This document shows, piece after piece, positions 1 to 64,000 of a stretch of DNA of 64,000 nucleotides (positions are counted from its first letter, which is position 1; the number at the start of each line of letters is the position of its first letter). The translations under genes were made by a program, and so were the position numbers. This DNA is from Tubulanus polymorphus. Taxonomy: Eukaryota; Nemertea; Palaeonemertea; Tubulaniformes; Tubulanidae. The notes under the pieces are model-generated. The model was given only the letters and a program-made list of their open reading frames with translations, was not told where the DNA came from and searched no databases. Location of the stretch: positions 8,990,501 to 9,054,500 of the forward strand of contig NC_134035.1 in NCBI RefSeq assembly GCF_964204645.1. The letters are read 5' to 3'.

Positions 1-2230
1 TCGATAACGGGAGTATTCGCGGAGTATTGGCAGAGTATTCCCGGAGGGCTTCGATATTGATACTCTTATTATATTCACGTTGTTGAGTCGAGGCAGTCAC
101 TCGTTATATCAATATATGAGTTATGTATTAACCCTCTGAGTTTTAACCCTCGTGTCAATCGCTGTATTCGTATTGTATTTCACCATCCTCCCGATTCGAA
201 CCTGATAGCGTTGTCACACTCAGCCACGGCACGAAACCCTGCCACACTAGACCGGTCGCGCAGGTTTACCACGCGAAAACTTGCGGCACCAATCAGATTG
301 TTGTATAAGCGCCGAGGTAAATTTCACGGAAGTACTATAAATGGAAAAACCCGGGCTAGAATAAAACAGATTATCTGATTGGCTACTAATGACATCATCT
401 AAGCTGTACATAGAGCTGCGCACTAGGTCTAATGTGGCAGGGTTTCGTACTCGATGCCATCAGGTTAGAATCCCTGCCCTGGTTTAATAGCCTCCCCACC
501 GAAGCTCAAGCAAACACAAACCCTGGCCGCAGACCCTTCGTTGGTCTATTACTTATTAAGACGTCTTCGTGCCTTGTGACACATTCACTCGAGCTCCCTC
601 CGGTCTATCTACGACGCCCAAGATATCTTGAGGGGACAGGTTGCTGCTCAGCGGCCACCGGTCTTTATATCTAGCCAATCAGATGTTTTGTATTGCTAAA
701 GCGAATCTGCCGGTGAAAAACAACGCATCTGATTGGTTCAAAACATAGACTGGTGGTTAAGAAATCTTGGGCGATGTAATAGATCGATGAAGGGTTTGCG
801 TTGGCACACGCTTTGGCGGGAGGCAATCAGACCCTGGCAAGCGAGGATGGTATTTTGTTAGTAATTCGTCATTACTGGCGTTGGTATTGTGCCAAGAGGG
901 TAAGAATGAAGAACCTCTTTACGATAAGGCTGTTAGTAAAAATAAATGCTTAGAACTCACATGTATGATTTTATCTTATTCTGGGGTTACGACTGAGATA
1001 AGATCTATCTATAATTTCACAAAAACTCTGTCTTAATTCTAGACTCCAATATCTTCATGATAGGCTCAATATTGATAGCTCGATATGAATTTTAGTTTCT
1101 AGTTTTATCTTGATGCTTAGACTGAAACTAGGCCAACATGTAATATCATTTTCTGCATTCGTTCAGATCACTCTGCAATTCGGCCTTGATTCTGGACTTC
1201 CGATATCGTGACTGAAACTAGCTTCTCCATGATTGGGTCAATTAGCTCGATATGATTATATTTCTTTATTCATCTCCTATTTTATATTGTAGCAAATGAT
1301 CTTTTATAAATACATAGATTATTATATAAAAAGGGGAAATAACAATGCGCCAGCCAGGAGGCTGATCTCGATGAGTGGCAGATACATTACCATAAAAAAT
1401 GATATGAATTAGTCTCTATTCATTAAGGAAACGTTTTATCTCGATGGTTAGATAAGCTACATGTAATATCATTTCGTGTACCGGCATTCAGGAATGCTGT
1501 AGTTGATTGTTTCGATGTATATATCAGATATTAGACGCATTCTTTGTTGATGCGCGATCAGTGCGGCGACAGAATCCATTAAACGGTGGTCTTTCTGCGT
1601 TTGTCAGATCTCTCTCTCCGATCTCCCCCTCTCTCTCTCACTAATCCTGTAACTGCCGCCAGTCAATGACTGGTGTAAGTCCTGCTTTGTAACGATCACC
1701 ACAATGAGTCTTACAGTCACTGCCGAATGCTGTTCGCAGCTGTAACCCGTAAATCCGCTCTACGAGGTTCACACGACGGACACCTGGTCATCGATTCTAA
1801 TGTTGCCAGTAAAAAAAAACACGATTCTCTCAACGGCAGAAAAAACTACTCGCAGTTCATCAATTGCAAGTTGGTGTTACGCGAGGTGTAGTGATTTTAT
1901 TGATGTGTGTGTGGGGGGGGATTGTCTGAGTTATCTCGTGTAGATTCCGGCTTCGAGGAAATGGCCTGTCTCTTATAACCTATATTGATAGTTTTCTGGC
2001 GCGACGCCGCGTCCTACGTCGGGAATTATCTTCGTGCGAACGTGTCTCGGGGTATTTCGTATTTTCGTCGTCTGCCTCGTGTAGCCGTTTATAACGCGTG
2101 ATTACGGATCGACTGAGTTCAGTACTCGCGTAATCGGTTTCGTCCGCCGGGAAGAAAGATCATTCGGTCAGTCTGATGAGTTGAACAATAGGTAATCTCA
2201 AGATGTTTATGAGGATGTTTACCACAGCCA
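1..2230. other. Intergenic, repeat-rich, no gene seen
   Basis: No open frame here has splice signals or a recognisable protein. It contains an inverted SINE-like copy near 180-400 and a fragment of the same family near 430-480. A palindromic piece lies around 660-745, where two arms read roughly CCAATCAGAT and ATCTGATTGG. A short pyrimidine-rich tract lies near 1605-1640. Upstream exons of the PLEKHA-like gene could lie here or left of the window, but I could not identify any. Confidence 0.5.
180..400 (-). repeat. tRNA-derived SINE-like copy (inverted)
   Basis: On the minus strand this has a B-box-like GGTTCGAATC (193-202) and an A-box-like TGGCTGAGTGT (216-226). It is followed by the same tail as the copy at 2270-2530, with a region around CCCGGG and the words 'tctgattggtgc'. 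The spacing between the boxes is shorter than in a true tRNA and no cloverleaf can be drawn, so it is a SINE-like repeat and not a tRNA gene. The two copies face each other about 2 kb apart. A fragment of the same head lies at about 430-480 on the plus strand. Confidence 0.55.
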
Positions 2231-2269
2231 CGATCACACAGAGATGAATTTGGCCCGGGCCAAAAACGG

Positions 2270-2530
2270 ATCTAATTTGACGTGGATAGAATTTGTCAAA
2301 TTCATCAAATCCTGTTTTATTTTAGCCCGGGTTTTCCCATTTATAGTTCTTCCGTGAAATTGACTTTAGCGATTATACAACGAAAAATCTGATTGGTGCT
2401 GAAAGTTTTCGTGCGGCAAAGCTGCGCATGTACCTGCTCACCCGGTCTAGTGCGGCAGGGGTTCGTGCCGTGGCTGAGTGTAGCGATGCCATCAGGTTCG
2501 AATCCCTGCCGTGGGAGGATGGCAAACCAC
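2270..2530 (+). repeat. tRNA-derived SINE-like copy
   Basis: This is the second copy of the family at 180-400, in the opposite orientation. It has TGGCTGAGTGT (2471-2481) and a perfect B-box consensus GGTTCGAATCC (2495-2505), only 13 nt apart. A long open frame on the minus strand across it is a chance reading and not a gene. The adjacent segment 2231-2262 carries the same word (GATCACACAGAGA, GGCCCGGGCC) as the tip of the foldback element at 5213-5493. Confidence 0.55.
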
Positions 2531-2821
2531 TCACACGATACTAAACTATGTGTTGAATAGCTAAAAATCAGGGAAAGTAAGATCAAGCACAAAATCAAAA
2601 AGTTTCTGTCTATGTTTTAAGCTTAGTTTATTTAAGAAGAGTTTTACGTCCCAACTGCAAGTAACAGTGTAACCCTAGTGGGTCATTAGAGACAGCCAGG
2701 GCCTTTTAATAGGTTGTTATGGCTCTCAACCTGACTAAATTAGCAGGGCTCAGTCCATGCATGGACTTTCGTTTTAGAGTCCATGGTCCATGCATGTGTT
2801 TTGACAGCCAACGCCAGAGGC

Positions 2822-2886
2822 GGTTCCGAACCATGAACCTCTTGGTTCCCAGTCCTCCACTCTACCAACTGAGCTACCTTGCACAG
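2822..2886 (-). repeat. tRNA-like SINE head or tRNA pseudogene
   Basis: The minus strand reads GGTAGCTCAGTTGGTAGAG, a textbook D-arm/A-box. About 30 nt later comes GGTTCATGGTTCGGAACC, which resembles a T-arm. No acceptor stem pairs the two ends, and the T-loop departs from GGTTCGAATCC, so I read it as a tRNA-derived repeat head. It is followed directly by a partial copy of the GGTGGCC-ended repeat (2887-3020). Confidence 0.5.
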
Positions 2887-3020
2887 GACTTTAAGTATTT
2901 GACTGTGTTAATTGATTGGTTTCTAAGCAGATCAAGTCAGGGAAAACATTGTGCATGTTAGGAAATAGTATGTAGTCTGTGAAGAGTAAGGCAAAAGAGA
3001 AATCATAAGTGGCCACCCCG
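2887..3020 (+). mobile_element. Partial GGTGGCC-ended element
   Basis: This is the right part of the family best seen at 7316-7575. It shares 'gttaattgattgg', 'agatcaagtcaggg' and the end 'agtggccacccc'. The left part is missing and the piece abuts the tRNA-like sequence. Confidence 0.6.
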
Positions 3021-3451
3021 GTTAACATCCTATAAACCCCAATCTATTGGGAAAGCAACGCGTTAAACATCACTCAGGCTATAACGAGTATTCCCGCGCT
3101 ATGCGAAAATGTCAATTTTTAACGGCCGTGACTTTACGAAATTCAATTGAAACATAGTCATTTGTAACGTCAACGATGTCACGTGAAATGCGATTATTCC
3201 GCCGCGTTCGAACTGCCGCGCCGCGTCGAGATACCGCACTGTTTACTTGTTATTTCGGTAAATGACGGTAATTTCATCGTCGTAGCTGTCATGATCGTCG
3301 CGGTTAATGATAATGCGCTTTTGCTTTTCGTTTCAGAAATCTTTTGTCGCTTTTACGATCGATGTTTCGTGAAAATGTGAAAATGTCGTCGTATCCTGAT
3401 ATACTGACATTAATTTCATCGCGTGGTAGAAGTTCATTTCTGCGCGGGCTG

Positions 3452-3745
3452 TTAACCCTTTCAGTGCTGGCTAATCAATACCCTATAGTGCTGAAGATAA
3501 TTTGAAAATTCTGAAAAATTCCACCCTAGTGTGCTGAATAACGGGAATAACACTAAAGTGCGTCTACACCGTGGCGCGGTGTATCGTTTGTTACTAATAT
3601 TTCACTATGTTTGACAGGTGCTGCCATCTTTCAAGAGAGATAATTACGGTACTAATTACATCAATACACCGCAGTGCGGTGTACTAGCAAAATCCATCAC
3701 TGGTTCATACACAGCACTGCGGTGTAGAGGCACTGAAAGGGTTAA
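3452..3745. mobile_element. TTAA-flanked MITE (piggyBac-like ends)
   Basis: The element starts TTAA-CCCTTTCAGTGC (3452) and ends GCACTGAAAGGG-TTAA (3745), so it has perfect 12-bp inverted termini and TTAA on both sides. That is the target-site signature of piggyBac-type transposons. It is 294 bp long with no coding capacity. The interior has further short dyads around CACCGCAGTGCGGTG. Related decayed copies lie near 61250-61440 and 63020-63445. Confidence 0.7.
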
Positions 3746-3827
3746 TCTTACCGCGGAAGTATTTTTAGTTTATACCTGCATGGTCTAACCGATGAAAATA
3801 AAGGCTTCACTTTGCGTTAATATTGGT

Positions 3828-4110
3828 TCGACTGGCCGCTGACCTGGAAAACCTGGAAAACTTGGGGAATCAGCAAAAAACACAGGGAAAACTCGTGGAA
3901 TTTGACAGATTTTACCAAAACCTGGAAAACTCAGGGAATTCAGATAATGCTATTTGACCACGTGTTGCTTTGTCAATACGTGTTTCGATGATAAATTAAT
4001 GAAATGTAACATTTTAAACCTATGAATTTCTCTGATTTTAAACCTAGAAATTCCACACGTAGTTTTGTGTAATCACACGGAAAAATCAGGGAAAACTCTG
4101 GTGGATTTGT
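3828..4110 (+). repeat. Dispersed repeat rich in 'ggaaaactcaggg'
   Basis: It reads as repeated words such as 'cctggaaaac' and 'cagggaaaac', then 'aaacctagaaattcc' and 'gtgtaatcacac'. Inverted relatives occur at 39205-39430 and 48187-48460. It resembles, but is not the same as, the CAGGGTGGCCAC-ended family. Confidence 0.5.
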
Positions 4111-5212
4111 AAATCGGCGTAAAGTGGTCGTCTTGTGAGTCAATTTCTATTGCAGCTGTAGAACCAGGTGCAGGAACCAGTTAGACATTTCGCCTTTGAA
4201 ATTTGATGGGTTGCAAGGACGGACCCATCGTTTCAGGGGCGGGGGGATTCATGAGGTAAAAAGGGTACATTTCACCGTTTATTATATGATTGATAATCGT
4301 ATCTATAACAATATGCGGATGGAGGCCAGTCGGTGTTCCATTTCTGAATTATCCCCCTCCCCCTAAAAAAGACTCACTCAGGCCTGATGAGAACCTAATA
4401 ACAACGGTGAAAAGATATTTACTGCATTTTTTGCGGTTTTATTGTCCCAGCCATAAAAAATGGTGACTTGAAAGTTTTAAGGAGTTTCCTGATGCGCTGA
4501 ACGCCCTTTAGAAATTCATCGCTGGGTTGAAACATCGAAAATGAAGAAATTTCAACTCATAAGAGTCACTGTGGGGAATCCATATTCAATAAGGAATTAC
4601 TCGGTTTCCTGTGACAATCAGAAACCTGTTATGTAAACTACCGGGAAGGTATTGACTGTTATTCTAACTCGCGCGCTATTTTAATTAAGACTAGTCTGAG
4701 AGAGAGCGCGGGGCGAGGGCGGCGAGTCAAATAGAAGTCAGGAGGCAAATCTGATTATTCCGCTGACTGCGTCTGATGATACTCATGCATATTAGGCTAA
4801 TTAGGTATAGCTCACCTCTCTACACCCACTGTTACCGTCTGATAATGAAACCGCGGGGCGAGATTCTTGATGAATTAGTCATAGATATATTATGAGATTC
4901 TTACAGCGAGAAATGACGATATTCGAGACGTCGAGCAGCGTGCGAATGATGCGATCAGAATTCAAGACGTTTCGACATAACTCGCTGGTTGAAATCAACT
5001 TCAAGATGATGAAGAAAGTTCACGTATCCGTGCGATGTCTCGCGGTGAAGTATTTAGCGATGCTGCCATCTTTTGGTATCGATTCGAAGATCGAATTATT
5101 ACAATTCGATTCAATTCTTAGTTGATCTTTATGATACAAATGACGTATCAGATTACCAATTTCAATACAAACACACTGAGTAAAATTATTATTACAGATT
5201 ATTTCAAATGAC
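4111..5212. other. Intergenic, nothing recognised
   Basis: There is no supported gene. The open frames at 4892-5125 (+) and 5020-5304 (-) have no splice context, no recognisable domain and run into a foldback repeat. Confidence 0.4.
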
Positions 5213-5493
5213 CCGCGATCACCCGAGCATTTTTGGCTCTGAACACGAGTGCCAAATGGGCCAAATTTGGCCTGACCAAAGACGTTGGACCAGGCCCGAG
5301 CCAAATTTTAGCAGGAGACAAATGATTGCAACCGGTACCGGAAATGACTTGCATCAATTTGTTTAAGCATTGTTTAGTATGGAATGAATGGTTTACGTGT
5401 GAACGCGCTCTCTAATTAGGCACGGGCCAAATTTGGCTCGAGTCTGATCCGTGCCAATCTGGCCCGGGCCAAATCGTCTCCGTGTGATCGCGG
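5213..5493. mobile_element. Foldback element, CCGCGATCAC termini
   Basis: The inverted termini are CCGCGATCAC at the left and GTGATCGCGG at the right. Nested dyads of the 'ggcccgggccaaa' type lie inside. There is no coding capacity. One end of a related copy is at about 2231-2262. Confidence 0.6.
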
Positions 5494-6139
5494 CTAATGT
5501 CTATTTCAACTTGACCCGAGAGCACCTCGCGCGGCCCACACTGGTCCCCGAAAGACCGGATTAGAGGTTACATATCGCAGGTTATATTTATTATATATTG
5601 TTAATGCCAGTTGTATTTCTATTCATTAATAACAAGGACAGCAGAGCTGAGTTCATTCAGGTAGGAGCTCACTATAATTAGTCAAATCACAGAGTGTCAC
5701 TCTTATTGGTACTAATGAGATTAGTAGTAATTAACTACTCTTCAATAGTGAGTCAATTGCGTTTATAGTAATAACTGTAGATTTAGATGTGTTTAGACAT
5801 GACGAATTCAATGAAATGTAATTAACCTCATTGTCTGTTTTATTGATAGTTTGATACTAAAGTTAGAGGTTTTTCATGCGAACAGTTGGAATTTGACTGC
5901 GAAGCAAAAACATTGAAACATCGCTAGGTACAAACATTGAAACATCGCTACAAATCTATGTTTGCAATCTCAGGAGCTGTTATTACAGAGACCTTGTCGT
6001 CTTGACTTGACTTTTACAGTGTTTGTGGGGCCCGTTCGTCGGTCTATATGACACTAGTGGCTGCATGCCTGGCGGCAAACAAGGTCTCTGAACAACCTAA
6101 ACATTTTGGCAGGCTGGGGAGTAGACCTCAGGCCGGTCT
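5494..6139. other. Intergenic, nothing recognised
   Basis: No gene is seen. A short direct repeat 'aaaacattgaaacatcgcta' occurs twice near 5905-5952. Confidence 0.4.
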
Positions 6140-6430
6140 TCTCATTGTTTGTCCTGGCGATTCTTGAAGAATTTGAGGCTGGGCGCAGAGACTACACTGC
6201 TTGGCACGCCATTCCAACTGTTGAGTACTCTATTTGAGAAATAGTTGGCTCTGACATCCAGTTGAAATTGGACCATCTGCAGCTTCTTGGTGTTGCCAAC
6301 TTGTGGTGCCTGTTTCAACGGACAGGAGTTTGGGACTGTCCACCTTATAGAAGCCATACAGATACTTATAGACCTCGATCTTGTCCACTCGATTGCGTCT
6401 GAGCTCTGGAGATGGTCTAGGCGTCATCGG
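6140..6430 (-). pseudogene. Relic of a non-LTR retrotransposon ORF2 C-terminus
   Basis: Two overlapping minus-strand frames carry pieces typical of the C-terminal end of LINE reverse-transcriptase proteins. One has RNRVDKIEVYKYLYGFYKVD and the other has FSNRVLNSWNGVPSSVVSAP followed by LKFFKNRQDK. The two pieces are adjacent but in different frames, so at least one frameshift separates them. No RT or endonuclease domain remains. A dead 5'-truncated LINE fragment is the simplest reading. Confidence 0.7.
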
Positions 6431-7315
6431 CAGTTAGTTCAAACCGTGATGAATTCTTTGGTGAAATGCCAAAATAGATGATCTGCGATGATATTCTCTC
6501 TCATTAAATGTTGGATATATATTTTTGACCCAGATCGTCGCTGTCGCTGTCACCGTGTGTGCACGCGCGGCGCGATATGCAAACAGTATTCTGTATAATA
6601 GACTGCGAAGAACATCTGTTTCTGCCGTAGAATTTCTAATCAATTCCCGACTGCTACGTTTATTACAGCGCTGTCAACTGGATATTTTGTTATCATCATC
6701 ATTATAAAACGGGTAGGTCTCTGTCGGGTGCGGTCCCGAAATCAGAAAATTTCGCCGTCACTGTTTTCTATTTCGCGATGTGGAGAGCCTGTATTTGATC
6801 AGCGCGATTAACCAATAATGGCCTGTGACATACTGAACGTGTGACAATGTAGTACGTGTATATATGTTTATAATCCGTATACCTGTGATTAAACTATATA
6901 TGTGTCACATGTACAGTCCTGTTCATATTCATTCAGTACACGCGCTATATACCTTACTACTATAAACCCCGTGATTTGTAAGCACGCACGTTTATTGTAA
7001 GAAATCGGGAAGTCTTTCAAGTGAATCGAGGTCTTCGTTTAATTTAAACGAAACTTGTTCCGGTCTTCGGATACAATAGCATTTTTGCATAGCCGGATTT
7101 CCGTCGTCGTCGTCGTAGTAAAGTCTGTCGGTAAGAGGTTTGTACGATGATTGCTAAGATGGGATCGTTTTGGTTAAGATTGAGTTCGTTCGCCGAAGAG
7201 TAGTTCTTATACGGCCTCGAAGGCTCTTAAGTTATATACGTATCTTTTCAGTGCATAGGAATACATACCCGTATATATATAAATTATTTCATAAACAATT
7301 TTTATCGTCATATTC
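6431..7315. other. Intergenic, nothing recognised
   Basis: No gene is seen. A short GTC microsatellite lies near 7094-7115. Confidence 0.4.
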
Positions 7316-7575
7316 AGGGTGGCCACTTACCTGGAATTCAGGGAATCAGGGAAAGTCAGGGAATTTTGTTTAAAAAAAAGCTAAAAATCAGGATAAGTCG
7401 GGGAAAATATGCAGAGATTGCTAGATCGCGTTTGAAATCAGTCTCCGTACATGTCTCAAATATTTTGACCGTGTTAATTGATTGGATTCATAGCGGATTG
7501 AGTCAGAGAAAACAACATGCAGGTCACGGAATAGTCGGGGAAGATGCAAGCGAAATGAAACTGGCCACCCTGGAT
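7316..7575 (+). mobile_element. CAGGGTGGCCAC-ended MITE, near full length
   Basis: It begins CAGGGTGGCCACTTACCTGG and ends CTGGCCACCCTG, giving inverted termini of about 10 bp. The interior is made of words such as 'cagggaaagtcagggaattt' and 'gttaattgattgg'. It is about 260 bp and non-coding. Related copies lie at 2887-3020, 19412-19667, 36539-36797, 39895-40090, 42518-42740 and 58377-58673. No convincing target-site duplication could be fixed by eye. Confidence 0.65.
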
Positions 7576-7919
7576 CGTTTAAGTGTCGGTTGTTATGAAT
7601 TATTCGATGCCTGCTAAATATAACTTAGCTTTGCAGCGATTTTAAAAAACGCTTGTATCTCATGAGTCAATCTGAGTTGAGAACAGTCTGTTATAATGAG
7701 TTGTAAAATCATTGAGTTTAGTATCGATAAACTGTTACAGGAAAACAATAGAGCTAATCTCTCTTCAGAGTTCCCCGATTCGATTGTTCAACGATAATTG
7801 GTTCAATTGGGTTTCGTAAATAAAAAACTTTCCTTTGTGCCATGCGGGGAATGTTTGAACACTGCAGGTCAAGTCGTTCGATTACGAATGCAAATTTAAT
7901 TGCTGCGATGAATATATAT

Positions 7920-8060
7920 TTACAAGAGAGGGAATGGGGAGTGAGGGGAGGTGGGGGTAGAGAATAGGAGATTATGAGCTGGGGGAGAAGGGGAGCTGGG
8001 GATAGACAGTATAGGGGAGGAGAGCTGGAAGGAGACAGAGAGAGAGATGGCATAGAGGGA
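7920..8060 (+). repeat. Purine (GA/GGGA)-rich tract
   Basis: About 140 bp is almost only purine on the plus strand (for example 'gggagtgaggggaggtgggg'). It is low complexity, and the open frames reading through it are artefacts. Confidence 0.6.
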
Positions 8061-8189
8061 TTGATAGTGGCAGTAAAATTTGGAATGGGATTCAAAGGTG
8101 TATTACAACCATTGATAAAACATTATATCAGAGTTAAGATCATGATATGTAGAGAATCGAACAATGATAACGACAAAATTATACCAAGT

Positions 8190-8365
8190 CCAAAAATGTT
8201 TCCTTGAGCTAGAAGTTTATTCAAATATATTCTAACAGTCATTTTCAGGAATCAATACAATCATCATTCCTGAAGTTGACTATTAGAATATAGTTGGAAT
8301 ATAGTATACTAGCTCAAGGAAACATTTTCGGAAACATTATTTATTCATCATTATTGTGGGATATT
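8190..8365. mobile_element. Foldback element related to the 38.65 kb hairpin
   Basis: The arms 'gtttccttgagcta' and 'tagctcaaggaaac' are inverted. The centre carries 'cattcctgaagttgactatt' and the right end 'attgtgggat', both shared with the perfect hairpin at 38651-38855 and with 49640-49850. It lies just upstream of the first visible PLEKHA-like exon. Confidence 0.6.
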
Positions 8366-8438
8366 CAAAGGTGTAAGTTGCAGATTTTTTTAGATAGATT
8401 GTTATTGATTTTCTGTGTACATTTTTGTATAATTCTAG

Positions 8439-11400
8439 AATACTGGATCGTACTCCGTCTGTTAAACATCAAACCGACGAACCGAGCGAGGTATCGATGC
8501 GCGGCTGGCTTTATAAACAGGAACGAGGAGCGATTCGCACGTGGAAACGTCGCTGGTGCGTTCTAGCCGACTTCTGCTTGTTTTATTACAAAGGTACGTC
8601 GTCGTAATTACCGTCACGGAAATCGCTAAAAAGTCATGGAAATCACTAAATCCCAGTGACACAAGAATCTGCGCAGACGTTGCCATTCACGTATTCATCT
8701 ATTCATATTTTCTATCCAATTTAAAACTTTGATTTCGTGTTTCTGTATCAGCGTTCTCCATATGCTGGAATTTTACAACTGCATTCATTGTTAGGTGGAT
8801 GACGTCGTGGCTGCTGAGGTAGCAAGGCTTTCGATCCCCCAAAAAATACTGAAAATTTAATTCTTGATTTCGGTAGGCCTATAATCTTCAATTTCTCACA
8901 TTAGCTCAATACATTTCAATTGTACAGTGTACATTACAATTGTACATTTTGATTGTACAGTGGCGTTGGAAGTGCAGCGACTGCAGCGATGAAAGCCGCG
9001 GCAATAATTTACTGAATGAGGTTTTTTTTTTTTCTTTGAATACCACATTTTCGAAGAAATTAAGTTAATTCACAGCGGCAATATTTAGAACCTGTCAAAA
9101 ATCGGTTTGGCCGTGGCAATCAAAAATTGCTTCCAACGCGCCTGTTGCATCTTGACATCCACTCTAGTAGGGGCAGCAGATATTTCATAAATGGGTGGCT
9201 GATTTTCAGTGGGGTGGATGTAAAAATGACGGGGGTGGCCGCCCCTCTAAAACCTGTTGCGGAGGGAGAACACTGACTCGTATTCAACAGTCAGTCAATT
9301 CTGACTACAAAATGATTTCTATTACGGCGCGGTGTAAAAGCGTTCGTTGTCATTTGTCGGGAACAGATTAGTTTATAATAGTGATAGATTCGTGGAAGGT
9401 GCGTTCGACTGATAAGATTTTAAACCCCCGTAAAGCACCATGGTTACTGGCGCTAATTTAATATTTGTTAGTCGACGACGCTGTTTACCTCCCCGACCGA
9501 TACTGACTGACGCCTGTGAGCGATTCTCGTCTAGATGATCAACGCGAATGAAATCCCGTTGTTGATGATGATTTTGTTTGCTTCGTAGATTTATCCGAAT
9601 CTGGATCGTCGAAGGGTTCCATATTACTGCCTAGTTATAAAGTAAACCCGTGTTCACGAGAAGATGGCATCAAACGCAAATTTGCGTTCAAGGTATTTGA
9701 CTTTTTCACGTATATTTTCTGAATAAATTCTATTCCCGCGCTGAATTCAGTCTTCAGGGGCTTGTTTTATAGGCTGATATTAACTTCTTCGGAGGCCATA
9801 AACCCAGGGTTTAACTCAATTGATAATGAATTCAGTTAGCCCCTGGTTTAAGGTTGATATCAGTCTATAAAGCCATCCCTGGACCCAGTTCCACAGTCAT
9901 GACTTACAGTTAACTCTTGAGTTAGTTCATTTTCAATGAGTTAAGTCTGAGTTATGTCTTAACTCAGAACTGTGGAACTGGACCCAGGAGAATTGTAGAG
10001 GAGCCCTGTCAACCTAGAGTCGAATCATAATACGTTAAGACAAATAGTACTTTAAAGGTTAGCTAGATTTTATTTGAAGTACAAGCTTTCTGCTACTCGT
10101 GCATAGTAGCTTCATCTAGTAAATTAGTAAGTCAATGCAGAAACAACAGTAATTCTGTTCATTCTCCCTATAAATACTTAATGTATCTGCATTGACTTTA
10201 CTCATTTATCTGATGAAGCTTCTAGGCATTAGTAGCGAAAGCTTGTACTTAAAATAAAATCTAGCTAAACTTCAAAGTTCTAATTGCCTTCACATTTAGG
10301 GTTAAGATTTTAGTTTGTTGTCTTGTATTGAGAGGTGAAACTGGGCCCTGAAGTTTATCGGTAAATATGATTTGCCCGTATACCGATAAACGTACTTATC
10401 ACTTCTTCTCTTTTGCAGATTGAACATGAAAATATGCAAACATACTATTTCGCTGCTGAAAATAAAGATGACATGCATCGATGGATGAATGTCATTAGTT
10501 TAGCAACAATAGTCCATAGAGATCACAGGTGAGAGCTAGGGAATAGTTTATCTAGCATACTGACCGAGATTTTCAAACTACTGCAAGCTGTCGCCATATA
10601 GGTTCATATTTTACTGCATTGTGTCACGACTAGGAGATTATCACTAATGGCTTTTTATACTATAAATAGATATGCATTTAGTTCACTATAACATGATTGC
10701 AGTGGGTACATTTTTTGCAAAGTCAAGAATATTTTTTGAATTATTGACAATTGAAAAGGAAATGGCAAATTTATCGTAAATTCTGTTTGTGAAACTGGCT
10801 TTAAGTAAGATCCACGTTAAAGGTTCAAGTTGAATGAGTTACCGGTATGAATCATTTATACGGATAGAGCTGTAACATAACTTCCTACAACTGGTGCTTG
10901 GTTGAATCTTGTACATTTCAACCTCCCTAAATAGGAACCTCTCCAAAGTGAACACCCCCCTAAAGTGAACACCTCCCTTAATGATCTTGGGTAGAGAGTT
11001 TAAATAGTCCGGGAGTAACTAGAATAAACTCATATCAATACTCGTTAGAAAATGAGATTTGAACTGGTTTTGCTTCTATGGATTTTCAACCTCCCAGAAT
11101 GAACAGTTATTCTCCGAACCAACCAAAATTTTCTGTGAAAGTGATATCACAATAGTGAACATTTTTCGTGGAAGCACGAATTTTCACTGTATAGATATTT
11201 AACCGCGATCGAAATTGATGACATTTTTCTTTTTTCTTCTCAGTTTGGAAAATACTTATCAAAACGGTGCAACGCAACTTAAACGCGGTTTAAAAAACGG
11301 TTTGGACGAAAACGACAACTGTCTAGTCTCCGCGACGACCGGTGCTAAAAATCTAACGGACGGCGAGTCGGAGCGTCTGCGCGTGCTCACTCCGAACAGA

Positions 11401-14400
11401 CCGGCGAAAATGGATTACCAGAGTATTAGCCATCAGAAACCGTTGAACGGACAGTATTATCACGATCATCATGATCACGACGACGTCCATTCGAATTTTG
11501 CTCAAAACGATCGGCGCGACGATGGTAAGAGTTCGCGGGTGTACGCCGGACGAGTTAACGCTCGAACTCTAAATTACGACGATTACATGGATATGAATAG
11601 CGCGTACGATCGACGCGGCGATTCGGCGCGAAATCCGTCCGGGAATTCGGATCCGCAACGGAACGGGTATTACGCGGATCGAGGCGCGGTTCGCGACGCC
11701 GAACCGATCTACGAAAATCAGGGGGTTTATAATCGCGGCGAGGCGGAGCGCGTTCGTTCGCCCGGCGACTCGGAGCAACGTCCGCCGGTACCGGCCGAGT
11801 TTCGAACCCGATTCATCGAACAGCTAGCCGACACGCAAACGCCGACGACGCGAACGTCGTATCTGATGTCGGCTTATAACGAAGAAAAGAAGAAATCGTA
11901 TCCGACGTTCTTCCAGTTTCCGGAGTCTCCACCCTCGCAGGTAAAAAGAAACATGTAGATTTGGGACCGTAGACTAAATAGCCTCCGATCAGTTCTTTCG
12001 GATTTTTACATAGAGGTGAATCAGTTGAGAATCACAATATCCATGATAAAATCCCTCATTGTACGGACGAATCTAAAAAGAGTTTATTTAAAAGTTAGAA
12101 ATATTTCGGATGGTTGCTACCACCCTTCTTCAGTCTTAAAATACTGAATACGTATTCATTTGCAAGTGATTTTAGACTGGCGAAGGGTGCTGGTAGCAAC
12201 CACCCGTAAACATTTCTAATTTTCAAATAAACTTTTTAAATTCATTCATACATTGTGGGATTTGTACTCATATATAGAGATAATGCAACTGACATCAATT
12301 AGCGTCGTTGGACGTCAAACACAGGCTGCTAAATGAAGTAAAAATGCAAGGTTGACCGGCATCTTTTGTCCATATGACGCATGTTTACAACATGGATGAT
12401 GTCCATGTGTTACCTCGATATAGGGTCAGAAATACGTCTGGTTTGGAGGCCATGAAAATTCATCTGACTCGAGAAAGTGATTAAGTTCTTCAATAAATGG
12501 TCAGAAATAAGACTGTTTTTTGTTATTTAAGACCATGAAAAAATCTCCGATTTGAGCAATATCTTAGTTCTCTTGGGTCAGAAAAATATGAGCTGAATGA
12601 TAAGTTTATATTTAGGTCCAAACTTGAGCAGAGTCTACTGTAGTTAATTCGTTTCAGCTAAATCAGTTAAAATCCATGGTAAATGCTAAAATCCATAAAT
12701 CGTTAGATTCGTTCGACGTATGTAGTTGAATAAATTTCGGATTTTGATTTACAGTTTATCATCACCAGCTGGTCGTGGGTTGTGAGAGTCAATTACACTG
12801 GGCACATGCGCACCGCTACACGCTGCGCTGCCTGCCGGGCGGTCGCAATCATTGAATTAAATCCTTATAACGATGATAATGTAATTAATTAGTTCAATGC
12901 GATGATGCTCGAATTTATTTCATTACATATTAACACGTTGTTCATTTACTACACAGTTAGTACTATATACCGCGACCGTACAGCGTGGTGTCAAGTCAAT
13001 GACACTTTTCACTATCAAATCATTCCGCTGAATTCAGTATTTTACGTTATACTGTAGGAATTTAAAGCCTAGCGCACATCGACACTGCGATTGGAGACAA
13101 CTAGTTGCAAGGCAGTTTTCGGCGCATGAGAGGAACTGGCTGGATACGATCAGTTGCTTGAATGTGTCGATGTGAGCGAGCTTACGATTGGTAAGCGTCG
13201 ATCTATCTCCAGTTCCAGCCAGTTGCCCATGTTCTACTTTTGAGCACCTGGTTGTACTCAATCGCAGTCATATCCGTCGATGTGCGCGCTCTGGATCTCG
13301 ACGATCGACACGCGCCATGCAGTTGCTGCAACTGACCGGTTGTAACTAGATTTCGATGTGCGCGGGGTAATCGTTCGGTAGCAACTAGTTGTCTCCAATC
13401 GCAGTGTCGATGTGCGCTAGGCTTTAGAAAAAGCTATGATATGAAGAAAAGCTACAAGAGTATTTAACCTTTCCTCTCAATTCTATGAGCCATTTTCGGA
13501 GACTTCAAAATTTAAGCCACTTGTCTATCAAACTGATACTGTAGGATCCACACTTATACTTTTTGGAATTATTGCCTCTAACCATTGTCCCTTTCCTTGG
13601 TGGTGATGTCTCATCTGAGCATGTATGTACCCAAAAGTTTCCCGCTAAGCCAAGAACACAGGCGATGCGGATATATGTCTTATCCCTAGCTCCATCTCGC
13701 GTGACATATGTTTACTGATATAATCTGAAATAATGATTTATTTACTAATGATAATATGTACAACATTATAGACATATACATAAGTTCTTTAGATATGATT
13801 TCATGAATAAATAGGTACATGAATAAGAAGGACAACCCAAACCCTAGGGGCTGCACCTCGTTAATATCACCTCGTTAATATCGCTGATAAGCAGAGATTT
13901 GTGTTATGGGTGTAACGATACGGTTTGTCATTGAATCAACACATTTTATCACCTCGCCTATTTTAGGAACAGAGATCAGTGCCGAAATTGACTGCAGCGC
14001 CGCCGTCAAATCGAAGCCAGCAGCCGAAACAAGAAGAATGGCAGATACACAGAGGTTAGTCCTGAATACCGGATCTCTTTTAACTCTGGACCCCAGATCC
14101 AATGTGCGAGTTTAAGTTTATCGAACAATCTTCAATCAAATGTGTAACTAAGGCCTCTGGAGCCGGTTCCATAGTTAGTCCTTAGACTTAAGACCAATAT
14201 AAGATCATCTTAGTTCTATAGCTAATTTAACAGCTTAAGACCAGTCTAAGACCAACTTAATTCCAAAGCCATTCTAACAATTTAAGACCAGTGTTTAGAT
14301 TTAAGACAACTTTTTGAATTAAGTCTAAACTATGGAACCGGTCCCTGGATGTGTATAAGTCTATACTTTTAATCCAGTTAGTAAATGAATGCTAGAATAA

Positions 14401-15251
14401 ATGTTTTTTGATAAGATTTGATTTGTAAATCCAGGAATAACGTGTTGATATTACCGATTACAGGCCATAGAATTCGGGTATTGGTCCAGCGTTCACCTAA
14501 AGGTAACACTAAGGTGTGACAGTCCTTTAGTTTACATTTATTGCGGCATGTTGTTCGTTTCGTTACGCTGCATTTTTTGTTGTTACAAACGTTGAACTGC
14601 ACTTCGTTAGTTAAAATTCACCCTTCAAAATTGTTAATTGTATTTCCCCCCCTCGAAAGCTTGCTGCGTATACCGTAGCTGACAGCACAGTGCAAGACCA
14701 CCTTACCGCTTAGTAAATATGCTGTAATCGTACATGTCAAAGCCAAACTATGATATATACAGAATTTATGGAATTCCTTTGTACACTTTAGCATTGTCGA
14801 GCATGAATCGCATGAAAACAGTTAATAACCGTATTGTTTAATAACATTAATCACGCAACACTTTGTTTCAATTATTATGATGTTTATTTTCAATCATTAT
14901 CCGTATATACAAAGCACCCGAAGGCAAAACTGCGTTCGCACAATGAAACGGCTCGGCTTTTACAAAGTGTCTTATTGTGTAACGCGACTAAGACGCATAA
15001 GAAAAGGAAATTGAGAGAAAAAAAACGTAATCTATGACCCTTAAACAAAATACATGTATATGTATGTGTATACGTGATCGAGATAACAAACACGGTCTAA
15101 GCCCCGGGCCGCGTTCTATTCGATATATGCGATCAAATACACGCAGAAGAGTTGACGAGTGCTCGTTAACTTCATTTAATTTTCGATAAATTGAACGCCG
15201 CGTTTCTTTATCGTGCGTCATATATGTATGTGTATATAGGGGCGGGTATTC

Positions 15252-15305
<54 letters not shown>

Positions 15306-18300
15306 GATTGAAACATCGGTCGTCGTCGCGCGTTTTATACCTGAAATATGAGTAACGCGTGTGAATTATTGTTTACCTATAAAACCGTGCGTTCGTATCT
15401 CGTGTTCGAACGATAGCGCGTTACATTCTATCCTATCGGGCGTCGGATTGGCAAAATATGAAACCTAAGAACTTCCGTCGCGTGATTGGATTTGCTAACT
15501 TCGTTATAGATTTAGAGAGTGGATATTAGTCAATTTGCGAAACGGATAAAGCCTGTTTTGTAGTGATATACGGTTATTACTGTTTAAAGTCACGTCTGTT
15601 GCACTGATTTAGTTTTAGTTTTTTGTTTCGATGTTGTTCGTTGTTAATAGTTTCGTCGATTGTTCTTGCTTACTTCAGCCGTTCCCGTGCGTCTGATCGA
15701 CGACCACGACCGGTCGCGACCAACAAATCCGCCCGAAAACATGTACGAGGAAATTTGGACGGGCCGACAACAATCGATGCCGTCTTTGCGAGTCGTTGAC
15801 GACGGCGGTGGTCTGAAAGCGTCGAAGGATCGCTGGTCGATGATGCCCGACCTGTTACGCGACAGTGATCGCGATGTACGTTATTCAGAGGAGGGAAACG
15901 ATACGAGTACGAATAACGCGCGAAGCGTGAGAAAAATTCCGACCATTTGCTCGCTGGAATTGAAAGCCGAACTGGAAAGTCATTTGTGTAAAAAAGTCGC
16001 CGAATCGCGGACGAAGTATCACAGAGTCGGACGAATAAACGGTCCGTATTTGTTGACGCCGGCGTGTTCGCATCCGGAATGGGGAAACGGCGATCTGTAT
16101 TATCTGAGTAGTTCGCGCGACGAGACGGACAGCTCGCCGGAGGTGACGCGCGTCGGCGAATCGTGGGACGGTAAACCGCATACGTGGAACAGCGTTCTAG
16201 ACCACCTCGACGAGATCGCCGAACGCAACCGCGAGATCAAGTATGTGATGTCCGATTCGAATATCGTCGGGCACGTCAGTCCGCGCGGCGTCGAACAGCT
16301 GAAGCGTAAAGATCGCGAATACGAGAAGCTCTTCCGCACGCAGAGTTTAGAAGTTCCGTCGGCCGCTCGACCGCGGGTGACCGTTAAACGCGGCGAACGG
16401 ACGGCCGATAGCGGCGACGAGTGCGACGAGATCTGGGCCGTCTACGACCCGGACGAGGTGAGGAATATTTTCGGCGGCGGGACGAGCGGAGCGCGGATGG
16501 TTTTCATGAATAAAGGGCAAGACGAGGCGGCGCGTATGAATTATACGCCGCCCGACGATATGACCGAGATTACGGAAGAGGGGTTCGAGCCGCGTAAATC
16601 GACGAGCAGCTCGCGACCGGACGACGAGAACATCGAGGAGAATCTACGCGGAAATACGCTGTCGGTTCAGGATTATCTGCGTAATACGCAACAGCAGTAT
16701 CCAGCAGCTGCAGCTGGCAGAGAGAACGCAGCTGATCGTGCCGCTTATCCGAGCGATAATCAGGATCTAACGATGAGCGCCGACGATGACGACAGCCCGA
16801 TTAAGAGTTTACAAGATTATCTCACGTTTACGAAACAGCGAAATTCGGGACAATTTTCGGAACCGTGTTCCGACCAGCAGCAGCAGCAGCAGCAGCAGCC
16901 CGTCGCGACACAGGATCAAACGCATTCGGGGCAACAGTTCGAATTTGAACCTCGAAAATTCGACTACACGCTGCCTGACTATCTGCGTTTACCCGAAGAT
17001 AGAAATTCCGCAACTGCTGATGATTCCGTCTTTACGCCATATTCGATACAAACTCGACCCAGATTATCATCTGATCCAAACATCAAAGACAATGACGGTG
17101 GAAACGTGCTGGCAAGATGGTCCGCAGATCCGCTGTTAGCGGATCCACGATTTGTAGATCCACGGCTAGCTGATCCACAATTTACGGATCTGCAGTATGC
17201 AGAAAAACGATATGTAGATCCACAGTTAGCAGACCGACGCTTTGTAGATCCACAGTTAGCAGATCCACAATTTGTAGATCCACAGTTCACAGACCAACGC
17301 TTTGTAGATCCACAGTTAGCAGATCCACAATTTGTAGATCCACAGTTAGCAGATCCACGATTTGTAGATCCACAGTTCACAGACCAACGCTTTGTAGATC
17401 CACAGTTAGCAGATCCACGATTTGTAGATCCACAGTTAGCAGACCGACGATTTGTAGATCCACAGTTAGCAGATCCACGATTTGTAGATCCACAGTTAGC
17501 AGAACCACGATTTGTAGATCCACAATCAGCAGACCGATTTGTAGATCCACAGTTAGCAGATCGGGGATTTGTTGATCCACAGTTGGCAGAATCGCAGATT
17601 CTAGAGCCGCTCAATGACAGTATCAGACAAGATGAGGCCGAACGTTCTCAATTGGAACAGGATCCATTGAACGAGAGCTGGCCTCTCGGATATGAGGCCG
17701 GATATACCGATATCCCGGGATATGAACATACCGGATACGTTAATCTAGCTACAGGTTTGTGACTTCGTAACCCAAACATCTACGAACGGGTGTCATTAAT
17801 GAACCTAGCTTTAGCTTCTTAACCAGTCTTAGAGAAATCTATGTTTGTGTGTGTGTGTTCGTGTAATCTTAGGTGTAAGGTAGATCATTTTTAATCGCTG
17901 TTTAATCAATTCATGATCTCTTGTCCTCATTCCTCTTGGTTTTGGTTGTCTAAAGTTCTGTAGTTTTTGTGGGTAGACATTTTAAAGTCTGAATTTTCCA
18001 TATATAGTCGAAGCTTCAAAACTGCAGAACTGCAAGGGCGGATCTAGGATTGAAAATCGAAATGGTCACTCAAGGGTAGATTTGGCAATGAATGCGCGAA
18101 GGCTATAAGCGTGAGACATTTGTTGGGGTTCGGGTGGCCCTCCCACAGAAAGATAAGGACAAAAAGGGGCTTTTCTGGCCCTCATCAATTGGGGCCAATT
18201 TGGATTTATTTTTCGTATTTTAAAAATTTTCTTTGCAAAATAATTTTTGGCAGGTACACTTGAATTTTGAAGACCAGTCCGCCCCTGAATCCGCCCTTGA

Positions 18301-21300
18301 ACTGAATCCCCGGTACTGGGTTATATATGTCTGTATATATGTCTGTATATATGTCTATATGTATGTATGATCATTACTAGTATGAATATGTATTTCGCAG
18401 ATATGAATCATGGAAGCATATCGTATTACATTGTCGCACATATAGACAAAAACTCAGCTCATAGTGAATGCAGTGGATGTGTTATATGTTTGCACCTGCA
18501 CAGTATTTCAGTGATATCGGAAACTTATAAAAAGTTGTAGCATATGAATAATCTGCGTTGAAATATCTCTGTTTATTTTCTGCTTTCAAGAGCTATACAG
18601 TTGGTTCTGTATGTCCTCTTAAACCGTAATCTTGGCCCAATTTTCAATTCTTCAGACATAAATGATATATTAAAAAGTCCTCAAGTTTGCTGACATGGTT
18701 TTTTGTACATTGATAACAGAGATGTTTTGACAGACGCGGTAATATGGGTGCTGTAGTTTTATTTCATTAGCTTGTTTCTCTCATTTGTAAGTAGCTGAGA
18801 GGATCTGATACTGTTTCGATAGAAGCTTACGATGGATATATTTTTCATGAGGTGTGTGACCAGTACGATATATTCGATTCATCGTAGAATCTAGATATAT
18901 TTAATGAATGATAATCTGAAAGCGTAACAACAATGATATATTCATAGTTTAGTTGATAAACCCTATTATGATATCGTAGTACGCATATATCATGTTTTCA
19001 TTAAAAATCTGGCTCAATTTGATGATGACGCATTTATTAGTTATACGTACGTAGGAATATGTGCGATATCGAACCAGCCTGTCGTTGAGGGTCCGCGAAC
19101 ACATGCGACCAATAATACCAACTGCTCATAACAAATATCGTCTCACGTTCGTAATAAAACCTACGACTAGCTGTTGCGTTATATAGATCGAAATTAACTA
19201 CCAGCAGAGAATATTGTTATTCTGAATGTTTTTCGCGTTAATTATTACAGTGCCTGCCGATCAGAGAAGAGATATCCCGTTGTCGTCTGCGCCTCCGTCT
19301 TCCACGGCAAATCCTCCGCAACGAAACCATGATTTGATTCCAGCCATCAACACGATAAAGGAGGATCCCGAGATGCCGGACGCTGATATACTGGTTTGTA
19401 CGATTTCCAACAGGGTGGCCACTTACCTACTGGGAATCGGGGAAAAGTCAGGGAATTGTCTTTTCTTTATAAAAGTCAGGGTATATTGAGGGAATTTTGT
19501 AAAAAGCTTAAAATCAGTGAAAAGTCAGGGAAATTTGTTGAGATTGCTAGGTCGCACGTATTGACTCCGTTAATTGATTAGATTCTTAGCAGATCAGGTC
19601 AGGGAAAACAACATGCATGTCAGGGAATAGTCAGGGAAAAAGGAAGTCAAAAGTGGCTACTCTAAGTTTGTTTAGTCCATACACATCCATGCGTTTCATG
19701 TTTAAAATCATCTCATCTGCTTCCAGGAAACACGTCTGCGAAGTTTACGAAAAAATTACAGTTTGCGTAACGGACAACGAGTTCGACTCAGTATACAGAT
19801 GGCTGATCTCGAAGGCAAATCGGTAAGTCCCTGCAGTCACTTAGTACAATGGACCCGGTTCGACAGTTGTGAGTTAGAAGAGTTAACTCCGAGTTCAAAA
19901 TTAGTTCATTTTCAATGTTTTAACTCATATATCTTGAGTCAAATGTTAACTTGGAACTGTGGAATTTACTCAAACTTATTGAAAATGAAATAATTCTTAC
20001 TCTAACTCACAACTGCGAACTGGGTCTTGGATCCTGTTTGATAGGTCTGGTTTAGAATTTGGCTTAAACCATGTGTACGATTGACTAAGAGGCTGTCTCT
20101 ACATGGGCCTATGGCCTTTGATGGTAAATAGTGATATGATATAATGATTTCTGGTTACAGCACGAAGAGTTGGTTTTGTTGTTGATTCAACTGCGTCGCG
20201 AACAGTCGACTCTAGAACGTCAGCGAGATCACCTGAGAACTGTGTTAGACGGACAACGCGACAGTGAGAAGCAGTACAAGAGTTCGTGAGTAAAATCGCA
20301 ACCATCCTTATTCAGACCGTGGTGATTTGCAATAATCAACAATCGTTTAATGAACATGCTTGTATTTTATAGAATCGATGAAAACCAAGATCCGAGCGGC
20401 AGTTTGGTCAATCAACACGAGAGTTACATGATTACGAAAGCTCAAATTAACGATTTAGATAATCAGGTAGATTTGATACAAAGTCGAAACTTTACGATGA
20501 GTTTCATAATGATTCTTACCCTCGTACAATGCATTATACATTGTAGATAGAGGTACAGAAACCGTTAGTAAATCTATTGGATAATCTAGTGAAAATGGGC
20601 AGCCTTTATAACGGACAGACGGACATGTTACTATCGCAGTATAAAACAGTAAGTTTTCGATCGTTTCAATCTCACATCTTTCATTTATAGCGATTGATGT
20701 TCAGTTATTGTTGATGGTCGTGATTTTGTAGCACATGCTGTCACCGGATCAGATCAAACCTGAGAAAGAGATGTTGACATTTACGCGTCAGTTACAAGAG
20801 GATAAACTGGTTAAAGGTCAACAAGATGACATCGATCAACTTCGTCAAGAAGATGCAGATCTCGAGGTACGTGTAAATATATAGGTTTCATAATTACAGG
20901 CTTCATAGTGTTCAGAGTCAGTGAAATTCTATGAATTGACATTTGCTAAAAATCACAGTCCGACAATCAGGGAGTCTGTGGACCCTGTAGGTTCTCAGTC
21001 ATTTTGTACATCGTAGCAATAAGATGCACAATTTCTTGATTGATATTTTAGGAGAAGTTACGTAAATTGCACCTGCTAGATCGTGAACTGCAGGAGTTAT
21101 CAGTTGCTGTTACAAGTTTAAGGGAAGATAAGGTGAACATTTATCAGATCATATCACAAATATCCGATAGGTACACTTCGTATTTGTAATGTATTGTTTC
21201 GATTGTTTAGTTGATGATGGAAGGCGCCATCTCTGATACGAAACGCGAACAACATCAACGAAAGGACGACCCTCGCGACATGGAACTTTTGGACAAACAG

Positions 21301-24300
21301 TTGCAAATGCAAGAGAACCAGTTGTCAAAGATCATGTTTGAGTTGGCTGAAAAATCAAAGGTACCTAGAATCGTTTGATGACGGCATTTCACGGTTAACT
21401 GATAGTTCATTCGGGTTAAAACATTGATTTGAAATTATTTACAGCAATTAGAAGAAGTAAGGGCTGAGAATGATAAAGTTGAAATGGATGTAACTTTGTT
21501 ACGATCTAAAGTTTACGATCTCAGTAAATCTAATAGTTTACCATCAATGGTGAGTTTCTATACTTCCCTGAGAAAAACGTTTTGTGACTTGTACAGGATT
21601 TATTAACAAACCTACGGTTTTCAGACGAGTGAATCTTATCGCGCAAAGATGAAACTTAAAGATGAGTTATCGCAAGTTCAGGGTATAATGGATGGACTGA
21701 AGTCGGACGCGCAACAACTTTCGGCAGCCATGAATACATTACGCAAGTCTAACCCTGACCTCACTGGTATGTTCACCTACTGTGATCAATTGACCGATCG
21801 GCGTTTGTTTCGTTATGTAGTGAATAATTTCTTGTTGTTGGGATTTTTCAGCTGTGGATTCGGTTCCGAAAAAAATGAAAAGTAAAACGTACCTAGAAAC
21901 GGATATGGATACAATGCGTACGGTCGATATCGGCGTGAAAACTCAGGACTCGGGATTAAGAAGAGCTAATTCGGCTAGAGAAGTAGGAGTGAGTAAAAAT
22001 TGAAAGTCCTTGGTTTCCTTCCTTCCATATTGTAAATATTGCTCAATTTGCTTCAATGACACAAATAATGTAATTTTTCAGGAAATTGATGATTCATTTG
22101 TGTCATCTGACATGTCACCTATGGATATTAGTCAAGCGGATGACAACACTAAAAGATATTTTGGTGAGTGAAGTTCTTTGTATCAATTTATACTGCATGC
22201 ACCAGTAAGGGCTGAAAAGGGAGTGGACTGGATGGACTGGTCCACCCTCTTCAAAATTCGAATGTGCCTCCCAAAAAGTCCGGAGACGAAGAATAAATCA
22301 AAGTGGGCCTTGATTGATGAGAGTCAGAAAAGCCTTTTCTATGGGAGGGCCACCAGAACCCCCGTGAATGTTTGTGCTTGCAGCCCTCGTATTACCAAAT
22401 CTGGCCTTATCAAATTGAGTGCTCATTCCAATTTTCCGGTCCACTTTATCCAAAAAATCCTCGATCCTCCTTGACCAGTAAGATTGAATTTGTCACGTTT
22501 GATATCAATAGGTTTGATTCCACCTAAAGAAAGTAAGAAGAATACAGTCAGAGATGTGAAACGTGAATCAGGCCGTCGTGTTCGAGGCAGTCCAGTTCGT
22601 CCTGTAGATCAGTATCAATCAGGTAAATACTTTATAGTCGTCAGGATAAAACTGATGTAATTCAAATGCAGCAATTTCTTTCAATGTAGAATTTGCCATT
22701 GTTGTTGTTGCAGGAAATCTAACACGGTCACAATCTTTACCGAGAAGTTTCGAAGTTTCACCGCAGTTTCCTCGTCAAGATGAACCGTCACCGACAGACG
22801 ATGACCAAGTTGACAGTTTGATCGCTGGCCAGCAACCGTGGAGAAAGGAAGCGCCGAACCAGAATTCACCGCACGCAATCGCGCCATCACCGACGAACAG
22901 CGCCAGTAGTTGGCACGGCAATGATCCGATGAGGAATTATACAGATTTATCGCAGCTACCTCCATCTGCCTGGAATTCGGGCAGTTTGCCAAGACATAAA
23001 CCGGCATCCCAGAGCGAGAACTCCCGAAAATCGCCGTCGACTTATATAAATCTGCCAGAGTCGAGAGTAAAGTCGCCATATTCCGATATAAGGGATGAAT
23101 CACGACTCAGTGGTCAAACCAATTCTCCAAATACGAGCTTCACGCAAAGAGTTCCATTTGATCCATTACAAACAAGATTCAAATCACCAATCGGCGAACC
23201 AGAAATGTCACCGATACGTGTGAATACACCAATCAGAGCACAGATTGTACCTGAGATGCAGCAGACGCCTGGTCGCGTACAATCACCAATCAGAGGTCAG
23301 ATTGTAGCCGAGATGCAGCAGACGCCTGGTAGCGTACAATCACCAATCAGAGCTCAGACTGAAGCTGAGATGCAGCAGATGCCTGGTCGTGTACAATCAC
23401 CAATCAGAGCTCAGACTGAAGCTGAGATGCAAACGCCAGTTCACAGGTCACCAAATACAGACAGTGAGGTAAGAACTCAATTCTGGCAGCCCCCTCATCT
23501 ACAGAGAAATAACGAATCTAGTTCCCCTCAACGTTGGAAGCCTTCATATTCCGATAGTATGCAATCGCCAGTAAATACGCGTAAAGATTATCTCGATTCG
23601 GCTCAGAAGGAACCGATCTACGTAAACACTCGATCATATTCATCATTAACGCCCGAAAACCGTCCAATTCCAACATCACCATCCGCATCCCGAAAACCGT
23701 ATGAATCTCCTGAACGTCGATCGACCGCGCCGATGAGAGACTCCCCGACCCGACGCACCGTCGATTCATCTCAACAACCGCGTAGCGTTTCACCGGCGTT
23801 CCGAGGACGTGATTTAGACTTCACTTCGCAAGGAAATCTACCTCAAGCTTCGCATGTATTTGTAAATGATAGTTTAGACAATAGTTCAGAATTCATGTCA
23901 CCGCGGACTACGTCTGCCCCTTCTATTTACGATACGCAACGAATAACCGGTCAATATTTGCCTCCTCGTTACGACGATCACAACTCGGCAGACGATAGTT
24001 CTCAGTTCGTTTCTCCGAAATCGACGCCGAATCAACGGTTTTCACCGATGCCCGGTTCACCGTGGATCGACGATCGTAATTTAGACGTCGATTCGGAAGT
24101 TACTTCTTCGAAACCGATGTCTCCGATTTACGACAGAGATCAACGACGCCCCATTTCACCAGTTACGCAGCAACGAGGACAAATCAGTAATCTGACACGA
24201 GCGGCTTCTTCCCCCGCTTCATCTCAACCGAGAAATCACTCCGTAAGTTTGTCTTTTCTCTCGTAGATTCATCCTGTCTTATGCCATGAATATGTTGAGA

Positions 24301-25834
24301 TTCATATTCGAGAGAATATAATAATTCAGCCAAAGATGTCAAGTTCTTGGGTAAAAGGTTAAATATATTTGAACAAAATTTTGGCTAAAGACTAGTAGCC
24401 ATCATCATCAGTACTGTACCCACAATCGATGGCTTATTGTCTTAAACCGAAACCTTGTTCAAATATATTTAACCTTTTACTCAATTACTTAACATCTTCG
24501 GCTGAATTACTGTTGTGTATCGTCTTGTCTTATGTTGAGATTCTTGTTGATTTTTCAGGGATCAACTTCCCACTATGCAAAACCTAATAAACCGAGATAC
24601 AACAATAATAATGGTAAAAATTTCGCGAGAACGCCGCCATCTAACGACGAGCCAGCTCAGCTACAAGTTCATACCGATACCGTCAGTACACTTAAGGTAG
24701 ATTTTTATCCGTAAAAATATTTCTGAATTTATCTGTTATTTCCACGGTAGTATCAACATTGTTAGAGGGTTAAGGTAAAAATTGTTGAAGATATATATAT
24801 ATATATCCATTGTGAAATTGCAGCGAAGTCGAAGTGAAACGGATCGCGATATCGATGAAATGGATCGACTTTTTGGAGTTCAGAAACAGGTGAATCCGTC
24901 CTGGGGCATGCGAGCGAACTATGAATACGACGATGACAGTGATATCATTGACAGAGAAATTGTACGTATTGAAAACATAGTTTTCGTTTTACAGTATAGT
25001 ACAGTAATAGTATTGATTTAGATTTGTTTTTTGTTTTGATTATTGCAGTTACGTTCGCCCGAACTGATTGAGATTCCAGAACGATATATCCCCGAGGTAG
25101 AAAATCTGACCGAATTTGAGTATGAGAAACGTCAGGAAAAAGCTGAAAAACTACGGAGACTTCTGTCTGCTCAGAGGTATGGGTGCGCCGCCTTTAGTGT
25201 AGAATTGTGTTGATTTTTCATACTTCGCTAGTTGCTTGATAGTATTTGCAAGAATTAACGAATCGCCATCCATTCGAATTTTCCTAAACTGACTCAATGT
25301 TCAATTAAGTTTGACGAAAATAATAGGCGCCATCTATTGGAATTATCGTGAACTGACTTTTCTCCATTAATGAGACATTAGAACTTTTCCTTTAATCTTG
25401 AAATCTTCTGTTTCGTTTATAGCATGCAAGAATTCACGCACGCAGAAATTGACAACAATGGCAGCCGAGAGATGGACGTACATGACAAAGTGAACCAGGA
25501 GAAACTGCAGAGGCAGGCGGTATTAGAGATGAGACAGTCCATAGCTAAACAAGTCATACAACGCAGTAAAGAGGTTGCAGGTAAATTCCACACTCAAATT
25601 TTTCTGATAATCCAATCTACATGCGATTCAAATAAGGGTTTGGCATTTCTGAGTATTTTGAATGCGCAATTTATTTAGCAGGAAGAGGTCACGTGCATGG
25701 CGCTAGCCTTCGTAATCAAATAATGTTTGAAATGGATAACTCTGAACGTGTTTTGTATTTCAGAGGCGGCGAAACAGAGAAATGACGAGCGTAGGCGTAC
25801 ACTGTCGGGAGGAGCTGTTGAGTTAAAAACCTGA
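8439..25834 (+). CDS. PLEKHA5/6/7: PLEKHA5/6/7-type PH-domain adaptor (5' partial)
   Basis: Twenty-five exons: 8439-8593, 9589-9692, 10419-10528, 11244-11940, 13967-14054, 15679-17754, 19251-19393, 19727-19822, 20161-20285, 20373-20466, 20547-20648, 20732-20866, 21052-21132, 21211-21360, 21445-21549, 21625-21766, 21852-21988, 22082-22163, 22512-22622, 22714-24242, 24559-24696, 24824-24961, 25049-25176, 25423-25580, 25764-25834. All phases agree and give at least 2297 codons before TGA. Exons 1-3 encode a PH domain (MRGWLYKQ, WKRRWCVLADFCLFYYKG, KRKFAFKIEHENMQTYYFAA, then MHRWMNVI). Exons at about 19.7-21.8 kb are a Glu/Gln/Leu-rich coiled coil. The C-terminal IPERYIPEVENL motif and LRRLLSAQSMQE are typical of PLEKHA5/6/7, adaptors at cell junctions, phosphoinositide membranes and microtubules. 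The long exons at 15.7 and 22.7 kb are low-complexity and carry internal repeats, so the protein is much longer than vertebrate members. The N-terminus (WW domains in vertebrates) is not visible. Confidence 0.92.
9753..9890. mobile_element. Palindromic MITE, type 'TTTTATAGRCTG'
   Basis: It begins CAGGGGCTTGTTTTATAGGC and ends with the inverted 'atcagtctataaagcc'. The centre is the dyad 'aaacccagggtttaactc' / 'agttagcccctggttta'. The same family is at 34433-34537. It lies in a PLEKHA-like intron and abuts the next element. Confidence 0.6.
9885..9990. mobile_element. Palindromic MITE, type 'CCAGTTCCACAG'
   Basis: The ends are GGACCCAGTTCCACAGTC and GAACTGTGGAACTGGACCC. The middle holds repeated 'gttaactc'/'gagttaa' dyads. 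The same family is at 19848-20033, 36065-36150, 52388-52502 and 55828-55915. It is intronic and non-coding. Confidence 0.65.
10040..10285. mobile_element. Foldback element in PLEKHA-like intron
   Basis: The inverted arms include 'ttagctagattttattt' with 'acaagctttc' on the left, and 'gaaagcttgta' with 'aaataaaatctagctaa' on the right. An inner inverted pair is 'gtcaatgcag' / 'ctgcattgac'. There is no coding capacity. Confidence 0.6.
12030..12270. mobile_element. Foldback element in PLEKHA-like intron
   Basis: The arms 'agtttatttaaaagttagaa' and 'ttctaattttcaaataaact' are inverted, as are 'ggttgctaccaccctt' and 'aagggtgctggtagcaacc'. The right end 'cattgtgggattt' matches the tip of the hairpin at 38651-38855, so it may belong to the same superfamily. 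Confidence 0.6.
13064..13425. mobile_element. Foldback element with about 45-bp arms
   Basis: The left arm is 'aaagcctagcgcacatcgac' and continues through 'ctgcgattggagacaactag'. The right arm is its inverse, ending 'gtcgatgtgcgctaggcttt'. Inner copies of 'gtcgatgtgcgc'-like words suggest internal duplication. It lies in a PLEKHA-like intron. Confidence 0.7.
14152..14347. mobile_element. Palindromic MITE, type 'AGTCATGGCTTAAGTC'
   Basis: It runs from 'ggagccggttccatagtta' to 'aactatggaaccggtccc', with repeated 'cttaagaccagtctaagacc' words between. The same family is at 47997-48190, 55393-55536 and 60796-60935. It lies in a PLEKHA-like intron. Confidence 0.6.
15255..15303 (+). repeat. (TA)n microsatellite
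   Basis: About 24 uninterrupted TA units lie in a PLEKHA-like intron, about 370 bp before the largest exon. Confidence 0.9.
17124..17606 (+). repeat. Coding 30-bp tandem array (VDPQLADPRF units)
   Basis: It lies inside the 15679-17754 exon of the PLEKHA-like gene. About 16 units of 30 bp encode ten residues, VDPQLADPRF and close variants (ADPQF, TDQRF, ADRRF, AEPRF). Register is kept to the base from about 17161 to 17520, where the unit loses one codon (ADRF). The peptide has an underlying period of five, [V/A/T]DPxx with L or F at every fifth place. The antisense frame of the same array reads CGSTNRGSAN repeats and is a shadow. Confidence 0.9.
18030..18300 (+). repeat. Dispersed repeat with 'aagggcggatc' ends
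   Basis: It starts 'gcaagggcggatctaggat' and ends 'ctgaatccgcccttg', so the tips are inverted. An inverted relative is at 22195-22475. Related tips are seen near 41990-42010 and 60598-60615. It is non-coding and in a PLEKHA-like intron. Confidence 0.5.
19412..19667 (+). mobile_element. CAGGGTGGCCAC-ended MITE in PLEKHA-like intron
   Basis: It begins CAGGGTGGCCACTTACCT only about 18 bp after the donor site at 19394 and ends 'aaagtggctactct'. About 60 bp separate it from the next exon (19727), so most of this 333-bp intron is transposon. Confidence 0.65.
19848..20033. mobile_element. Palindromic MITE, type 'CCAGTTCCACAG'
   Basis: The ends are 'ggacccggttcgacagttg' and 'caactgcgaactgggtc', with several 'gagttaa' dyads within. 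It fills most of the 19823-20160 intron. Confidence 0.6.
22195..22475 (-). repeat. Dispersed repeat, inverse of 18030-18300
   Basis: Words such as 'gggagggccaccagaaccc', 'agaaaagcc' and 'tggtccaccctcttcaaaatt' are the inverse of segments at 18030-18300. It lies in the 22164-22511 intron and nearly fills it. Confidence 0.5.
23223..23440 (+). repeat. Coding 60-bp tandem repeat (SPIRAQ..EMQQTPGRVQ)
   Basis: Inside the 22714-24242 exon of the PLEKHA-like gene. About four units of 20 residues read PIRAQIVPEMQQTPGRVQS with variants (TEAEMQQMPGRVQS). It lies in a Ser/Pro-rich low-complexity stretch with many SP sites. Confidence 0.85.
24318..24508. mobile_element. Foldback element in PLEKHA-like intron
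   Basis: The arms 'cagccaaagatgtcaagt' and 'acttaacatcttcggctga' are inverted, as are 'aaaaggttaaatatatttga' and 'tcaaatatatttaacctttt'. There is no coding capacity. Confidence 0.65.
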
Positions 25835-26659
25835 GTCAAGTAACACGGTCCTATATATATATATACACACACTGCCTTGAATTTGTTTGTGTCGAATGAA
25901 ATGTAGTACGGTAGATTTTATTGTTTTTTACTATAATGTAACCAGCTACGAGTTGAGTTGCTTCGATTGGAAATGTTTTATGAAATGACCATATGGTGTT
26001 ATTGTTAAGGTTTAGATCGAGTGATGATCACGGAGATGTACACTTGTTTTTTAATCGCAGTTCTTCCTTTGTTAGTAAAGAAAACATCCTTACAGCCAAG
26101 TATGATTGAGTGAAAGAGATTATGGAAAGTCTTGTATTGTAAAAACAATTTTCGTGATTGTTTTCTGTATTCAGTAGATAAAAGAAGAGAGCATTTTGTA
26201 TCATATCTATATTTATGTATGGTAAGAAGATCTCCTTATCTTATATAGAAATGCTCATAATTCAACATATACCAAATTATTATCGAATACTATATGCGTT
26301 GCTGGAGTGGTCCATGCAGTTTTCATGATATAACTTAAACAAAGCATATCAATGAGGAAGAGAGTTATAAGACTATTAACCTTATGTAGCTTTTTATCTT
26401 TTAAAGTAATAGAAAAGTTGTTTGTCTTCCTTCATATTTTTGATTAACTTCAGCTGATAATAAGCTGTTTATTAGATGTATTGTCATTAAAGAACTGGGT
26501 CCGATGTTGGACTCTGAATTCGCAGAACTTTCTACTCTTAATTGTTAATCTGTCCTAATGAATGATACGTAACCCCTTGAAATTGATAATTATTAGTATT
26601 GATATCAAATCATTCGTAATTTTCGATCCAGTGTTCCTAGTGTAATTATCATAAAACAG

Positions 26660-27085
26660 TTTATTCTATTTGATCCAAGTTCTGTTTGTTTTGTTCATAA
26701 GACTGGTTGATAAAAGAGTCTCTCTTTTACGTTGTTTGTCTTGTTACAATGTTGAGATTTCCTATTTGTTAAATAGTTGGTAATTTTGTAAGTAATTTCA
26801 TTGTGATATTGATATATTTAGATAATATAAATAAAAGCCTATTTACCATAATTTACTGTTGTTTTTTTAGTTTTGTAGCTCTGATGCTTAATAATGAATT
26901 GGGATCATTTCAAACTGGGAGATCTCTGAACGGTATCGTATATGATTGTTGGGTATTAGTTAAATGAATTAGTTCGGCTGAAAATGACGCCAAAGGAGCC
27001 GAAGAAACGACTGTCAAACAATACCGCGTAATAAGGTTGCAGTACCGTATGATCCCCTAGCGGAATTTCAGTGAACTAATGTATT
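26660..27085 (+). repeat. Direct duplicate, copy 1 (partner 32900-33315)
   Basis: Shared words, in the same order, include 'gttttgttcataaga', 'tcttttacgttgtttg', 'gaattgggatcatttc', 'aaacgactgtcaaacaat' and 'tcccctagcggaattt'. This copy covers the end of the PLEKHA-like 3' UTR and its polyadenylation signal. It could be a local duplication or an undescribed dispersed repeat. Confidence 0.65.
26830..26835 (+). terminator. AATAAA polyadenylation signal (PLEKHA-like)
   Basis: This canonical hexamer lies about 1.0 kb after the TGA at 25832-25834, in AT-rich sequence, and fits a long 3' UTR. Cleavage would fall near 26850. Confidence 0.5.
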
Positions 27086-28306
27086 GCGGGGTAGCGAAAC
27101 CCGAGAAAAACTGAACATCACCGCAAATATAATAAAGATCATCGTTTATTTGAATTTACAAATTACAATTCGCGATCTAGTTCTCCAGTTTTCAGTTCAG
27201 CTTGACACTAAGAGTTGAGATTAAAGTTGATTCAATGCTTTGACCCTAGAGACAATTTAAACCCGAGAACTGCGTAATTATCCTTACTGTGTAGCTTTAG
27301 TTTAAATACAGTTCTACGAACTCACCGAGGAAAAAGTTCCGTCCAAAACTGTTCAATGTCAAAACACTGAAGCAAAAAAAGCGAGGCGTCGAGCAAAAAA
27401 CTGTTTCTTTCTTGGGAATTTAAATTAGTACGGAAAAGGACTTTTGTATGGTGGCTGATTGGGGCCAAACTAAAAAATTTTTCTGTACGGCTAAAGCACC
27501 AATACCAATTTTTCACATTGGCCCGTTTTTTTTGTTTTCTCGCGCGAGAATTCAAAACTTTTGGTTTTCTCGCGCGAGAAAACTAAACATTTTGGTTTGA
27601 AAAAATGTTTCTGACTGGCAAGAAACTGGACAAAAATTTTTGTGAAAAATTTTTTATCGGTGCTTTAGCCGTACAGAAAATTCTTTTAGTATGGCCCGAA
27701 TCAGCCACCATATGATACAACCTATACAATATGAAATCTAAATCCATATCAAATCTATATACATTGAAACATTAGACACACTGAAATAAACCAAACACAT
27801 CAAACAAAGACAAAAAAAATTCAGCACCACGCATAAAGACAAAAAAGATTCAATCGCGAACAGTCATGTCGACGTCACGAATGTTGTTCATCAATCGCGG
27901 TTTAGCGCCGGCAGCGAAATGAAAATATTGAAATACTTGGAAAAAAGGACAATGATTAAAGTCGGATTTCGTTGATGGATTTTCTGTGTTATGGCGCTGA
28001 TTTTTCACTGTCATTCGAGTCAACTTTATTGATGTCTATGAAATTGCATTCAGCGTATCATAGACCGCATCATATTGATAATCACTATTCACAAGCGTCA
28101 ATTAGCATATGAGAGCTATTAATGAAATAACTTTTGAAAAAATAATTCATATCTCCGGGAACCGCTGCGAGAGTCGTTGTCGTTTTGAATTTTATTTCGA
28201 CGAAGTTATAAGCAACCAAGGTTAAAAGGAGTAAAAAGAGAGAAGGGTATAAAGACAAAGAAAGGGAGGCTGGAAATATAAAATGATTTCACCAGCTTTT
28301 GCTCAA
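27086..28306. other. Intergenic between PLEKHA-like and CARNS1-like
   Basis: No gene is seen. It holds a foldback element (27447-27715) and otherwise AT-rich sequence. Confidence 0.5.
27447..27715. mobile_element. Foldback element, ATGGTGGCTGATT termini
   Basis: It starts ATGGTGGCTGATTGGGGCC and ends 'cgaatcagccaccat'. Inner inverted pairs are 'ctgtacggctaaagcacc' / 'ggtgctttagccgtacag', and two 'ctcgcgcgagaa' dyads sit at the centre. There is no coding capacity. Confidence 0.7.
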
Positions 28307-31300
28307 TCACGTATATACTATTGGAAAGTCAGTAAACTTTTTAACGTCGTATTCTTTGTTTGAGATTCCAAACCGTTCACAAAGTTCCAACAATGTTTCT
28401 TTCGCTTCTTCTAAATTATCAGTTTTAACGCCTAAATGACAAATCGGTCTTTCTGTATCAGTATCGACAACATCATCAGTTGTACAGGATTGAATTTGGA
28501 TGAACTGAATTTCACCAGATTTGTACAATTCATTGATTTCATCTATTCGATTCCAAATATGAGCGTGAACTGATTGTAAACAAATAACACCTACAAGTTG
28601 TCCACTAGGGGTAGGTTTGTAGATGTGAGGCTTCACTGCGCAGGCGCACACGAACACACATCTCAGTAAATCAACTCTGTAACATTCCTTTATCCAATTC
28701 CACACGTAAAACCCTCCCATTCGAGCATTTATTTCGATCAGTTTCGGACCCATCGATGTCATTACAATGTCGACATTAAAAACACCACTAGTCAAACCTA
28801 TTGTCGAACAACATTGATAAGCAGCGGAGATCATCTGTGTTATCTTATCTGGAGGTAAGCATGATGGCATCGTAACCCCAGTTCCCGTTAGACACCCTTC
28901 CCTAGTTGGACCGAAGTCAGACAGAAACGCGGCGATCAACTGACGCTTGAACATGACTATATCAACTCCATGTCGAGGCCCTTCTAGAAACGGCATCATC
29001 ATCATACTAGTTCCAAAACTTATCCCAAGTCCAGGTAGATCATCTTCTGAGCTCAGTTTCTTTTGTACAAGATTGAAATAAGTTTTACATTCGTTTTTAT
29101 TTTGAACGCGTTTAGCTCCTACTGAAGCTGCTCCGAATTCACGTTTGATGATGTCACGTTCGGTTTCTATTTCGACGCTTTTTTCAGCGTAAATTCGCGC
29201 TTGAGGAAAATGTTTATATTCGCTTCGACTTTGGAAAAGAGTTTTTTGTGTCGATGATTTTTGCTTAGCGATTCTACAACCATTAAGACCGGAACCGTTC
29301 AGAGATAATAACTCACAAATGTGAGCGCACAAACGAATGCAATCTTCCCAAATTGTACAACAACCATCTATTTTAAGACGACAATTAGCGAGTATTTTGC
29401 TGATATTGATGGCGTGTTGCTCGTCTCGAGTGTGATCCGTAAAGTCATAATCGATAAATTGGGTTACATCTGGAATGTCACGTGACTTGCGGTCAACAAG
29501 AATGATCTAAAACATAGAAGGTACCAGTGTATATGAATCCATTAATGAAGGCATTTATACTAGAAAACCTCTTTTAACATGTATTATTTGTGGGTCTTCT
29601 TTTACCTTCAAATTGTCTTGTTTAGCAGTAGCCCACATGAATGCTTTACTTGGACCTCCTTTCGCTATCACAACTATCACTTTACCCCACATCGTATATC
29701 GTTGAGATCTTTCACACATCCTCTCAACCAATGGAATCACTGATGTTCCTGGACTTCAGGTCGGTAGATGCACGTAATGGATGGCTGACCAAACTCTTTA
29801 AACAGCTTTTAACCCAGATCCCGATAGGACAGTAGCGACCATCGCGTTTTACCAAGATGAAGTCAGCAGCTACAAAAACAATGCACAAAACAAACCTTTG
29901 TCTAAATGAAGTAGGACTGATTTACATACACATATAATAAAATGGCTTTCGTGTTTCTTACCTATAAAATCTGTTTGTGTTTTGCCATTTTCATCATTAT
30001 TTTCCCGTTTAATTATCTCTCGTAGCAAGTTTTCCGAATCGTTTTTCAGTTGTTTCTTAATTCTATCTATTTCGGATGTTTCTACACCCCACTGTAGTAG
30101 AGTCGTTTCTATCGACTGCGCTGTTGTATTATCGCTGGTGATTGGCTCGTTTATGCGACCGACTCTACATATGAAACCCGTGATGAATACGAATATTTTA
30201 TACGAATGTCATGATTGGTTGATCACAGCGCCCTCTATATGCGATAACTCGAATTTGGAAAGATAGATTATTTACTCCATCAGCCGCTGAAAGGAATTTC
30301 ATTTATTGAACTTCTAAAAGCTTATAATCCATAAATCATTGACGTGTTTATTCGACATACCTGTTGGACCTGGTTGATGGAATCGCTCTATGAATACATA
30401 ATCTCCCGGCTCAGACCGCGACAGTAAAGTGACAGTCTTGTTACAGATATTCTCCTGATCAGAATCACTATGGATAGAAGCTTGTTCCTTGTGACCCGTT
30501 GCTATTCTGAATTTTCTGACCGAAATCTTCAGAAAAATTCAGAACAATCTCCTATAGAATTCACCAATACATCGATAAATGTAAAACGTTAGATACGACA
30601 GTAATTACCTTGTCATTCGAGGAATCGAGATGTTGCAGAAATCTTCGTATATTTTCACTAACCACATTCTTCAAGTCAGTTTTTATATCTATTTCGTGTA
30701 TCTCTACACAAACATCTCCCGGTATATCGTATCTATGAGGTACGTAGTTACACAATACTAATGTTTCAGGGCAACTAATTCCTGCTTTACACATTAATAC
30801 GGAAGCGATAAGGGGCCTCGAGATGTCGCGTTCCAACTCGTCAAGTCGTCATATTTATGTCGACATATCGCGATATATCGCGTCAAGTCGACATGAATAT
30901 GTCGTCATATCGTGACGTTTTCACGACAAATTTCGCTTTCTCGACCACTTTCCTCGCGACAAGTCGACATATTCACGACGACTTGAAACTCAGTCGTCAT
31001 ATTACTGGTGTCCTCATCTTACATTTAGACGTGTCTTTAAATGACGGTTTGTCCCGTGGAAAATGGGCGAAAAAGCGAAATTTGTCGTGAAAACGTCACG
31101 ATATGTCGACATATTCATGTCGACTTGACGCGATATATCGCGATATGTCGACATAAATATAGCGACTTGTCGAGTTGGAACGCGACATCTCGAGGCCCCT
31201 TATCGCTTCCGTACCTACTGGCCAAATTTGACCTGGGTCAAAACGCTCGTGCTTGAATCGGGTGAATGAAATGAGTTAGGAAACATTTGTGGATGCAGAA

Positions 31301-31545
31301 TCAAAATTAGAACTTCAACGCCGGCATTTCTAACATTATCCAAAACGTGTGCATTTCCGTTAATGTATTTGGAGGATTCGAAAATAACTACATGTATTAC
31401 TTACGTGACTATGAATGTATACATAAATAGATTTCCAGAATGAATAGATAAGGCAATTTGGTTTTGATCGCATTCGAATAGACGAATTATATTCTGGAGT
31501 TCACTGCACAATGTAGTTTCATTAAGTGGATGCGGCTGCGCTTGC
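28307..31545 (-). pseudogene. CARNS1: Carnosine synthase-like locus, probably decayed
   Basis: CARNS1 is an ATP-grasp ligase joining beta-alanine (or GABA) to L-histidine in the cytosol. Visible coding blocks: about 31545-30609 (split by a transposon), 30361-30526, 29962-30286, 29606-29869, 28307-29506; splice sites are kept, so it is not a retrocopy. Family landmarks: CKAGISCPETLVL, TGFICRVGRINEP, PLVERMCERSQRY, KGGPSKAFMWATAKQ, CRIAKQKSSTQKTLF, REFGAASVGAKRV, GPTREGCLTGTG, GVFNVDIVM, LIEINARMGGFYVWNW. Lesions in the upstream blocks: TAA at 31401-31403, TAG at 31215-31217, a 416-bp insertion (30798-31213), a 13-bp tandem duplication near 30187-30207 that shifts frame, and a frameshift near 29749-29758. 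The last exon is open for 399 codons. The N-terminal part was not found. Calling error or unusual splicing could mimic some lesions, but not all. Confidence 0.75.
30798..31213. mobile_element. Foldback transposon inside CARNS1-like exon
   Basis: The termini are TACGGAAGCGATAAGGGGCC and its inverse, with TA at each outer edge, as expected for TA target duplication. The arms are about 145 bp and nearly identical, rich in 'gtcgacat' and 'cgcgatatatcgcg' dyads. The small open frames in it are by-products of the palindrome. Confidence 0.8.
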
Positions 31546-32579
31546 GCTTAAAGACAATCGTTGAAAAAATGTCTCATTCTGTTGTAAATACGACGATACA
31601 ATATGAACCTGTCTACTGGCCGGCACAAATCGAAAATGCGTTTATAGCTGATGTAAAGAATATGAGAGCTACTCAATACTGGTTAACACTGCTAGTTCTA
31701 CCCGCTGTAGTCGTCATTGGTATTTTCGGCAATTCGATGACACTGTTTATGATGCAGATGAAGCTGCGGACTCGAACCTATTCGGTTTATTTCTCCGTAA
31801 TCGCCGTCACCGATTCGGTCATACTCGTAGCCAGATTTCTATTTTGGGTGAACTTTTTGTTCAGGTGTTTAGGACGAGATATCGTGATCACGTTCCGCAG
31901 CACGTTAGCGTGCATCGCTATCAACAATTTCATGCATATCTTCCAGAATATGTCATCTTGGTTTATCGTAGTTGTGTCCGTGGAGCGTTTGGCCTGCGTA
32001 TCACACCCGTTCGTCACCAGACGATTAAACCGAGTTAAAACGGCCCGAGTCATCGCTGTCTTTGTAATTCTGCTATGCATGCCTTCGGGGTTTATACTCT
32101 ATTTCACCGTCCGATATCATGTAACACAAATGAGATGCGTATACATGAATTATGATAATATGATTTATAAATTAAAGATTGCGTTTTCCTTCACTGTTTT
32201 CTTCATACCGGCTATTATCATCTTCATGGCGAACTTTTTACTGTTGACCGTTCTTTATTTTAGACGTTTCAACGGGCGCCGAAGTGAACGGGCAGAAAAG
32301 TCCGATTCTAAGACGAACAGAGTCGTCCAAATGACTCTAGTCGTGACATTTTCATTTCTGGTATTATGCGCGCCCCATTGGATTTTCCAGACCATAGAAG
32401 CATACGAATCAGATATACCGATCGTCAAGGTTTTAGATGACTTGTTAACTTTGCTTTACGTCACTAATTACGGCATCAACTTTTTTCTCTATGTAATTAC
32501 CGGTGTCGAAATAAGGAACGAGCTTCATAAAATTATCCTCTTTTGTTTTTGTTCAAGGCGGAATAAGGACTCTCAATAG
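31530..32579 (+). CDS. Rhodopsin-class GPCR, peptide-receptor-like, one exon
   Basis: This intronless frame encodes 349 residues with seven hydrophobic segments: YWLTLLVLPAVVVIGIFGNS (TM1), FSVIAVTDSVILVARFLFWV (TM2), SWFIVVVSVERL (TM3 end), ARVIAVFVILLCMPSGFILY (TM4), FTVFFIPAIIIFMANFLLL (TM5), LVVTFSFLVLCAPHWIF (TM6), YVTNYGINFFLYVITG (TM7). TM1 has GN. The DRY motif is replaced by VERL, CWxP by CAPHW, and NPxxY by a NYGINFFLY context, a pattern seen in invertebrate orphan/neuropeptide receptors. Cysteines before TM3 and in loop 2 could form the usual disulfide. N-terminal NTT is a likely glycosylation site. The second ATG (31569, MSHSVVNTT) is a plausible true start because the first 13 residues are basic and overlap the CARNS1-like exon on the other strand. 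The ligand is unknown. Confidence 0.85.
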   Translation: MRLRLRLKTIVEKMSHSVVNTTIQYEPVYWPAQIENAFIADVKNMRATQYWLTLLVLPAVVVIGIFGNSMTLFMMQMKLRTRTYSVYFSVIAVTDSVILVARFLFWVNFLFRCLGRDIVITFRSTLACIAINNFMHIFQNMSSWFIVVVSVERLACVSHPFVTRRLNRVKTARVIAVFVILLCMPSGFILYFTVRYHVTQMRCVYMNYDNMIYKLKIAFSFTVFFIPAIIIFMANFLLLTVLYFRRFNGRRSERAEKSDSKTNRVVQMTLVVTFSFLVLCAPHWIFQTIEAYESDIPIVKVLDDLLTLLYVTNYGINFFLYVITGVEIRNELHKIILFCFCSRRNKDSQ

Positions 32580-33910
32580 GAGGGAAGGGGGTCGAGGAGG
32601 AAGGAACCCATATCTGTTAATTCATGTTTATCCATCATAAAATCATTGGTCTATCTTTATTTCGGGACTCGTGTCTTGAAAAATTATTATCTTAAAATTA
32701 CATTTGAAAGCAGAAGAAGGCAATTAGATCAAATACTTAAGAAAAAACAATGATCTTAAAACCACTTTCGAAAGCAATAGAGACTAATGGTACGATTGAG
32801 TAACGTCCGCCCAAATCGGATCTTTTGGCACTGCAAAAATGTGTCCTACTTGACCCCGTATCCGAGTTCAAACTCTCTCCTGAAATTGATTACTAGAATT
32901 GATTGTTTTAGTTGATCAAGTTCTGTGTGTTTTGTTCATAAGAATAGTTGATGAAAAATCTTCTCTTTTACGTTGTTTGGGATTCTCCATATGTACCGGG
33001 GTCGTAGATAAAAAAAGCTGCAGCTTTTATTTATCTACACCCCGGCATTTTTTGTAATGATATTTTAGCGCTGATGCTAATGATGAATTGGGATCATTTC
33101 GAACTGGGAGACCTCTGAACAGAATCATACAGATTCGTAAATTTGTTCTACAGAAGGGGCGTTTAGAAACGACTGTCAAACAATTAGTTAGACTGGTTAC
33201 CGGTGTCTACCTTCAATCATTACGACAGGCAACCAGTCTATCAGTGGTGCTTCTACTTGAAACTCCGTAGGTGGCAGCACTTTTTGGTCCCCTAGCGGAA
33301 TTTTTCCAAACTATTCTGAAGTTACTCCACGCCCGTAGATACTGGTCTATTTTGTACCGTTGAAAAAGCCGCCATTTTGTATCGTTTTGTATTGCTACGC
33401 TAATTAGTTTTCACATTCTCCGCTCACTGGCAGCACCTTACGGCAGTAAGGGGAGTGAGTTATAAAACGGTTTGATAGGACGCACCGACCCTTTCAGGTA
33501 TTTGCCTAATACCGACTTTCTGAGAGTTTTGGAGACAGTAAATGATTCGCATCATTGCGAGTAAACTTATACCAAAAAGGGTAAGCGCTAAATACAAAAA
33601 TTCTGCTGATCTAGGCCGCCTATAGTCTGAATACCAGTCGTCGTTACCGGTCCCAAGTCGGAACCTACGCAACGACGTTGTTTGTTGAACAACGTCTGCA
33701 GCTACTAGGTACTAGACTATCAGTCTGATTACTCCAAAATAAGGCCCACCAAGACTCAAGAGAAGACCAAGTCGGAATCTTGAACACGTTGATTGGCATC
33801 GTATAAATCGCATGGCTTTCCTTCTCGGTGTCGTTCTTAAATTTGTCTTATTTTTTACAAAGTGACTATATTTTTTACAGCAAATTGCATTTAAAAATAA
33901 GTACATTTTT
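32580..33910. other. Intergenic, repeat content only
   Basis: It contains the second copy of the 26660-27085 segment and, within it, a small inverted repeat at about 32996-33050 ('ccggggtcgtagata' / 'tatctacaccccgg'). No gene is supported. Confidence 0.5.
32900..33315 (+). repeat. Direct duplicate, copy 2 (partner 26660-27085)
   Basis: It has the same ordered words as copy 1, with an extra inverted repeat near 32996-33050 and extra sequence near 33183-33280 not seen in copy 1. The two copies bracket the CARNS1-like locus and the GPCR in direct orientation. Confidence 0.65.
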
Positions 33911-35090
33911 ATGGGCATTTCGTCATCCTCGAATGTCGATATGAATTCCGCTACTGCTGAGTACGTGAAAACCACCATCAACGGCAACCCGGTCGTCATT
34001 TTCTCAAAGACCACCTGTCCTTTCTGCACTATGGCGAAAGATGCCTTCAAAGATATCGGTAAGAAGGGGAACAACTGAGATGGCAACTGGGATGGGAGTT
34101 AATAGGGAGGCGATCCTTGAATTTATGTTTGTATTTTGTAGGCGTAGCTTACGAAGCCATTGAACTGAATAAGATGAAAAATGGAAGCGAAATTCAAGAT
34201 ATTTTGAATGAAATGACTGGAGCGCGGTCGGTAAGTGATGGACCGGTTTCATAAACTTAATCAGAAATGATCAGAACAGTCAAAGTTAAGAGATATTTTG
34301 TCATCGGCAGAACAGTGCTAACGATCAAACCTGCTTAAAATCCAATTGATAGAGAATCTTTGTCAAAAATCCTTAAAAATGCTTAAAGATTAGTTAAAAC
34401 CATTCTATGACACCGGGCCAAGGGGCCGGTTTTATAGACTGGTACTAGCTTTAACCTGGGGGTTAACTCAATTGAAAATGAATTGAGAGTTAACCCCTGG
34501 GTTAAGGATAAGACCAGTCTATAAAACCAGCCCCAGGGGTTATCTTAATACCCAGCCTATAAAACCGGCCCCTGATGATCATAGGGGCCTAATACAACTT
34601 TGTCACCTACTGATTCAATGTATAAAACGAGGGAATCTAGTTATATAGTGCCAAAGATATTACGGTGATTAAGTTGTGTCAGGCCCCTGTGCATGGGGTA
34701 TTTTGTAAAGATCAAGATATCGATTTAACTATTCCAGATAACTGGGCATCAGTGTAAATTAGAACTTCGTTATTACGAACTCAGATACAACGATTCATCG
34801 GATGTAACAAATATAGAATTTTGTCCCAAATAAGAAAATTTAATTAATTTCATACCGGATATAACGAACTATCAGTTATAACAATTTCCAGTCCCGTGCA
34901 GTTTGCTCTAACGAGGTCACACTGTAATTTATTTGGCTAACCAAATTGTAGGATTTTCAAAAGTCTGTGTCTATTTCATTTCTAGGTGCCGCGAGTGTTC
35001 GTACATGGTAACTGCATAGGTGGAGGCAGTGAAACTAAAAGCTTACATCAACAAGGAAAACTTCTACCTCTAGTGCAGCAATCGAAATAA
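33911..35090 (+). CDS. GLRX: Glutaredoxin (dithiol, CPFC type)
   Basis: Three exons, 33911-34058, 34142-34230 and 34986-35090, join in phase to about 113 residues, the usual length for a single-domain glutaredoxin. Glutaredoxins use glutathione to reduce disulfides and glutathionylated proteins. Landmarks are VVIFSKTTCPFCTMAKDAF (active site CPFC), YEAIELNKMKNGSEIQDIL, and VPRVFVHGNCIGGGSET, where V-P and the GG-SET element bind glutathione. The normal T of the TVP motif is Ser here and lies at the exon junction. No clear targeting signal is seen, but the N-terminal MGISSSS could be myristoylated. A variant ATTAAA at 35175-35180 may serve polyadenylation. Intron 2 contains a MITE (34433-34537). 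Confidence 0.93.
34433..34537. mobile_element. Palindromic MITE, type 'TTTTATAGRCTG'
   Basis: The ends are GGGGCCGGTTTTATAGACTG and 'cagtctataaaaccagcccc'. The central dyad is 'gggttaactcaattgaaaat' and its inverse. A second decayed tip 'ccagcctataaaaccggccc' follows directly (34550-34570). It lies in glutaredoxin intron 2. Confidence 0.7.
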
Positions 35091-35329
35091 TGAACTTTAT
35101 TCCCACCCGTGAAGGAGATACTATTTTGTATTATGGCTTTATTTATGTGAAACAGTGATCGATGATATAAATGTATTAAAATATTGAGAAATCGTGTTTT
35201 TTTTTTCAAACAAGTTCTCGCTCTTGAGTTATGTTTTTGTCGAAATGATTCCAAAGGCAAAGGATTCAGTAGAGGAAGGCAAGTAACCGACAACATCTAG
35301 AAAAATTTTGGTAGGTAAACCTACTAAAC

Positions 35330-35472
35330 AGGGTTAAGGCTAAAAAATGATACCTTGACATAGTTGACCCATCATGGAGCTAACGATAACAGAACCTATG
35401 AACAAATTCTATTGCAGTTTATCAAATGACCCATTCGATAACGAAATACGGTATCATTTTTTAAGCCTTTAA
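35330..35472. mobile_element. Foldback element
   Basis: The arms 'gggttaaggctaaaaaatga' and 'tcattttttaagcctttaac' are inverted, with a further inner pair around 'taccttgacatag'. It is 143 bp and non-coding. Confidence 0.55.
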
Positions 35473-36538
35473 CCTTACACTTAAAAACATAAAATGTAAT
35501 ATGTACAAGACTGAAAAAACAACTTCATTCTTCAATGGACTCTGAAATCATACATTATTTATTCATGATCTAAAATAAATAGAAATCTACGAATAGAACG
35601 CAACATTAAACAAAATCAGCATCTTATCTTATGATAATGTTTACAATAAAAGATCTCAGTATATTTAACAAGCTGTTTATGAGCAATAAATAATGAGTTC
35701 CTCCAAAAAGGAATGAAATGAATACAGGGTTTGAACTCGTGTATATCCGGACATCACAGATTTTAGACAAAGGCACAATTCAATAGACACAACAATTATC
35801 AGTGCTATATTGGAATGTGTTCTAGGGCCATTCATCAATTCAAAAGATTTTTAAACCCCGTGTATGCAATTTTGAGCATTAAGTAAATAATGAGAATTAG
35901 TCAACCTTTGACCCTTTCCTTTGAACCCATGCATACTGAATGAATGGCACACTACTGGGGTTGTATGTACTGTATTAGGACCACAAGTTGAAAGGACGGA
36001 AAATTCTAATCACAACAACATGTTCGTAACACTGGATATCTACCCTGCCAGCAGCTAGAGGATCAGAGATCCAGTTCCACAGTTATGAGTTAAATTTGAC
36101 TTTGAGTTAAAACGTTTAAAATGAAGTGTTTTAACTCCAACTCACAACATTAGACGTTGGGTATTTCACTTTCAGTAGGTACCACAGCTCTAGGGCAGTA
36201 TAACGCTACAGAGTTGAAAGTTCAAGTTCTATCACTACATTCTCAGTAGGCTACTCATGGGTAGTGCATTCTCAGTAGAGACCTCCACGGACGGACGCTC
36301 GCGCATTTGACCTATTCACACGTAAATCCGAAGTGTTTTAATCGCGAGAACTGAATGTAAACGAGCGTCGAACGGTTTGTGAACTACTATTACAATGTAC
36401 GGTCAGATAGGCGTTAGTGTTCATTATACGAGTCGTATCCGTCAACGCATTCACTCCAAATACATGTAGATGACACAAACTGAAATTTAAAATATCAAAC
36501 TATCATTAGAAACGGTAATATTGTACGACGAGCATACG

Positions 36539-36797
36539 ACAGGGCGACCACTTTCATTTGACTCGCTTTTTCCCTGACATGTAAGTCGTTTTCCCTGATT
36601 TGATCTGCTTAGAATCAAATCAATCACGCAGTCAAATACGTATGACATAGATGGAAGCCGTTTGATTTTACGCGCGATCTAACAATCTCGATCAATTTCC
36701 CTGATTTTTAGCTTTTTTACAAAATACCCTGACTTTTTTTTCGAGAAAAAGAAAATTCCCTGAACTTCTCCCTAATTTCTAGGAGAGTGGCCACCCT
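36539..36797 (-). mobile_element. CAGGGTGGCCAC-ended MITE (inverted)
   Basis: It begins CAGGGCGACCACTTTCATTT and ends 'agtggccaccctg'. The interior on the minus strand matches 7316-7575. Confidence 0.65.
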
Positions 36798-37337
36798 GAA
36801 AGAGTAAACTCTACACCCTAATAGGTTAGCTGAAATGAATTCTGACGTTACAGTAATCTGTGCTCGATAACTCTTCACTTGACTTCATCTGTAAGAGTTA
36901 AGCACAGTTTACGTGATGAAAACTGCTACAAGTGAAAGTTACTGGAATGTAAATATTTGTGATGATTATTGAATTCATTGATTCACTGAAAACCGGTGTT
37001 TCTGTGACGCGCACTATTGGTGACTTGTTTAGGGGTGTGTTTTAAGCTTACTGGCTGCTGCTGCTGTGTGGCTTAATAGAGGCTTTGAAAAAGCAAATTT
37101 TCAAAATAGGTATATAAATGTAACATGCTGATCCACCAATTATTATGCGATGTGTGTCTGATAATAAATTACGATCCAGTTCCAAAATTCTAGGCTGAAT
37201 TCATCTCTAAAACATCGAAAATGAATTTTAGCAGTACTGGAGACAATCAAAAACCGAGGAACTGAACCGATACGTGCAATTATAGCCACACTCTGTCTAT
37301 TGTATCTACTAGTAGCTCGTTCACCCACTGTTATAAC

Positions 37338-40300
37338 TCAGTTAAACTCCTTGCCGATTCTCAGACAAGGATTGACCGCGAGTATTTTACTGACGTGTCG
37401 TATAGATTTACAGCCGTAAACATGCAGAGTTTTTAACCTGAAATCAGTAGAGTTTTCTAGTGAATGAACCAGAGGATTAGGGTAGTAAAATTATAGGGCA
37501 ATTCATATATCACATTGTCACGTTGAATTTCACCCCCCTTCCGGTTCTTGGTGTTTATTCACCTGCAGTAAACCCCTGATAAACTGCATCTATATAAATT
37601 GTCCAAAAATTGTCCCCACCAAATGCCAAGTTTTTTTCTGAGGCTGGAATGTCTGGGGCCAGTTGCTCAAAAGTAAGTTAAAGATAACTGGGGGATAAAT
37701 ACCATAGTAACAATGAACTTTTAATTGTCACTATGTCAACTATCCACTGGTTAACTCTAAACTTTTGAGCATGTGGCCCCTGTATTTTTCGTGGAACTTG
37801 TCAAAATCAACTCCCGATATCCTGCCACACTCTCTAACACCAAAATTCTAAATCACTGGTATGGCCGCAACTTGAGCTTACCCCGGGGTTGAAGGTAAAC
37901 TGAGTAAACTCAACTGTAAGTCAAATGAGTTACCCCAAAGTCTCTGAAACCGGGGCTTACCGGTAGTCTAGTTCCACATTTGATAATACCTGGCATGCTT
38001 GGTCGATTTTTGATTCTAAAACCAATCTGATGAATTAAGGCCCCTTCTACACCATGCACGAACTCAACTCGAGAACCTTTAAATTTCTAATCATTTCTCA
38101 AAATGCGACATTGAAATTCGATACTATAATTTTCGTTCTTACCGTCGAATATTTCGAGCGACTTTTATCAAAACATCTTCGGTGAGATCTTTGCAGAAGT
38201 TTACTTTCAGCGTTTGTAGATGGCGGCACTGATCAGCGATGACGGACAGGCTTCGATGAGTGATCGCAGTCGAGCTGATATCAATGTACGTCAGCGTTGG
38301 ACAACTACTCGCCAGGGTACGAACTCCGATATCATTTATCTGTTTACAACCGCTTATATCAATGCTCCTACAATATTTCAACAAGCATTTCATTAATAAG
38401 CTTAATTTCCTATTCAACCACTTCGAGATAACTCGTAGTTCTGGTTTGTAGTTATCTTATAGCTGATCTTTCTTATCCCCTGTTTCATATTTGCACTCTG
38501 GCAACCAGAATGATACAGTTCCTGATTGGCTGGGAAAGCGAACAAACTCATTCTCGCTTCATGCTCATTGGTCAAATGTAAACAATAGCTGACTATGTTA
38601 TAACTCTATTGCCACGATTGATAGAACACTTTATCCGTGTTGACGCGATGTAGAAAGAATCCCACAATGATAAGAAAAAGTCCGAAAATGTAACTTCGAG
38701 ATAGTAGTTTATTTCAACGTTTCGACTATATCCTAATAGTCAGCCTAACATTATTCCTGAAGATGACTATTAGGATATAGTCGAAACGTTGAAATAAACT
38801 ACTATCTCGAAGTTACATTTTCGGACTTTTTCTTATCATTGTGGGATTCTTTCTACAACTCTATTGCCAACTACCGACGTAATTCATAGTAACAGGACCG
38901 TATTATCAGGAATGGCATTAAACACATTAAATACAAATGCTTTTTAGCTCTTCACTAGGTTCTCCTAATACGCAAAATATTTGAATGAATTGGTCAGTGG
39001 TTAAAACTTAAGTCGATATTTTATAGAAACCTGATTTGTGGAAGATAAGTCGCGATCTCTACGACAGCGCTGTTCGTAATACCGGGTACATTCGCCAATG
39101 CAATCGATTCTAAACCAACACAGTGACGAACTATCTTATGTATACTCATATCCTTTACCTGAAAATATGACGATATATTTTCAATATTCAACGTGATTCA
39201 ACAGGGTGGCTACTTTTTTAACGAATTTTCGAGCTACGAGTTTTCCATGTGATTACACAAAATTCCCCGAGTGAATCAGAAAAATTTCTAGGTTTAAAAA
39301 GTTAGAATTCATTCATTTTACATTGAATCACGTACTGATGAAGAGAGTTTTCCAGGTTTTCGGTGAAATTTGTAAAATTGAATTTTCCCTGATTTTTTCC
39401 TAGATTTTTCAGGTCAGCGGCACCACCCCGCTCAATGGACCAGTATCGCATATCGGACGATGAACATAGAAACTTACATGTTTGCAGCCTCTGATATCTA
39501 AATGTTTTAACTTGGTAAGAGACGGGGCTAGTTCACTGATCGCTTGATCTGTAATCTATCAAAAAATAAGTTAAGATTTAATTTCATTATTTCTAAAAGA
39601 GATCCTACAAATCCTAGACAAATTTATACTGTTCAGACGTACCTTATAACATTGTCCTAAGTTGAGTTTAGTAAGATTCGGGCAGTGTTTACCGATGAGT
39701 TTCGTACCGCGTTGCGTCACGTTGAAACAACCGAACAGTTCGATGCTCGTCAGCGTTTTACCGTGTTTACGTACGAGGGATTCGATTCCGGTATCGGTGA
39801 TACCCTGACAACCGTTCATCGTTACAGACACCAACCTAATTGAAACAAAGGTTTTAGCTACCGGAACAACAGCTTTAAATGATTTTTTCTCTGACATGTT
39901 GTTCTGCCTGACTTGGTCTGGCAAGAATCCAATCGATTAACACAGTCAAATACTAAAGACATAGACGGAAACTGTTTGATTTTACACGCGATCTAGCGAT
40001 CTCAACATATTTCCCTGACTTTTCCCTGATTTTTAGTGGCAAAAAAATTCTCTGACTTTTTCCCGACTTCCAGGTAAGTGGCCACCCTTTAATTGTATCA
40101 AAATGTTTTTTAATCAGTTTGACAACAAAAATTAACTTCCAAGTGACACACCAGACTCAAATCTAAGCCCAAAACATGAGGAATGGGTCCTTTTTCAACC
40201 TCTCATTCAGATATACAGTCTACAACCCTCAATTATTAGCCAGTTTTGGTTTTCAGATTCCAAAATTCTGAAACCCTTAAGATAGTTCATTGTTTCAATT

Positions 40301-43300
40301 AAACGAAGAGTTCTGAAATAAGTAATAATCTCGAGTTTAAATCGCAATGAGTTGATCTTACTTGTCGGCATTTTCAGCCACCGCTTCCAATCCTGTATCG
40401 TTCACATTCGTCCAACTGATATCGAGATGTTTGAGTTTACTGCATCGCGAAGCGGCGTGCAGTAACACGGTATCGCCGGTCAGACTACCGTCGTGACAGC
40501 CGCACACGTTCAAATCCTGCAACGAATCAGCCGAGTGTCGAAACAGCGCCCGTAGTCCGTGAGCCGTGACCGCGCTACCGGTGCACTGTACGAGCCATAC
40601 TTGATGCGGTCGATGCGCAGCGATTTCCGACAACCACGAATCGTTCAGCTGTTTCTTCAACAGATAAACGCTTTTCCCTGAGAGAAAATAATAAAAGACA
40701 ATGAAATAAATTCATTCGATTGCAGGGAAAGTTGGCCGCAGTTAACATGCCATGCCATACAGTAGACTCCTCTTTACTTGGTACCAGCAGGGTTCCTACA
40801 TATCAGCAGTCAATCGTGGATATAAGGAGTTTCCAAGAATATTTCGGGAAAGTGTGTACATCACTTTCATATCCAAATTACAGTTGACTTCACCTACTGG
40901 TAAATCAGTACTGTTTATCTCTGTAAACGGATAATTTGGTGGTTATGAAGATATTATAAAATATCTCAACGGTAATTGCCTATTTCTCAAAATTGAGCAG
41001 TTTCAGGCATTTTGCTCAAATTAAAAACAAAGTAGGGACCGTGACCAGTCAACTCTACAGTAGACTCCTTACTCAGTATAAGATCTTCTCAGAAAGCCTC
41101 TACCTAATTTTGGTAAGGTGAATTATTTACAGTCTCATTGGTGAGTATTCAGTGAAGTCGATTCTAATGGATGAAATCACGAAGATGAGGAAACAACAAA
41201 CTTACACAGCCAATCATCGTTAGCGATGCGGTGTAGATGAGAACACGTCTGCGACACTCGTTTCAGATCCTGATGCGGTAAATACGACAGAATGTGTAAC
41301 AGCACCTCCTCGGGGAGACAGAGTAGTAACGAGGCATCGCCATGACTGATACGTGGACTCTGAAAAATCATATCATAACACATCAGAAAATCATACATCG
41401 ATATCGAGAAATTAATATGTTTAGTGACTCCTAGCGTCTAATATTTGATATCTACAATTGCCTAACAAGGGTGTCTGGTTTCTTCCTAAAATAATAGCCC
41501 TCTTGGGCGCCTTTTTTGTTCCTATTCTTTGATACACGTAGAAATACATGTAAATATGTTACTTTTTCTCACTTACGTAATAGTGATGTGACTGTGTTCT
41601 TTCAAGAACCGTAATAAACTAATAGTAGTAATAACGATTCATTAACAAAGTAATCATGCAAAATATTGTTGATTTAAATTGCCCTCAGGTCAGTATTTGG
41701 AGCAGGGAGACTATTGTGCTCTATCCGATGGATGTGTTTGAACTATACGAATGGCCCCTTGTACTACATTTCAGGCACAGATCCAGGAGAGTGCTTTGGG
41801 TACTAGACCCCCATTGCAAAATTTCCTTCACATCATATATTTTTCAGTTTTTTAAAGTACAAGCCTATATCAAATATGGGACGATCAAGCAGTGCCTAAA
41901 AATGCCCAGAATGAGTGTAAATTCAGACTGATTTTCAAAATTCACTGGGGATGACCTGGATCAGTCACAGCGTCCCCCCACCTCTATGAAAATCCTGGAT
42001 CCGCCCTTGCATTCAATGTCTCCTGAATTATGACATCAGGCCTAAATTCAAACCTATATATATATATTCTGTGTTGTAAACGAGCCTAATTTACAGAGTG
42101 AATCACTATTTTCATATGGCTCACTCTGAATTTTGTCCAACTTCGTCGATAATGCAACGGTTTCAATCGCACTTGCAAAAACGGCTATCAATACGTAACA
42201 TATCAAATAAAAATATGCATTACGCAATCTTCTCAAATACACAAATATGTATCGTTAAAGGTTTTGCAACTGACCATGGCGACATATTCTCTGTATTTTT
42301 CAGCGGGTAGTTTTCGTATAGTCGCGTTCGTCAGTATCGGAGGAACTCTCAATCGAGGAGGCTCTAGTTCCATCTCTTTAGGCACCGCTCCCGCCGGTCC
42401 GAGCCACGACGACGATCTCGAAGCCGCGGTTGTCGTCATATGTTTCTTAGTCGTACCAGAATTAGGCCTGAAATACGAAATACTTGTAAATGTCATTATC
42501 GGGCCTTTGAGAAATCAGGGTGACCACTTTTATTTGACTCGCTTTTTCCCTGACTTTTGATTCCTGACTTTTTGAATCCAATCAATTAACACAGTCAAAT
42601 ATGTAAAAACATAGACAGAGACTGTTTGGCTATATAGCTATCTCATCAAATTTCCCCGCATTTTTACAAAATTCCCTGACTTTAAAGATAAGAAAATTCC
42701 CCGACTTTTCCCTGATTTCCAGTTACGTGCGTAGCCACCCTAGAAATAGTAGAATCTACTTCAATCACGACTGACAGAATCCATGCAGTTTACGAGAAGC
42801 TAAACGTAATATTACGCATGAAAAATCGAATTACCTTTTTACATCAGCACTCGCTGGACGTTGCTTCTTTTTACCGCTTGAAGGTCGACTTCCCTGTTTT
42901 TCCGATTTCCTTACGTCTAAACTCGACCTTAAGATAAATTATCAAACAAACTCAAACAGAGCCGAAAGCGATAGCAGAAATCTGAGGAAGACTTCGATAT
43001 ATCAACGTACCAAGTGTTCAGTTCACCGGGATTGAATGAGTTCCAGGCTAGGTTCGATTTTTCCCAGTGTCGTTTATGGCGCTGTGGTTCAGCACTTGAT
43101 TGTATTTTACCCGCCGATTTCGGACGCTGTTCTTTCTTACTAACTCCAGCAGGAGGAGCAGCTGGAGGAGTCGTCCGTGATGGAATCAGTTTCTCGTTGC
43201 TTTTCTTAGCTTTAACTCGTTTATCATCTATTAATCTCGCTAGGAACGATTTATAACCGCCGACTTCTGTTACGCTCTCATCATCGTTATCATCATCATC

Positions 43301-46300
43301 CTCCTTATTCTCAATGACTTTAGACGAGACTGCCGCGGCGAACTCGCGCGTGAAACCCGCGTCCAGATCATCCAGATTCGGTTCGGCGACGATTTTACCG
43401 AGATCATCTACGCGAGGAGTCTTCTCATCGTCTTCATCATCATCGTCGTCGTCATCGTACACTCCGAGCGATTTAAAATCTAAAGACTTACCGATGACGT
43501 CTGCGGCTTTTTCGACGTCCGTTTTATCGAGCTTGTCGAAGGGTTGTACGCACGTGAGGTCGTCCTCGCTGGAACTCTGATTCAGGTCGATTTCCGGCAC
43601 GTTCGCGTCTTGTCGACTGATCCGCCGATTGGTCAGTTCGGCCGCCGAGCTGGCGCGCGCGAACACCTCGAATTCGAAGTCGCTGCTGACGCTCGTCTTC
43701 AATTTAGCGCCGTTCTTCTTTTTACCGTCGTTGTTGTCCAAGTCGCTGCTCAGCGATAGATTCAGGGATAGTTCGCGCCGTAAATGCGAAGGTAATCTCG
43801 GTTTCGGCTTCGGGCTCTCGATCGACCCTTCAAACTGCAACAGTTCGAAAGCCTTTTTAACGTCTTTCGGCGGCAAGGATTTAAACATCTCTTCCACAAG
43901 TGCTGGTTGATGGTTCTCCTCGTGATCAGCTTGCTGGGATTTATTTTCCGGCGCGAATTCTTTCGCGTTCTTCCTTGATTTGTCCGTACTCGGTTTCACT
44001 GACGACGCATTCCGATTTTTCCAGTCGATAAAATCATCCGATTCTAACAATTCGGTGAATATCGAATCCGCCGTCGTGGTGACGCTTTGTCGAAGTTGTT
44101 TCGGCGTTTCGACGAGTGGCGACGAATTCCGTTCTTCGTTCTCAGCGGAATTCTCGTCATTCCCGTCACCGGATCCGGCGGTTGAATCTCTCTTCGCTTG
44201 TTCTTCCGCCGCGACAAACGGCGTCATATCCGCGACGACTTTACACACGGACAAATCCTGAAACTGCGCGAACAACTCATCAGCCTTCGACCGATCCTCA
44301 TTTATCTTCCACAAATCACCATTGGTCTTCGACTGCTCTTCATCAGCCTTTGAACAATCCTCATTCACGTTCGACAGATCCTCGGTCATCTTTGACCACT
44401 CGTCGTCTGCCTTGAGTCGATCTTCGCTCTTTTCGATTTCATCTCTGCGCGCCTCGTTCGTCCAACCCAATCCGACGAGGTGTTTATCCATATTCTCGTA
44501 AGACGTGTCGTGCTCGGCAGATGCGGCTACGGCAGACGCGGCTACAGCAGACGCGGTTACGGCAGACGCGGCTACAGCAGACGCAGCTACAGCAGACGCG
44601 GGTTGTAGTATGAACTGATTCCAGCCGTCGTGTATTTGACTATTCGAATCGTCGTGTTGCTGCGGGTAGTGATAATGTTCGTTTTGATCGAGATCGAAAT
44701 TCACCGACCGTCGTCCGTTCGACGCTGGCGCCGCCATCAACTGATCAATATCCGCCGATGACCGTTCCGGTTTTTTATCGTCGTCGGTTTTCGAGAATGA
44801 ATCGACGACGTCGTCCGGCGACGACGACAAATCTTTACGATCGCTATCGTCGCTCGTCGATTTCAAACTCGATTTTTTCGAAGTTTTCGATTTCTTCCTC
44901 GACGGCACGGACGTCGGTTGAATTCCAATCAGAACGCAACCGCAATCTAAACACCACGTCACGTACGGTCGATTCAACGTCGAACAATCCGGGCACACTA
45001 TCGCCACCTTTTGAGCGTCGGCCGAATGATCGCCGACGTTGAAGTGAGCTTCGTGTTTACGCAGCGGATCCGGTAGATTTCGTCCGTCGTCCAAAAATGG
45101 CAAAGTCGACGTTTTCGGCAGCGGGTTGATCAGCCCGATATCGATGCCTAACTTTTCGAGTTTATCGGTCAAACCGCTGACCTTCGTGAAAACGGTTGTT
45201 CCATTGTCGGTCGTCGCGTCGACTGATTGACCAGTCGACCGGTTAAAACTCGACCGCGTGTCGTTTCGACTGACCGGCCGCGGGTCCGGCGTCCGTACGG
45301 ATTTCCTCGCGTCGCCCGGGTCGTCGTCGTTTATCGTCGTGCGTACGTACTTAAGAAACTCTTGTAGTTTTCGATCGCGCGCCGAATCCGTCAAATCGGT
45401 TTGCAGCAGTTGCTGCAGGAACTCCTGCGATTTTGGATCGTTGAGCAGCGCGTCGTCGGGTCTACCGCGATCCCCGGAACCCCGATAAACATCACCCGAT
45501 TCAACAAACTCTAACGACCGACGTTCTCCTCCTCGCGATTTATAATCCATAAAATGAAAAGAATTATTCGATTTCGATTTCGTCACATCTCGGTGATTAG
45601 AACGCGTGATTTCATCGTCGAACTCCGCAGCCATCTGTCGAGGAGGTTTATAACCTGAAATTCTCGGAACCGACTGCGACTTCACGGGAAATTTCTCGCC
45701 ATCTTTTTTCGACGTTGTTTCATTTTGTTTCAGACTGAATTCGCCGCCGAATTCGTGAATGGATTTCGATAGTTTGCCGACGTTCGACTCTTTTTCAACC
45801 GACCATTCGGGTATCGGTTCAAAGTTCTCCGATAGTGAATTCATGTTGAGTCCTTTCAGCGAAGTGAAATACCGATCTAAAGACGACATGGATGTTTTAT
45901 CGGATTTCTCGAACTGATGCCTGAAAATAAATACAGAATATTAACTTATATCACCATCGATTAGACACTAAACGATAGGACTTGTCACAGTTTTATCACA
46001 ACAAGGTAAAATACAGTTACGGATCATGATCTGGACGCATTAGAAAAACTTTCTTAATCTTTAACATAGCTTATGCATAAATTCTAAGCTCCATGGGCAT
46101 ATGTTGTAGAAATAGAGATCAAAATATTTGAACGGACACTTTTCTTAAATTTTTCATCCATTTTCTAAACTAGAAATCAATTTTTCACATCATTCTGATA
46201 CCGCTGATACCTGCTGTAAATAAATTCAACTTACATTTCGTGATGTCTACGAACTTCTTCCATATGATAATGACGACCTTGGTCTAACGTGGCAGACGCC

Positions 46301-47939
46301 TGCTGCTGCTGCTCAGCTTGGCGATAAATTTCATCGGTTGAAAATGCGTTGCGTTTCTGCGGCTGGTAACTCGACATCGGCGGTGGCTTATTTTGACGAC
46401 TGTCCGATTTCGTAACTATCTCACTCGGTCGTTCGATTTTAGCGGAAACTTTCGGCTCAGAAATACTTTTCTTCGCCGACACGTTTTTCTCGACGGATTT
46501 CCGTGTTTCGCTCGCATCGTTAATCGTTCGTTCTCCCTGCGATGGTTTCGCGCGGCTATCGATCGCGACCTTCCGCGCGTACCGATTCCGTTCAGGTATT
46601 AAATTCGAATTCGTCGTCATGGTCACCGTAGAAATGCCGTCCGAGTACAGCGTCTCGGTCGCGCGGTCGTCGACCGTCGATTCCGGTCGATGAGTCGACA
46701 ATCCTAAATCGTCGCAATCGGTAATTTCGCTGCCGAATTTCGTAAACGACTCGACCGATTCGCGCGCGTCGAAATTCAAATATTTCTTCGTTCGCTCGAA
46801 CGGATCGTATCGGAAAAACTCGTCGACGTTTCTCGACGAATTCTCCGCCGAGCGTCGCGACCCGAGATTTTTAGCGGAAGAAACGTCGCGATTTTTCTCG
46901 ACATCGAATTTGCGCCGCGAATCGGTCGTATTTTCGTGACGTTTAACCAGCGGCGATGGTTTTTCGTGAATATCGTCGACTTTCCCGCGATACAGCACGA
47001 CGTCGTCACGACGCGGACGATCCGTTATCAACTCCGAAGATGACAGTTCATCGTCGCCTTCTTCGGAACTAGAGTTATCATCGTTTTCCACCGATAGGCG
47101 TCGCCTCGAAAACGATTGAAATAGTTTCTCTAAATCGCTGTTTTCCGGTTCGTTTTTCTCAGCGCGAGAAAATTCTCTCACATTTCTATCCTCATTCACA
47201 GCAGATTTTGTAACCCTCACATTTCTATCCTCATTCACATCAGGCTTTGTAACCCTCACATTTCTATCCATATTCACATTCGGCTTTGTAACCCTCACAT
47301 TTCTATCCTCATTCAAGGCGGGTTTCGTTACTTTTGGCTCGGATTCCTCCGATTTGACTTCTTTTCTCGACGATGATTTTTGTCCGACCGCATTTCCGCA
47401 AACTTCCAAATTTCTGCCGACGTTTTCATCTTTCGATTTCGTCGATCCATTCTTCTTAGTAGTTTGTGATTTCGGCGTACGAGGCGTGCGCGGTTTTGAC
47501 TGGTTCGTAGGATTAACTTGAGGACTGAAATCAGATGAAAATACCAGGTTTTCATGTCTGTCAGTTAATAAAACTAGGGGCTGGTTGCGCTCTTAAGTTG
47601 GTTAAAGATAACCGGACGATCAATTCCAACAATGAACTTTCAATTGTCACTATCTACTGGATCTGTGGTTTTATTTCACAATTGGATATTTCCACAAACC
47701 ACAAAGCTTTCCACCAACGATTAGGTAGGCCTAACAAAAACTAATTTTCATAATCTAAGAAGTGAAAATCTTGTGAGAACCGATAATAGTATTTTTAAAA
47801 AAATCTACCTTTTCTTATTAGTTGTTGATAATGCGTTTTGTATTTTTGGTTCGAAGTACGCCAACCTCTTCTGACGAATGTCTTTGATCTGTCGAGTACG
47901 AGGCGTGTCGTCTGGTAATATCTGCGTAGCTCGGTCCAT
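37338..47939 (-). CDS. Large F-box/LRR protein with zinc ribbon
   Basis: Twelve exons (minus): 47809-47939, 46235-47524, 43011-45920, 42835-42927, 42275-42467, 41206-41359, 40362-40677, 39643-39835, 39478-39555, 39031-39158, 38143-38367, 37338-37437. They sum to 5811 nt, exactly 1936 codons plus stop, with every junction in phase. Start ATG 47937-47939 (MDRATQILPDDTPRTRQIKD). Residues about 45-1500 are mostly low-complexity. A zinc ribbon, CPDC-x13-CLDC (residue ~782), interrupts this part. The F-box (about 1545-1590: LCLPEEVLLHILSYLPHQDL, then SQTCSHLHRIANDDWLW) should bind SKP1. About ten cysteine-containing leucine-rich repeats follow (LKHLDISWTNVNDTGLEAV, LTKLNLGQCYKITD, LKHLDIRGCKHVKD, YIDISSTAITHRSLSVIA), ending VNPCLRIGKEFN. 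A substrate adaptor of an SCF ubiquitin ligase is the expected role; the substrate is unknown. I do not recognise a specific vertebrate orthologue. Confidence 0.9.
37661..37790. mobile_element. Palindromic MITE, type 'CAGTTGCTCAAAAGTTAG'
   Basis: The ends are GGGGCCAGTTGCTCAAAAGT and 'acttttgagcatgtggcccc', with a central 'gataactgg' / 'ccactggttaac' pair. The same family is at 47577-47700, 50130-50250 and 63118-63247. It lies in the last intron of the F-box gene. Confidence 0.65.
38651..38855. mobile_element. Perfect hairpin, 92-bp arms
   Basis: The left arm 38651-38742 and right arm 38764-38855 appear exactly complementary over 92 bp, with a 21-nt loop. The outer ends are TAGAAAGAATCCCACAATG and its inverse; the inner end is 'ggatatagtc' with 'tgactatta'. 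Degraded relatives at 8190-8365 and 49640-49850 share the tip and centre. It lies in an intron (38368-39030) of the F-box gene, so it is transcribed as RNA that can fold into a long duplex. Confidence 0.85.
39205..39430 (-). repeat. Dispersed repeat, inverse of 3828-4110
   Basis: It shares 'atttctaggttta', 'gtgattacacaaaatt' and 'ccaggtttt' with 3828-4110 in inverse orientation. It begins 'cagggtggctacttttt', so it may be a distant relative of the GGTGGCC-ended elements. Confidence 0.5.
39895..40090 (-). mobile_element. GGTGGCC-ended element, partial
   Basis: It contains 'ctctgacatg', 'cgattaacacagtcaaatac' and the end 'aagtggccaccctt'. The left terminus is not clear. It lies in an F-box gene intron and runs close to the 39835 acceptor. 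Confidence 0.55.
40750..41070. repeat. Dispersed repeat (partner near 59240-59660)
   Basis: Shared words are 'agtagactcct', 'taaggagttt', 'gtactgtttatctc', 'cctatttctcaaa' and 'attttgctc'. It is non-coding and in an F-box gene intron. The family is not recognised. Confidence 0.45.
42518..42740 (-). mobile_element. CAGGGTGGCCAC-ended MITE (inverted)
   Basis: It begins 'cagggtgaccacttttattt' and ends 'tagccaccct'. The same short word AGAAAT lies just outside both ends, a possible target duplication. It lies in the intron between the 42835-42927 and 42275-42467 exons. Confidence 0.65.
44512..44602 (-). repeat. Coding 15-bp tandem repeat (SAVAA units)
   Basis: In the longest exon of the F-box gene, about six units of five residues read SAVAA or SAVTA. 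This is a replication-slippage style expansion in disordered sequence. Confidence 0.85.
47170..47340 (-). repeat. Coding 39-bp tandem repeat (VTKPxxNEDRNVR units)
   Basis: In exon 2 of the F-box gene. Four units of thirteen residues follow the pattern VTKP-x-x-N-E/M-DRNVR. The sequence is charged and likely disordered. Confidence 0.85.
47577..47700. mobile_element. MITE, type 'CAGTTGCTCAAAAGTTAG' (decayed)
   Basis: It begins 'ggggctggttgcgctcttaa' and continues 'gttggttaaagataacc'. The right half is degraded. It lies in intron 1 of the F-box gene. Confidence 0.5.
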
Positions 47940-49286
47940 TTTCGTTAGTACAGGTCATCTGTTAAACAATAGATACATATCACAAGTCAATTAACAGGGG
48001 CCAGTTGCACAGTCATGGATTAAGTCCAAAAGTGGTCTTAAGTTGTTAGATAGGCCATAGAACTAAGTTAGTCTTACGCCCCCACTTATGACGCAACGCG
48101 AAGGATCGCGTCGCGTCGCAAAGTCGACCTACGCCCGGCTTAAGTTGGTCTTAGACTGGTCTTAAGTCTTAGCCGTGACTGTGCAACCTTCCGCCAAATT
48201 ACAAATTCCCCGAGTTTTCCCTGCTTTTTCCATTTGATTATGCAAAATTTCTAGGTTTAAAATGTTTACTTCTCATGAATCATGTATGAAGAAAAAAATG
48301 CGTGATCATTCGATAACACATCCAAATTCTCTAATTCCCTGAATACCACACAATGTATGGGTTCCCCTGCAAGGTCGCAATGGTTAGGTACTAGACTATC
48401 GAATTCCCAGAGTCTTCTCTGATTTTCTGATTCTGTCATCGCTTCAGTGGTCACCCTGATAAAGCCAGGCATAGAGTCTGGGGTATACTGTATCTAGTCC
48501 TCGTTCCCTAAACAACAAAGTTGTAGGGAACCCGTAAAACAACTGGTATTTTCAGACTACTAGTGTCAAGGACGATGGCGTTGTGAAAACCTATCGAGCA
48601 ACACACCCGTGCGACTGCCAGCAGCAATGCCAGGTTCTTATTGCAATGAGTCTCTTAGTCGCAACCTACTCACTGCATTGCAACTGTCACTGAGAATGCT
48701 GTCACAATTAGTGTCTGTCACTGTCAGTGACACTGACAGTGTCGTCAGAGACTTTGCCGACGATTGTGTCATCACATTTGACACCATCTTTGCGAAAAGA
48801 TACAAACAAATCATTTCGAGGATAAAATAACTGCAGTTGGAGTAAAATTTAGCTGCCCCCTGGATACACAACATAATAAACACAGACTACAAAATCGTGA
48901 AATAAAGAGAGAATTTCTTCGAATCTGACGAAATTTCAAACTCACCAAAACCAGAAACTATTCTCCCGGTTAGGAACGATTCGACTCGGGGTATTCTAAC
49001 ATTTCATTACTCAAACAACGTGACGCTTGAAACGTAAAATGCTTCATTACTCGGCAAACTTCAAAACATTCCATACAACAATCATGGTCGAGTGCAAAAC
49101 CCGGATTCGGACTGTAAAATGGACTCGATGAAATTCAATTCAAATTTATTTCAATGCAAATCCAATATTTTGTTGATAGTACGTTTTGTAAGTTGGCGAG
49201 TATTTACACGATTGCAAGACACAGACACAGACATTTGATGATTAACTGAATAATAAGTTACTGGTAACGTGGCTATAGCAGTTGAC
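47940..49286. other. Divergent intergenic region (F-box gene / METTL15)
   Basis: The two genes point away from each other, so both promoters should lie here. It holds a nested MITE (47997-48190), a repeat at 48187-48460 and unremarkable sequence from 48500. A 'gtgtctgtcactgtcagtga' dyad lies near 48711-48745. No TATA box or other promoter element can be called with confidence. Confidence 0.45.
47997..48190. mobile_element. MITE 'AGTCATGGCTTAAGTC' with an internal insertion
   Basis: It runs from 'caggggccagttgcacagt' to 'ccgtgactgtgcaacc'. Between the halves lies GC-rich sequence (about 48075-48135, 'gcgaaggatcgcgtcgcg') absent from the other copies, so another element seems to have entered it. 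Confidence 0.55.
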
Positions 49287-52023
49287 ATGTCCTTTAAGCG
49301 TTTCCATCTCAGTGATCTAAAATACACATTTCATCAGTTAAAATGTTTATCGAGAAACCTCAACAATCATCATTATTCATCATACCAGTTAGAATTAGCT
49401 CGATTACACAGTCATAGGAGATGTTTACACACGAGTAGTTTTAGGACTTTAGCTGTTGATTTTGATGTGAATGAAACGCAACCCGCTGCAGCTGCAGGGC
49501 CACCGCCGCCGGTCAGCTGCAGCGCACCAGCAGCGGCACAATCCGATCACCTTCACGTTCCGGTTATGGCTGAACAAAGTATTAAACTTCTCGATCCGTC
49601 AGATAACAAGGTGTGTTAAAATTTCATAATGTTAAGTCCGACATGTTTCCTTGAGACCTTTAGGCCCTAAGTGGTCAATTCATCATTTCAACTAGGCCTA
49701 TAGGCCTATCCTAAATATTCATCTTCAGGAATGATGAATAAACTACTTAAGATGACTATTAGAATATAATCAAAACGTCGAATAAAACAGCTAAGGGAAA
49801 CCTTTTCGGCCTTACTATTATTTTTTTGGTTATTATGTGGGATTCTAAAATCGAGTTTTATCAGTGGTTGAAAATTCACGCTTCTTCAAATAATCATTCG
49901 TCAATATTTATTGATCCTCTGTGTTTGGGACTGATGATTCTATTAATTGTATTTCAGTGTTTTATCGATATGACATTCGGTGCTGGTGGACACACGAAGA
50001 GAATACTCGCCCACGCCCCGAAAGCTAAGATATTCGCGTTAGATCGAGATCCGACAGCTGACGGTTTAGCGAAAAAATTACAACAACAATACAGGTAGGT
50101 AGAGTTCGCAAAGCGAGACCCTCTGCGGTCAGTTGCTCAAAAGTTGGTTAACAATAACCATCCGATAAATACTGGGGTATCATAGCAACTTGTAATAGTC
50201 ACTGTCGACTATCAACTGGTTAACTCTAACCGAATTTAAGCAACTGACTCAGCTGAGGATTCTAGACTCATTTTCTCCTGGAGGGAAAATCTGGAAATTC
50301 TGACTCCTTTCTTGATGTTTATGGAAAAATCTGGAAATTCAAAAAAATTTGAAGTTTTGGTATCTTGCTGTTCTTGCTGGTGATGAGTGTCACAAGGAAC
50401 TTCTTTCGAAACAGCCCCCACTGAAGATATCTTATAATCTAATCAGGGATTATATTGTCAAGGATCAGGAAAATATCAGAAAAATTTCAGGGAATTAAGA
50501 AAATTCCGTATAAAATATCGTAGGCCCTAAACTCTTTATATTTGTTAAATATGTCATTTACTCAATTCAAAACTTTAATAGAAACCAAACTGTTCCATAC
50601 TCATTTCAACCTTTTTCCCGACGAGCCGTATTTGAACTGTTTTACATGGAAAACTGCGCTGCTAAACAAATGGCTATATTCATTATTAACATTATTATAA
50701 TTATTTTTATTATTATTATTAATACCATTATTATTATATTTGTAGTAATGTTACACCGGTGCACGGTAAATTCACCGATCTGAAAACGCTTCTCGACGCG
50801 TACGACGTTCGACGCGAATCCGTCGACGGGATTTTATTCGACATCGGCGCCAGTTCGATGCAGTTCGATTCGACCGCGCGAGGATTCGCGATCTCGAGGG
50901 ACGCGCCTCTTGATATGAGGATGGACGGCGTCGCGTCGCCGGAACAGCCGAGCGCCGGCGACGTCGTTAACTACGCCGGCGAGAACGATCTGTTTCAGAT
51001 TTTGAAGATGTACGGAGAGGAGAAACACGCTCGAGATATCGCTAGGGCTATCGTCGAATCGAGACAAGCCTTCGGTAAAATAGCGTCGACTAAACAGTTA
51101 GCGAGTATCGTTGAATTGGTCTATCAAGGGTCAGTTTCATTTTTTCTATTTTTTTCTAAACGTAAATAAACAAAGGGGCTCGTATTAGAGTTATAGGTGC
51201 TTTAAAAATGATAATCTGTTTATCCTGTGTCTATGATATTTATGTATATTATAGACACTGGATTAACTGATGATTGTTTTTACAGCACTATCTCTGATAC
51301 GAGCCCCTGTGCTGGTAAAGGCTGGTTTTCGCGAACGGTTTCCTACTACTTTTTTCCTGTAGCAGATTCCAGCCAGCAATTGCCTGCTGAGAAATTTGCA
51401 ATTGGTTTTTTCTGCAGCCATAATTTCTTGCTCGGGGCCAGTTCGTTTGCAGTTTCTCGTAGAGGCAGAAAAAGCTAGATGGAAACTGCTCATTAAAAGT
51501 AGCCTTAACAATTTAATAAGGGGGCTGGTCATAAGGTACGTGTAGTAGGCAAAACTATCGAGGAAAGTTTAATTTTCGATGAATTTCTTTTTGCAGAAAC
51601 CACAAATTGGATTCACTCGGTCGACACGCTCACGTCGCGACTAAAACGTTCCAAGCGTTGCGGATATTCGTCAATAACGAACTGAACGAGTTGAACAACG
51701 GTTTGATTTTAGCGCACGACTACCTGCGCCCGGGCGGCGTGTGCGTAGTCATCTCGTTTCACTCGCTGGAAGATCGAATCGTCAAGCGACACTTTCACGG
51801 AATCGACATGGACAAACGATTCAACGCGGGAATCGGTGATCACTTACAGAACTCGGCGTTCACGTTCAGTAACGAGACGATGTCCGGATTGATGAAGCGT
51901 AAACGATGGTCTCCGATATCGCGTAAAGTGACGAGCGCCACCGACGACGAAATCGTAGCGAATCCGCGATCGAGGTCGGCGAAACTACGAGCAGCGGTGA
52001 AACTAACGACGATTAATGAATGA
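49287..52023 (+). CDS. METTL15: METTL15, mitochondrial 12S rRNA N4-methylcytidine methyltransferase
   Basis: Four exons (49287-49610, 49958-50094, 50746-51129, 51597-52023) join in phase to 423 residues, close to vertebrate METTL15. It is the mitochondrial member of the RsmH/MraW family, methylating a cytosine of small-subunit rRNA with S-adenosylmethionine. Landmarks are [27 protein letters not shown] (SAM-binding loop), [90 protein letters not shown] and [13 protein letters not shown]. The first 70 or so residues are basic and Ser/His-rich, fitting a mitochondrial presequence, followed by an Ala/Pro linker. The chosen ATG is the first in frame; an upstream GTG is unlikely. AATAAA signals follow at 52041 and 52053, very near the stop. 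Intron 1 holds a foldback element. Confidence 0.96.
49640..49850. mobile_element. Foldback element, relative of the 38.65 kb hairpin
   Basis: It shares 'atgtttccttgag', 'cttcaggaatgatgaat', 'gactattagaatata' and the right tip 'tatgtgggattct' with 8190-8365 and 38651-38855. The arms are eroded. It lies in METTL15 intron 1. Confidence 0.6.
50130..50250. mobile_element. MITE, type 'CAGTTGCTCAAAAGTTAG'
   Basis: It begins 'cagttgctcaaaagttggtt' and ends 'taagcaactgac', with a 'gataaatactggggtatcat' centre. It lies in METTL15 intron 2. Confidence 0.6.
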
Positions 52024-52040
52024 ATATCAATTAGGAAATT

Positions 52041-52058
52041 AATAAATTACGCAATAAA
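52041..52058 (+). terminator. Two AATAAA signals (METTL15)
   Basis: AATAAA occurs at 52041-52046 and 52053-52058, starting 18 nt after the stop codon. The METTL15 3' UTR may therefore be very short. Confidence 0.5.
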
Positions 52059-52387
52059 TTAATATCAATCTTCGGTTTTATTCTGCTCTAGTCATCTGTG
52101 GTGAAAACTGAATAATAGACTATACATTAAAAACGGTAATAATTCTGAAGAATTTTTGGTGCAAATAAATGTGTGACATCATCATAAATTTGTACATGAT
52201 CTTTATAAAAGACCTGCCTTATTGAAGATTAGTTAAACTGACATTTCGAGTAGAATGGTTCTATCCATATTCAGAGATCTGTTTGAAAATCATTTCAAAT
52301 ATATCTGATAATCATTGCGGGTGTTTTATATGCACTACATAGTCTGCAACTGTGCGACCGCTTTGGATCACGCTATATCGCAGAATA

Positions 52388-52502
52388 CAGCATCCAGTTC
52401 CACAGTTCTGAGTTGAGAGTTAACTCTGAGTTAAAATTGGTTCATTTTCAATGAGTTAACTCTGAGTCAAATGTTGACACAACTGTGGAACTGGATCCAG
52501 GA
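52388..52502. mobile_element. Palindromic MITE, type 'CCAGTTCCACAG'
   Basis: The ends are 'catccagttccacagttct' and 'aactgtggaactggatcc', with 'gagttaactc' dyads between. It lies in spacer after METTL15. Confidence 0.65.
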
Positions 52503-52859
52503 TTTGTTGCCTCAGTTGAAGCATCTGCTGCTTTGGACAATGCCGCAATTATTCCCTATTTTCTAGATATAGCTAGATTCGCCTCTGATTGTAGGTTTTT
52601 TGCAGCACAATAATTTAAAAAATCTGTAACCATTTCACAGGACGAGTTGTCAGTATTAGTCAGAGTCAGTTTGAGTTCTCTATCATATAGTCTGTGATAG
52701 TATCGAAGCGGATGAAGCAATATTTGAACGGAATCGTAACGGAATATCACGTTCGTACAGTAACTGTATCTCAGTCTCTCCCAGACTCAACGTTCCGCAT
52801 CCAAAATTCAAAAGACACTGAAAGGACGAAACGGACTAAATGATAACACAGTAGAACCT

Positions 52860-53040
52860 ATCATTGAGAGTAACCTACAATATCAATTTAATCAAAACTG
52901 TTATTGTTTTTTCTGACGTTTCGGGTGGAACCCGTTTTCAGAGTTTTTCAAATAAATTCTGAAAGCGGGTGGAAGGATTACTCGCGAAACTTAAGAAAAA
53001 AACAAAAAGTAACAGTTGTTTAAATTGATATTGTGGGTTT
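52860..53040. mobile_element. Foldback element
   Basis: The arms 'acctacaatatcaattta' and 'taaattgatattgtgggt' are inverted. An inner pair is 'gtttcgggtggaacccg' with 'cgggtggaaggattactcgc', so the centre is imperfect. The right tip again reads 'attgtggg'. Confidence 0.6.
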
Positions 53041-53088
53041 GTCTCAATGATATTCACCAAGACTGGAAATAGTCGTCAACTATTTACG

Positions 53089-53239
53089 ACAGTGGAACCT
53101 TCTTACGACGAACTTCAGGGGACTTGAACAATATGTTTGTTATCACCAGTATGAAGTTATTGAAATTTTTGGTTTGTAAATGATAAATCGCTATATTCAA
53201 GGTTAACAAGGTTAACTTTATGTTACAAGGTTCCACTGT
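53089..53239. mobile_element. Short MITE, ACAGTGGAACCTT termini
   Basis: The termini ACAGTGGAACCTT and AAGGTTCCACTGT are inverted over 13 bp, with an AT-rich interior. This tip is of the Tc1/mariner-like type seen widely in invertebrates; that class assignment is an inference. It lies 64 bp past the stop of the NRIP-like gene. Confidence 0.65.
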
Positions 53240-53302
53240 AATATTAGGGGATATAGCTAATTTCGAGACTAGGAATGACCAGTTTTCCATGATGGGCGGC
53301 AC

Positions 53303-54381
53303 TTATAAGTTAAATGAATTTATGAAGTCTTGAAGAGGATACCGTAGATTGATTTGTACCTTGTATTTTTGAAGAAAGTCCAAGCCGATAGTTATATCTG
53401 GGCCATCGCCTGTAGCGGGAAGACAATAGCACTATACTCCCGAGTTTTATACGATCAGAAATCGTTAAAAATCTAAATAATTACCGATGACTTTCAGATC
53501 AATCTTGTAATCTTTATTAGCCAAAGTTAATTCTACATTTCGTGTGAGGTTTCCTTTACTTGACATGAGCCTAAAAATAGAGGAATTTCATGTGTATTTA
53601 GAAAAAAATTTCTAGATAATTATCGCCACATACATACCCAACTTGCTGAGAGAATTGACTGTTAACAGTTGATATAGGAGATGTTGAATCTAAAAGCGCT
53701 TTCCCAATTTCTTTTTGGCACTGAAATCCACAGAGTAAATAAATGAAACTTTCGTTGCAGGTTTTGCAATCGAAAACTCTTGAGACCACTTAACAAGGTT
53801 TATACTGAATTTATGAAATATCTGATTAATTCTTTATTGAATATCTTCAAGAGCTCAGAAACAAGCCCTTCAGTCGCCACAAACCCGGTTTCTTATACTC
53901 ATGCGTTATTTACTTTGAATCTGATAAATGGAGGCATTGATGATTGTGAATCCGATCGAGTAGTTATCAACGGTTGTTCTGTTTGTAATCGTCGTCTTCT
54001 GCCAGTCGTTGATGTCGTATCATGTTCAATATCCTCTGATTTACTCTATAAAACAGAAAATTCTCTGCACACTATCTCTCTGCACAGATATCCAAAATAT
54101 CGTAAAACAAGAAGGTATTTACTTCATACTAACTGATTCAATAAGACTTCATGTAGTGAAGTTTGTAGCTCTTGTCAAATTATTTCTTAAAAACTTTTCA
54201 ACAGATATTTTCTAAATCCCGTAAGATAAAATGTATCCCTAGTTATACTGAACAAAACATTTCAAACCTGATCATCTTTTTTCGCATGCGAATTCAGGTC
54301 CAAACTGTCGGTACTCGTTTTAGCCCCTGGGTGGCGTCGGTGTTGTCGCCGGGCCGCCTGCTCCAAAATATCTTCACTCAT
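53303..54381 (-). CDS. NRIP2/NRIP3-like retropepsin-fold protein
   Basis: Exons (minus) appear at 54268-54381, 53914-54045, 53638-53788, 53485-53570 and 53303-53409. The first begins MSEDILEQAARRQHRRHP. The third carries YLLCGFQCQKEIGKALLDST followed by SPISTVNSQFSQQVG, and the last carries GDGPDITIGLDFLQKYKVQI. This is the order seen in NRIP3 and DDI1-like aspartyl-protease folds: an LVDTG loop, then an IGLDxL hairpin. Here the active-site triad reads D-S-T instead of D-T-G, so catalysis is doubtful. The junction between exons 2 and 3 does not agree in phase (exon 2 ends on a codon boundary, exon 3 needs one base before it), so an exon is missed, a boundary is wrong, or the gene is damaged. 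A plus-strand open frame over the same region is a shadow. Confidence 0.6.
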
Positions 54382-55392
54382 TTCCGATTATTTATACAGC
54401 GAATTCTTAACTAAATGAATACGAATAGCGGTAATCCTTCCGGTCAAATCCTCCAGAAATTAAATGATGTTCAGAGCTAATTTCAGGAGTCACCTCCGAT
54501 AAGTCAAGAACTAATGAAAAGTTCAAAGATTACGCAACAGTAATCAAGCAATAATTATGAGTTATAGTTTAAATTGAATGCGTCATAAACATCAGTATCA
54601 GTATGAGGAATTACTTCCGTCTGCTAGCGTCATGTAGCTATAGCAACAATGCAGCCTGTATAATGAGCGTTATTGATCGATCGAGATCCCATTGAAAGCT
54701 TACACCGCGCGGCGAAACATCAATTATACACGACATCGATGTATAATTATCCCTCTGAATAAACTGGTTCTTCTGGAATATCCTCAAACAACCCGACAAA
54801 GATACAACGATCGTGATTTCTAAAAATATGCAATTTCATTCTTCATCATCATAGAAAGCGTACAAGAATATAAGTACTATATCACATCATCATTTGGTTA
54901 ATAATACATCACAATCAAACATTTGGCACATCCTACCACTAATCATGATTTATCTTCCTTTTTTATCAAAATACTAACAATATTAAAATCTTTCATACAA
55001 ATAGACCCTGCTTCAATCCGGATCAGTTGATCTAAATTTTGATCCAATTCAGATATCATTTAAGGCAGGGCCGTAATTAGCGAAGGGGGGCAGTTGCCTT
55101 CCAGAAATTTTGGAAAAGTGCCTAACATAGTTTTTGTAAGGGCATATACGAAGAATCTTTATATCGGTTTTTCAAGTTTCTCTCGCCCCCAAAATTTAAA
55201 TACTAGCTACCGCTCTGTGAGGTCCACCTTTAATTTGATTCTCTCAACAAAGACAAGGATTAATTTCATTAGATCTGGATTAAGCATGCAAAACTGGGAC
55301 CAGTTGAACAGTCAAAACTTGAAACCCAATGTCACATTCTAAGACTACTATTATCCGATAGCTGCCCGGCAATCTAACGAATAGAATCCAGG

Positions 55393-55536
55393 ACCCAGTT
55401 GCACAGTCATGACTTAAGTCCAAAAGTGGTCTCAAATCTGAAGACTTGTCTTAAGTTGTTAGATGGGATATAGAACTAAGTTGGTCTTAGACTGGTCTTA
55501 TTAAGTCAAAGCCGCGACTATGCAATTGGCCCCAAA
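55393..55536. mobile_element. Palindromic MITE, type 'AGTCATGGCTTAAGTC'
   Basis: It starts 'cccagttgcacagtcatgac' and ends 'cgcgactatgcaattggcc'. The middle repeats 'cttaagttgttaga' and 'ggtcttagactggtctta'. Confidence 0.65.
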
Positions 55537-55827
55537 GCCTTAAGATTTAAGATTATATTTTTGACTTCAGTCATGATCATGCAACCAGACCCAGTAGTTA
55601 CTTTAGTTCGCAGACAATCAACACGCATCGTATAAAATCAGATGACTATAAAATTTCATTGCTATCTACAAATACTGTACTATTTACAAATTAGAAAACA
55701 GCCCTTACTTATTCAAATAAGGAATCATCAAGAAATTATGATCAGACGGACAAAAACTGATCTCATGTTTTTATTTTGTGGAGAAAATTCCAACACAAAT
55801 ACGACAGGATCAGCTAGGATCTACCCG

Positions 55828-55915
55828 GTTCCACAGTCCGCAGTTCAGGACTCAAAGAGTTAGAATTACAGTAGTTTATTTCCGATGTTTTTATCATTCT
55901 GAGAACTGCGGAACC
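55828..55915. mobile_element. Palindromic MITE, type 'CCAGTTCCACAG' (short)
   Basis: The ends are 'cccggttccacagtccgcag' and 'tgagaactgcggaaccagc'. It is shorter than the other members. Confidence 0.55.
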
Positions 55916-55984
55916 AGCTCTCCCTCAGTAGCGCGAGACACGAAGTTCTGCCTGATAGACTGATTGCACAGGTACTTGCACACT

Positions 55985-56215
55985 TTTAGCCATGATGTCA
56001 TTATTAGCCAATCAGAAATCAAGTACTATTTCAGCCCGAGTTATTCTATCTATAGCTTGCCGTAAAGTATACAATAAGCAACCTGATTGGCACCGCACAT
56101 TTTCATGCGACAGAGCAGTGCAAGTGCCCGCACTTTCAGTCTAATCCAGGCAGGGTTTCGTGTCATGACCGAGTCTAAAGACACCATCATGTTCGAGAAC
56201 CCCTGTCGAGAGAGA
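55985..56215 (+). repeat. tRNA-derived SINE-like copy (diverged)
   Basis: It follows 2270-2530 in order: 'cagcccgagtt', 'acctgattggcacc', 'ttttcatgcg', 'ggcagggtttcgtg', 'atgaccgagtct', then 'atgttcgagaacccctg' in the place of the B box. It is more diverged than the other two copies. Confidence 0.5.
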
Positions 56216-56361
56216 GCGCGTTGAACCAGATGCTGATCTCTGATACTAATCTATACATATACCGGTAAACGTATATCTAGAATGTAACCGGTAGACTGAT
56301 ATTATCAATCTCAGTATTTCACAGACTTAATGAACAAAACCAACTGTTGATTTTATAATGA

Positions 56362-56367
56362 TTTATT
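56362..56367 (-). terminator. AATAAA polyadenylation signal (TM7SF3)
   Basis: AATAAA on the minus strand lies about 520 bp after the TM7SF3 stop and just beyond the 41-bp tandem array. If used, the array is part of the TM7SF3 3' UTR. Confidence 0.4.
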
Positions 56368-56392
56368 CTGAAAGTTTTGACTAATCAGTTTG

Positions 56393-56785
56393 TTTCTCTG
56401 ATGATGAAGTTTAGTCTAAACTTCGTCAGTTTGTTTCTCTGATGATGAAGTTTAGTCTAAACTTCATCAGTTTGTTTCTCTGATGATGAAGTTTAGACTA
56501 AACTTCATCAGTTTGTTTCTCTGATGATGAAGTTTAGTCTAAACTTCGTCAGTTTGTTTCTCTGATGATGAAGTTTAGTCAAAACTTCGTCAGTTTGTCT
56601 CTCTGATGATGAATTTAAGTCTAAACTTCGTCAGTTTGTTTCTCTGATGATGAAGTTTAATCTAAACTTCATCAGTTGTTTCTCTGATTATGAAGTTTAA
56701 TCTAAACTTCATCAGTTTGTTTCTCTGATGATGAAGTTTAGCAGTTTGCTTCTCTGATGATGAAGTTTAGTCAAAACTTCGAAAC
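56393..56785. repeat. 41-bp tandem array, each unit palindromic
   Basis: About nine to ten units of 41 bp (a spacing of exactly 41 at 56425, 56466 and 56507). Each has 'cagtttgtttctct' followed by the dyad GATGAAGTTTAGTCTAAACTTC. Later units carry small changes and deletions. It lies about 105 bp beyond the TM7SF3 stop codon. It is a minisatellite and not a CRISPR array: there are no spacers. Confidence 0.9.
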
Positions 56786-56889
56786 CGTCAGAATAAATTG
56801 ATAAATCGTAAACTGTGAGTTTTGCTCATATACAGTGTTTTGAATGTATTTGTGTTGATTGGCACCGGAGCAAGGAGGGTATTTGAGTA

Positions 56890-59800
56890 CTAAACCGGTG
56901 GTTGAGTTGTTGAACGCCCGGCTTCATAATCGGGATTATACGGCGGAGGAGGCGAACTGCTACGAGGTGGCGCCACTTCCGTCGGTTGCGACGTATAAGC
57001 CGGTGGCGCTATACCACTTTCTCGGCGCGCGCACTGTGTACCGTATCCCGGTAAAGCGTGAAGTATACCTTCGTCGACTTCTTGTTGATAGTCGATCAGT
57101 AGCGGGCGACGTTCGGCTTCGTCGAATTGCGCGCGTTGCTCGATTCGGCGTTTTCGACGCGCCCGCGGACACTCGGGGAAGTCGGCCTGGTTTCGGGCGC
57201 GGATGAATTGAAACGTAGCGCCGAGTACCGTCAATCCTAACCAGACACCGCTGAGTATCATATCTGTAATGATCGCGTGAGCAAAATGTAAATACTCGAA
57301 GTTCATGAAATACGGGAATATTCTATGAGTGAATGTGTCTAATCCCTCTCTAGTCGGTAAATATTTTGCCACAGTGAGGGAGCATTTGTTAAGTACATAC
57401 TGGCCTGCATCTATGGGGAGGGATCGGTAGAATTAGCTACGTAATGCTTTAAGGCCAACAGGTCCCTTTATGTCATTCAAAGTTTCAAATTTTAAGAAAA
57501 TACCGAATAAATTGCTTAATTACTGAAAGAGGAGGGTGTATAACATGCAATTTCGACAGCAGAAATGAACATACAATACATTAGTATGTAAATCGGTTTA
57601 CTGACGGAGAAAATAGGGAAATTCCACCATTGGAGCCCTTCACTGCTCCATGGGTTCAAAGATACTGTCGTGTCTGACATTGATTGGGCTTTCATAATGC
57701 CAGTGGGACTTTAAAATAGCATAGGCCTACACGATGGAGCGGGTTGAAAATCAGCTCAATAATGCATGCGTTCTTTATATGAACAACTAAGTGACGACGG
57801 ATATAAATAGCTAGAAAAATAAGGAGTACACAGCCAGGGTTCAGTTTCATTATCGAGACTCATTGAGTGTTGCTGACTTCATTGGAGGTTAGAATTTATA
57901 AATATCATATCTCATTGCGGTTCAAATCTAAATGTAGTTCATATCTCAGAACAATTTTCATCAATTGTTCTTATGTAGGAATCAATCTGTTGCCTGTACT
58001 TCGAAGCCCCCACGCAGACAATCACCATTTAATGGGTGAATTTTCAGATAGGAGACCTGTCAAAGTCTTGATGATCAGTTATAAGGCAGATGAGTGTCTG
58101 AGGGAGAGAGTACTGCAGACAGCAGATTGACTGCTGCGACGTCGTTCTACGCTTACCGTTTCTTTGAAATGGCGGGAAAATCTTGACTTTCATGTAATCG
58201 GAAATCGTCGCCTTGAATATAGCATGTAGGACTATATGATGCATGATCGAATTCAGCGCTATACTAGCCGTTATAATCATCAGGTACGACCCGACTATCG
58301 AACATGATATAATACTCATCTGAAAAAAAATACCGGTATAAAACGTAAATCTAAATAATAAAGACATTAATTGAATCGGGTTGCCACTTTTATTTGATTT
58401 GCTTTGTCCTTGACTATTCCCTGACATATGCCTTGTTTTCTCTGACTCGATCTGCTAAGAATCCAATCAATTAATGCAGTCAGGAACATAAGACATAGAC
58501 GGAAACTGTTTGATTTTTACACATGATCTAGCAATCTTAACAAATTTTTCCTTGACTTTTCCCTGACACATAGCTTCTTTTTTTTTTACAAAATTCCCTG
58601 ACTATTTCCTGACTTTTTCATAGAAAATAAAATTCCTCGACTTTTCCCCGATTTCCAGGCAAGTGGCCACCCAGATCGATGACCTGAATCCATTATAAGA
58701 TAAAAATATACCGGGAACCCCGATATCTGGAACAAAGGAATTCTATCATGTGGGTTTTTGTGATAATTTTTCGTTTGACCCAGAATTTTATCATCAGTAT
58801 GTAAACAAATAACAGACAGGTCATTTAGAACTGTCGCATGAGTGAAAATTGAATTACTTGTTGATAAAAAGAAATGACTAACCGTTTTAGTGAAGTAAAG
58901 TAATACGACAGGAACCATTAAAACACCACAAGCAAATGTCATTCCGTAGTTAAAATTCATCTCCCAAACTGATATATTACCTATAGATGAAGAAAATACT
59001 AAATACAATTTCCATCTTTGAAGTAAACAGTAGAACTTGTGACCAAACATTTCAGGGGGAACAGTTGCACTGCGGTGACTCAAATCATGTGGTCTTAAAT
59101 CATAAGACCAGTCTTCACTCGTTACATTGGCTATAGAAGCAGGATATGGTGAAGAAAAACTTTATCATCAATTGAATTAGGCAGTCACTTGTCAATGGAC
59201 ACCAAGCAGGAATGGATGGTCTTTGACTAATCTTTAAATCTAACAGGGTCCCTCCAGATCAGTCAATTCTGGCAATAAGGAGTTTTAAAGGAGAAAATTT
59301 TGCATTTCGAGGAAGCATCTGCATCACTTACATCCCAATTACAGTAGACTCCTAAATCGGTACTGTTTATCTCGTTAATTGGTGGTATAGTAAACACAAA
59401 TCTTTATCCTTAACGCTACTAATCTAAACTCCGTTTCTAATTGGGCAACCATCTAAATGGGTTAAAAATTGAATTCTGATCCCAACTGTACCGATTACTG
59501 TATGCTGTAGATTACAGTACAACAATCAAAACAATTTTCAATTTCCTATTTCTCAAATTGATGGAGTTTTAAAGGAGTTTCAGGGATTTTGCTCGAAACA
59601 AAGAAGTTTCAAACACGTTCAAGAGCATTTTCTGTTTAGAATGAGTTTTTAAAGGAATCAAGGAGCTGCTAGGGATCCCGTGTAAGCCTTGCTTGTGCAA
59701 CTGAGCCGAGAACATTTTTCAAATCGATCTTCGAAAAGTTATAATATACCAACCGAATGGGGTGTAGAATATGATGCACGAAACCAGATATCCGAGAATT

Positions 59801-62800
59801 AGACCGGTTAACAGAACCGACATAACGGGTACGCCGCAGTTCCACCAGAATAACAGCCATAGTATACCACCAATTATACCACACCCCACCGCTAATCCAA
59901 GGCTTGCTATAAAATACATAAACACTATACAGTTATCCTTTCCTAACATTACGCACTATAAACATTTAAAAGTATGAAAGTGTGCAATTCTCTTTAAATT
60001 TACCGGGAGTCGCCAAATCTGTTAACATCGCCAATAATATATAGGCGAGTAGCGTAAATGATATCAGTCCCATCATCACTTGTTCTGAAAATAACGAATT
60101 TGTCTTTTTGTTAAGCGTGTACAGGATATTTGTCTTCGCCAAACGTCTGGTGACAAAATGCGGATTCGAAAAAAACTCACGGAATTTGAAGTATTTATGA
60201 CCGCAGAAACACAAGACTAATCCCAGGATACCGGCTATACTTGTTACGATCATTGTTGGAATGAAATCTGGAAATATAATAAGAAGACGATAAGGACGAT
60301 TAATTTCAGTTTCATCATCTTGTCTCTGCATGGAGACTCCACCAAGGTATGAATACCTGCCTGACGAGCCCAAGTGTGCAGCTACTAAGCATTTAGCCGT
60401 GTTTCATTTCAGCCTGGTTTATTACATTTATCGCGTATTACGTATCTGCAAATTTGTTATGGTGGTTAAAAGCTGGCCAACTGATTGTTCCTGCACGTTT
60501 TTGAGCAGATCAGCCGTGCCAGTACCTGTGCACTTGAGCTTATTAGGCAGAGTTTTGTTCCATGGCAGAATCTTGCAATATCAGTAGGTTCAAATGCAGA
60601 GGCGGATCCAGGGGGACTTTGAGACTTGTACAAGTGCATCAAATTTTTTGAGAGCCTTTTTCATTTTGTCAAAAAAAGATAATTGGTCCATTTCAGTGGC
60701 GTGGTAGTGCCCCTATCATTGCTTTTTGCACATCAAAATGCCCTTAATTCGGAATGTGACAAGTTATTCAAACTTGTCTCCAGGATCCGACCCTGGGGCC
60801 AGTTGCATAGTCATGGCTTAGACTTAAGACCAGTCTGAGTCCAACTTAGTTCTATAGCTAATCTAACAACATAAGACCAGTCTTAAGATTTAAGACCACT
60901 TTTGGACTTAAGTCATGACTGTGCAACTGGCCCCTGAAATCTGTATGATGCAGTTTCAATCGCTGGCGACTTATTGCTATCACTATCTGAGTTTAAGACA
61001 CTTACATTTAGTAGGACAGGAGCCGTCATCCTGTAAATCACAGTTATATACAGCTACCGGTACATACGCCGTACTCTCGGTAAAACCATTATCATCGGTG
61101 ACGATCACGTTATAGATCGCCGCGATTCCGTCGAACGAAGCCATCGGTAACATCGGTCGTCCGGTCTTACCGCGATAATGCTCGATCATCTGTGACATAA
61201 ATCAAAACATATTTTCAGTAATCCAACGACGATGCCTATATTCAGTGAAAGGGTTCGGAAACGCAATAAAGATTAACCCTTAATTATTGTGGTTATCTAC
61301 AATACCCCGCAGTGCGATATTTATCGAAAGATGGCAGCGAATCTCGGGAAGTGACAATACGCCACACATTATACCAAGCATACATAATACATCGCACTGT
61401 GTTGCAGTTTTCAGGTATATTTTACTATACTCCCAGGGACTAGCAACTCAAAAGAGTAAAACTCAATGGTAAGAATCTAGTTTCAATTGTCACTATGGCA
61501 CTTACGTTATCCAAATAATACAGTAAAGTTTAAGAAACTTTTCTGCGCCCCATGGATCAAAGGGTTGGAAAGATTGCGCGGTAAAAAGGATTAAATGTAT
61601 TTAAGATGGAATGAACTGATAAAATTGATATAAACTTTTCCTTGAAACTGTGCTCGTGTTCATATTTCAGGCAATTTCAAAATCAATTTTCGAATTTTCG
61701 TTACGTCACAACGATCCCTCAATCATCTAAACATCGAATCGTTCGTACCTTCGTGCCGTACTTGATGATATTCGGCGCCGCCATCATTCGTCGCATCGCA
61801 TCGAACAATCCTTTCTCCGAGTAGTCCATCTCGTCGAGGTAATAAACGTAAAAATCGTAACGCAATCTCGTCCATCGTTCCTGCGATTCGCACGACGGTT
61901 CGCTCGTACCTCGTCTCGAGCCCTCGTTGCCGTATTGATATTTCAGTATCGTTTCTACGTAGCCGCGTTCGATTCGTAAATTCGGGTCGAGTTCAAGGTT
62001 GAACTCTTCATTGCAGCCGCCCGGTACTGGTTCTGTAAAATACGATACGTATCGCATTAAAATATAGGCCTTGTAAAAGTCCACCTCAGTGTTCTCCGCA
62101 ACAGGTTTTAGAAGGGCGACCACCCCTTTCATTTTTACATTCACCCTCTGAAAATCAGTCACCCCTGATAAAATATCTACTGCCCCTTCCAGAGTGGATG
62201 TCAATATTCTATCAATGCCGATAATTGCTATGAAATATATTGAGCTAATATGAAAATTAGAAGATTACACCAAAATTAAGCTTAAATTTTCTGTAATTTT
62301 GGCCGGGGTTGCAGGTCTAGCTACTTCAGCAACCAAGATGTCCTAGACTGAACAATGAATACATCCCCTTTAAAATTCAAGCATATGGAAACACTGCATT
62401 GTGCTATTTGAATCAGTTTGTTACAGACAGGATTCTCACAGATCAGAGAATGCAAAATTCGGCGAAATTTTCCCAACCCTCGACCAAAAATTCACTGATA
62501 TAGTTATAGGATATCCTCGGTTGGGCGATAGGAAAAACGGAAATACAGGAATCCTTGATCTGTAAGAACCCTATCACATGCTATGGGGTAAAGGTAGGCT
62601 CATTTTTACTGTTTTTGACTCCGGGATACCCGTTGAACCAAAAAATCTTAACCGAAACTTTTCTTAAATTTTTTTCATAGATTTTTCACATTTTTTCTCT
62701 CACTTTTCCAAATGGACATTTTTCACATTGATCTATAAGAGTAGGCCCATTCTTACCCGTTTCACGGTGCCACTTGGCAAAAACTATTACGCTGACGTCG

Positions 62801-63995
62801 CGCTTCGATTTCGTACTGATGTACCACGTCACTGATGTTTGTCCTTTCGTTAAAGCAGTAACGTATCCGGCATCAGTACCGGTGACGCTGTCAGACGGTT
62901 TAACACGAGTGCTGGAAGATACTGTCAGCTGTCTACAAACAAATGAGGCAAATGAAGAACGATCGAACAACAATTTCTCAAAGTATGACCTATAATATAA
63001 GTCCATTAATACCCAGGAATACTCGAGTAGTATTTCAAGTATATTTCATCTACCACATGCTGTGTCATTAGTTACTAATATTTCAACATGTTTGAGGGGA
63101 GCTACCATATAGAGAACTGGGAGCGGTTGCTCAAAAGTTAGTGCAAGATAACTGATAGATAAATACCACAGTAACAATGAGCTTTTACCTGTCACTTTAT
63201 ATCAACAATCCAAGCTGGTTAACTCTAACCATTTTTGACCAACCGTTGAGTACTAATTACACCAATGCACCGCGATGCCGTGTATAGGTACATTTTTTAT
63301 CAGTTAATTCTATTTCAGATAAGGTCTACTATACATGATATTTTATGCCTCACAAATCGCAAATGCAGTATTTGTGAGGAAGCCTAACTAACTAAGTTCA
63401 TCAACGATTTATACACCGCACTGCAGTGTAGATGCACGGATTAAATGTATACCTAAGTATAGTCAACATTCTTGACATTTCATACCATCTTTTTCATAAA
63501 GAAATCACTTGATTGCATGAATGCTCTTCGTAGACATTTTCAATGTTGAGTTCGAATTGCAAAAAATCAGTGTCAAGAGTTTATTTTGAAAAGCTCAGTC
63601 CTATTGTTGTTAAACATAAAGCTAGACATAGGCTACTTACTTGCCCTGACTGTGACCCTGGAAGACAACAAAGGAGGCGATGTCTGGAATGCTATTGAGC
63701 GTAACGGTCAAATACGCCGAACCACCGGGTACAGTAAATACTGTCGGCACATCAGCAGTTATCGATACAGCTGCAAACAATTAAACGACAATTTCTCTTT
63801 ACGTCTTGGAAAAGTGTAATTTTTTCAAATGAAAATTTATGAAATACCGAAGATTTTCTATATAAGAAGACTCATTTAGGCCTACCAAAAGGCAGGTGAT
63901 ATTTTGCCAATTGACGCCACACATGCGCACTGAGGTGCATGACTTAGAAGATTCAAGGAAAGTGTGGAGAACAGAGTTAGAGAAAATAGCAGCAT
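56890..63995 (-). CDS. TM7SF3: TM7SF3, seven-transmembrane superfamily member 3
   Basis: Ten exons read in phase (minus): 63641-63770, 62757-62932, 61749-62032, 61006-61189, 60181-60267, 60004-60084, 59754-59942, 58883-58980, 58157-58319, 56890-57263, giving 587 codons, near the ~570 of vertebrates. An eleventh, 5' exon starting at ATG 63993-63995 (MLLFSLTLFSTLSLN, signal-peptide-like) is inferred; its donor is unsure. The luminal half has TVPGGSAYLTV, EPVPGGCNEEFNLELDPNLR, CESQERWTRLRYDFYVYYLD and AIYNVIVTDDNG. The membrane half (DUF4203 type) has ILGLVLCFCGHKYF, GIIGGILWLLFWWNCG, LLTGLILGYLVSCIIFYTPFG, CSIVGSYLMII, FPPFQRND and SGVWLGLTVLGATFQ. TM7SF3 has been linked to stress protection in mammalian cells. 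The cytosolic tail adds PPAY and PPPPY motifs that could bind WW-domain ubiquitin ligases. Splice site 57263/57264 was chosen because it restores PFQRND-MILSG, matching the family. Confidence 0.92.
58377..58673 (-). mobile_element. CAGGGTGGCCAC-ended MITE in TM7SF3 intron
   Basis: It begins 'cgggttgccacttttatttg' and ends 'aagtggccaccc'. It is the longest copy in the window (about 297 bp). It lies between the exons at 58319 and 58883. Confidence 0.6.
59240..59660. repeat. Dispersed repeat (partner 40750-41070)
   Basis: It shares ordered words with 40750-41070 ('aggagttttaaaggag', 'cccaattacagtagactcct', 'gtactgtttatctc', 'cctatttctcaaa'). It lies in a TM7SF3 intron. Confidence 0.45.
60796..60935. 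mobile_element. Palindromic MITE, type 'AGTCATGGCTTAAGTC'
   Basis: The ends are GGGGCCAGTTGCATAGTCAT and 'atgactgtgcaactggcccc', nearly perfect over 25 bp, with 'cttaagaccagtct' words inside. It is the best preserved copy of this family and lies in a TM7SF3 intron. Confidence 0.75.
61250..61440. repeat. Decayed relative of the TTAA MITE
   Basis: It holds 'attaaccctt', 'ccgcagtgcga', 'atttatcgaaagatggcag' and 'catcgcactgtg', resembling the interior of 3452-3745. The ends are not intact. Confidence 0.4.
63020..63445. mobile_element. TTAA-type MITE relative interrupted by another MITE
   Basis: 'gttactaatatttcaacatg' and 'gggagctaccatatagagaa' on the left, and 'actaattacaccaatgcacc' and 'tacaccgcactgcagtgtag' on the right, follow the order of 3452-3745. 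A complete 'CAGTTGCTCAAAAGTTAG' MITE (63118-63247) sits between the halves. Confidence 0.55.
63118..63247. mobile_element. MITE, type 'CAGTTGCTCAAAAGTTAG', nested
   Basis: It begins 'tgggagcggttgctcaaaag' and ends 'ttttgaccaaccgttgag'. It is inserted in an older repeat inside a TM7SF3 intron. Confidence 0.6.
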
Positions 63996-64000
63996 GGAAC

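Follow-up and report, generated by a model that had tools for sequence, protein, structure and literature searches.

A probable late-dying, intron-retaining CARNS1-like pseudogene with a foldback junction at its front in Tubulanus polymorphus

The CARNS1-like gene copy found in the stretch of Tubulanus polymorphus DNA analysed here (the window: 64,000 nucleotides, C11:8990501-9054500) is a remnant, and not a working member of its family. We consider it very probable that it represents a duplicated (unprocessed), intron-retaining pseudogene, which died late and lost its front at a foldback junction: introns are kept, disabling lesions are present and a functional-looking paralogue exists elsewhere in the genome. 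On the minus strand, positions 30797-28307 preserve the end of exon 1, followed by exons 2-5, of a gene for a CARNS1-like ATP-grasp ligase (Table 1), arranged according to a five-exon model that was built by comparing the window with the copies located on C2 and C4. The preliminary description of this DNA had already reported that the introns were kept, and all four of them indeed have GT-AG ends; their retention indicates that the copy arose at the DNA level and not through RNA, and the possibility of a processed pseudogene (i.e. a retrocopy) was rejected on this ground. The main lesion is the loss of the start codon and of the first ~187 N-terminal codons, presumably accompanied by that of the promoter, which would also have disappeared at the foldback. 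With these codons missing and its frame broken, the copy falls short of a length of ~800-950 aa with a long N-terminal region.

The absence of the front was apparent in several comparisons. Homology to both C2 copies (blastn) begins at 30797, immediately adjacent to the foldback, and a genome search with exon 1 recovered from the window residues 175-250 only. When exon 1 of five paralogues was compared (tblastn) with positions 31216-31600 and with the foldback, nothing meaningful was found, and the control stretch (30609-30797) was detected in the same comparison with E = 4e-43. Furthermore, the genome search found no orphan exon 1, the missing 187 codons being present only in the six other copies of the family. 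On the far side of the foldback the DNA belongs to a neighbour: positions 31327-32677 are 77% identical to a stretch of C7 that contains a GPCR paralogue gene together with its 5' flank. Two in-frame stops, which the preliminary description had listed as lesions, are present as letters but fall outside the gene, since TAA (31401-31403) is situated in the 5' flank of the GPCR gene and TAG (31215-31217) falls within the last bases before the foldback. The GPCR gene of the window consists of a single exon and has relatives on C7, C8, C10, C4 and C2. We also observed that the block formed by this gene and the remnant is flanked by two short direct repeats (26661-26940 and 32903-33129; 85-87% identical, ~6.2 kb apart), which were listed only here in genome searches.

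Table 1. Features of the CARNS1-like remnant and of the adjoining DNA (positions within the window)
Feature	Position	Strand	Basis or remark
Second inverted-repeat element, unrelated to the foldback, abutting the 3' end	27447..27712	.	nearest copy 91% identical
3' UTR/flank common to the C2:271140 copy	27713..28306	-	homology stops at 27713
Exon 5, C-terminal ATP-grasp module, 399 codons open	28307..29506	-	open reading frame and Pfam
Exon 4 with 1-bp insertion	29606..29869	-	264 bp vs 263 bp in three paralogues
Exon 3 with net 28-bp insertion	29962..30286	-	325 bp vs 297 bp in each of three paralogues
Exon 2, length equal to C2 copies	30361..30526	-	paralogue comparison
Exon 1 tail (63 codons, in frame)	30609..30797	-	tblastn 94-97% to C2 copies; blastn homology starts at 30797
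Foldback element TACGGAAGCG...CGCTTCCGTA, 416 bp	30798..31213	.	self-complementary over full length
Rhodopsin-type GPCR gene, neighbour outside the remnant	31571..32579	+	Pfam 7tm_1

The foldback belongs to a high-copy family (383 first-look candidates and 164 scored matches, both strands counted) with Foldback/MITE-like properties, namely a full-length inverted repeat, many copies and a target-site duplication of fixed length; this family may be IS3EU-like. Its members, which carry the terminal TACGGAAGCG and a 6-bp target-site duplication, are often nested or clustered. Such a duplication (with at most 1 mismatch) was present in 21 of the 27 other full copies that were read, for a chance rate of 0.5% per copy. 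The window copy has none, as it is bordered by AGTAGG on one side and by TTAATG on the gene side, the latter hexamer being the one that the C2 copies have at the same place of their exon 1. The lack of a target-site duplication points to a rearrangement junction. The 416-bp foldback insertion put forward earlier is real as an element, but it forms the 5' edge of the remnant and does not lie inside an otherwise present exon; a simple insertion within such an exon was rejected, because there is neither an exon 1 on the far side nor a target-site duplication. Mismatched or exchanged target-site duplications are a signature of ectopic recombination in transposon-mediated Drosophila inversions (PMC3355041), and the junction described here resembles those of the Drosophila foldback transposon Galileo (PMC3355041) in having a repeat copy at the breakpoint and mismatched duplications. 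It differs in that a single junction is seen (the reciprocal one was not found) and in that the element belongs to another family (with a 6-bp duplication). Reciprocal junction patterns were absent from the genome (exact match only) in a search that recovered the real junction as positive control, and an inversion by recombination between foldbacks is therefore not favoured; this absence, together with that of an orphan exon 1, leads us to prefer a deletion over an inversion. Where the duplicated segment ends on its 3' side, the second inverted-repeat element has flanks that an ordinary TA-flanked insertion could explain, and thus no rearrangement is claimed there.

The history that we propose would have begun with the duplication of an intact gene, after which the duplicate would have spent a period under purifying selection. 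A foldback would then have used TTAATG in exon 1 as its target, and its recombination with a second foldback, located beside the GPCR gene, would have deleted the DNA between the two, and with it the promoter and the first part of exon 1; we infer both this second copy and the deletion. The small indels would have been acquired before or after the truncation.

Additional lesions are found downstream of the junction. The exon 3 insertion (~30187-30212) shifts the frame and brings in a TAA at 30200; it had been presented as a 13-bp tandem duplication, and although the frameshift holds, the true size is a net 28 bp that includes an imperfect 13-bp repeat. One extra base at 29754/29755 in exon 4 accounts for the frameshift that had been placed near 29749-29758, and neither insertion occurs in the copies on C2 and C4. 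To these we add the in-frame loss of 30 bp from exon 5 (between 29153 and 29152), which none of the six paralogues shares and which takes away ten residues immediately ahead of the ATP-binding strand (IIKREFG), aligned with the lysine-bearing strand of the ligase BacD. Exon 5 also shows a small change at its C-terminus, and radical substitutions (G>W, R>W and C>Y) are private to the window copy. As originally noted, the final 399-codon block is intact in frame, and it passes the Pfam cut-offs for ATP-grasp_3 (32.1 bits, cut-off 23.2) and ATPgrasp_Ter (31.4 bits, cut-off 29.1). Of the first list of lesions the frameshifts in exons 3 and 4 are therefore retained, the two stops (neighbouring DNA) are withdrawn, and the loss of ~187 codons had been missed.

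The whole-genome search for another CARNS1-like copy that had been suggested at the outset was run over 267.8 Mb and yielded six others. With the 399-codon block we obtained seven long matches (the window copy included), whose identity to exon 5 of the window amounts to 93% and 90% on C2, 73% on C4, 61% on C8, 61% on C10 and 54% on C6; the exon 1 search gave six full copies at matching places (C2 twice, C4, C6, C8 and C10). First and last exons are open in all six, and full coding frames (~900 aa) were assembled for both C2 copies and the C4 one, those on C6, C8 and C10 being represented by their open first and last exons. Given these copies, the view that the animal may lack the dipeptide pathway is refuted and this earlier claim of pathway loss is corrected, the alternative that had been offered with it (a dying duplicate) being borne out in the form of a dead copy. 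The closest relatives of the window copy are the two C2 copies, which form an inverted pair (C2:268501-284500) with ~1.5% difference in introns 1, 3 and 4 and sharp divergence in intron 2, the 3' UTR and the active-site tract, a mosaic that is suggestive of gene conversion. A decayed fragment of the family, with several stops, was observed ~16 kb from the C4 gene (C4:21685530-21685844).

CARNS1 is the likely name of the family, judging by the motifs SDNGPTR and EIN(A/P)RMGGFY of its intact members, presumably shared with vertebrate CARNS1; the libraries searched gave no CARNS1 match. Profile matches of the ATP-grasp ligase domain were obtained with BacD (3VMM/3WNZ, E 5e-14) and BL00235 (3VOT, E 1e-11), which, unlike the present family, are distant single-module bacterial L-amino-acid ligases of 425-474 aa. 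Carnosine synthase (CARNS1/ATPGD1) is known from vertebrates and has been reported also in the giant clam (PMC11591149). The T. polymorphus genes share with it a C-terminal ATP-grasp module, the intact paralogues being ~900 aa long; they differ in forming a multi-copy family, and the window copy differs further in being frameshifted and devoid of its front. Our literature searches found no account of an expansion of the CARNS1-like family in invertebrates.

Against the reading of the window copy as a pseudogene stand its open exon 5 and the constraint that the substitutions of this exon still seem to show, both unexpected in a long-dead gene. The substitutions unique to the window copy comprise 34 non-synonymous and 29 synonymous changes (omega 0.32-0.47 by method), and neutrality is rejected for them (p = 0.00003-0.002). 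Once polarised with the C4 copy, 24 non-synonymous and 14 synonymous changes are assigned to the window branch, with an omega of 0.53 (p = 0.048 versus neutral) that is not different from that of the intact copies (p = 0.53). The foldback departs from its family consensus at 9 of 416 positions (2.2%), as compared to 20 of 258 intron sites unique to the window copy (7.8%, not polarised by an outgroup; Fisher p = 0.0007). These observations suggest a late truncation, which came after the gene (or else its lost parent) had spent much of its history intact; the timing is rough, since gene conversion involving the C2 copies and the window copy blurs their ancestry.

A lost parent would explain the constrained substitutions equally well if they were its own, i.e. 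if a 3.1-kb fragment (30797-27713) of a third intact, now lost gene had been copied between two repeats and had never worked at its new location, which would still make it a pseudogene. The ends of homology coincide with repeat elements at both sides, as this scenario would require, but the TTAATG flank on the gene side is in keeping with a foldback insertion into an exon 1 of full length and the assembly holds no such parent, and we regard such an origin as unlikely. The C-terminal half could also form a working short gene, running from an exon 4 methionine past the frameshift through exon 5 and encoding a stand-alone ATP-grasp ligase of ~436 aa, similar in size to BacD and BL00235. Its frame stays open across the junction of exons 4 and 5, where the splice sites are good, and on the window branch exon 5 has an omega of 0.35 (p = 0.014 taken alone) versus ~1.0 in exons 1-4; this difference falls short of significance (Fisher p = 0.31) and the branch includes time before the truncation. 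As the short gene would moreover be without a known promoter and would lack the ten residues that precede the ATP-binding strand, besides carrying the private G>W, R>W and C>Y, we judge it very unlikely, and it seems to us just as poorly probable, if not slightly more so, that exons 4-5 persist under selection as such a ligase after the N-terminal part was lost at the foldback junction. That the lesions are assembly or sequencing errors in an intact gene is scarcely conceivable: a single assembly stands behind the sequence, but the missing 187 codons occur nowhere except in the six other copies, and the indels of 28, 30 and 1 bp lie outside long homopolymers.

The late-dying duplicate that we favour carries little weight as a single case, for it is an ordinary recent pseudogene in a multi-copy family; spare copies in such families often die, and breakpoints that carry repeats are a familiar finding. 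Its junction, devoid of a target-site duplication, offers a clean and checkable case of repeat-associated gene truncation, and birth and death are documented in the CARNS1-like family by at least six copies whose two ends are open, alongside two decayed ones.

The residues around the ATP-grasp site, described initially as changed, need a more qualified reading. EGPRHGVDI and SDFGPT do differ from most paralogues (those on C4, C6, C8 and C10 retain EH, DNG and VE), but they are wholly or partly common to the intact C2 copies, and EINARMGG is the normal family sequence. In C2:280751, which is intact, the first motif reads EGSRHGVDI, so that one residue is window-only and the replacement of EHDVD by RHGVDI is common to both; the second reads SDLGPT in both C2 copies (family form SDNGPT), leaving L-to-F as the only window-specific change. 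At the position for which the alignment shows an acidic residue in the bacterial ligases, presumably engaged in metal binding, Asp is found in the window copy and C2:280751, and Gly in C2:271140. Active-site decay as an event of the window copy was thus mostly rejected, and the sharing of these changes with the C2 copies implies that the active site of this clade was unusual before the window copy broke. In C2:271140, exon 5 has an intact frame with SSSVGF in place of FNVEF and EINARMAG in place of EINARMGG, and, as far as its sequence can tell, the product may be catalytically dead or altered.
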